A stretch of 38,750 nt of DNA, taken from the NCBI GenBank assembly GCA_946479615.1, contig CAMLGR010000026.1:1-38750 (forward strand). The letters are read 5' to 3'. This document shows, piece after piece, positions 1 through 38,750 of the stretch. Position 1 is the stretch's first letter. Each line of letters starts with the position of its first letter. Both the position numbers and the translations under genes were made by a program. The notes below the pieces were generated by a model. The model was not told where the DNA came from and made no database searches. It saw nothing but the letters and a program-made list of their open reading frames with translations. The DNA comes from an uncultured Bacteroidota bacterium. Its GTDB lineage: Bacteria > Bacteroidota > Bacteroidia > Chitinophagales > Chitinophagaceae.

Positions 1-869
1 TGATCGCTTATACTATTCCCACCCAAACCGGCTTTCCCAGCATTTTAAAAAATTCACCTGCACTGGTTCAAAATACATCTGCTGAAATCGAGATCAGTAC
101 CAGTAATATCAGGGAAAAGGATTTTGAATGGCGCAGTTCTTTTAATCTGACGGTCCCGAAAAATAAACTGATCAGTTTTCCCGGTATTGAATCATCCAGT
201 TATGGCGATCATACATTTATCGTAGGACAATCCTTAAACCTTGCGTGGGGATACCGCACCAGGGGCGTGGATCCCTTAACAGGCATTTACCAGATACTGG
301 ATAAAGACGGGAATATAATTGATCTGAATGACAGGATCCCCGGACGTGAAGACCTTGTAAAACTGGGTAGTTATGATCCTATTTTCTATGGCGGACTTGA
401 AAACAGTTTCCGGTTTCGTAATTGGAGGGCCGAATTTTTTATACAGTTTGTCAGGCAAATGGGCCAGCTTTCCATCTATCCACAGTCCATTCCAGCCGGA
501 ACTTTTCCATTCAATCAACCGGCTTACCTGGCAAGCAGGTGGCAGGCCAAAGGAGACCTGTCGCCTTACCAGCGTTATACACAGGATGCCGGTTCGCTGG
601 CTACTATTGCAGGAACGCTGTATTCCACCAGCGATGCTGCATTTACCGACGCTTCTTTCCTACGTTTAAAAACAGTTTCATTTTCATATACATTACCATT
701 CAGGTGGAGCAGCCGGTTACGTTTCACGAATATCCGTCTGTATGCAGAAGCGCAAAACCTGCTGACGATCACTCCTTACAAAGGGAATGATCCGGAGAAC
801 AATCATTTCAACGGAATTGCTTTGCCTCCTTTAAAAACGATAGCTGTGGGCATACAGGCTTCATTATAA
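1..869 (+). CDS. SusC/RagA-type TonB-dependent outer-membrane receptor, C-terminal part (5' end outside window)
   Basis: The reading frame is open from base 3 to the TAA at 867-869, so only about the last 288 residues of a roughly 1000-residue receptor are present. The visible part looks like the end of a SusC beta-barrel: alternating aromatic and polar strands, a GVDPLTGIYQ-type loop, the usual YDPIFYGGLENSF barrel stretch, and a final strand ending in an aliphatic-rich tail (GIQASL). SusC proteins import glycans or peptides across the outer membrane with TonB energy and a SusD lid. The stop lies 10 bp before the SusD-like gene on the same strand, the standard susC-susD order. A methionine-like GTG at 267 is internal and not a real start. 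The substrate cannot be told from this fragment. Confidence 0.93.
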   Translation, partial: IAYTIPTQTGFPSILKNSPALVQNTSAEIEISTSNIREKDFEWRSSFNLTVPKNKLISFPGIESSSYGDHTFIVGQSLNLAWGYRTRGVDPLTGIYQILDKDGNIIDLNDRIPGREDLVKLGSYDPIFYGGLENSFRFRNWRAEFFIQFVRQMGQLSIYPQSIPAGTFPFNQPAYLASRWQAKGDLSPYQRYTQDAGSLATIAGTLYSTSDAAFTDASFLRLKTVSFSYTLPFRWSSRLRFTNIRLYAEAQNLLTITPYKGNDPENNHFNGIALPPLKTIAVGIQASL

Positions 870-879
870 ACACCCGGTT

Positions 880-2289
880 ATGAGTGCAAGAAATACTTTC
901 GCTGCTTTGATACCCATTTTAACAGGAATGCTGTTAGCAGCTTCCTGCAAAAAATTCGTGGAGCTTCCTCCCCCGATCAATCCCGTGCCCAGCGTGGTAG
1001 TTTTTAAAGATGATTCTACAGCTACCGGTACGATCACCGGTATATATAGTGAAATGATGAACCTGGCCGGTCAATTATCAGCCAGCGGGGCCACTCTGTA
1101 TGGGGGTATGTCTGCCGATGAATTCACTTATTATTCTCATGGTGTAAATGATGAATTCGTAAAGAACCAGATCACGCCTACCAGTCATGAGAATATATCT
1201 AAATTCTTTTGGGATCCTTTATATAAATATATCTACACTGCGAATCTCTGCCTGGAAGGTTTAAGTAAATCCGCCACGCTTACTCCTTCAGTGAAAACAA
1301 GATTAATGGGCGAAGCGAAACTGGTACGTGCTTTTTGTTATTTCCATCTTGTCAATTTATTCGGAGATGTCCCGATGCCTTTAACATCCGATTACAGGGA
1401 TAATATAAGCATGGCCCGTTCACCTGTAACAACGGTGTATACGCAAATAATTGCCGACCTGAAAGATGCTCAACGGATACTGATGGCTGAATATCCTTCC
1501 CCGGACAAAGTGAGGCCCAATAAATGGACTGCGACCGCTTTGCTTGCCAGGGTGTATCTGTATCGCAAGGACTGGATCAATGCAGAAGAGTGTGCTACGG
1601 CTGTTATCGATTCGGGTGGGTATGCCATCGAAAGTAACCTGAACAATGTATTTCGTAAAGAAAGTACAGAGACCATCTGGCAATTACTTCCTGTCAATCC
1701 TTTATATAATACGCAGGAAGGAAGACTGATCTTACCTTCTACGAACAGCACTACCCCCACGTATCTGATAACAACCGGTCTTTTGAATGCTTTCGAGCCG
1801 AACGATAACCGGAAAGTATCATGGATCAATTCCCGTATCTATCCGCCGAACCAGCAGCCAGCGCCACTTCCTGTTTATTACGCTGCGAAGTATAAGGTAG
1901 CTAAAACAGTTGCAGGTACGGTAGCAGAGTATTACGTAGTATTTCGCCTGGCGGAACAATACCTTATACGGGCTGAGGCAAGGGCGCAGCAAAATAAAAT
2001 AACGGAAGCGCAGGATGATATCAATATGATCCGCCAGCGGGCCAATCTTACTGCTACCACCGCCGATGACCAGGCAACTCTTTTAACTGCGATAGAACAG
2101 GAACGAAGGGTTGAGTTGTTTGCAGAATGGGGCAATCGCTGGTATGACCTGAAGAGAACGAACCGGGCCGATGCCGTATTGGGTGCATTGAAACCGGCTA
2201 CCTGGCAGCCGACCGACGTGTTATGGCCGATACCTGTGAGCCAGATCAGCGCCAATCCATTTCTAACGCAGAATCCAGGTTATAATTAA
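880..2289 (+). CDS. SusD/RagB-family outer-membrane lipoprotein
   Basis: A 469-residue protein with a lipoprotein signal: a hydrophobic core then LLAASC, with Cys23 as the predicted lipidated residue. The following KKFVELPPPINPVP stretch and the alpha-helical TPR-like body (for example EAKLVRAFCYFHLVNLFGDVPMP and the C-terminal ERRVELFAEWGNRWYDLKRT) are hallmarks of SusD. SusD proteins sit on the cell surface and act as the lid that loads substrate into the partner SusC. The ATG is 10 bp after the SusC stop, so the two are surely co-transcribed. No glycoside hydrolase or peptidase follows in the operon, so the substrate is unknown. Confidence 0.95.
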   Translation: MSARNTFAALIPILTGMLLAASCKKFVELPPPINPVPSVVVFKDDSTATGTITGIYSEMMNLAGQLSASGATLYGGMSADEFTYYSHGVNDEFVKNQITPTSHENISKFFWDPLYKYIYTANLCLEGLSKSATLTPSVKTRLMGEAKLVRAFCYFHLVNLFGDVPMPLTSDYRDNISMARSPVTTVYTQIIADLKDAQRILMAEYPSPDKVRPNKWTATALLARVYLYRKDWINAEECATAVIDSGGYAIESNLNNVFRKESTETIWQLLPVNPLYNTQEGRLILPSTNSTTPTYLITTGLLNAFEPNDNRKVSWINSRIYPPNQQPAPLPVYYAAKYKVAKTVAGTVAEYYVVFRLAEQYLIRAEARAQQNKITEAQDDINMIRQRANLTATTADDQATLLTAIEQERRVELFAEWGNRWYDLKRTNRADAVLGALKPATWQPTDVLWPIPVSQISANPFLTQNPGYN

Positions 2290-2624
2290 CGCTCTTTAAA
2301 ATATTCCAGCCACCATGAGGAGACCTCCCGCAAGGGTCCTTTTCGAAACCATTGCCATTAAACCTATCCTTACCTGAAAAATGTTCCTGCAGCACTGTTG
2401 TATGATTATAGAGATCCTTGCTTGCCGGTGGAATTATTACATATAAAATTAAAGCCATCATTGCAATAACAATGATGGCCTGTGAATCAACTCTTGTAAT
2501 TTTTCCAGTGGTTTATTCTTAATCATGTAACGCCTGTTGTTTGCCTAGTACCCGGTCTATATTCCCTGTTTTGTTTACAGCAACAAACCCCGCAACGCCT
2601 ATGATTCTGACTGGATGGCTGTTA
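2290..2624. other. Intergenic region between convergent SusD and cysteine-pair protein genes
   Basis: This 335-bp stretch lies between the ends of two convergent transcription units. The only clear structure is the hairpin at 2454-2479. A short minus-strand frame of 71 codons (2246-2461) overlaps the SusD end and has no recognisable features, so I do not call it. Confidence 0.6.
2454..2479 (-). terminator. Rho-independent terminator-like hairpin
   Basis: The arms GCCATCATTG and CAATGATGGC form a perfect 10-bp stem with a 6-nt loop. On the minus strand the stem is followed by a T-rich tract (TTTAATTTTATAT), so it probably ends the transcript of the minus-strand genes at 2625-3432. It could also stop read-through from the plus-strand susCD pair. 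Confidence 0.65.
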
Positions 2625-2930
2625 TTATAACAAACGACGGTACCTGGATTCGACGATCGTAGTAACATCCGGCAAAGATGGATCATCATCGTTAGGCAAT
2701 GCTTTGATCTCACAAAAGATAATCCCTAATGCCGGCGGGCAATCAGGAAAATTATTGGGATCTAATGAATAATAACCGGGATCGCACATTTCGAGAAGGC
2801 CCCCATTATAATCATACCATTTATAATTGAGCATTTTCTTTTTGTGCGTGATACTTTTTTTTACTACACTGAATGAACTGGTGGCAATAGCAAATACTAT
2901 CGCCAGCAAACAAATCACATACTTTTTCAT
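2625..2930 (-). CDS. Small secreted cysteine-pair protein (copy 1)
   Basis: A 101-residue protein with a clear signal peptide: MKKY, a hydrophobic core, then SSFSVVKKS. The mature part is acidic-aromatic with Cys49, Cys64 and Cys73; the last two fit the pattern C-x8-C-E-I-K. The same layout (MKK, hydrophobic core, S-S/A-F-S/T, a KK pair, an aromatic-Tyr stretch, then C-x(7-9)-C-[EQ]-[IL]) recurs at 15839, 16983, 17589 and 33069, so I place it in one family. Its layout recalls the small secreted proteins of Bacteroidota annotated as DUF6520, but I cannot confirm membership. It lies 49 bp downstream of a MauE-like gene on the same strand, probably in one operon. Function unknown; the cysteine pair suggests an exported disulfide loop. 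Confidence 0.8.
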   Translation of the reverse strand: MKKYVICLLAIVFAIATSSFSVVKKSITHKKKMLNYKWYDYNGGLLEMCDPGYYSLDPNNFPDCPPALGIIFCEIKALPNDDDPSLPDVTTIVESRYRRLL

Positions 2931-2979
2931 AATGAAAGTTTAAAGGTTTAATTAATTACCTGCCCCTACGGGTTAACTT

Positions 2980-3432
2980 TCATGTAAATACTGCCTGTTC
3001 TGTTGTCTCTTTGTTTTCTGCTATAGATCGTTTCCGGGAAAGCCAAATACCGGTGAGGGCAAGCAGGGTAAAGAATATATTGAAAACCAGGTGCTGTTTC
3101 CAGGTCATTTGTTTCAACACCCCGCCACAACTGCAAGGACGGTCCGGTGTGAAATAGATCATGTAACTCAAATAGCCGGTAAAAACCAACATGATGATCA
3201 GCGAGGCCCACAATCCTGCTCTCCTGCTTCGTGGAAAAAAAAGCAATAACGCAATAGCCAGTTCTGCTATAGGTAATGCCCAGGCAACAAAAAAAGCATA
3301 GCTTCCTATTAATGGTGACCTCGATAATACATAACGAAAATTTGCAAACTCGAATAGTTTGCTGGTGGCTGTATAAACAAATAATAATATGAAAACTGCA
3401 GCGACAATCTCTGCGAGCCGTCTCCTTTTCAT
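2980..3432 (-). CDS. MauE/DoxX-like redox-associated membrane protein (copy 1)
   Basis: A 150-residue protein with four predicted membrane helices at about residues 7-23, 45-66, 74-94 and 115-132. Between helices 3 and 4 it carries PCSCGGVLKQMTWKQHL, with Cys100 and Cys102 forming a C-x-C pair followed by GG. This arrangement is typical of Bacteroidota MauE/DoxX-type proteins; MauE itself is needed for disulfide formation in methylamine dehydrogenase. The gene is followed directly by a secreted cysteine-pair protein, and a close paralog (16496-16945) sits among three such proteins, so a role in oxidising or isomerising their cysteines is a reasonable inference, not shown. Helix positions are by eye. 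Confidence 0.85.
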   Translation of the reverse strand: MKRRRLAEIVAAVFILLFVYTATSKLFEFANFRYVLSRSPLIGSYAFFVAWALPIAELAIALLLFFPRSRRAGLWASLIIMLVFTGYLSYMIYFTPDRPCSCGGVLKQMTWKQHLVFNIFFTLLALTGIWLSRKRSIAENKETTEQAVFT

Positions 3433-3732
3433 TTTTTAAAGGTGGAGAAAACTCCTTGCCTCAGCAAAATGAAAAACCTTTGCGATCGGGAATAAAAGTT
3501 TTGCATCCGGGAAGATGATTGTCTGTAGTGTATTTGTAAAGAAAAAAATATAGTTTATCGCCAGTTATAGAAGCTATGATCCTGCCATTCCCTTCTGAAA
3601 AGTGATCCTGCACACCTGCTTCCACCCCATGCAAAGATTTTTTAACATGATTCTTTTTAGTACTGCTGCTTTGTTTTCAAGTCTTACTACTATGAGGTGA
3701 TGCTATAATTCAACTGCCAACAGACAAAAATT
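3433..3732. other. Divergent intergenic region, likely promoters for the MauE-like and FecR-N genes
   Basis: This 300-bp gap separates the minus-strand MauE/cysteine-protein pair from the plus-strand FecR N-domain gene. It must hold promoters in both directions. I see AT-rich tracts but no Bacteroidota promoter pair (TTTG / TAnnTTTG) that I would defend and no clear operator. Confidence 0.45.
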
Positions 3733-4062
3733 ATGCAACAATTACCAGTATATAATAACGATAAAATAATATCCGATGGATTTATTATCGTGGATCTTAT
3801 TACAAAATATATCTTCGGTTCACTTGCCCCGGAAGAACATGATCAGCTTGATATATGGGTAGCAACCAGCGATGAAAATATGCGTCTTTTCGAGAACCTG
3901 ACCGATGGAAAGAAAACACAACTTGCTTTATCTGTCCTGCATGAAGCGGGCGAAGAAGGGCTCAAGGCCCTTAAAAAAATAAAAAAGAAATTACAGTTCA
4001 CCGCCTCCCGCCATAGCTCCAGCTTTCTTAACCGTATGCTGCAATTTACCCTGGCCGCCTGA
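3733..4062 (+). CDS. Stand-alone FecR-type anti-sigma N-terminal domain without membrane helix (copy 1)
   Basis: A 109-residue protein that aligns by eye with the first 85 or so residues of the complete FecR protein at 25020-26252: both have an I-x-x-L-I-x-x-Y-I stretch, then P-x-E-H-x-x-L-D-x-W, then SD-x-NMRLFE-x-LTD and a basic L-K-K-x-KK segment. In FecR this N-terminal domain binds the ECF sigma factor in the cytoplasm and is followed by a membrane helix. Here the protein ends about where the helix would begin (tail LQFTLAA), so it should be a soluble cytosolic protein. An ECF sigma gene follows 281 bp downstream on the same strand, its likely partner. It could be a functional soluble anti-sigma or a remnant; recurrence at 15253 and 29293 favours function. 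Confidence 0.72.
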   Translation: MQQLPVYNNDKIISDGFIIVDLITKYIFGSLAPEEHDQLDIWVATSDENMRLFENLTDGKKTQLALSVLHEAGEEGLKALKKIKKKLQFTASRHSSSFLNRMLQFTLAA

Positions 4063-4343
4063 TGCAAAAAGAGTATTATCAATGAAGAAATTACTCCCGA
4101 TTGAAGATAACAAATAGCACTAGGGGTATTTGTTTATCGCCTAATAGTATTTACCTTTATCCTGTAACAACGTTCTGATCCTTATAACCTGGTAGCTCAC
4201 GGACATTAATAAAACATCGGGTTATCCCAGTACAAGACCTTGCTAACCCAGAGCCGATCCTGCTAACACTGCCAATTAAGGAAAAGCGTATTAAAATCCG
4301 GTTCCTTCGAAGGATAATATCAACTTAAAAACTGCTTCCTGCT

Positions 4344-4937
4344 TTGCATTCTTCAGGGAATGAAATACAACAGTATACTGATGCATTTCGCCGCGGCGAA
4401 GAAAAGGGCTTTACCTATTTCTTCAGGCAGCTTTATCCTGCTCTCCTGTATTTTTCCTTCCGTATTGTAAAGGACAGGACTATCGCCGAGGATATAGTAG
4501 AAGAATCATTTATTAAAATATGGGAGCGGCACTCCCAGTTCAGCCATCCCAAGGTGATCAGCGCCTGGCTATATACGACTGTACGAAATGGATCACTGAA
4601 CCGCCTGGAGAAGGAAAAGAGAGAACAGGAACATAAGGGGAAATTAGCGGAACAGCCATTGCCACAAGAAGAATCTACCCTGAATGCCATTATTCGCTCG
4701 GAAGTAATACGGGAAGTGCATGCTTCGATAGAAACATTGCCCCGCGCCTGCCGGACCATTTTTCAAATGATGTATATCAGGGGCATGACGGTAAGGGAAA
4801 TTGCTGAAGAGCTGAAACTTTCTACCAGTACGGTGAAGAACCAGAAAGCAAGAGGGCTCTCCATTCTCAGAAAAAGATTTCCGCATATTTCAGTTGCCAT
4901 TTTTATTATGCTGCTCAACGAATTTGCCCGGTGCTAA
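4344..4937 (+). CDS. ECF RNA polymerase sigma-70 factor (copy 1)
   Basis: A 197-residue sigma factor of the Bacteroidota Sus-linked ECF type. Region 2 is seen as DAFRRGEEKGFTYFF through AEDIVEESFIKIWER and ISAWLYTTVRNGSLN; region 4 is ETLPRACRTIFQMMYIRGMTVREIAEELKLSTSTVKNQKARG, with a clear helix-turn-helix. The start is a TTG at 4344; it gives an N-terminus (HSSGNEIQQYTDAF) matching in length those of the two other sigma factors in the window, and no in-frame ATG lies nearby. The upstream neighbour is a membrane-free FecR N-domain protein instead of a full FecR, and no SusC follows, so the usual surface-signalling route is missing. Target promoters are unknown. Confidence 0.92.
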   Translation: MHSSGNEIQQYTDAFRRGEEKGFTYFFRQLYPALLYFSFRIVKDRTIAEDIVEESFIKIWERHSQFSHPKVISAWLYTTVRNGSLNRLEKEKREQEHKGKLAEQPLPQEESTLNAIIRSEVIREVHASIETLPRACRTIFQMMYIRGMTVREIAEELKLSTSTVKNQKARGLSILRKRFPHISVAIFIMLLNEFARC

Positions 4938-4983
4938 AAACAGGCTTTTAAGGACCGCAGTAACCCGTCATTCTCCATTCTTT

Positions 4984-6186
4984 TTATATTTCTTTACCGC
5001 TTACTGATCCTTTAACAGGCATGTGATTCCTTCCATCCAATCGTAAAAAATACAGCATAAGCATCAGCAATAATGTTCCTGCTCCTGCCACTTTAGGAAT
5101 ATTAACTGGACCTGTCCTGAATATTTCTTCAATCGTCTTAATAAGTACAAAAGAGATAATCGAACCTATAAATAGCACTTTCGTCATATTCATTCCCTTG
5201 GTTGAATCATCATGCCGGATATTTTTCAGGTTACCTTCGATGAAATAGATGCGGGCATTGGTCCGGTAATAATTATAAAACCCAAAAACGATAAATATAG
5301 GTAGTAAATAAAGGAAAATATGTTCAGATCTTTTCAAGATCATGGCTTCGTTTTCATTAGCATGCACCTCATCCTTTTTTAAGGCACTCTCTTGTCGGAT
5401 AACAGGAGGTGTATTTACGACTATCTTACCTGTATCCGCCATACTCATCGTCAGTTCAGTCCCTGGCTTTGCCAGGGGGTTAAATTCTTTAACAATATTC
5501 CATCCACCCGCTGCTACGGTTACAACAAGCATTGCATAAAAGACAAAAAGGATAATCCTATCAACCGACCTTATAACATTAGCATCTATTTGTTTTATCA
5601 CTACATGTATAGCATAACTTAACCCAAATTTCTTTCGCTTTTCATTCAGAGACAGCTCTTCTCCTTGATTATCTGCAGCTTCCGGACGCTGTTCTTCTTT
5701 TACAGGATTAACAACTTTATAAGCAATGTTCAGGATAGAATGTATCCTTTCAATCAAATCTTTGTGGAAATGAGTACCTTCTTCCGGTTTGCAGATGAAT
5801 TTTTCATTCTCTCTCAATTCAATCCCAGGTAAACCATTATTGTTACTGACAAACAGTATTGGTGCAGTGACGCCTTTCTTCCGAAGAAAATTTCTGAATA
5901 CCAATCCTATCCCATCAGTGCCGCCATCTTTCAGATTCACATCAATAATAAACAGGTCGGCATCGATATATGTTTTTACGATTTCTTCAAATTCGGTAGC
6001 CCTCATACGATCTATGACAGAATGATAATTGTAAAAATCAAACCTGTATTTTTCACTATCATCAATGAAAGAAGGATATATGCTCACTTTATTTCCATAT
6101 TCAACCTCTATTGCATTCTTAATGCCTGAAAATTGCTTTTCGGCATCTTCAAGAACCAGGATCTTTTTTGGCCTTTGTTCGCTCAT
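4984..6186 (-). CDS. Receiver-domain protein fused to four membrane helices
   Basis: A 400-residue protein. Residues 5-155 form a response-regulator receiver domain with the full set of expected residues: acidic Glu13-Asp14 after strand 1, phospho-acceptor Asp82 in FIIDVNL, Ser114 after strand 4 and Lys133 in FICKPEEG. The insert between strands 1 and 3 is longer than usual. Instead of a DNA-binding or enzymatic output, the C-terminal half has about four membrane helices near 209-227, 288-306, 333-352 and 364-385, with a soluble loop between the first two. The ATG overlaps the stop of the 1427-residue upstream gene (ATGA), so the two are translationally coupled and probably work together. I infer that phosphorylation controls the membrane part; whether that part is a channel, transducer or anchor cannot be seen. 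Confidence 0.82.
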   Translation of the reverse strand: MSEQRPKKILVLEDAEKQFSGIKNAIEVEYGNKVSIYPSFIDDSEKYRFDFYNYHSVIDRMRATEFEEIVKTYIDADLFIIDVNLKDGGTDGIGLVFRNFLRKKGVTAPILFVSNNNGLPGIELRENEKFICKPEEGTHFHKDLIERIHSILNIAYKVVNPVKEEQRPEAADNQGEELSLNEKRKKFGLSYAIHVVIKQIDANVIRSVDRIILFVFYAMLVVTVAAGGWNIVKEFNPLAKPGTELTMSMADTGKIVVNTPPVIRQESALKKDEVHANENEAMILKRSEHIFLYLLPIFIVFGFYNYYRTNARIYFIEGNLKNIRHDDSTKGMNMTKVLFIGSIISFVLIKTIEEIFRTGPVNIPKVAGAGTLLLMLMLYFLRLDGRNHMPVKGSVSGKEI

Positions 6187-9100
6187 AGTTCGCTTTTTGG
6201 TTTAGGAGTAAGATCAATCGTTATGTGAAAAATTGAATTCTTATCAGTCGAATGAATCAGTCTTTCCATGTTTAGCCTGTCCAATGTATCATTACACATC
6301 TGAATACCTCCATACTGCTTCTGAATTGATTTGTTCTCATATTCATTTTCAGTCTTGTTGCTAATCGTTATATGACTTTCAGTCAACTCAATTGCCAAAT
6401 GTTTTTCGCCCAGCCGGGGACTATATTTTTTCATATTGATGATCAGCTCGGGCAAAATCACGTTGTAAATAGCCGGGTAAATCATTATGACTGACCCTGA
6501 TGAATCAATTCCCTTCAATTTTACCTGTGGAAAAGAAATGGCCCTGCCTCCTAAAAACGGATCTTCCATGATATTCATGATCAGCATAAAGAGATCCCGG
6601 TTTAGAAAAGGTCTTTTTTCCAGGTCATATATCGTTTCTTTTGCCCTGATCTGCCCCTTAATGGCCCTGTTGACTATAGAATGAAGCGCCAGGTTTTTTT
6701 GAACGTTATTTTGTTTTCCCAACTCTTCTGCATAATCCTGCTGTGCCCTCAGATAGTCGACCACACCATGCCTGAGCTTTTTTTGAGACACTTTAAATTC
6801 TCTTGCTTCCAGCACTTCAATGAAAGCATCGCTTTCAAATTGCTTTTGGAGATATTCAAAGACCTGTTGCTTGATAAGCAATAATAATCTCACCTTTTCT
6901 ACATTAATGAGGTCGAGAAAATCTCCTGAACTATGGATCGTTCCCGGACAACCTATTGCCAGGACCGCTTGTCCATTGCCTTTATATTGATGCTGGGCCC
7001 CCGGCTGCAGGATGGTAAAGCGGAAGAATAGTAATGCGCCCGATTCCCTGATCATGTTAACCCCTATTTCTTCCTTTTGATAATCTTTGCGAATCGCTGA
7101 AATCATAATGGGCGCCGTCTCTTTATCATCCCCATTTATAATTGCCGGGAAATATTCTTCACTCAACCCAATAAACTCTTCGTCTTTCTTTGCTATGGCA
7201 ATAAATGATTGCAGGTTCCCTTCTTTACAATCCAATAAACCATATAACATATTGTAGATAAATCCATCCTTACGAAGTTTTACCTCGCGTCCCTCCATTT
7301 CCGCTTCTGACTCTTCTGATAAAATAGTAAATACATTATCCGCGATCACCGACTTGTTTTCCTCGCGTTCCTTGTACTCGATAAAAAAAGCATATTGCAG
7401 GCCAGGGCCAATGATATCACAAGTGGCATTGAGAATCCTTCTCAACTGCTCATTGAATCGTTGTTCCACTGAATCTACTTCTCCCTGTTTATCTTTCGTC
7501 GAAGATTGCAGTAAGGAAATAGTGTAAAGCATGGAAACAATGGAATTTTCTATTTCCTGGAAAACGTCCGGAGAATAAAATTTCTTTGCCTGGTTAAGAA
7601 ATTCAAGAAAATGGCGAATCTCCAATGAATCCGAATCGGGGTTTCGCAGGTATTTCTTTAAGATGAACTCTTTAAATTCCGCCTTCCGGTGTTCCTCAGG
7701 TACGTTTTTCCTGTTATTATCCAATACCGTCTTTATTTTATCAAGCAGTTCGTTAAAGCTGATGGATTCTTCAAAAAGGATGCGTTTAATTTTGGCGAGA
7801 TAGAGGTTTTCAAAATAATCGATGGCGCCCAATTTGTTTTTGATTTCTTCAATTTCAGTACAGCTAATATCCGCCCGGAAAATATCCCTGATCCTATCAA
7901 GCAAGGATTTTTCCTTATCGAGGTTGCGGATATATAATCTTTTCAGGTGGTTTAAAAGGAAATTATTCTCTGATTTTAATACGCGCCAAAAGACGAAATA
8001 GGGATCGGTTAAGATCCTTCTTAAAGAAACCGGGTATTCCAGGTTACCTGTCATTTCAGGCAATACATTGGCCTGATTCAGCAGGCCCTCCAGCCGGATG
8101 GAACGAACAGGATTGTTAAAAAGAAGCTCCTTGTAACAATTAAGAAAAAAATATTTAAGCGTCTTTATTTGCCTTAGCTGGTATTGGCAATTCAATAACT
8201 GTCTTTGATAAAATTTATCTTCATTTTCTACCAGAGGTATATTGAGTTGACGCTTATAAAGCCTTATCAGATCTCTTTCGGTAAGCAGTTCGCGCCTGAG
8301 ATGGCCAATAAATTTATCCGAGATAATAAAATTGGAATTCAGCTCAATAGACCTGCGCAAAAAGAATTTCAGTTTCCGAAGATCGGAAAAGGAGAATCGT
8401 ATCCTTTTCTTCTTTATTGCCTTTTTATATGCCTGATGGCTGACTTCGATCAATTCCTGATTTACGTAATAGAAAATCGTCTCATAAATATTGTGATAAA
8501 ACTTGAAGGGAGAATTGCTTAGTATACCAACGACCAGGTAGCGAACAATATCAGCTTCGATTTCCGGCTTTCGACCACTTTCATTTTCTTCTTTCGCATT
8601 AAAATAACATTTCAGTTTATCTTCATTTGTAAGATCACTGATCAATTGCAACAGGTCACTATTGGTAAAAGATTTTCCGTTTTCAAAGCTGGTAAACCAG
8701 GTACTGATATCATGAAATACTTCCAGGCCAATCAGGTCACGCTCCTGGTAAGTATATCTCTTTTCATAGTATTCAAATGTGGAACGATCTCCGCAAAATG
8801 GAGAGTACGCCAGCTCGCGATACTTATATTCTCTTTCGAATACAATCAGCTCGCGGGGTAATCTTTGATGAATTTCATTACCTACATACATTTTCATCGC
8901 ATCCAGGCTGCATTCGTCGAAGATCGAGTTCAAAGCACTAAGTCTTTTCTCAAGCGGGTTGCCGGAATGGGTCGGATCCACCAGCGGTACGTTTAACTTG
9001 GAAAAAGCTATGAAACAACCCTTTGCATGCGGATTTTTCTCTGTAGCCAGTTTCCGGTTCAATTCATGTTTAGTTAACTCCGTGGTGCGATCGATTATTG

Positions 9101-10466
9101 TCAATATCGCATCCACACCTTTCTCCATGTAATCTCCATTTTCTTCATGACACGCATCTTTGACACAATCACTGACGCGTTTAAAAGTATTTACACCGGC
9201 AATGATATCATCAAAATAATAGATCTTATCAGCGGCGCAAATCAGTTCCTTATTGGTCTCGATAAAATTATCGATATACTCTTCCGACATCCTGTATGGA
9301 ATAATCGACGTATTGAATTTCCCGAAAAACTCTGATTCCAGCAGGTCCTCGAGACAAGTAGAAGAACGGAAATGGCCAGGCGTTATAAACACGATATTGC
9401 TACCTTCTTTTTCCGATCCGAGAAGCGTGGTCAATTCTTTAACAAAAAAGGAAAGGATCGCCGGTTGGTTATGCTGGTAAAATACATCGCGCTGGATATA
9501 ACTCATAAAGCTTCTCTGGTCTACTGTAATGTAGCCGGTCAATTGCAGGCAAGGTTCATGATCCTTATTATAATAAAGTTGCCTGAACGGCGGATCCTTA
9601 TAATGTCTTTGCCGGTCACCAAACTGGGGAAGGCTAAGGATAATATTAGGAGCATCATGATTTGAGTGCGTCAGGAAAAGAGGCATTTCCGGTTTGGGAT
9701 CACCAGTACCCAACCGGTCAGGAAAACAGAGCGGGCATTTTTCCGCCAGGTATAAATATGTTGCTTTACTAACAAGATAGTGGCCTTGCTGATTTGAGAT
9801 CTCAGGATTCAACCTGCTATTGAACAGTACTTTTTCACGATCTATGCTACGCCATAAATAAGAAGAATATAATTCCGCTACCTCTGTATCCGAAAAAGTA
9901 TCAAGGTTGATGGTCCCTTCTCCCAGGGTTTCCAGTTGCAGGTTGGCGTGAGCGACGAGGTAGACAGTAAAACAACAGGGATTGATCTTTATTCCTTCTA
10001 TTCCTTCTGTAATAAAATATTGTTCAAGGTATTTACGTACGTTGAAGTTTACGCTAAAACTACAGGTAAGCGGCAGAATAATGATTATATTCTTTTTTAA
10101 TTCAGGATGAAAAAGAAAAGAATACTGTTCATTCACATGATCGACAAGTGCATAGTTAATTGAGTAATTCTCCTTCTGAAGCGTTCTGCAGGTTTCATTC
10201 AGGAAAAGGCTGGCATAATTACCATATCCCAGCAGTGTTGTATTATTAAGGTCCGGTATAGTGGTTTTAAGCCTTTTGATCAGCCTTTTACTGATCTCAC
10301 GGGAGTTGTTGAGATTTTGAAAAGTGCTTTTAATATATTGGTAGGAACTGATATGCAAGCGGGAGCCCAACTCATAATGCGAATCGGGCATTCGCGTGTT
10401 CGCCCGCTCCAGCATTTGCAAAAGCACAAGGTTGTCTTCGTCCCCGGGGAGATTTGATGATGACAT
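6183..10466 (-). CDS. Giant signalling protein: two phosphoribosyltransferase-like regions, helical linker, GAF-like region, histidine-kinase-like C-terminus
   Basis: A 1427-residue soluble protein. Residues 60-250 look like a first PRTase-like fold: a NNTTLLGYGNYAS turn, then the hydrophobic strand NIIIILPLTCSFSVN at the PRPP-loop position, followed by Cys244-x-x-Cys247. Residues 355-500 look like a second: IVFITPGHF, then IYYFDDIIAGVNTFKRV, which matches the type I PRTase PRPP motif (two hydrophobics, Asp419-Asp420, a glycine loop, Thr), then GCFIAFSKLNVPLVD. Residues 550-990 are charged and helical. Residues 1000-1200 resemble a GAF domain. The end (about 1200-1427) resembles a kinase: LRHGVVDYL with His1233, an N-box-like ELIINMKKYS (Asn1344) and a YGGIQMCNDTLDRL glycine turn. 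The usual DxGxG box is not recognisable. Coupled by a 4-bp overlap to the receiver-membrane protein. Confidence 0.75.
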   Translation of the reverse strand: MSSSNLPGDEDNLVLLQMLERANTRMPDSHYELGSRLHISSYQYIKSTFQNLNNSREISKRLIKRLKTTIPDLNNTTLLGYGNYASLFLNETCRTLQKENYSINYALVDHVNEQYSFLFHPELKKNIIIILPLTCSFSVNFNVRKYLEQYFITEGIEGIKINPCCFTVYLVAHANLQLETLGEGTINLDTFSDTEVAELYSSYLWRSIDREKVLFNSRLNPEISNQQGHYLVSKATYLYLAEKCPLCFPDRLGTGDPKPEMPLFLTHSNHDAPNIILSLPQFGDRQRHYKDPPFRQLYYNKDHEPCLQLTGYITVDQRSFMSYIQRDVFYQHNQPAILSFFVKELTTLLGSEKEGSNIVFITPGHFRSSTCLEDLLESEFFGKFNTSIIPYRMSEEYIDNFIETNKELICAADKIYYFDDIIAGVNTFKRVSDCVKDACHEENGDYMEKGVDAILTIIDRTTELTKHELNRKLATEKNPHAKGCFIAFSKLNVPLVDPTHSGNPLEKRLSALNSIFDECSLDAMKMYVGNEIHQRLPRELIVFEREYKYRELAYSPFCGDRSTFEYYEKRYTYQERDLIGLEVFHDISTWFTSFENGKSFTNSDLLQLISDLTNEDKLKCYFNAKEENESGRKPEIEADIVRYLVVGILSNSPFKFYHNIYETIFYYVNQELIEVSHQAYKKAIKKKRIRFSFSDLRKLKFFLRRSIELNSNFIISDKFIGHLRRELLTERDLIRLYKRQLNIPLVENEDKFYQRQLLNCQYQLRQIKTLKYFFLNCYKELLFNNPVRSIRLEGLLNQANVLPEMTGNLEYPVSLRRILTDPYFVFWRVLKSENNFLLNHLKRLYIRNLDKEKSLLDRIRDIFRADISCTEIEEIKNKLGAIDYFENLYLAKIKRILFEESISFNELLDKIKTVLDNNRKNVPEEHRKAEFKEFILKKYLRNPDSDSLEIRHFLEFLNQAKKFYSPDVFQEIENSIVSMLYTISLLQSSTKDKQGEVDSVEQRFNEQLRRILNATCDIIGPGLQYAFFIEYKEREENKSVIADNVFTILSEESEAEMEGREVKLRKDGFIYNMLYGLLDCKEGNLQSFIAIAKKDEEFIGLSEEYFPAIINGDDKETAPIMISAIRKDYQKEEIGVNMIRESGALLFFRFTILQPGAQHQYKGNGQAVLAIGCPGTIHSSGDFLDLINVEKVRLLLLIKQQVFEYLQKQFESDAFIEVLEAREFKVSQKKLRHGVVDYLRAQQDYAEELGKQNNVQKNLALHSIVNRAIKGQIRAKETIYDLEKRPFLNRDLFMLIMNIMEDPFLGGRAISFPQVKLKGIDSSGSVIMIYPAIYNVILPELIINMKKYSPRLGEKHLAIELTESHITISNKTENEYENKSIQKQYGGIQMCNDTLDRLNMERLIHSTDKNSIFHITIDLTPKPKSEL

Positions 10467-10862
10467 GGCAAATAAATGTTAGCCGGCTCAGCCGGTATTT
10501 GATGGCATCAAGGAACATGGAAGATAGAGTTGAAATGAAATGCTGCATGCGTAAATCCTGTTAACTCAATACAGATCCGCTTATTGATAATCAGCCAGCA
10601 GTTTACAGCACACTGCTATCTAAGATACAGAAAACATATAAAAGGACTAAACCTGAAAAAAATAAATAATCCATTTTTTAAATACAAAACGATAGTATTC
10701 AATAAATACCGTTAAAAAACGGTGTTGCGGCAGGTCTAAAAACGGCGTGTAGTACTACCAGGATTTTTTATTTTAGTTTACCTCCAGCCCCTGATAATCC
10801 TGCCTAATCCCCTCTATCAAATACGATCAGGTTATGCAATTCAAATAACAATTATCCCTGTT
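10467..10862. promoter_or_regulatory. Divergent promoter region of the PRTase-kinase locus
   Basis: This 396-bp gap separates the divergent operons starting at 10466 (-) and 10863 (+). Two elements stand out: a 6-bp palindrome ACCGTT-AAAA-AACGGT at 10708-10723, and an 11-bp direct repeat, AAAAACGGTGT at 10715-10725 and AAAAACGGCGT at 10738-10748, with starts 23 bp apart. That spacing is about two helical turns and would suit a dimeric or tandem-binding regulator. No protein is known to bind here, and I see no gene in the gap. Confidence 0.45.
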
Positions 10863-11342
10863 ATGGACACTCCAAAACCAAAAAATCCCTTACGATTGAT
10901 CCTAAGGGCAGCAATCTTTATTTTTATTATTCTATTCCTGGCTTTCCTTGGCCTGAAAACAGCAGCTGTCTACGATCCAGATCCTGGCAGGAAAAACCTG
11001 TTACTGGAGATTGTAACCAAGGTTGAATCCATTGGTCTTCTTTCCTGGGACTTTCTAAAACCATTCCTGCAACTTGTTGGCATTTTACTGATCGTAGAAT
11101 GGATCCTCGGGAAATTCGGTATTTCTTTTACCAACAAGCAGTCGAACCTGGAATGGAATGTGCAAACTGTCATTGCGATTGTCATTATCGGATCTTTCGC
11201 TCTTGCTGCCTTAAGCGGAATAAAAGGGGTGGATTACCTGAAGGACCTTGCTCTTGTGGTGATCGGCTTTTACTTTGGATCTCAAAAGCGTTTTAATGAT
11301 AAAGACAACATAAAAGTTACGGAAGAACCTTTAAAACCATAA
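10863..11342 (+). CDS. Small membrane protein of unknown function
   Basis: A 159-residue protein with about four hydrophobic segments: residues 12-32 (LILRAAIFIFIILFLAFLGL), 60-80, 96-116 and 120-138, ending in a charged tail. I do not recognise a family. The third segment follows an SNLEWNVQT stretch, and the last ends in DLALVVIGFYFGSQKRFND. It is transcribed divergently from the giant PRTase/kinase-like gene and is followed after 36 bp by another membrane protein on the same strand, so the two are probably co-transcribed. Their position suggests they belong to the same signalling locus as the receiver-membrane protein. Start chosen at the only in-frame ATG before the first helix. Confidence 0.7.
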   Translation: MDTPKPKNPLRLILRAAIFIFIILFLAFLGLKTAAVYDPDPGRKNLLLEIVTKVESIGLLSWDFLKPFLQLVGILLIVEWILGKFGISFTNKQSNLEWNVQTVIAIVIIGSFALAALSGIKGVDYLKDLALVVIGFYFGSQKRFNDKDNIKVTEEPLKP

Positions 11343-11378
11343 ATAGCCAACCATCGCTCTTACCTTATACTATTTACC

Positions 11379-12275
11379 ATGGATATCATATTCGGCATTA
11401 CCTCATTACCCTTCGATATACCAGGAATCTTAAAGTTTGGTATTATCGGTCTCGGGGCAATCTTGGCCATCTTAACATTCTGGCTGCTAAGAGGTGAGCA
11501 AAGAAAGCCAGAAGCATCGAGGCGTATGATATCTGCTATTTTCACCTTCATGGTATTCTCGCTTTTTCTTGTTACGCTTGGCCTGCTGAGCAAAACCGGT
11601 ACCCAAAGCTATATCCAAGGGTACACCGTGCCAGCACAGGAAAAACAAATCGTTGAGAATCTTCCTGTCGAAAACCTGGAAAATTATAACCTGCTCAAGG
11701 ATATCAGCATATTTGATCTCAGAGGATGGAAGCCTGTTCCTGCTGATAAACTCAATGAACGATACAGCCCTGCCAATTATATCAATTACCTCCATATAAA
11801 AAAGACAAGACCACTGGATTCGATCGTGATACATTATGCTACCAGTGGTTATGATATTGACCTCAGGTGTATTACTCATAATTATAAAAATTACCAACAG
11901 GATACTACTACCAAAGAACATAAGGGTCAAAAAAGCTATGGGATCGCAATAGATGTTTCGTCAGTCCCACTGAATGAGGAGTTTCTTGTTGTTGTAGAAG
12001 CTACGTATTGGAATGGCTTCCGCGATATTACTAAAGAATCGGCCTCTACTTATACAGATGCAGAAATCACAGGTCTGAATGAATTGGATCTTATCATACT
12101 ACTGCCTTATGATAAACCTGTAAACAGCGTTGCCAAATACAGCCGGACTGACCGTGAGTTTTATCCTTACAGGGGCGAGGAAAAATTCTATGTCGATGAA
12201 AAAAAGAGATTTATATACTGGAGCGTTAAGAAGATTACTGCTGATACGCATTATAAACTGGACTGGACCTGGTGA
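11379..12275 (+). CDS. Membrane-anchored protein with large non-membrane C-terminal domain, unknown function
   Basis: A 298-residue protein with two N-terminal membrane helices (about residues 18-38 and 50-69, separated by a basic RGEQRKPEASRR loop) and a C-terminal domain of about 225 residues. The C-terminal part contains HIKKTRPLDSIVIHYATSG, KSYGIAIDVSSVPLNEEFLVVVEATYWNGF and IYWSVKKITADTHYKLDWTW, which read like a beta-rich domain. With a short basic loop between the helices, the large domain is likely on the same side as the N-terminus. I recognise no family. It forms a probable operon with 10863-11342 and faces the lone LytTR gene convergently. A sensor or effector role in the neighbouring locus is inference from position only. 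Confidence 0.72.
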   Translation: MDIIFGITSLPFDIPGILKFGIIGLGAILAILTFWLLRGEQRKPEASRRMISAIFTFMVFSLFLVTLGLLSKTGTQSYIQGYTVPAQEKQIVENLPVENLENYNLLKDISIFDLRGWKPVPADKLNERYSPANYINYLHIKKTRPLDSIVIHYATSGYDIDLRCITHNYKNYQQDTTTKEHKGQKSYGIAIDVSSVPLNEEFLVVVEATYWNGFRDITKESASTYTDAEITGLNELDLIILLPYDKPVNSVAKYSRTDREFYPYRGEEKFYVDEKKRFIYWSVKKITADTHYKLDWTW

Positions 12276-12368
12276 TATAATAATAAGGCCGAATTGATAA
12301 GAGCAATGCGCCTGCGCTAACATTATAATCATGCCAGCAAGAAAAATCAGGTCATTTACTCCTTTATC

Positions 12369-12734
12369 CTACCTATGTGTCGCAATTACAGTGAACCGTG
12401 CCTGCAATGCCATCCTATAATTCCCTGACAGTGGCACTTCTTTTCCTCCCAGGTTGACCAGGTCTTTACAGATGTACTTAATATGACCCACCCCTACAAT
12501 ATAAGACCGGTGCACCCGGCAAAAATAGTTACCGGGTAATTGCTGCTCCAGTTGCTTCAGGCATATTTTGACACAATAAGTACCTACACCCCTAACTGTA
12601 TATATTTTTACATAGTTGTCTGCTGCTTCCAGGAATATTATATCCCGGTATGGAATTCTTACCCAGCGCCTGTTTACTTTTATTAAAACAGCCGGGAATG
12701 GCTCCGCGGGAATGTAAAGTTCCTTTTTATACAT
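12369..12734 (-). CDS. Stand-alone LytTR-type DNA-binding regulator
   Basis: A 121-residue protein that is almost only a LytTR domain. The core reads VNRRWVRIPYRDIIFLEAADNYVKIYT, then LKQLEQQLPGNYFCRVHRSYIVGVGHIKYI and GGKEVPLSGNYR, the typical order of beta strands and the conserved F/Y-x-R-V/I-H-R-S-Y/F segment. LytTR domains bind DNA direct repeats, usually as the output half of a receiver protein; here no receiver is present. About 25 residues precede the domain. Its activity may be set by expression level or by another protein's partner domain. Possible targets are the flanking genes, but I see no well-matched LytTR site pair. Confidence 0.9.
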   Translation of the reverse strand: MYKKELYIPAEPFPAVLIKVNRRWVRIPYRDIIFLEAADNYVKIYTVRGVGTYCVKICLKQLEQQLPGNYFCRVHRSYIVGVGHIKYICKDLVNLGGKEVPLSGNYRMALQARFTVIATHR

Positions 12735-12846
12735 ACTGATCTATTAATACCGCTAAAATACCTGACCAGTTTCACATTAGGGGGGTGAGAAACCACACGA
12801 AAAATGTCGTTTTTTACCCCTCTTTTTTTGTGAAGACGGACCCTAT

Positions 12847-12875
12847 AAGGGCCGCCGGCTAATCCGGCAGCCCTT
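12847..12875 (-). terminator. GC-rich hairpin downstream of the basic/Ig-like protein gene
   Basis: Arms AAGGGCCGCCGG and CCGGCAGCCCTT form a 12-bp stem with one non-Watson-Crick position and a 5-nt loop. It lies 21 bp past the stop of the minus-strand gene at 12897. There is no good T-run directly after the stem, so it is only a possible terminator or 3' stability element. Confidence 0.4.
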
Positions 12876-12896
12876 GCTATATCCAAACTAGTCACT

Positions 12897-13463
12897 TTAT
12901 GACAGGATAGTTTCCTGCGAAGTGGTATTGCCGGGAAGATCAGTCGCCGTTGTACTGACCGAAGAACCAGCGACCTGTGGATTATTACCCGTTGCAGTAT
13001 AGACCCAGTCCAGTCCGCCGGGCTGCGCCACCGCATTCCCTTCTTCCAGCACTGTTCCGTTACTGCCGGTGATCGTCACTTTTACTGCCGTTACTTTGAA
13101 ATCGTCTATAGCCCGGATGGTAATGGTATCACCAGCCTGCCCGTGGTAATCGCCGGTTGTTACGGATCTAATGATCGGCGCTTTCATAAAATCAGCCATC
13201 GCCAGGTTATAGGCTCTTTTACGGTTGGCTGCTTTTTCCTGGTAGACCGCTTTTTTGACCGGGTCGGCTATTGTGGATTTTGCATAATAGCTTGCTTCGA
13301 GAAAACGTTCACGGTGGGCCTGTTGCCCAGCCGTTGCTTTTCCTTTTCTTTTACCGGGGCGGCGAAAAGCTTCCGTATCATTACCGATCCTGCGGTAAGA
13401 GATCATTTTTCCCAGGCGGCCGCTCAGCCCGCGGGTGATGTCGTTATCGTTTGATTTTGCCAT
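12897..13463 (-). CDS. Basic protein with Ig-like C-terminal domain, unknown function
   Basis: A longer frame reaches 13580, but the ATG at 13463 gives a natural start (MAKSNDNDITRGLSGRLGKM), so the protein is 188 residues. The N-terminal 90 residues are strongly basic, with an RLGKMISYRRIGNDTEAFRRP segment and a K/R-rich GKRKGK patch, then a helical part ending NLAMADFMKAPIIRSV. The C-terminal 90 residues look like a beta-sandwich: GQAGDTITIRAIDDFKVTAVKVTITG, then GNAVAQPGGLDWVYTA and a run ending in ATDLPGN. I have the impression that similar unnamed proteins occur in other Bacteroidota, but I know no assigned function. The basic half could bind nucleic acid or a polyanion; this is inference. 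Confidence 0.75.
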   Translation of the reverse strand: MAKSNDNDITRGLSGRLGKMISYRRIGNDTEAFRRPGKRKGKATAGQQAHRERFLEASYYAKSTIADPVKKAVYQEKAANRKRAYNLAMADFMKAPIIRSVTTGDYHGQAGDTITIRAIDDFKVTAVKVTITGSNGTVLEEGNAVAQPGGLDWVYTATGNNPQVAGSSVSTTATDLPGNTTSQETILS

Positions 13464-13918
13464 TGTGATAAGTTTTAAAACTTTTTGAAATAAAGTGTAT
13501 GGCTGATCCGCTGCGGGAAGGAACCCAGGGCGCTCCTCCTGTTTTCCAAGCGCGTCCCGCATGCAGATCAACGATGGCAATATCGGTTGGCAGGAAGCTG
13601 GTTATGTTGAATAGTTGGCGGCCGATAGATGAATAATGGGTGAAACTGGCAACTGGGTGGGTGAATGGTAATAGGACCAGCTATAATTTCCCGGGCAGTA
13701 GTAGCGAATACCGGGCGAATACAGAACGAATACAGCGACCAGGATAAGCAAAGAGCAGATAAAGAAATTACGAAGAACAGATATGGAAAGGATAAGAAAT
13801 TCGAGACTCAAAACATTATCAATTAATGCAAGACCCTTGAAATTTTCACTTTATTAGGAGAAATAATGTTTGAAATCCTTAGATAAAGTCCAATGCAGAA
13901 AGAAATCGACTTTCTGAA
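13464..13918. other. Intergenic region with no confident gene
   Basis: A 455-bp stretch. A 69-codon minus-strand frame (13602-13811) could encode a peptide with one hydrophobic segment, but it has no family resemblance, its C-terminal half is low-complexity, and I see no supporting start signal. The rest shows no repeats or hairpins of note. Confidence 0.5.
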
Positions 13919-15064
13919 TTAGTTTTTAAAAACTTCTTCAAGCTTTCTCATTACAAAATCTGTTGCCTTGTCGCTAGATGAGGCTGAGGGCACTGGAAAT
14001 CCATCAAGATAAATAGACCCTCGTTGTCCAAAAACAACATGCTGCAATTCCTCATTCCAATAAACATCATATATCTCATCCATGAACTTCGCAGGCTTAC
14101 AAACTTTAAAGCCGTCAGGAATAGTACGTTTAAGATTTGAAAACTTATATATACTTGTTGATGTGCCATCATCAAAAAAATAGTTCATAACGCGTATATA
14201 AACATATCCCTCATAATACTTTCCAGAAATTTTCATGCTATATGATCCATTGCTCCATGAAACAAAAACACCATAATTTATATCGGTAGCATTTTCAGGA
14301 AGTATTGTTGCATAAATTTCCCTTGGCTGATTTGGAGGAAGAACATTAACATTTTTAGTAGTAATAGTCGAAGCATGAGAATTTGGCAATCCGTTTTCAT
14401 CTATAAAATAAGGGGTATTTTCTGAGACAGTATCTGTCCCTTTTATCACTACACGATTATATTGTCCTTCATACAAAACCTTTGAAACCCCTTTATAGGG
14501 ATCATTAATCCAAACCTCAACATCCTTCAAGTATGTTTTACCTACATTTTCAAGAATAAGATTTGGAAATACAACCCTATGTCCATTAAATTCAATCGGA
14601 CTCACAAACCTGGAAAGCCTTACAATCGGCTTATTATTACCACCAGAAAGCTTTTCAAAATATGAAGACTGCAAATTTATCATAGCTTTTTGGCTGGCAT
14701 TCAACTCAGCTTGAGATTCATTTAATTTCTCATTTAAAGAAATGATTTTCATTGCAGTATCTATCTGAATATTAGCAAGCTTAATAATAGAATCATTTAA
14801 AGCGGAATTTTTCCTGGTAAGACTGTCTTGCAAATGTTGGCTTCTTTCTTTCGATATAAAAGATTTATAATTAGAATAATAAGATAACCCCGCGCCTGTC
14901 AATACTATAACAAAAGAAATAAGTCCAATTAATCTTTTATTTCTATTTTCAATTTCTTCCTCTTTAGTTTTGGGCTTTTTAGAAAGCAATTTTTCAATTA
15001 GCGCTATTAAAGCGCCGCAAACGGTTAAAATTACTGCCCCAATAATTAAAATTTTATCACTCAT
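13919..15064 (-). CDS. Membrane-anchored coiled-coil protein with beta-rich C-terminal domain, unknown function
   Basis: A 381-residue protein. Two membrane helices lie at about residues 5-24 and 45-63, separated by a basic-acidic loop (KKPKTKEEEIENRNKR). Residues 68-135 form a heptad-like coiled coil rich in Leu, Ile, Asn and Ser (LQDSLTRKNSALNDSIIKLA and following). The rest, about residues 145-381, is a predicted beta-rich soluble domain starting KPIVRLSRFVSPIEFNGHRV. I recognise no family. The gene is visibly more AT-rich than its left neighbours, which suggests later acquisition. It stands alone on its strand, with no operon partner within 150 bp. Confidence 0.8.
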   Translation of the reverse strand: MSDKILIIGAVILTVCGALIALIEKLLSKKPKTKEEEIENRNKRLIGLISFVIVLTGAGLSYYSNYKSFISKERSQHLQDSLTRKNSALNDSIIKLANIQIDTAMKIISLNEKLNESQAELNASQKAMINLQSSYFEKLSGGNNKPIVRLSRFVSPIEFNGHRVVFPNLILENVGKTYLKDVEVWINDPYKGVSKVLYEGQYNRVVIKGTDTVSENTPYFIDENGLPNSHASTITTKNVNVLPPNQPREIYATILPENATDINYGVFVSWSNGSYSMKISGKYYEGYVYIRVMNYFFDDGTSTSIYKFSNLKRTIPDGFKVCKPAKFMDEIYDVYWNEELQHVVFGQRGSIYLDGFPVPSASSSDKATDFVMRKLEEVFKN

Positions 15065-15252
15065 GCTTTACGAAGTATATATCTATATAAACCTATCTAA
15101 AGCCTTAAAAGACTAAATTATAAGGTAAAAATTCTCACTTAGTAGCAGAGTCCTTACACGATAATATCCAATCACCTGTTCGTATAAAAGTTTGGTCTTT
15201 TAGCCGGCGCCGGTTTGTCTTATAATAATAAGAACTCTAAACCCGGTTTCAC

Positions 15253-15570
15253 ATGAACAACACTATCACAATAACCCAGGCAGAAAATGCGTGTCATATA
15301 GCAGGGTTGATAATTGGATATAAGAATATGACACTGAGTATACCACAGCAGATTGAACTCGATGACTGGTTGATCGCCAGTGACGAAAACATGTTCCTGT
15401 TCGAAGAGCTGACCGATGAGAAAAAAATGAGGAAAGCATTTGACTGGTTTAAAGACATCGCTATCTCTCCTGTACTCAGGCATGCGAAGAAACACTTAGC
15501 TTTTTCTTCTGCGAACAGGTTTTTTCAACTCACAGAGCATTCTCTTGCAAAGAAACTATCTCATCAATAA
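15253..15570 (+). CDS. Stand-alone FecR-type anti-sigma N-terminal domain without membrane helix (copy 2)
   Basis: A 105-residue protein matching the sigma-binding N-terminal domain of FecR: IAGLIIGY, IELDDWLIASDENMFLFEELTDEKKMRKAFDW, then a basic RHAKKHLAF segment. The SDENM-LFEELTDEKKM block is nearly identical to that of the full FecR at 25020-26252 (SDINMRLFEELTDEKRM). It stops about 20 residues after the basic segment without any hydrophobic helix. Unlike the other two copies it has no adjacent sigma gene; the next genes downstream, 268 bp away, encode cysteine-pair and MauE-like proteins. Base composition is nearer to the GC-balanced flanks than to the AT-rich genes beside it. Likely a soluble partner of an ECF sigma factor encoded elsewhere, or a remnant. 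Confidence 0.7.
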   Translation: MNNTITITQAENACHIAGLIIGYKNMTLSIPQQIELDDWLIASDENMFLFEELTDEKKMRKAFDWFKDIAISPVLRHAKKHLAFSSANRFFQLTEHSLAKKLSHQ

Positions 15571-15838
15571 TTCTAATTGCTGCGCTTTCATTGCGTAACA
15601 TCGTATGTATCCATAGAAATTTGTCATACCATACCATTTCATGTATTTACTCCCACCTGAAAAACATTTACTGCTGTTTCCAAACAATACATATTTGGAA
15701 AATGCTTCATGTCTGACGGAACTTTAGAAGACTAGCCTACTAATCCGCATTCCTACAATAATAGGATCTACCCTCTGAAATTATTCACACTTACGACATA
15801 TTCTCGTGATATCTATATAAACTATTTAAATCTCATTT

Positions 15839-16291
15839 ATGAAAAAACATTTATTCTGTCTAATATCAATTTCTATTGCTATTAGTTTAAGTGCGTTTAC
15901 AAAATCTCCTGTCAAAAAAACAAAAAAGCATCCGTTTCTTAATTATTATCGCTTTACTTATCTAGCGCCAGGTGGTTTATACACAAATAGCAATGTCTCT
16001 AATCCTGATTCTTTGCATTGGGGTTTTGGCGAACTTGTGTATGGACCTGAAGATTTTTCCTATACTTGCGCACAAACCACTACTCTTGAAAAGCCTTGTG
16101 AACTAATAATCACTGAAACTTTTCTTATTACTAATCCTTTCAATGGCAAAACGAGAATGAGGATTCATTCTTATGATGGTCCAGGATACTATGCAATCAT
16201 TAATACTATCTCTTCTGCAGTACATCCAAACACCTATAGCGTAGATCCTTTATCTGCAAGTCTTGCTGGTGTTCAAAACAGAGTGTATTAA
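15839..16291 (+). CDS. Small secreted cysteine-pair protein (copy 2)
   Basis: A 150-residue protein with an N-terminal signal (MKKHLFCLISISIAISLSAF) followed by TKSPVKKTKK, then an aromatic stretch NYYRFTYLAPGG. The cysteine pair is Cys77 and Cys87 (C-x9-C-E-L-I), followed by a segment that aligns with the copies at 16983 and 17589 (ITETFLIT against VEDQYVTP, and a shared HPNTYSVD / HANTFYVD ending). It is longer than copy 1 and carries a C-terminal tail (LAGVQNRVY) like the IQESDVKKF tail of 17589. It lies 204 bp upstream of a MauE-like gene on the same strand. Exported, function unknown; probably a substrate or partner of the redox membrane protein. Confidence 0.82.
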   Translation: MKKHLFCLISISIAISLSAFTKSPVKKTKKHPFLNYYRFTYLAPGGLYTNSNVSNPDSLHWGFGELVYGPEDFSYTCAQTTTLEKPCELIITETFLITNPFNGKTRMRIHSYDGPGYYAIINTISSAVHPNTYSVDPLSASLAGVQNRVY

Positions 16292-16495
16292 TTAACTACA
16301 TTTTAATGACATTGTTTCATGAAAATACACCTGTTTTCAAACTCAGTTACTGCTCATTGCTAAGTAATAACTATTATCAAATTTCGTCATTCGACAAAAT
16401 TTCTATCGCCTCAAATACTAATTGAAAAACTTTTCTTACTATACGAGAAGTTATTTTATTTGGAAACCAATAATCATTTATCTCATCTTTAACAA

Positions 16496-16945
16496 ATGAA
16501 ACGAAACACAGTTATAGAATTAGTTGCCGCCTTATTCATTTTATTATTTGTATATACTGCTGTAAGCAAATTCATAGACTTCTACTATTTCAAATATGTT
16601 TTATCCACTTCACCTTTAATTGGAGCAGGAAGAGCATCGCTAGTCGCTTGGGCAGTGCCTAGTACTGAAATTTTAATATCATTACTCCTCTTTTTCCCAG
16701 ACACTAAACGTGCAGGATTATGGGCTTCGCTTTTATTGATGCTGCTATTTACAGGCTACCTTATTTATATGATTTATTTTACACCAAATCAGCCGTGTAG
16801 TTGTGGAGGTGTGCTAAAACAAATGAGCTGGAAACAACATCTTTTATTTAATTTATTTTTTTCTTTGCTAGCAGTTATTGCATTATCAAAAAGAAAGAGA
16901 AAGATTGCAGATAATTCCAGTACCATTTTTAGTACAACTGCTTAA
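16496..16945 (+). CDS. MauE/DoxX-like redox-associated membrane protein (copy 2)
   Basis: A 149-residue paralog of 2980-3432, sharing long identical stretches (ILLFVYTA, SPLIGA/S, RAGLWASL, FTGYL-YMIYFTP and PCSCGGVLKQM-WKQHL). Four membrane helices at about 7-23, 46-67, 75-95 and 113-131; the C-x-C pair is Cys101 and Cys103 between helices 3 and 4. The DNA is much more AT-rich than the first copy although the proteins are close, which implies separate histories and not a recent local duplication. Flanked by secreted cysteine-pair proteins on both sides in the same orientation, with 37 bp to the next one. Proposed role: transfer of redox equivalents to exported cysteines, by analogy with MauE. 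Confidence 0.87.
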   Translation: MKRNTVIELVAALFILLFVYTAVSKFIDFYYFKYVLSTSPLIGAGRASLVAWAVPSTEILISLLLFFPDTKRAGLWASLLLMLLFTGYLIYMIYFTPNQPCSCGGVLKQMSWKQHLLFNLFFSLLAVIALSKRKRKIADNSSTIFSTTA

Positions 16946-16982
16946 TTAATTCTATTATTGCCATTACCCAAAAAAATTAATT

Positions 16983-17394
16983 ATGAAAAACTATTTTCTT
17001 GTGTTCATTGCTCTTATCGGCGCTTTAGGCCTAAGTTCTTTCACAAAAACATCGATTAAATTTGATAAAAAAATAACTGGGACTTTCTACATATTTACAT
17101 ATAATGCCGGGGGGGGCGTATTCCCAAACTAGTGTCAACAACAGAGCAATAACTTCCTGGCCCGCAAGTAGTACAACCGCTGCCTCACTACCTTACAATT
17201 GTGATCATTCTGCAACTTTAGAAAAAGCATGTCAGATTCTAGTTGAAGATCAATATTTAATACCAGTTAGCGTGGGAAGTAGCTTCATGAGACTATGGAA
17301 TACATCAAGTGGAGATTCAGGTCCGTATGTTGTTATTAATGCTCAAACAAAAGGGCTTCATATGAATACTTTCTATGTAGATGCTGCATTATAA
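16983..17394 (+). pseudogene. Small secreted cysteine-pair protein (copy 3), frameshifted in a G8 tract
   Basis: The ATG at 16983 opens MKNYFLVFIALIGALGLSSFTK, then GTFYIFTYNAGGG, and the frame hits TAG at 17130-17132. From 17104 the next frame continues PGGAYSQTSVNNRAITSWP and C-D-H-S-A-T-L-E-K-A-C-Q-I-L-V-E-D-Q to a TAA at 17394. Both halves match the intact paralog at 17589 (TFYIFTYAAPGGSYSQTNVNN). The break falls in a run of eight G (17109-17116) preceded by CC; loss of two bases, or gain of one G, explains it. Codon quality and the conserved C-x9-C on the far side argue for a very recent event, a sequencing error or a phase-variable tract. If intact the protein would be about 137 residues. 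Confidence 0.8.
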
Positions 17395-17588
17395 ACAAAT
17401 ATAACAGACTCAGATAACAAAAGGTTTTAAAATAATTATACGGTTCAAATAACTATTAATACCTCGTATCTCATCTATATATACTATCAACTTTTTATTG
17501 CAATAATTATCCAGTTTAGCTAACTGGCAGGAACATGCTGAACACCTGTATAAAAAAGTAAGCAATTAATCATTAATAAAACATTTTT

Positions 17589-18038
17589 ATGAAAAAGTAT
17601 CTTTTTGGAATCGTTGCTATTGCTGCAGCCATCGGATTTAGTTCTTTTACTAAAGCAACACTCAAACCTGCTAAAAAAATGTCTGGAACTTTTTACATAT
17701 TTACATATGCAGCTCCAGGTGGTTCTTATTCTCAAACCAACGTAAACAATAGAGTTGTAGCTTCTTGGCCAGCAACTAGCACTACTGCCGCTACACTCCC
17801 TTTAACTTGTGATCATACAGCTACTTTGGAAAAAGCATGCCAAATTCTAGTTGAAGATCAATATGTAACACCAGTTAGTTCAGGAAGCAGCACCATGAGA
17901 TTGAAAAATCCATCACTTGGAGACGCAGCTCCTTATATAACTATTAATGCCCAAACAAAAGGGCTGCACGCTAATACATTTTATGTAGATCAAACATTAG
18001 CAACAAATATCCAAGAATCTGATGTTAAGAAATTTTAA
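17589..18038 (+). CDS. Small secreted cysteine-pair protein (copy 4)
   Basis: A 149-residue protein with signal peptide MKKYLFGIVAIAAAIGFSSF, then TKATLKPAKKM, the aromatic block GTFYIFTYAAPGGSYSQT, and Cys74 and Cys84 in C-x9-C-Q-I-L-V. It is the intact close paralog of the frameshifted copy just upstream; the two are probably a tandem duplication. Only two cysteines occur in the mature region, so a single intramolecular disulfide loop of nine residues is the simplest model. It is the last gene of the plus-strand cluster and ends 19 bp before a strong hairpin shared with the convergent SusD gene. Confidence 0.85.
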   Translation: MKKYLFGIVAIAAAIGFSSFTKATLKPAKKMSGTFYIFTYAAPGGSYSQTNVNNRVVASWPATSTTAATLPLTCDHTATLEKACQILVEDQYVTPVSSGSSTMRLKNPSLGDAAPYITINAQTKGLHANTFYVDQTLATNIQESDVKKF

Positions 18039-18057
18039 GTAATTTCAGATCAATTCC

Positions 18058-18099
18058 AATTAAAAGGGCTGATCTTAAATAAGATCAGCCCTTTTAATT
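18058..18099. terminator. Bidirectional terminator between convergent genes
   Basis: A perfect 19-bp stem: arm 18058-18076 (AATTAAAAGGGCTGATCTT) and arm 18081-18099, with a 4-nt AAAT loop. GGGCTGATCTT is the GC core and each side runs into a T tract, so it can stop transcription from both the cysteine-pair gene (+) and the SusD gene (-). The right arm overlaps the first two bases of the SusD stop codon. Confidence 0.88.
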
Positions 18100-19489
18100 A
18101 ATAAGGGTTTTGAGGAATACCCGTTATTGAAATAATATCTGCTGGCAGTGGCAATGCGTAATAATTAGCATTAGGAGCAAGTGTTATAACTGTACCATCA
18201 GGAAGCAATCTTTGCGGAATAATATTTCTTCCTTCTTTGTTAAGTCTCTTGATATCAATCCACCGTAGACATCTGTATAATAACTCCTTTCTTCTTTCTA
18301 CAAGTATCTTAGTTAACGCATCTGAAGTGTCAAGAGCAGTTACTGGATTCCAGGTGCCATTATTCTTCCATCTTTTTTCAAGTAATTTGTTCAGGTCATT
18401 TAGCGCCTTGTCCTTATCCCCTTTCCTTGCATAACATTCGGCTCTCGTTAGATACATCTCATCAGTTGCTAAACCCGTGAAATAGGTTGTTCGATTGCCT
18501 GTATAACTTCCTTTGAATGCAGAGTATCCTTCATAAGGATAGAAAAAACCCGTTTTTCGCCAATCATTATCATCGTAGCTATTGACAAGCAAGGTATCAA
18601 CTTTACCCAAAAAAAATTGGTATATGGTATTTGCATTTTGAATAGCTCTACTAAAAAAAATTATTTCTCTATTCAACTTATAACTTTTGAAAGCAGTAGG
18701 TGAAGATAAGCTAAGATTGTTAACACCATCATCCGCATTATAATCCATTAGGCCGTTCTGAAGTTGCAAACATGCATCAGCATATTTCAGCGTACTGTCA
18801 TATTGCCTCATTGATAGATAAGTCCTAGCTAGAAGGCCATATGCCGCAGCTTTAGAAGGTCGAAAAACATTAGCAGGTAACACCGGCAAGTAATTAATTG
18901 CCTCTTTCGCGTCATTAATAATACGAGAGTACGCATCACTTACAGACGACCTTACTGTTTTAGCATCAGGATCTGCTATTAGTCTCAATGAAATGCCAAG
19001 ATCAGTACTTGAGCTATTTTCATCATAAGCTTTACCATAAACCCATACTAAATCCAGGAAAAAATAAGAACGATAAAACAATGCTGATCCTTTAACATTA
19101 TTCCATTCGGTCTGATTTGCCGAAGAAACTGGTATATTTTGTACTCCTTCTAAGGCTAAATTAGCTGAGTATATTGCATTATAACTAAAGGACCAATCAT
19201 TTCCGAAATAATAGTCAAACGGTTCCCATCGATATGCTTTTTTACTTATTTCATCTTGTGCAATATAACTACTTGCTTTTAAAAAATAATCATCGGAAGA
19301 TGCATCTCCTGAATTAGGTGTATTCAAATTCATCACAGCTGACCGATCAAGCAAGGCCTGAAAATCGGAAAGTGTTCCTGGCACAACTAATGAAGTGTCC
19401 GATTTCTTATCCAAATATTTCTTACATGATGAAATGCCCAACGCCAAAGTCAAACAAATCATAAAGCCAAAAAAAAATCTTTTTTTCAT
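18098..19489 (-). CDS. SusD/RagB-family outer-membrane lipoprotein (second pair)
   Basis: A 463-residue lipoprotein: basic start MKKR, hydrophobic core, then LGISSC with Cys22 as the lipidation site and KKYLDKKSDTSLVVPGTLSDF, typical of SusD. The helical body contains the conserved YSANLALEGV and ALFYRSYFFLDLVWVYGKAYDE segments and the C-terminal ERRKELLYRCLRWIDIKRLN, which matches the SusD signature near the end. It starts 16 bp after the SusC stop on the same strand, so they form an operon. The protein binds the imported ligand at the cell surface. DNA is AT-rich like the preceding SusC gene. Confidence 0.95.
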   Translation of the reverse strand: MKKRFFFGFMICLTLALGISSCKKYLDKKSDTSLVVPGTLSDFQALLDRSAVMNLNTPNSGDASSDDYFLKASSYIAQDEISKKAYRWEPFDYYFGNDWSFSYNAIYSANLALEGVQNIPVSSANQTEWNNVKGSALFYRSYFFLDLVWVYGKAYDENSSSTDLGISLRLIADPDAKTVRSSVSDAYSRIINDAKEAINYLPVLPANVFRPSKAAAYGLLARTYLSMRQYDSTLKYADACLQLQNGLMDYNADDGVNNLSLSSPTAFKSYKLNREIIFFSRAIQNANTIYQFFLGKVDTLLVNSYDDNDWRKTGFFYPYEGYSAFKGSYTGNRTTYFTGLATDEMYLTRAECYARKGDKDKALNDLNKLLEKRWKNNGTWNPVTALDTSDALTKILVERRKELLYRCLRWIDIKRLNKEGRNIIPQRLLPDGTVITLAPNANYYALPLPADIISITGIPQNPY

Positions 19490-19505
19490 TATTTAAACTT
19501 TGAGA

Positions 19506-22500
19506 TTAGAAATTTAGATTTACTCCTACAGTATAAGATTTGGATAGCCCAAATATTCCGGGATAATCTGGATCCAATTTTTCTTTATTAGCCCTCCACA
19601 ATATTCCAAGGTTAGAAGCATTAAAGTAGAATCTAAGTTGATTAAAAGAGTGCTTTTTACTTTTATTTTCTATTGTATACGCAAGATTAATGTATTGAAG
19701 CCTGACATTAGCTGCCTTTAATACATTAACTTCTGATCCCAAATAAAAAGTATTTCTATACTCAAATTGAGGATAATCAGAACTCACTAGAGCAGGAACA
19801 TTAGTATGTAACTCATCCCCTTCTTCTTTCCACCTTTTTTCAAAATCAATATTACCTATCCCACTTTGGAACAATGCATTATTATCAAAAGTGGGTTTAT
19901 TAAAATAATATCCCAATTTGTAAGTAATATTTGCAAGTAGCGAAAACCCTTTGAAAAAGAATTCATTACTAACTGATCCCCAAACGGGTGGAGTACTCTG
20001 TCCAATATATTTAAAATTACTACCTTCCCCTTTTTCACCTGCTTCTGTTATAATCGAATAGTAATCTGTACTTAATTCCCCATTCAAAAATCCTTGCGGA
20101 TCACCCTGATTATTTAAGCCGCCCCATTTGTAGGCTACTACTCCATAAAGAGGTTTTCCTACTACAGGGACTATATTAGAACTTGTAAATAAAGAAGTTG
20201 AATTTTGAGCATCTGGTCCAAAATATTTGGTTACCTTATTAGTATTATAATTGAGTAATAGCCTTGTTGTCCATTTAAATGTCTTATCAATATTTTTACT
20301 GATGATCTGAATATCCATTCCTTTTCCTTTCAAATTCGCTATATTCTTTATTACCGTTTGTGTTCCTCCTGCTGTATAGTCCGATAAGGCAATACCATAT
20401 AAATCCGTTCCTTTCTTTAAGTAATAAGCTATTGAGCCAGAAATAACCCCCTTTTTTGTAGAAAAATTCATTTCGAAATTAATTTGTTTGCTTTGCTCCC
20501 ATCGTAAAGAAGGATTATTTAGTGAAACAATTTGAGCAAAGGGAAGTCCAGTATTCGGGTCAGATGGAGAATATAAAGCAATAGGGTACGGCGTTCTACT
20601 TAAGTCTACATTTCCGCTGTATCCTAATGAAGTTTTAAACTGCAAAATGGGGAATAGATCATGCATTTTGTAGAAATTTTCCGCTGATATATCCCAACCT
20701 AATCCTGCAGACCATAACGGTTTCCATTTATCATTCGTTGAAGCTCCAAAAATATTAGACCCATCCCTCCGAGCGCTAAGGCTTAACGTATAACGTTGTT
20801 TATAAGAATAAGCCCCGTTAGCATATACGCTCAGGAAACGTCTACTAATTTTGGGGCCAACCGTTGGAGCTCCTGGAATGCTTTGATATCCATCAAAAAT
20901 ATCCGGGTAAAGATTTACATAATCGACTATACCATAGTTTAATGGGTCCGCTTGGTATCCATATATTGTTGAACTCGTTGCTCTGTCATTTACAGTTTCC
21001 ATTTTCTGAATACCTACGAATGTCGTAATCGAATGAACACTAGATATTTTAGTATAATTTAATTGCGCCCTAAGATTCTGAGAATGCTCGCCAGAATTAG
21101 AAGATCGGAAAATTGCACCTTCTGGCATGACATTATGATTGACGTTTACTACGTTACCATCGGCATCCCTTACCAATTGTGAAAACTTATTGACTATAGC
21201 CCTTGCCTCATAACTTTCTTCATCTGCTATGCTTTCTGATGAAACCCTTTGTTTTTGATATTGCCATGAAAAATCTATCTCAAAGTTTTTTAGAAACTGG
21301 TAATTTATTCCAATATTAGCCGTTAGGTCATTTAAGCGACTAATTCGTGACGTATGTTTATAATCATCAGTAGGATAATATTTCCAGCTTAATAATTTTC
21401 CACTACCTAATGTATCTAAATAACTATCATTAAAATTACGAGGAATTGGAAGAGGGTTTCCGTTTCCATCGCCGAATTGCAGATACGGAACTTTTCGACC
21501 CATAATCTCGAAACTATTGTAAGAAGGCTTTTCATTTCCATAAAGCTTAGTATTTGTATAATATGAACTTACATTTACTGTTAAATTTTTAGCTGGCTTG
21601 TAAGAATTATTAAATCGCAAATTTAGTTGATCATTGTGTTGCCCATTTTCTAATAACATTCTATTATATCCTCCTGAAATCAGCCATGCGATATTATTAC
21701 CACCTCCCTTAATACTCAGAGAATATTGTTGGGTTATACTATTCCGATTGAAATATTTATTAAATTGGTCGCGACCATCAATAGATTTTAGTGCGTCAAT
21801 TTCCCTGACAGAATCCTCCGCAGAGATTAATCCATTCTGTCGATCCAAAAATATCTTAACTGCTGGTGTTAAAGCAACAGATGGATAACTAAAAATAGCA
21901 TCGGTAAAGGTGGGATAATAATTATTAAATAAATATTGCTCGATATCTATATAATCACCTGACGACATGCCTGGTAAAGAATAGGGATCTGGCTTTTGTA
22001 TGATAGTTACATTTGAATTCATGTCAATTTTTAATTTTTGATTAAACTTTGACCGCTTCATTGTAATAACAATAACACCATTCCCCCCTTGAGCCCCATA
22101 AATTGAAGTTGCTGCTCCATCCTTTAGAATAGTAATATTTTCAACATCGTTGGGATTTATATTATTAATGTCTCCATCATAAATAAAATTATCCACTACA
22201 ATTAATGGATCAAGTGGCCCATTGATTGAGCTAAATCCCCGGATTGATATATTTGTTTTACTGGGGACACCGATTGTTGACGGTCCTTTATTAATATTGA
22301 AGATTAAACTGCTAGTAACGCCATTTAATCTTTGCAAAATATTAGTACCAGCTTGTTCATTAAGCGTTTTATTATCAATAACAACTAATGATCCTGTGGT
22401 CTCATTAGGCTTTACTTTTTGAAACCCGGTATTAGCTACTTCTACCACTTCACCTTCGATTACTTTATTTCTTACACTTATAGTTCCCAAGTCGACCTTA

Positions 22501-23081
22501 CCTTTTACTTTAATTTCATAGCCGATAATGCTAATTCCTGTTATTACTAAGATGGCGTCTTCATCAACGTTATTAAGAAAAAAAATGCCATTTAAATCTG
22601 TAGCCGTTGCATTATTTGTTCTTTTGACTGTAATTGTTGCAGAAACTGGCTCTCCTTTTTCATTAACAATGCGCCCTTTTATACTGATAGCTTTTCTTTC
22701 AGGTTCACCTTGTACAAGAGCTTGTTCTTTTATAACAATTACATTGTCCTTAATTGTATACGCTAATGCCTGATTCTTTAGTGATAAATCTAATACATAG
22801 TTTATATCCGCATCTTTAACATGCAGGCTTACTGGTTTCGCCTTTTCCAATATCTGGCTGTTAATAGAGTATGAAAGTCCCGTTTGAGAATTAATTAATC
22901 TAAGTAATTGGCCTAGGCTAACATTGTCTTGGTCAATACTTACCTTTTGAGAATACCCGGAAGCACTTACATGCAGAAAACAAGCTGATAAAAGAATGAA
23001 TGTCAATCGCATACTACGTCGGATTTGGCGGAAAGTTTGTGACTGCCAGTTAATTGGCACCCTCACCAGAAAATTTCTCAT
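19506..23081 (-). CDS. SusC/RagA TonB-dependent receptor with N-terminal STN signalling domain
   Basis: A 1191-residue receptor. After a long signal region (cleavage near SASGYSQ), residues about 50-118 form an STN domain (VSLGQLLRLINSQTGLSYSI, then VSLHVKDADINYVLDL). Residues 132-205 are a carboxypeptidase-regulatory-like domain (KGRIVNEKGEPVSATITVKR). The plug follows (NTGFQKVKPNETTGSLVVID, then VVDNFIYDGDINNINPNDVENITILKDGAATSIYGAQGGNGVI), then the beta-barrel to the C-terminus YTVGVNLNF. The STN domain in such receptors contacts FecR in the periplasm, and a complete FecR-sigma pair lies upstream on the same strand, so this is likely a signalling receptor that induces its own operon. The ligand is not evident; no degradative enzyme is encoded nearby. 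Confidence 0.96.
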   Translation of the reverse strand: MRNFLVRVPINWQSQTFRQIRRSMRLTFILLSACFLHVSASGYSQKVSIDQDNVSLGQLLRLINSQTGLSYSINSQILEKAKPVSLHVKDADINYVLDLSLKNQALAYTIKDNVIVIKEQALVQGEPERKAISIKGRIVNEKGEPVSATITVKRTNNATATDLNGIFFLNNVDEDAILVITGISIIGYEIKVKGKVDLGTISVRNKVIEGEVVEVANTGFQKVKPNETTGSLVVIDNKTLNEQAGTNILQRLNGVTSSLIFNINKGPSTIGVPSKTNISIRGFSSINGPLDPLIVVDNFIYDGDINNINPNDVENITILKDGAATSIYGAQGGNGVIVITMKRSKFNQKLKIDMNSNVTIIQKPDPYSLPGMSSGDYIDIEQYLFNNYYPTFTDAIFSYPSVALTPAVKIFLDRQNGLISAEDSVREIDALKSIDGRDQFNKYFNRNSITQQYSLSIKGGGNNIAWLISGGYNRMLLENGQHNDQLNLRFNNSYKPAKNLTVNVSSYYTNTKLYGNEKPSYNSFEIMGRKVPYLQFGDGNGNPLPIPRNFNDSYLDTLGSGKLLSWKYYPTDDYKHTSRISRLNDLTANIGINYQFLKNFEIDFSWQYQKQRVSSESIADEESYEARAIVNKFSQLVRDADGNVVNVNHNVMPEGAIFRSSNSGEHSQNLRAQLNYTKISSVHSITTFVGIQKMETVNDRATSSTIYGYQADPLNYGIVDYVNLYPDIFDGYQSIPGAPTVGPKISRRFLSVYANGAYSYKQRYTLSLSARRDGSNIFGASTNDKWKPLWSAGLGWDISAENFYKMHDLFPILQFKTSLGYSGNVDLSRTPYPIALYSPSDPNTGLPFAQIVSLNNPSLRWEQSKQINFEMNFSTKKGVISGSIAYYLKKGTDLYGIALSDYTAGGTQTVIKNIANLKGKGMDIQIISKNIDKTFKWTTRLLLNYNTNKVTKYFGPDAQNSTSLFTSSNIVPVVGKPLYGVVAYKWGGLNNQGDPQGFLNGELSTDYYSIITEAGEKGEGSNFKYIGQSTPPVWGSVSNEFFFKGFSLLANITYKLGYYFNKPTFDNNALFQSGIGNIDFEKRWKEEGDELHTNVPALVSSDYPQFEYRNTFYLGSEVNVLKAANVRLQYINLAYTIENKSKKHSFNQLRFYFNASNLGILWRANKEKLDPDYPGIFGLSKSYTVGVNLNF

Positions 23082-23166
23082 ACCTTTGTGTGGTTTGGTT
23101 TAAGTGGATAAACAATACAGAATTATATTTAATTAAATCAGACATTTCTGTTTACAACAGAATTAC

Positions 23167-23197
23167 AACCGTTTCGATTGCCGTCGAAACGGTTTTT
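23167..23197. terminator. Hairpin between TlpA-like and SusC genes
   Basis: Arms AACCGTTTCGA (23167-23177) and TCGAAACGGTT (23184-23194) form a perfect 11-bp stem with a 6-nt loop, flanked by TTTTT on the plus-strand side and by GTAATTCTG on the minus-strand side. It starts 16 bp past the stop of the minus-strand TlpA-like gene and probably limits read-through into SusC. The weak T-run in the minus direction makes partial termination possible. Confidence 0.6.
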
Positions 23198-23212
23198 AAA
23201 TGTCCCTTACTT

Positions 23213-24583
23213 TTAATTACCTGCTATTAATGATCCATCGGATATTATAAACATTCCCACCTCTCTTTCACCTTCTACAATTTCTATATCTTTTAGTAAA
23301 AGATATTCTTTAAGATATTGCATATTCTGTGATACAAGATTAAGATCAATATCTAATTGAATTGAATATCCTGTTTCATCAAAGAATAAAAAGGCATTAT
23401 TCGGAGAGTTACTTAACATCTCAGCAAGTAATGCCGGAGTTACTTTTATTCTGAAAGTTTCTGGAAGATTCCTTTTTTGTTTTTTATTAGTATTTTGAGG
23501 GAAGTCATTACTATTACGTTTATTTGTTGGCCTGAATAAAAAACACTTGATCTTTCTCATTTCATATCGACCATAATATCCTGTATAATGATTAATATCT
23601 GAAATCATACGATTATAAAGACTATCGGCTGCAGCTAAAGGCACTATCATGTCGTAAGTATAAGAATTAGTTTTTTCCCAATCATTTCTATTTAAAGACC
23701 CCGGCTGATAGACAAAGTTTTCTGGATGTTGTACTTCCAATAAAATTCTTTTACTTAAGCTAACATGTTTACCTACGTAATGAGTGTGAAAAACCGCCCT
23801 GTACAAACTTAGCAGCGTACCATTTCTTACCGTGTAACCCGTGAAAGCAACGTGTGCAGAATCAAGTTTCGAGAGCCTGTACTTACTAATTTCGGGTAAG
23901 TTTCCTACCTTGCCTTTAAAGAACATTGAGTATTGGCTATACTTATTAAATTTCACATCATCTCCTATATCAACTGGTTTGCCATCCATTGCAAAATAGT
24001 CCGTCTTTTGTTGAAGGCTAACATTTTGATAATTCATTAACTTTTGGACATTGCTTTTGGTTACTTCCTCTGAACCAGTAATAGCTTTTATAATTCCATC
24101 AGAACCTATCCATACGCAATGGGGCAAGGAAGTATGCAAAAAAAAACGATCAGCAATGCTGTCATTGATCGCAGTAGGCAAAGGAAATGTCTCGCCATTT
24201 TTACCCTTCCATTTTTCAAACAGATCTAAGATCTTTTTAGAATTATCATTTGTGCCGACCGAATTTATAAGTAGTATTTGTATACTATCATTCAAAGATG
24301 CTTGCAAAGAAATAGCTTCAGGAAACCGGTCGATACAGGACAAGCACCAGGTGGCCCAGAAGTCCAGGATGATGAATTTATTTTTGAAGTCGGAGAGTTT
24401 GGCAACAGTATCCCGATAGTTGAGCATGCGGAAGGTTATGTCCGGTACATGGTCGCCAACTTTTAATTCTTTGATCTGTGTAGGAGTATCATCCAGGGGG
24501 TCCTCTACCGCCATCTGCGCAGACAAGGAGCAGGTGCAGCATGCACAAAAAATTGTCAGTGCGATTCTGAAAGCCTTTTCCAT
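23213..24583 (-). CDS. TlpA-like thioredoxin-fold lipid-exterior redox protein with long C-terminal extension
   Basis: A frame continues upstream to 24694, but the ATG at 24583 gives a proper signal peptide (MEKAFRIALTIFCACCTCSLSAQ), so I use 456 residues. Residues about 35-175 are a TlpA/AhpC-type thioredoxin domain: KVGDHVPDITFRMLNYRDTV, KFIILDFWATWCLSCIDRFP with the redox pair in WCLSC, and LPHCVWIGSDGIIKAITG near the cis-Pro region. Beyond residue 180 is a 275-residue extension of unknown fold. The protein should act in the periplasm. It sits between FecR and SusC on the same strand, a gene often linked to Sus loci in this group. The first 100 codons are clearly more GC-rich than the rest, suggesting a mosaic gene. 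I see no lipobox, so it is likely soluble. Confidence 0.88.
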   Translation of the reverse strand: MEKAFRIALTIFCACCTCSLSAQMAVEDPLDDTPTQIKELKVGDHVPDITFRMLNYRDTVAKLSDFKNKFIILDFWATWCLSCIDRFPEAISLQASLNDSIQILLINSVGTNDNSKKILDLFEKWKGKNGETFPLPTAINDSIADRFFLHTSLPHCVWIGSDGIIKAITGSEEVTKSNVQKLMNYQNVSLQQKTDYFAMDGKPVDIGDDVKFNKYSQYSMFFKGKVGNLPEISKYRLSKLDSAHVAFTGYTVRNGTLLSLYRAVFHTHYVGKHVSLSKRILLEVQHPENFVYQPGSLNRNDWEKTNSYTYDMIVPLAAADSLYNRMISDINHYTGYYGRYEMRKIKCFLFRPTNKRNSNDFPQNTNKKQKRNLPETFRIKVTPALLAEMLSNSPNNAFLFFDETGYSIQLDIDLNLVSQNMQYLKEYLLLKDIEIVEGEREVGMFIISDGSLIAGN

Positions 24584-25019
24584 TGTTCCGTTTTTAACGC
24601 GGCAGATGGGCTGCCCCGCAGTTTTTTTGAATAAATGCAGTTGTTCAGGGGAGGGGATACTATACCTGCTGCTTGTTACATCTATTCGCACCACGTTAAA
24701 ACAAGCTTCCTGTCAATAAGGAAGCGAACACAATCATCCTTTAGGTGGTGTAAACTCATGGTAGCAACCATGCAGGCAAATGAATCAACTCGGACAGGTT
24801 AAATGGTCGATGGTCAAACCGGGCGGCATATTCTACCGGTTATTTATTTTCAATACAGCTTCGATGATCTCACCTCAAAGCCAGATCTTGTTTGTTCGAG
24901 CATATACATCTCACACCTGGTCAGTTACCGTTTCTTCACCTCTTATCACCCTCCTTAACTATTTTATAGTAACGCTCTGTTCATTCGATATATCAAACAA
25001 CCCTTGCAGAACAAGTCCA
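24584..25019. other. Intergenic region between FecR and TlpA-like genes
   Basis: A 436-bp gap in a same-strand cluster. It probably holds the promoter of the TlpA-SusC-SusD unit, perhaps the one recognised by the adjacent sigma factor, but I cannot pick a defensible promoter. A plus-strand frame at 24780-25136 runs into the antisense of FecR and has no protein-like features. Confidence 0.45.
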
Positions 25020-26252
25020 TTATTTTTTCTGCTCTGCCAGTACTCTTACTTTGTTTCCTTCAATCTTAAAGCTCACACCCCCTGTTTCTTCCAGCACGGT
25101 AAATATTTTGGAAGCAGGAAGGTTACGCGACAATAAACAATTATAGTGCGTTTTAATATCGCCTTCATAGGAGACCTCGACATTGTACCAGCGGCCGACC
25201 TGCTTCATAATGGTCACGATATCTGCATCGTCGAAGCTGAAGTTTCCATTTTTCCAGGCCATGGTGGATTCGATATCGGGATGATTATCGATAACCGTAG
25301 CGCCCTTGCCTGCCAGCGCCTGCTGGCCGGGTTTCAAAAAGGCAACGGGGCTGTTGGCAGCGGTCACTTTCACAGCGCCTTCGAGCAGAGTGGTCTTTAC
25401 CTGCTGCTCGTCGGGGTAAGCATTGATATTGAAATGGGTGCCGAGCACTTCAATAGCAGTAGGTTTATCTTTTATCTCTACGATAAAAGGCATGCTTTTG
25501 TTTTTAGCCACTTCGAAATAGCATTGTCCCGATACGGTCACCCTTCTTTCCTTTCCATTGAATACAGCGGGATAACGGATAGAGGTAGATGCATCGAGCC
25601 ATACTTTAGTGCCATCAGACAAAGTAACAGCGGGATAACTGGCTCCCGCAGGGGTGGTTAATGTATTATACAATACTTTACCGGAAGCATCACCCGCGCT
25701 GCTATGATCGTATCGTAGCAGGCCGCTTTGTTTAATAATATTGGTAGAGCCCTGGGAAGCCAATGTGCCATCGGCTTTTTCATCGAGCAGGATCACACTG
25801 CCATCGGCAAGGGTCAGGTAGGCTTTCCCATCCTGGCCGGGTTGCAGGTCCTGTTTGGGAGCAGCAGCCAGTGTATTATTCTTCGTAGTGCTTTTGGCAG
25901 TATATATATAATAAGTAGCGCCACCGATCAGCAGAATAAGACAAACGGCAGCGGCGTATCTCCAGCTCATGCGGAAGATGCGGCCAACCGAACCGGTCAG
26001 GCCAACTTGTTTCTTCATTTTCCTGAGCGCTTGGGAGGTATCGGCTTCCGAGAGGAAGTCGAGGGCTTTCTGCATTCTTTTTTCGTCGGTCAGTTCTTCG
26101 AAAAGCCGCATATTGATGTCGGAAGCGCCGATCCATTCATCCAATTCATTATGCTCGGCGGGGGTGAGCGTTTGCTGGATATAACCGGAAATGAGCTTCG
26201 CGATGTGCTGCGCTTTCTCGAAATGTTCTTCCTGGTCTGTTTGTTCGTTCAT
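25020..26252 (-). CDS. FecR-family anti-sigma factor (complete)
   Basis: A 410-residue protein; a TTG lies one codon upstream, but the ATG at 26252 is the better start. Residues 1-85 are the cytosolic sigma-binding domain (AKLISGYIQQTLTPAEHNEL, SDINMRLFEELTDEKRMQKA). A membrane helix follows at about 95-117 (YAAAVCLILLIGGATYYIY). The periplasmic part has the FecR domain (TPAGASYPAVTLSDGTKVWL, GQCYFEVAKN, IEVLGTHFNINAYPDE, TLLEGAVKV) and a C-terminal DUF4974-like domain (FDDADIVTIMKQVGRWYNVE, ILEETGGVSF-type end). It should hold its sigma partner (26583-27167) inactive until the STN domain of SusC signals. Order sigma, FecR on one strand with 330 bp between them. Confidence 0.95.
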   Translation of the reverse strand: MNEQTDQEEHFEKAQHIAKLISGYIQQTLTPAEHNELDEWIGASDINMRLFEELTDEKRMQKALDFLSEADTSQALRKMKKQVGLTGSVGRIFRMSWRYAAAVCLILLIGGATYYIYTAKSTTKNNTLAAAPKQDLQPGQDGKAYLTLADGSVILLDEKADGTLASQGSTNIIKQSGLLRYDHSSAGDASGKVLYNTLTTPAGASYPAVTLSDGTKVWLDASTSIRYPAVFNGKERRVTVSGQCYFEVAKNKSMPFIVEIKDKPTAIEVLGTHFNINAYPDEQQVKTTLLEGAVKVTAANSPVAFLKPGQQALAGKGATVIDNHPDIESTMAWKNGNFSFDDADIVTIMKQVGRWYNVEVSYEGDIKTHYNCLLSRNLPASKIFTVLEETGGVSFKIEGNKVRVLAEQKK

Positions 26253-26582
26253 CAATATGTGTTAATGCGGTAAAATGCTGGGAATAATAATAGAAAAACT
26301 GCTTTTTTTAGAGGCTATATACTGATAAGACGTGAGATAAATTTGGTGGGACTAAAGCGATCACGATTATTTTGAAAAATCATTTGCATATATTCTAAAC
26401 GAGGGCAATATCAAGGAAATCCGATCATTTGTAGAGCCATTTTTTTCTTTTAACAGTTTGAGGGCCAGGAGGGTGCCAACGGAGCACGAAGGACACGGGG
26501 ACGTTTTAATCAGGGCAGGCAGGATCTTCCTTCACCGGGCAAGCGATATATATTATTTATGGCATCGGAACAAGCAGCAGTA
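26253..26582. other. Gap between sigma and FecR genes, with a possible sigma-tail remnant
   Basis: This 330-bp stretch has no intact gene. On the minus strand near 26430-26475 a short frame reads LALKLLKEKNGSTNDR, which resembles the C-terminus of the adjacent sigma factor (RGLKLLREKTNSKLTG), and the DNA around TTAACAGTTTGAGGGCCA matches TTAACAGCTTAAGGCCA in that gene. It may be a leftover of a duplicated sigma 3' end. Confidence 0.35.
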
Positions 26583-27167
26583 TCAGGCGCAGGTAAGTAT
26601 GAAAGAAAAACCGGTAAGTTTTGAGTTGGTCTTTTCCCTTAACAGCTTAAGGCCACGCGCTCTTTGGTTTTTGACCGTATTGATGGAGGTGTTCATGGCG
26701 GCGGCTGTTTCATTCAATGTTTTTCCTTCGATGAAGAGGTGGGTAAACACCTGTTTGCAACGGGGGGGAAGGGAGTTCAGGGCGGCATAGATCTCCCGGA
26801 CCACTTCTGCCAGGATCATATCCTGCAGCCGGTTGCTGTCCATCGTGTCTTTGAGAAGACCGGCCAGGGCATCGTCATTCTCCTTTGTTTTTTTGGCTTT
26901 GCGGAGGTAATCAAAACAACCGTTGCGTACAGTTGCATAGAGCCAGGATTTGATCTTGCCGGCTTCTTTGAAGTTATCGGCGCGTTCCCATATCTTAATG
27001 AATGATTCTTCGACAATATCTTCCGCGGGAGATTTATCTTTTACGATGCGGAAAGCATAATACAGCAATGAAGGATAAAGGGCATTAAAAAAATAGGAAA
27101 AGCCCTTTTCCTCGCCTCGCTGGAATGAGTCGACGTAGTGTTGTATGTTCTGATCCCCGGGTGCCAC
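26583..27167 (-). CDS. ECF RNA polymerase sigma-70 factor (copy 2, partner of FecR)
   Basis: A 194-residue sigma factor starting at a GTG (MAPGDQNIQHYVDSFQRGEE). Region 2 shows EKGFSYFFNALYPSLLYYAF, SPAEDIVEESFIKIWERADN and IKSWLYATVRNGCFDYLRKA; region 4 shows LNSLPPRCKQVFTHLFIEGK, then a helix-turn-helix TLNETAAAMNTSINTVKNQR. It sits upstream of the complete FecR gene on the same strand and heads the FecR, TlpA, SusC, SusD cluster, so it most likely transcribes that cluster when released. No in-frame ATG is found upstream; the N-terminal length agrees with the two sister sigma factors. Confidence 0.95.
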   Translation of the reverse strand: MAPGDQNIQHYVDSFQRGEEKGFSYFFNALYPSLLYYAFRIVKDKSPAEDIVEESFIKIWERADNFKEAGKIKSWLYATVRNGCFDYLRKAKKTKENDDALAGLLKDTMDSNRLQDMILAEVVREIYAALNSLPPRCKQVFTHLFIEGKTLNETAAAMNTSINTVKNQRARGLKLLREKTNSKLTGFSFILTCA

Positions 27168-27839
27168 AGTTGATTTAAGCCTTTCTTTTTGGAATACCGG
27201 ACCTTAGGACCCTTAATCATAGTACTGTACGTACGTATGTACAAGAAGTCCAGATTTTAAAAAAATTTATAAAAGGATGAGGTTTCGGTTGGCCGGGACC
27301 GATTAGCAATTCATCAACAACTATGGCAAGAGTAAAACAGCTTAGGAGATGAGAATGCTGGCGCGGAATAAAAGTAATTACTAAAGCTTCTATAAACAAA
27401 TACCATTAGTAATTACTTGTTAAAATCCTTCAAAAACATGCTTATCTCCAAATGTTTACTGGCACCATTTCATGATAAAGCCCCGACTTCACATAGTGAA
27501 GTTAGTATATATCATGGTACATAAAATTAAACCGGGTAAGAAAAGAAATGAACAATAGTCGATGAATCACTATGTTACCTGTTTCAAAAATATTAAATAA
27601 CTGGGTAGATCGGGCTATTACGATGGATAGAAAATAACGTTTAAAAAATGTTTTTTCCTGACAGGTTTGCCTGAAAAAAATCTTATTGTTTTTGACATAA
27701 TTTTTTTTGTTATGTAATGAGGAGTGTTAAGAGTTTGGGGCATTGGTTATATTGTGCTGGTAAGGGAACACGGATTGGACAGATGTAATGCGATTAAATT
27801 TTCTTGGGGCCATTCGTCTTAAAATCATTTTATAGTTCC
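27168..27839. promoter_or_regulatory. Long AT-rich intergenic region upstream of the sigma-FecR operon, with twin palindromes
   Basis: A 672-bp region without a gene. Two exact copies of the 10-bp palindrome AGTAATTACT lie at 27373-27382 and 27408-27417, 35 bp apart, about 205-250 bp before the sigma start. A hairpin ACTTCAC-ATA-GTGAAGT occurs at 27488-27504, and a GTAC-rich stretch (GTACTGTACGTACGTATGTAC) lies at 27222-27242, about 55-75 bp upstream of the sigma start. These could be regulator sites; the XRE-type regulator at 27840-28199 is the nearest candidate. Confidence 0.45.
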
Positions 27840-28199
27840 TTATTCGCCCGCCAGGAATGGTTCCATCTTCACTATTTCGTAAACCGCCTTGCTCCCGGAT
27901 TTGTTGCGCCGGGCCTTGAATGTAACTTTTACCAGGTCATGCGTCAATACTTTTTCCGGTAACAGATCGCGCGGCGAGCAATGCAACACACGGGCCAGCA
28001 GGTTCAAATGCCTGATGCTATACTTGGCGCGTTGGCGCGGGTTTTCTACTTTCGAGATCAATCCTTCTGCAAAATTCAACAGGATAGCCAGGTTGACCTG
28101 GGAAATATTCTTTGTGGTACGTATCTCCTTTACCTTATTAATAATAAAAAGGTCAAGTTCAGATATGACAACATTGAATAGTTCATCTTTCTTTCGCAT
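27840..28199 (-). CDS. XRE-family helix-turn-helix transcriptional regulator
   Basis: A 119-residue protein. Residues about 18-78 fit the Cro/CI (HTH-XRE) fold: INKVKEIRTTKNISQVNLAI, then LLNFAEGLISKVENPRQRAKY and LNLLARVLHCSPRDLLPE. The C-terminal 35 residues (VKVTFKARRNKSGSKAVYEI and following) form a short basic beta-like tail that may be a dimer or ligand part. Such small regulators in Bacteroidota often act locally. It points toward the sigma-FecR cluster and precedes the palindrome-bearing gap, so it may control that cluster or itself; this is inferred from position. Confidence 0.88.
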   Translation of the reverse strand: MRKKDELFNVVISELDLFIINKVKEIRTTKNISQVNLAILLNFAEGLISKVENPRQRAKYSIRHLNLLARVLHCSPRDLLPEKVLTHDLVKVTFKARRNKSGSKAVYEIVKMEPFLAGE

Positions 28200-28528
28200 A
28201 TCCCCTTTCTCTTCTCTTCGCGATGCTGCAAGGAATGATTTATTAAAATCTCATACACATGTACTTGTGGATGTTAGGGATAAATTGCAGGGAAGATCGT
28301 TATACATGCAGGCTTGCATGCGGGGAGACAATCATTGTTCTTTTGTTGCCAGTCAGCGGTGTTCAACGGTAAAAGATATACCAGAATGGTTGGCTGCGGG
28401 GAGGTGGCAGCATTGAAAATTAATTCCAGGATTCAATCCGGGAACCGGGTTCTTCCGTAAATATTCTGTACCACCTGTAAATTCCATTCCAAGGAAGACG
28501 TATTATTATTGACTTCACAAACCTGGGA
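28200..28528. other. Divergent intergenic region between XRE regulator and sigma factor copy 3
   Basis: A 329-bp gap with divergent genes on either side. It holds a short inverted repeat CATGCAGGCTTGCATG near 28305 that could be an operator, and no convincing gene. A plus-strand frame ending at 28416 is mainly the antisense of the XRE gene. Confidence 0.4.
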
Positions 28529-29068
28529 ATGGAGAGTATACAGATCTATACCGATTCGTTTCAGCGAGGCGAAGAAAAAGGATTCACTTACTTTTTCAAA
28601 TCCCTGTTTCCTGCTCTCCTGTTCTATTCCTTTAAAATTACAAACAATAAAGAAGCAGCAGACGAGATCACCGAGAATTCCTTTATTAAAATATGGAAAT
28701 GCCATGAATTATTCGGTCATCATGAGCGTATCAGCTCATGGTTATATGCTACTGTGCAAAACGACAGCATTACCTGGTTAAAAGAACGGGATCAACCTGC
28801 TTCATCACCGTGTGATCCTGTTAAAAATATGGATAACGATGAAGGGCTATTGTTTGACAATTGCATGATCAATGTACAACTGGCACATGAACTATATCGC
28901 TTATTACAAACACTTCCTCCGCGCTGCCGCCAGGTAGTTGATCTCCATTTTTTACAGGGAAAGACATTGAAAGAAATTGCGGTACAATTGAAGATGCCTT
29001 TTAAAGCCATTAATAACCAGCGGATGAAAGGGATGAAGTTATTAAGAGTTGTTCCAGGAGAAAATTAA
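28529..29068 (+). CDS. ECF RNA polymerase sigma-70 factor (copy 3)
   Basis: A 179-residue sigma factor, the shortest of the three. Region 2: YTDSFQRGEEKGFTYFFKSL, AADEITENSFIKIWKCHELF and ISSWLYATVQNDSITWLKER. Region 4: LQTLPPRCRQVVDLHFLQGK, then TLKEIAVQLKMPFKAINNQR. Compared with its sisters, the recognition helix is changed: MPFKAINNQRMKG replaces the more usual STSTVKNQKARG, and the D/E-I-V-E motif becomes EITENS, so promoter choice may differ. It is followed after 224 bp by a FecR-like protein lacking a membrane helix, on the same strand. No SusC partner is present. Confidence 0.9.
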   Translation: MESIQIYTDSFQRGEEKGFTYFFKSLFPALLFYSFKITNNKEAADEITENSFIKIWKCHELFGHHERISSWLYATVQNDSITWLKERDQPASSPCDPVKNMDNDEGLLFDNCMINVQLAHELYRLLQTLPPRCRQVVDLHFLQGKTLKEIAVQLKMPFKAINNQRMKGMKLLRVVPGEN

Positions 29069-29292
29069 CCCTCCTGGAAAATAATTCTTCATCATGGAAT
29101 TTCACCTGTAAAAAAGGATATTCCACAGAAGGCTACAGGGATAAGAAGCGTCCAGGGAGACGATACGTCCTGGTTGCTCAACATTCTTTCTATTGTTTAG
29201 TACAATTACCCTTCCTGCCGGTCTTACTATATAGCCCGGCCTATTTGCAGGTTCCCAGCACCTATTTGAAACACTAACCGTAATTCGTTCTT

Positions 29293-29766
29293 ATGTACCG
29301 CCTCCCTAAAAAGATTGCCGGGTCCTCCACCGACAAAATAATACTGATGATGGCAACGCACCTGTTGCACTCATCCCGGCCGCCGGTTTCCGGCGGATTA
29401 AAGAAATGGCTGGACAGTGATGAAAGAAACCAGCAGTTATTTAAGGACCTTATTGCCCGGAAAGGAATGCAAAAAGGATTGCAATGGCATAAAGCGATCA
29501 GCAGTTCCCAAAGCATTAAAAAAACAGAGCATCGTTTGTTCCTGAAAGCGGACCGTGCACGAAAAGAAAAGAAGAAAGGGAACCGCATCGACAAGGATGA
29601 AAGATTGCGAAAGAAGAACGTCAATTTCAATATCCCTCCCCTGTTAAGTTTAGCAGTAAAAAATAAAAAGCCGCAACACCCCGTCAGTATGCCGGCTTTT
29701 TATTTCTTATTTCATTTACCTGGAAGCCGCCGCATCAACTCCTACCCCCGTTTTCGGGTCGCGTGA
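29293..29766 (+). CDS. Degenerate stand-alone FecR N-domain-like protein without membrane helix (copy 3)
   Basis: A 157-residue frame. Residues about 35-75 resemble the FecR N-terminal domain: GLKKWLDSDERNQQLFKDLI, then ARKGMQKGLQWHKAI, matching the W-x-x-SD-x-N-x-x-LF-x-x-L core of the other copies. The part after residue 80 is very basic (ADRARKEKKKGNRIDKDERL), and no hydrophobic helix follows. The last 35 or so codons run through a hairpin terminator and overlap the end of the convergent gene by 51 bp, so this tail is probably not selected as protein, and the true C-terminus may be shorter by ancestral frameshift. Located just after sigma copy 3, its probable partner. Confidence 0.6.
   Translation: MYRLPKKIAGSSTDKIILMMATHLLHSSRPPVSGGLKKWLDSDERNQQLFKDLIARKGMQKGLQWHKAISSSQSIKKTEHRLFLKADRARKEKKKGNRIDKDERLRKKNVNFNIPPLLSLAVKNKKPQHPVSMPAFYFLFHLPGSRRINSYPRFRVA
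29661..29705. terminator. Bidirectional hairpin terminator inside the end of the FecR-like frame
   Basis: Arms AAATAAAAAGCCG (29661-29673) and CGGCTTTTTATTT (29693-29705) form a 13-bp perfect stem with a 19-nt loop, and T tracts on both sides. It is 11 bp beyond the stop of the minus-strand MG2/plug gene and inside the last third of the plus-strand FecR-like frame. Confidence 0.75.
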
Positions 29767-31806
29767 AATGATCCTTTCGAAATGATACAGTTCGCCATCC
29801 AGGCCGATGCCTTCCACGGTGACTTTAAATTTTCTTGTAAAATCATTGTTGGTGAACGAGATGCGGTTCTGCCCGGAATGAGCCAGGGGATCCCAATAGA
29901 GAGCGATGCGGTTATCGGGTCCTTTATAGTCTGCTGCTGCCGGGAATAAAGGTTTATCATACCCGATGATCTGTACTTTATTCAATCCCTCGAAAAGGTT
30001 ATCGAGATCCTTTCCTTTTTTGGTATAGACCGCCAGCGCCGGTTTTACTTCACCGGATGGTGTTTTATATTTTCCTATGATCTTGACATAACCCAATAAG
30101 TTAGGACCAAACCGGTACCTGTTCAATTCAGAGACAGCAACGGCTCTTTCGTCCACAAAGAGCAAAGGATCTTCACCAAGGTATTTCAGATCGATCCGCG
30201 GACCGGAAGAAGAAAAGGTAAACGCGGGCAGGTTGTTTTTCAGGTAAGAGAAAAAGTCAAAGGCCTTGAAAGCATTCCTGAGATCGATGGAAAAATCGGC
30301 TGTTCCATTAAACGGGCCCGAGGTATAATTCTTTTCGAGTTTATTACTGCTTCCTTTTTTTGAAACGATAAAATCCCTGCGCAGTTTAGGATCGGGTGTT
30401 TCCAATGCATTTCCTTTTTTCAGGTAAATGGAAACCCCACCCTGCATCAATGTACCCATGACAAAAGGAGGAGGAAATATTTTGACAAAGGCAATATCGT
30501 AGAGATTGATATTTCTGATCACGTCGAAAGGAGTTTCCACTTCATTTAAAAAGAACAGGAGGTTTTGTTTATGGTAGGTGAGCCCGGCTTCCTGTCCTTT
30601 TGCATCTATATTCAATTCCACGCCCGGCATCCGGCTGCTTAAATACTGGAGTAAGCTAATACCGGGTGTATAATCGTTGACCATATCGAAGCTGCGGGCA
30701 TCTATACCACCCCGAAAACCACCGGTGGGATATTCTTCCTCCATCTTTTCGACGACTGTTTTTTGCCTGGCTGTCACTACTACTTCTTTTAATGTTTTGA
30801 TATAATCGAGGTGCAGCTCATATTTTTTCATCGATACTTTTATCAATGGTGTTTTCTGGAGCCCCGTCCTTACTCCATACTGGTATCGGTTCTGGTCAGG
30901 CGAAAAGCGGGGAATATCCATTCTTCTATCGAGCTGCAGGGTTACATCCTTGGATCTTGTTTCTTTATCTTCTACCTGGAACATTACCGTTGCTGTATCA
31001 TAAAAAAGAAAATTCTTCAATTCAAACCGGCCGGTGGAATCGATGGGTATTATTTTGAACGCATTGGATGAATCGCGGGTGGTAATGAAAAGTAAAAGAT
31101 TCTTATTCCGGATGATCTCGTTGTTCGATAATTTACGGGCATACCCGGCAAAGGTTATATAATTGGAATCGGGGGTAAGTGAAGCAGTCTTGCCAGCTTC
31201 GGGGATGTTATTGGATATACTATTCCCGATCGATACAGGACTGCTGTCTACTTCAGCATCTGTCACAGAAACGGAAAGGGTAGCAACGGAATCTTTTACG
31301 GTAAGGTTCCAAAGATTATTGCCTTTATTGGCATTATTAAATACAGTTGTATCGATATCGACGGAAAGGTTCCTGACCTCTTTGCCGGTAGTTCTGAACT
31401 CACTGACAATAGTGGCGCTGTCTTTTTGGGCATCGATGACGGTAAAGGGTACATAAAAAGCGCGGTCATCGAAATCGTTTTGCCAGCGGGTATAGGCCCT
31501 GACATAATAGATATCAGCGCTGGCATTGACAGGTACTTCGAGCTGCCCGATGGTAATACCGGAGAATAAGGGAAACATTTTACTTGTCAGCAGGTACCCT
31601 GTTTTATCATACATATCAACATACAGCGAGGTGGAGTTTCTCGTCAGTGTGTTGCCTTCCATCACATAGGCTTTGAACCAGAGAGTGTCGCCGGATAGAC
31701 AAATGGTCTTATCAAAATGCAAATACACATTTTCAGGAACAGGGCTTTTTTGAGAGAATAATTTGCCCGGGATCATTAAACTTAACAGCAATAGGAATTT
31801 GCTCAT
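29716..31806 (-). CDS. MG2-like/TonB-plug surface protein
   Basis: A 696-residue exported protein. Signal peptide at residues 1-18 (cleavage near LFSQKS). The N-terminal part carries the MG2-like signature common in Bacteroidota: NVYLHFDKTICLSGDTLWFK, then a Y-x-D-M-Y-D-K-T-G-Y strand, and IYYVRAYTRWQND. The middle region has repeated beta-strand segments, and from about residue 340 there is a TonB-plug-like stretch: LKEVVVTARQKTVVEK, GGIDARSFDMVNDYTPGISL, LLQYLSSRMPGVELN. The C-terminus is short compared with most relatives, which are often 800 or more residues. Such proteins carry both protease-inhibitor-like and plug domains without a barrel; function is unclear, perhaps surface assembly. 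It is possibly preceded by a short frame ending directly at its ATG. Confidence 0.82.
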   Translation of the reverse strand: MSKFLLLLSLMIPGKLFSQKSPVPENVYLHFDKTICLSGDTLWFKAYVMEGNTLTRNSTSLYVDMYDKTGYLLTSKMFPLFSGITIGQLEVPVNASADIYYVRAYTRWQNDFDDRAFYVPFTVIDAQKDSATIVSEFRTTGKEVRNLSVDIDTTVFNNANKGNNLWNLTVKDSVATLSVSVTDAEVDSSPVSIGNSISNNIPEAGKTASLTPDSNYITFAGYARKLSNNEIIRNKNLLLFITTRDSSNAFKIIPIDSTGRFELKNFLFYDTATVMFQVEDKETRSKDVTLQLDRRMDIPRFSPDQNRYQYGVRTGLQKTPLIKVSMKKYELHLDYIKTLKEVVVTARQKTVVEKMEEEYPTGGFRGGIDARSFDMVNDYTPGISLLQYLSSRMPGVELNIDAKGQEAGLTYHKQNLLFFLNEVETPFDVIRNINLYDIAFVKIFPPPFVMGTLMQGGVSIYLKKGNALETPDPKLRRDFIVSKKGSSNKLEKNYTSGPFNGTADFSIDLRNAFKAFDFFSYLKNNLPAFTFSSSGPRIDLKYLGEDPLLFVDERAVAVSELNRYRFGPNLLGYVKIIGKYKTPSGEVKPALAVYTKKGKDLDNLFEGLNKVQIIGYDKPLFPAAADYKGPDNRIALYWDPLAHSGQNRISFTNNDFTRKFKVTVEGIGLDGELYHFERIISRDPKTGVGVDAAASR

Positions 31807-32184
31807 TTAAATGGATTTAGCATCAATAAATGATGGCAAATGATCGAATGAAAAAGATTCATTACCGGGTTTTGCCAGATTAGAAAATTGGGGTTTATTT
31901 CTTTGTAGTAATATCGCTTTGTACCGAAGGGGAGAAGTAAACCAGGTTACATCCAATAACAGATATTTCGGAATGAATCGTTTTAAACAGCTTATGTATG
32001 ATATTGCTGATATCGATGGCAATAAAACACATATAGACAGGTATTTCTTTGCACTGAGATAAGATATGAAGTAAACAATAATGCCTAATGTTCGTTCGTA
32101 AAAAAATGATGGAGAGTAAGCTTTATTCCATATATATACAGATATGAAGAGGATGGCCGGGAAAAGAAGTTCTTTGCTTGTCAT
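31807..32184 (-). CDS. Possible small membrane protein (weak candidate)
   Basis: A 125-codon frame with TAA directly adjacent to the ATG of the MG2/plug gene. The N-terminal 80 residues are hydrophobic in three blocks (LLFPAILFISVYIW, IIVYFISYL and SICVLLPSISAISYI), followed by a more polar tail. The tight junction to the next gene would fit an operon. Against it, there is no family resemblance, the residue make-up could come from AT-rich non-coding DNA, and codon use is poor. I keep it as a low-confidence gene. Confidence 0.28.
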   Translation of the reverse strand: MTSKELLFPAILFISVYIWNKAYSPSFFYERTLGIIVYFISYLSAKKYLSICVLLPSISAISYISCLKRFIPKYLLLDVTWFTSPLRYKAILLQRNKPQFSNLAKPGNESFSFDHLPSFIDAKSI

Positions 32185-32727
32185 AAATGTGAAACCGGAT
32201 AAGGTTAAGGATATAACATAATTATTGGCAGGCAGGACTAAGTGTATTCATAAAAATGTCATTTTTTTATATGACAATCGGTTATTACCTTTAACGGGTA
32301 TGGCTACTTTCGATCTATCATTCCCCGCGTAAAGCCAACGATCTTCCCTGTATCACCGATACCTGTTTCCCAATCAGCCTGTACATTTTTTAGTGTTTTA
32401 TGATGACCATCATTGAGAGATTCTTATAGGGATGAATAGTATTGCAGGGAGTGCGTATGTTCCCCGGGTTTATAAGACTGTTATTGCCACGGATACATGG
32501 ATGTTCACCTGCGGCGAATCATAAATATATTTCCAGTTTTATTTTCGTGCTTTGCCAATAAAATCAGTTGCCGACCTGATCTTCGCAACCTTCTTTTACT
32601 GTGAATTATAAACAGGCATCTCCCCTCCAGGAGATGCTGGATGGGAGATTGGGTGTGACCGTCCAAAAACGTATATTGTATATGACACTGCGATAGAACC
32701 TGTCGCAGCCAGGAAATCAAAAAAGAG

Positions 32728-32849
32728 AACCGGGGTCATAAAGACAGGTGGCTTTCATACCTGTCCACAGCCTGGTTGCTGCTAACCCTCGATAAAGACA
32801 TTGATGCTATAGCAGCTGTACCCGTAGATACGGGAACCTGACCCCGGTT
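32728..32849. repeat. Candidate structured RNA or REP-like palindromic element
   Basis: The outer 11-bp perfect stem AACCGGGGTCA/TGACCCCGGTT encloses about 100 nt with three further stems: GACAGGT/ACCTGTC, GCTGCT/AGCAGC and CCCGT/ACGGG. On the minus strand the outer stem is followed by CTCTTTTTTG, a terminator-like tail. It could be a small RNA, or a REP-type element, which often carries GGGGTCA-like arms. I recognise no known riboswitch class. Confidence 0.4.
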
Positions 32850-32988
32850 GGAAGATTTCTTTGCGTCATAAAGATGCAACGGGAAGTAAGTGATTCCAAA
32901 TCAAATGATTTTGCAGTGGGGAGTAAGTGTTTTCCAAGCGGGAAGAGGCTTTACAAGAGGAAGGCTGAAGAGGAAGTAAGAAGTATTA

Positions 32989-33061
32989 AATTAAGAATTA
33001 TGAGTTATGAATTATGAATGACAGTCGTCCATTCATAATTCATAACTCATAATTCTTAATT
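32989..33061 (-). terminator. Long AT-rich hairpin, likely terminator of the cysteine-pair protein gene
   Basis: Perfect 32-bp arms at 32989-33020 and 33030-33061, built of repeats of the word ATTATGA/GTTATGA, with a 9-nt loop (GACGACTGT on the minus strand). It begins 8 bp after the stop of the minus-strand gene at 33069. This is an unusually long stem for an intrinsic terminator and may be a repeated genomic element. Confidence 0.8.
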
Positions 33062-33068
33062 CTTGCCG

Positions 33069-33485
33069 TTACATGGAGTTTACGATATAGTAGAAGTATT
33101 TGCCGGTGGGAATGTATTTGTCAACGAAGTAACGGCCGGAAGAGATATCAAGAAAAGTATGCGTACCTGCAATGATGGTAACTTCTTTTTTTAATTTTCT
33201 CGTATGGTCTTTATCGAGCCAGGTATCACGGATATCAACGATAAGCTGGCAGGCTTCCTGGTTACCGGGCGCGCAACTAAGCCGGTCAGGGTCGTCATAC
33301 ATTTTATAGAATGTCCAGTTGGAAATGTTTTGCACATCTGCCGAGGCAGATCTTTTGAAGGGTTCTATATTAAATACACAATATTGATAATGGCAGGAAT
33401 CTTTTTTTATAAACTGGCTATGTGCATTCAGGGAAAAAATGCAGGCAACTGCAATGCCTATCGCGCGCCGGAGATAGCTTTTCAT
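33069..33485 (-). CDS. Small secreted cysteine-pair protein (copy 5)
   Basis: A 138-residue protein with signal peptide (MKSYLRRAIGIAVACIFSLNAHSQ) and mature region containing Cys31, Cys36, Cys71 and Cys79. The last pair reads LSCAPGNQEACQLIVDI, C-x7-C-Q-L-I, matching the C-x(7-9)-C-[EQ]-[IL] motif of the other four copies, and a NWTFYKMY stretch precedes it as in the family (W then hydrophobics). It is more diverged: the SSFTK leader and the aromatic TFYIFTY block are missing. It follows an AraC-type regulator gene on the same strand after 148 bp, with no MauE-like gene beside it. Confidence 0.75.
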   Translation of the reverse strand: MKSYLRRAIGIAVACIFSLNAHSQFIKKDSCHYQYCVFNIEPFKRSASADVQNISNWTFYKMYDDPDRLSCAPGNQEACQLIVDIRDTWLDKDHTRKLKKEVTIIAGTHTFLDISSGRYFVDKYIPTGKYFYYIVNSM

Positions 33486-33633
33486 AAAAAAGGTTTAATG
33501 GTTAATGGCCGAGCGCAAAACTCGTCTGGGGTATCAAAGATGGAGTAAAGGAAATCAAGCCAGCAGGTAAAGATGTTTGAGAGTGGCAGGAATAATTGCT
33601 GAAATGGGAGCGTTTATTTGATACCCGGAGAAG

Positions 33634-34611
33634 TCAGGTACGTCGTACAGACCCGGGTGTATAGCCAAAGTGTTTACGGAAGGCCGTAATAAAGCTGGTC
33701 AGGCGCTGGTAACCGGTAAGCGAAGCGATCTCCTTGATGGGTTTGTTGGTAGTCAGCAATAAATGCTTGGCTTCCTGCATTCTTGCATTGAGCAGGTATT
33801 CAAAGATGCCCGTTTTGAAGATATGCTTAAACACATATTTTAACCTGAATTCGTTGAGGTATACTTTTTTTGCTATAGCAGGTATGGAATGATGTAGTGT
33901 AATGTCAGTCATGATGATCTTTTCGGCGGCATGGGCAGCACTGATCTCTTCTTCGGCCGGCTCCTGCTCATCCGGTTCCTCGCGCAATGCGACGGCCAGC
34001 AATAAGAAAAGCAATTCATCCAGGCGGTTCTCCAGGTAATAATCACGCAATGAATTTTCGAAAGGGCAATCAGGGATATCATTGATAATATCCAATGCAT
34101 CATGCGGCGCGCGCATGGGCTTTTTTTGCAGGAAAGAAGCTTTACCTCCATTGGCATCGCCCATAAAGGAAGCAATACCCGGAAACAGGGCAAGTAGCCC
34201 GGCCAGCTTTTCAGGGGGGCATAAAGCATCGAAACTGCGATATTCCTTATCTTTTTCGAAAACGATCTTCTCTCCACCCTGCCCCGGATGATAAATGATA
34301 AACTGGTTCTCGTTTAGTTTAACCGGGCCCATACTTCTGATGCTGAAGCGCCATTTATTTTTACTGATGATCCGGGCTACCGTCAGCGGGTTTTGCATGC
34401 GGCAGCTAATCGTCATTTTCTTTAATAATTTGAAAAAGGAGAATCGCAATATATAAGGACCAGTACGGAACTCTTCATAAAGGATCGTTCCAAAATCACC
34501 TTCAGCGGACCAGGCTGTACTACCGGGTAAACTAACAGCAGCTACACCGGCAGGAATACCGGGTCGCAATAATAAATTTTCATTTGAAGAAGTGTATATG
34601 GTCAGGTCCAT
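33634..34611 (-). CDS. AraC-family transcriptional regulator
   Basis: A 325-residue protein. The C-terminal 100 residues carry the two-HTH AraC domain: HSIPAIAKKVYLNEFRLKYV (first helix-turn-helix), FKTGIFEYLLNARMQEAKHL and the conserved second half KPIKEIASLTGYQRLTSFITAF with RKHFGYTPGSVR at the end. The N-terminal 220 residues are likely a ligand or dimer domain of unknown type (GSTAWSAEGDFGTILYEEFRTG). It precedes the cysteine-pair gene at 33069 on the same strand and may control it; evidence is position only. Confidence 0.9.
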   Translation of the reverse strand: MDLTIYTSSNENLLLRPGIPAGVAAVSLPGSTAWSAEGDFGTILYEEFRTGPYILRFSFFKLLKKMTISCRMQNPLTVARIISKNKWRFSIRSMGPVKLNENQFIIYHPGQGGEKIVFEKDKEYRSFDALCPPEKLAGLLALFPGIASFMGDANGGKASFLQKKPMRAPHDALDIINDIPDCPFENSLRDYYLENRLDELLFLLLAVALREEPDEQEPAEEEISAAHAAEKIIMTDITLHHSIPAIAKKVYLNEFRLKYVFKHIFKTGIFEYLLNARMQEAKHLLLTTNKPIKEIASLTGYQRLTSFITAFRKHFGYTPGSVRRT

Positions 34612-34880
34612 GACGGGGCATCAGTTGAATAACAAATCACTCACTACTAACCATTCCTGTAATTTACGAGTACGGCAGGTAGCCGGACAATAAAATGCCC
34701 GGAGCACCCTTGTAGTTTCCATTTCAACGGTCTCGTTTCCAGCAAGGTAGTTAGTTAAAAAATTGCTCAACCAGTTAATTTTTTAAGAAATTAATAAGCA
34801 TTTTGAAATTGGGAAATTGACTACAAGAGAGCAGTCTTCCTATAAAGTCAACTTCCCAATTTCAAAATTATTTCCTCTGT
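34612..34880. other. Intergenic region with terminator hairpin
   Basis: A 269-bp gap on the minus-strand side of the unknown protein gene. It holds the hairpin at 34800-34868 and the probable promoter of the AraC gene. No further signals seen. Confidence 0.5.
34800..34868 (-). terminator. Long hairpin, likely terminator of the gene at 34881
   Basis: Arms of 22 nt (34800-34821 and 34847-34868) pair with one mismatch and enclose a 25-nt loop. Its minus-strand loop contains GGAAGACTGCTC, similar to the loops of the other long hairpins in this region. It begins 12 bp after the stop of the minus-strand gene. Confidence 0.7.
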
Positions 34881-35495
34881 TTACTTTTTACGCTGATCAC
34901 GACGCAGTTTGTTCAACTGCACCAGCATTGCATTTAATAATTCCTGCAAATGATCCATCGATTGCTGATCGGGTGAATGAATGGCATTATACAAATGGTC
35001 TTGCGAAAATGATTCGGGTACCTGTTTGCTTCGTATCGCCACATATTTACTCATAAAACGGGTTAATGCTTTTCGGTTGCGGATACGGAATGCGCCTGTC
35101 TCAATAAATAAGCGAATGATCGTGCCGAGTTCGGGAACGGTAAATGTGGTGACGACCTTATAGGCATCAATATCCGGGTCATCAGGATCAAGTTCTTCTT
35201 TGCTCCCGAGATAGCGGCCAAAATGATCAGTGATATAGACTGCCAGCTCCTCGCAGAGTTCGAGTAATCCTTTTTTCGCCTTATTCGATCTGCCTTTTTT
35301 TAACCGGCGGAGAATGGCTTCGAGGCCATCCTGGTGCAGTCGGAAATAGCGGTGCAGATATGTATCTTTTTTGGCGCTGGTTGCCACGTTCATCATGGCA
35401 AGGCGGATGCGGGAGAGCTCTTCTTCCCATAGCCCGGTAGTGGTCAATACCGGCTGTGCTACCCATTCTTCCAGCCGGGTTAATTCATAGATCAT
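34881..35495 (-). CDS. Unknown 204-residue helical protein with a RteC-like C-terminal segment
   Basis: A mostly helical, charged protein. The middle contains ILRRLKKGRSNKAKKGLLEL, and the C-terminal half reads TFTVPELGTIIRLFIETGAF, then FMSKYVAIRSKQVPESFSQDHLYNAIHS and a final amphipathic helix. This pattern (a short winged-helix-like L-x-x-L-F/I segment, then S-x-x-S/T and Y-x-x-x) is one I associate with several uncharacterised Bacteroidota proteins and, more loosely, with RteC, so I give it only as a resemblance. No catalytic motif is visible. It stands alone, with large non-coding gaps on both sides. Confidence 0.6.
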   Translation of the reverse strand: MIYELTRLEEWVAQPVLTTTGLWEEELSRIRLAMMNVATSAKKDTYLHRYFRLHQDGLEAILRRLKKGRSNKAKKGLLELCEELAVYITDHFGRYLGSKEELDPDDPDIDAYKVVTTFTVPELGTIIRLFIETGAFRIRNRKALTRFMSKYVAIRSKQVPESFSQDHLYNAIHSPDQQSMDHLQELLNAMLVQLNKLRRDQRKK

Positions 35496-36248
35496 CGTAG
35501 GTAAGGTTTACGCAGTAATACAACTACATATAATATATTATTTTAAAAGCAGTTGCAAGTTTTTGCGGGCGGGATAATTATCCTCCGAATTTAAATATTC
35601 GTATCGTGATAAAGAAAATTAAGGTGGTTTTTTAGTCGAAAAATATTGGCGATTAAGGGTTATCCAGAAGAGGGAGTAATGAGAAACACTTTTCAGCACC
35701 TTTAGAAATGGCTTATTTATTATATGTTTTTTTCATTATGTTATCGGAAGCTGGTGTGATAATAAGAAATGAAGAATAAGGAATGAGGAATGAGAAAGTG
35801 GGCAGCGTGAAGACTGTTATTTTCTTATTCCTTATTTTTTGTTTCTCATTCCTTATTTATTAAGAGCCCGAGCGCTTTTTTCGTTTTCTATCAGGCCGTT
35901 TGTGGAAGGATAAATTTATCAGGCTTATTAATCTCGTTTTTCTTTTGTTCGCTTTTTCTTTTTCTTGATAAAAAAGAAACAAAAAATCAAGGACAAACGA
36001 TGCTGCGCCGTTTGTCCCGGCCTTCCGACAGTTGAAAATTAAGGACGAAGAAGCTGCTGCGTGAGCAGGAGAAGATACTGCAGGCGCTGTTTTTTCGCTT
36101 AGTGTTTTTATAATAGTAAGGGTCCGGAAAAAGGCGAAAAAAAGCGCTGAAAGTTTTTAATAAAGAATGAGAAAGGCACAGTATTCACGCTGCCATTTTC
36201 TCATTCCTTATTTTTTGTTCCTTATTCCTTATCCTTTATTCTCCTCTC
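35496..36248. repeat. Repeat-rich non-coding region with an inverted pair of related hairpins
   Basis: No gene in 753 bp. Two related segments of about 85-100 bp face each other at 35772-35883 and 36135-36212: each has a hairpin with stem GGAATGAGAAA / TTTCTCATTCC and a loop that contains GGCAGCGTGAA[GT]ACTGT, followed by a CGCTTTTTTCG tract (35873-35883 against 36135-36148). Between them lie a 9-bp hairpin GGACAAACG/CGTTTGTCC (35991-36017) and CTTGAT/ATCAAG (35964-35991). The layout resembles a small non-autonomous mobile element or a compound terminator. Confidence 0.6.
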
Positions 36249-37688
36249 TTATCTCTCAAACCCAATCGTAAACACCGTCCCCTTTCCTATTTCACTTTCT
36301 ACGCGGATAGATGCTTTATGTGATTGAATAATTGAGTAAGAAGCAGCGAGACCCAGTCCGACACCATTTTTCTTTAGAGTAAAGAAGGGTTCAAAAAGTT
36401 TCGGCAGGTATTCTTCCTGAATCCCGCTTCCATTGTCACGAATGATGACGGTATAGGTATCAGGTGTTTCATTGAGCGACACCGACAAACATCCTTTACC
36501 AATCTCCATCGATTCAATCGCGTTGACAAGTATATTGGTAAACGCAATTACCAGCTTGGATTTGTTCGCCGAAATTTCGAGCGGATGCGATGGGTAGGAT
36601 TTTTTTACTTCTGCTTTCTGCAGGTCCAGCCGGTCGCTGATCATGGCAATACTTTCATCAATGATCCCCTGTAAACTGTTCGATTCAAAGACGAGTTCCG
36701 GTGGTCGTGTAAGGTTCAATAATTCAGTAATAATATGATTGATGCGGACACAATTACGTTTGATGATCGCTACCAGGTTTTGCTGGATCTCTTCATCTTC
36801 CAGCGGCATTTCAAAATGATCGGCCGAAAGACTGATATTATTCAACGGGTTCCTGATCTCGTGCGCCAGGATCCGCATCAGCCGTTCATTCGCCGCCAGC
36901 TTCTGTGCCTGCAGATTCGCCACCTCGGCTTTTTTAATATTGCTGATATCGTGAAGAATGCCATGCACCAGCGATCCGCCTTCGGCATTTTCCGTAAAAG
37001 AGATCGAGAGCAGGCAGGATTTCGTTTCCTTATCATCACTGATGATCTCCGTTTCGAAATCATTGATGTTCTGTTTGCGGTCAATGAATTCGCATAGTCT
37101 TTTCTTATGCGTCTCTTCTTTTATAAAATCATAAAAACTGCGATGAAGCGCCGACCTGGTTTTTCCAAACAAGGCCGAAGCAGCCTGGTTCACTTCTGTC
37201 AATAACAAATGCTCATCAGCAATGAACACGGCATCTTTGGAACCTTCAAATAACCGGCGGTATTTATTTTCACGCGTTTTTAATTCTTTTACCGAAGCGG
37301 CTCTTTCCAGCGAATAACGGATACAACGCTCGAGCTTTTCGGTATTCAATTCTGATTTGATCAGGTAATCGGTCGCACCGTATTCCATGGCTTTGATATC
37401 GATGTCCTTGCTTCCTTTGCCGGTCAGCAATACAATGGGATCATCGAAAGCGGCAGAACGGGTAGCCTGTAAGAGATCGAGCCCGGTGCGGGCGCCCAGG
37501 CGATAGTCCACGAAATAAATATCGTATTCGCGGGCCTGAATTTTTTTAATGGCCGTTTCATACTGGTTACACCAATCAATAGTGAAACCAGCTCCCCTGT
37601 CAATGGATCTGATGTAATCAGAAATAACGAAGAAGTCATCTTCATCATCATCAATTATAGCGACTTTTATCTCACGGGAACTGAGCAT
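36249..37688 (-). CDS. Receiver-PAS-histidine kinase protein
   Basis: A longer frame reaches 37754, but the ATG at 37688 (MLSSREIKVAIIDDDEDDFF) gives 479 residues and a short 17-bp overlap with the upstream kinase. Residues 6-125: receiver domain with the acidic IIDDDEDD cluster, Asp61 in FVDYRLG, Thr89 and Lys111. Residues about 142-255: PAS domain (FEGSKDAVFIADEHLLLTEV). Residues 265-479: kinase core with His276 in ILAHEIRNPLNNIS, the N-box near Asn389 (ILVNAIES), DNGSGI at 418-423, the F-box FEPFFTLKK and the glycine box NGVGLGLA. Receiver at the N-terminus makes this a response-type kinase that is probably controlled by phosphotransfer from the overlapping kinase upstream. Output partner not visible. 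Confidence 0.93.
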   Translation of the reverse strand: MLSSREIKVAIIDDDEDDFFVISDYIRSIDRGAGFTIDWCNQYETAIKKIQAREYDIYFVDYRLGARTGLDLLQATRSAAFDDPIVLLTGKGSKDIDIKAMEYGATDYLIKSELNTEKLERCIRYSLERAASVKELKTRENKYRRLFEGSKDAVFIADEHLLLTEVNQAASALFGKTRSALHRSFYDFIKEETHKKRLCEFIDRKQNINDFETEIISDDKETKSCLLSISFTENAEGGSLVHGILHDISNIKKAEVANLQAQKLAANERLMRILAHEIRNPLNNISLSADHFEMPLEDEEIQQNLVAIIKRNCVRINHIITELLNLTRPPELVFESNSLQGIIDESIAMISDRLDLQKAEVKKSYPSHPLEISANKSKLVIAFTNILVNAIESMEIGKGCLSVSLNETPDTYTVIIRDNGSGIQEEYLPKLFEPFFTLKKNGVGLGLAASYSIIQSHKASIRVESEIGKGTVFTIGFER

Positions 37689-38750
37689 GTTGTTCAATGG
37701 TTTGCGGTACAATGAATATAAACCGGGCTCCGGCATTTTCGGCGCTGTATACATATATGATACCCCCGTGATTTATGAGAATCCGCTTAGCTACTGCAAG
37801 GCCGATGCCATTTCCGGGAAAAGACGATTTTGCATGTAAGCGGACAAAAGGACGAAATATTTTCCCCGCCAGTTCAGGGGAAAACCCGATTCCATTATCA
37901 GCGATTTCTACTTTATAGTAAGGCAAAGGTTTCGTCATACCAAGTTCCTTTTTTTCCTGTTCACTGATCTGCTGCGCACTGATGTTCACCTGCGGGGTAT
38001 CTTCTTTAGTATATAACAAGGCATTGTCAAGCAATACACGGAAAAGGCGATGGTACTGTTCAGCATCTCCCTGCACAACAGGCAGATCCTTATAGCTGAT
38101 CTCGGCTTTTTTCTCACGGATGACCGGCTGAAGATCGTTTACTACATCTGCGATTATCTTGTCCAGGTCACAGGAGACGGGCCGGAATTCACCGGTATTG
38201 ACTTTTGACAAAGAAGCCAGGTCATCGATAAGCGAACGCATACCACCGAGGGAAGTATGAATGCGTTGTACAAAGTTCTTTACTTCTTCACTCTCTTCCT
38301 GGTTGTATTTCGAAGTAAGCCGATCTACCAGCACCATTAGTTTACGTAACGGCGCATCGAGGTCATGCGCAGCGATATCGATAAACTCGGTATAGGCTTC
38401 TTTATAAATACCGTTATAGATAATCGCCGGAATTTTATGAATCGTAAAGACAAGTAGTGATTGCCCATTTTTTTCTTCACATAGGGTCAAAGGGTTTAAA
38501 ACAAACACGGAATCTTTTCTATGATTATGATTTAGATCGCCCAAGTTTTTAAATCCTTCATATTCTTCTTTTAAATTTTTTTTGGAATAACGTAACGCCT
38601 CACAAGAATCACTGTTATATTTTTTAAAGTAGTATGCAAGAAGCTTGTTGTGCAGCTGAAAAAGAGAATCTTGATAATAGGAATAATCGTTTGAAAATAC
38701 AGAGTCTTTGGTTGTTGTCAACCTACTGTAATCCGTAGCGGTATCTTTTT
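37672..38750 (-). CDS. Sensor histidine kinase, N-terminal end outside window
   Basis: The frame is open to the window edge (the first visible codons run from 38750), so the N-terminus is missing; a TTG at 38721 is not a trusted start. The visible part has a probable PAS-like sensor (DSVFVLNPLTLCEEKNGQSL, then LLVFTIHKIPAIIYNGIYKE), then HisKA with the phospho-acceptor in FIDIAAHDLDAPLRKL, an N-box LFRVLLDNALLYTK, IADNGIGF, IFRPFVRLH and the glycine box PGNGIGLAVAKRI. Such HDLDAPLRKL kinases are common in Bacteroidota. Its stop lies inside the start of the downstream receiver-PAS-kinase gene, so translation is coupled and the two are likely a phosphorelay pair. Confidence 0.93.
   Translation of the reverse strand, partial: KDTATDYSRLTTTKDSVFSNDYSYYQDSLFQLHNKLLAYYFKKYNSDSCEALRYSKKNLKEEYEGFKNLGDLNHNHRKDSVFVLNPLTLCEEKNGQSLLVFTIHKIPAIIYNGIYKEAYTEFIDIAAHDLDAPLRKLMVLVDRLTSKYNQEESEEVKNFVQRIHTSLGGMRSLIDDLASLSKVNTGEFRPVSCDLDKIIADVVNDLQPVIREKKAEISYKDLPVVQGDAEQYHRLFRVLLDNALLYTKEDTPQVNISAQQISEQEKKELGMTKPLPYYKVEIADNGIGFSPELAGKIFRPFVRLHAKSSFPGNGIGLAVAKRILINHGGIIYVYSAENAGARFIFIVPQTIEQHAQFP

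Follow-up and report, generated by a model that had tools for sequence, protein, structure and literature searches.

The window, by which we mean the whole 38,750-nt stretch of DNA that was analysed, carries four open reading frames (ORFs) that an earlier note had joined into one signalling system, and all four were found where that note had placed them. Two of them lie on the minus strand and overlap by 4 bp; they encode a protein of 1427 residues (denoted the giant) and a 400-residue receiver protein. The other two are transcribed divergently. The features are as follows.

4984..6186, minus strand: receiver protein with a conserved C-terminal membrane domain, 400 aa (alignment, receiver rank test, hydropathy); receiver domain at residues ~1-160 and membrane domain at ~204-381 (alignment, hydropathy)
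5941..5943, minus strand: codon for Asp82 in the receiver domain (predicted phospho-acceptor)
6183..10466, minus strand: giant PRTase-PRTase-helical-GAF-histidine kinase protein, 1427 aa (ORF, relatives, models and fold matches)
9717..10466, minus strand: predicted PRTase domain 1, residues ~1-250, orotate-PRTase-like fold in the model, whose PRPP-loop position has no acid pair
9726..9737, minus strand: CxxC (Cys244, Cys247), present in 8/8 giants
8991..9512, minus strand: PRTase domain 2, residues ~319-492, HPRT-like, PRPP motif at 414-427
7563..8831, minus strand: helical region with no assigned fold, residues ~546-968 (DSSP of the model)
6822..7565, minus strand: GAF-like domain, residues ~968-1215 (fold recovered from the model)
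6198..6824, minus strand: DHp-CA histidine kinase end, residues ~1215-1423, with His1233 as candidate phospho-acceptor and N-box E1340/N1344
10863..11342, plus strand: 159-aa membrane protein, divergent neighbour and candidate member (ORF, hydropathy)
11379..12275, plus strand: 298-aa protein with two N-terminal membrane segments and a C-terminal domain, divergent neighbour and candidate member

For the giant, six relatives score E values from 4e-15 to 2e-221, with P0007 in addition at 4e-17; for the receiver protein, six score 3e-31 to 1e-69. Because relatives exist for both proteins, sequence comparison indicates that their ORFs are not chance ORFs. The lengths of the contigs carrying these relatives do not point to the two proteins occurring together. 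Conservation was counted over eight giants for residues 1-545, six sequences covering the kinase end and seven receivers. The pair is flanked by an ECF sigma gene on one side and by the divergent membrane genes on the other; the named families recovered around it by Pfam scans of the window ORFs were Sus, ECF/FecR, MauE and ordinary regulators. No named-family match for the proposed system emerged from the libraries searched, in line with what had been claimed. Neither Rfam families nor tRNAs were found in the window, and its repeats (three two-copy families of 20-25 nt, with no inverted pair) do not suggest an insertion.

Structure prediction and fold search recovered both of the PRTase folds that had been proposed for the giant. 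In the model, the motif IYYFDDIIAGVNTF (414-427) adopts a strand-loop-helix arrangement, with a predicted strand at 414-422 and a predicted helix at 425-438. The PRPP loop of this second domain reads FDDIIAG in the window protein and looks complete; the alignment shows its acid pair kept in five of eight giants and incomplete in the remaining three. The first domain differs, in that none of the eight giants has the acid pair and all have Pro132. Its fold assignment rests on the model: the sequence profile search with hhalign did not find it (pyrE ranked 244 of 263), against PDB profiles the N-terminal alignment hit solely 4paw (E 2.3), an entry named orotate PRTase, and hhalign detected no similarity between the two PRTase domains. 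Rows 1p4a, 7rmw, 2igb and 1a4x are among the fold matches of the PRTase part. A viral structure library gave 656 matches, of which a single one, a viral PRTase, reached E 0.001 or better. Cys244 and Cys247 are the sole conserved cysteines within residues 1-545 of the eight aligned giants. Because the acid pair is present in 0/8 giants in PRTase 1 and in only 5/8 in PRTase 2, the sequence pattern favours sensing over catalysis for these domains.

The GAF-like region and the kinase-like end that had been read from the sequence were likewise recovered as predicted folds, with weaker Foldseek E values (best 8.8e-3, none at 0.001); the helical and GAF regions gained no sequence-profile support among the 263 hhalign targets. 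His1233 of the DHp-like part (model residue 688) is present in all six sequences that cover the kinase end, and the model places it between two predicted helices. In the HK853 rows, whose titles carry H260A, an ungapped count from where each alignment starts would put His260 of HK853 at about model residues 685-691. As the DHp-like part carries His1233 in 6/6 sequences, a phosphorelay from this residue to the receiver is plausible. E1340 and N1344 of the N-box are also invariant in these six sequences; in the G1 box (DxGxG), read by eye, all six have Asn1370 at the Asp position. Because Asn1370 replaces this Asp, we can only infer that the giant is an active kinase.

For the 400-residue protein, the receiver assignment stood, the five top-ranked of 263 hhalign targets all carrying a receiver. 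Asp82 and Lys133 are conserved in 7/7 sequences, and two acids occupy positions 13-14 in five of the seven, with Glu-Asn in P0009 and P0011. The four membrane helices claimed with it fared less well, as only three segments (204-232, 331-356 and 363-381) pass a simple hydropathy threshold. A fourth, at ~288-307, is very conserved and hydrophobic; because it scores below the threshold in the window protein, four helices are probable only. A resemblance to UPF0114/YqhA was considered for the membrane domain, whose first helix is in register with a YqhA-type profile. The identity was not adopted: a nine-sequence YqhA profile aligned helix 1 only (P 0.034, versus 0.14 for the reversed profile), none of the seven family members had a Pfam UPF0114 match, and yqhA ranked 69 of 263. 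Sequence kinship to this family is a lead only. In Pfam, TMEM208_SND2 came up for a single one of the seven (E 7e-4) and for none of the remaining six.

We consider it somewhat probable that the giant and the receiver protein constitute a two-component pair, in which a histidine kinase of the cytosol senses its ligand through PRTase folds and phosphorylates a membrane-bound receiver. Domain folds, receiver residues, the gene overlap and conservation come from the computations described above; we infer the ligand, the phosphotransfer and the membrane output of this pair as follows. The tandem PRTase-fold and GAF-like domains of the soluble kinase would bind a small ligand; by analogy with PurR and PyrR, which have the same fold, the likeliest candidates are PRPP, a nucleotide and a nucleobase. 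Binding would alter autophosphorylation at His1233, the co-translated receiver would take up the phosphate at Asp82, and the phosphorylated receiver would change the state of its membrane domain, be it in transport, leak or docking. A bolder version, which we regard as rather doubtful, is a nucleotide-pool alarm of an undescribed class: a kinase reading PRPP or nucleotide state through its two PRTase-fold domains would phosphorylate the membrane receiver and thereby directly open or alter a membrane effector without transcription, possibly in a stress or anti-phage response.

The pair shares with canonical two-component systems the GAF-like, DHp-CA and receiver folds or profiles and the conserved His, Asp and Lys. 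Unlike these systems, the giant has tandem N-terminal PRTase-fold domains and Asn at the G1 Asp position, and in the 400-residue protein the receiver continues into a membrane domain; a DNA-binding domain was not recognised there. PRTase-fold domains are found in enzymes and also in ligand-binding regulators such as PurR and PyrR. What the giant would share with PurR and PyrR, to which the rows 1p4a, 7rmw, 2igb and 1a4x listed above relate, is a PRTase fold serving as a ligand-binding regulator; the giant differs in fusing two PRTase domains to a kinase. Here the PRTase fold occurs twice ahead of a histidine kinase, and a membrane domain is joined to the receiver; together they look like a rare two-component switch with unusual sensor and output, which, if true, would be a direct phosphorelay linking nucleotide state to the membrane. 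No paper describing the PRTase-kinase-membrane receiver combination was found in the open-licence literature searched by title and abstract opening, a scope outside which most subscription papers and all preprints fall; such a combination may already be in print elsewhere.

Whether all four genes belong together is a separate matter, and on balance we favour the divergent membrane pair being an unrelated neighbour of the kinase and receiver genes, a reading compatible with the kinase-receiver pair. The shared promoter region that had been proposed was not borne out: 25 promoter-like sites over 4700-13000 compare with 23.0 (sd 4.2) in shuffles, and the 396-bp gap shows no excess, with one weak promoter-like site and, in a scripted search for the Bacteroidota-type -33/-7 promoter, no exact match and one loose match on the minus strand. 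The C-terminal domain of the 298-aa protein recurs in a protein of a 28-kb Spirosoma plasmid, on which tblastn found no relative of the giant or receiver; the 159-aa protein had no match in the plasmids searched. Only the divergent arrangement and the common membrane theme speak for joining the two gene pairs. The PRTases might alternatively be enzymes that make a nucleotide-derived signal whose product controls the kinase through the GAF-like domain. The available text of PMC7824862 describes the PRTases of Ter systems, which act in bacterial stress or conflict, as such signal makers; it does not mention a kinase fusion for Ter. The complete-looking loop of PRTase 2 fits this idea; against it, and against the signal production first suggested, the acid pair is missing from PRTase 1 in 8/8 giants and incomplete in PRTase 2 in 3/8, and the 36 window ORFs of at least 120 aa covered by the ORF-level family scans gave no Pfam match to TerB, TerC, TerD or TelA. 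We rate it as improbable.

A role in defence, a special case of the kinase-receiver pair and compatible with it, is unlikely in our estimation, if less so than signal production. The PRTases would sense a phage-caused change in the PRPP or nucleotide pool and the membrane domain of the phosphorylated receiver would permeabilise the membrane, much as in a Detocs system with membrane output. In Detocs a sensor kinase works with a receiver that carries an effector-like part, and the locus likewise has a putative membrane effector fused to a receiver, adjoining a large sensor kinase. It differs in that phosphorelay parts were recognised in only two adjacent genes, with no third beside the pair, and neither protein has a PNP match in Pfam; according to the available text of PMC11249213, Detocs has three genes and, in the best-described case, ATP degradation and a PNP effector. 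Few and scattered relatives of the giant and receiver would suit defence, as would the weak recurrence (E 0.02) of the C-terminal domain of the 298-aa protein in a hydrolase fusion from Bradyrhizobium, which adjoins a split set of CBASS type. The defence pathway suggested by the earlier note nonetheless gained no support: PADLOC matched none of the four locus proteins or seven related proteins, no integrase or transposase family exceeded the Pfam cut-off in the 36 ORFs, and the neighbouring families are those named above. A tblastn search of 72,556 plasmid records and 50,697 records of phages gave no relative of the giant, and one of the plasmids gave none of the receiver; plasmid searches with P0006, P0007 and P0003 also found no giant or receiver relative, and pattern scans of genome and viral contigs were empty for both. 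Nothing in the analysis shows the locus to be a defence system.

P0006 and P0007 carry an extra N-terminal region that, read by eye, resembles GHKL-ATPase motifs. With these N-termini, hhalign ranked uhpB and ypdA second and third of 263, behind another protein, and the two regions matched each other only at E 0.06-0.07; an additional N-terminal GHKL ATPase is a lead only.

An ORF call on the window placed the four genes of the candidate system at positions that agree with those described in the earlier note. The genes, together with two neighbouring regulators, are the following.

4344-4937: ECF sigma gene, near the four genes
4984..6186 (-): 400-residue receiver protein with a C-terminal membrane domain
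6183..10466 (-): 1427-residue giant protein with two phosphoribosyltransferase (PRTase)-fold domains, a helical region, a GAF-like region and a histidine kinase end
10863..11342 (+): 159-residue protein
11379..12275 (+): 298-residue protein
12369-12734: LytTR gene, adjoining the four genes and encoding a 121-residue DNA-binding protein without a receiver domain

The giant and receiver genes share the minus strand and overlap by 4 bp; the 159- and 298-residue genes run in the opposite direction across a 396-bp gap.

We conclude that the giant and the receiver protein constitute a real, rare and unannotated two-component variant, with a predicted tandem PRTase-fold sensor and a putative membrane receiver output. 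None of the four proteins reached the cut-off of a Pfam family, and NCBIfam and PADLOC scans of them gave no match. Protein searches yielded six relatives of the receiver protein, including P0012 from Chitinophaga sp. and P0008 from a Chlamydiales-labelled MAG, and six of the giant, among them P0003 from Dyadobacter sp. BHUBP1; a search with the alignment added a seventh giant, P0007. Because the protein search depends on shared 5-residue words, the real number of relatives is probably higher. Two giants, P0006 (2337 residues) and P0007 (2022 residues), retain the PRTase-CxxC-PRTase core behind a long additional N-terminus, and P0006 also weakly matches the kinase end. By eye, this extra segment of about 700-800 residues carries GHKL-like motifs.

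In PRTase 1, the N-terminal domain, Pro132 occupies the expected position of the PRPP acid pair in all eight giants. The second domain, PRTase 2, has two acids there in five of the eight (the window protein, P0001, P0002, P0006 and P0007) and a single acid in P0003, P0004 and P0005. A CxxC motif between the domains (Cys244/Cys247, window 9726-9737) is kept in 8/8 giants, with too few conserved ligands for a single chain to form a complete zinc site. In PurR and PyrR the PRTase fold senses ligands, and the fold matches of the giant include solved PurR structures bound to cPRPP and to ppGpp. Since the catalytic loops are decayed and the domains are placed in front of a kinase, the simplest reading is that they would sense a ligand. 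The kinase end has His1233, E1340 and N1344 in 6/6 sequences, as well as Asn1370 in place of the presumed G1 Asp (6/6); the receiver protein has Asp82 and Lys133 in 7/7. These residues and the gene overlap suggest that phosphate would pass from the kinase to the co-translated receiver. The membrane domain is probably the output rather than a mere anchor, because its alignment shows strong conservation at and near LLPIFIVFGFYNYY and STRxMNLTK.

With hhalign, we aligned a profile of every region to 263 proteins (243 E. coli ORFs, 18 named E. coli proteins and two window kinases) and ordered these proteins by score. The PRTase 2 profile placed apt, pyrE and gntX at ranks 1-3 (probabilities of 22.6, 4.8 and 3.9%) and the remaining PRTases, prs and upp, at 23 and 101. 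Two column shuffles abolished this ranking; with P0006 and P0007 removed, apt still ranked first, but gntX fell to 11 and pyrE to 16. For the receiver profile, ranks 1-5 were narL, ompR, the receiver-bearing window kinase, evgS (at 1002-1038, which we take to be its receiver) and evgA, with ypdB at 10 and uhpA at 66. The kinase-end profile ranked evgS first, htpG second and narX fourth, the last aligned at 75-108, presumably outside its kinase domain; narQ (7), envZ (15), window kinase 2 (39), uhpB (87), ypdA (129) and window kinase 1 (146) followed. The PRTase 1, GAF, helical and membrane regions gave no signal against the 263 proteins. These rank tests carry low probabilities, and the fold matches weigh more.

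The contig data speak against a fixed pair and give no support for co-occurrence of giant and receiver. Comparing the longest contig per cluster by length (giants: 20474, 59744, 45428, 50255, 109761, 22704 and 115531; receivers: 1547, 1980, 6303, 11516, 141759 and 130273), we found none in common among 13. The multi-contig clusters P0002 and P0011 entered by their longest contig only, the two shortest receiver contigs leave no room for a giant, and partners may have been missed because the search has low sensitivity.

A defence role of the kinase-receiver pair is possible. In PMC13092281, the legend for predicted defence systems abbreviates HATPase and REC, and that for validated ones PRTase; some of these systems may or may not share the present architecture, which tempers the claim that it is new.

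A Spirosoma taeanense plasmid carries a relative of the 298-residue protein (E 3e-27, 33.8% over 71%); tblastn found no giant or receiver relatives on this plasmid, and the gene that follows the relative does not match the 159-residue protein. The C-terminal domain of the 298-residue protein weakly resembles (E 0.02, 24.3%) the C-terminal part of a 461-residue protein with an N-terminal alpha/beta-hydrolase domain, encoded on a Bradyrhizobium sp. 62B plasmid (L004):

7215-8600 and 8656-11027: the hydrolase protein and, convergent to it, a CBASS-type set

This split set comprises a CD-NTase over two ORFs (DncV-like NTFase and AGS_C) and a SAVED protein. That the C-terminal domain travels with immunity genes is a lead, and says nothing about the kinase.

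The window also encodes SusC/SusD-, FecR-, ECF- and MauE-type genes, a content that suggests a member of the Bacteroidota, perhaps of the Chitinophagaceae. Two MauE-family membrane proteins (2980-3432 and 16496-16945), on opposite strands and about 13 kb apart, flank the region. Two small proteins (3733-4062 and 15253-15570) lack a Pfam match, are mutually similar (35% over 88, E 2e-11) and by eye resemble the N-terminal part of FecR-type anti-sigma factors; the gene at 3733-4062 lies immediately upstream of an ECF sigma gene. At 36249-38721 (-), two kinase ORFs overlap, one with receiver, PAS, HisKA and HATPase domains and the other with HisKA and HATPase.
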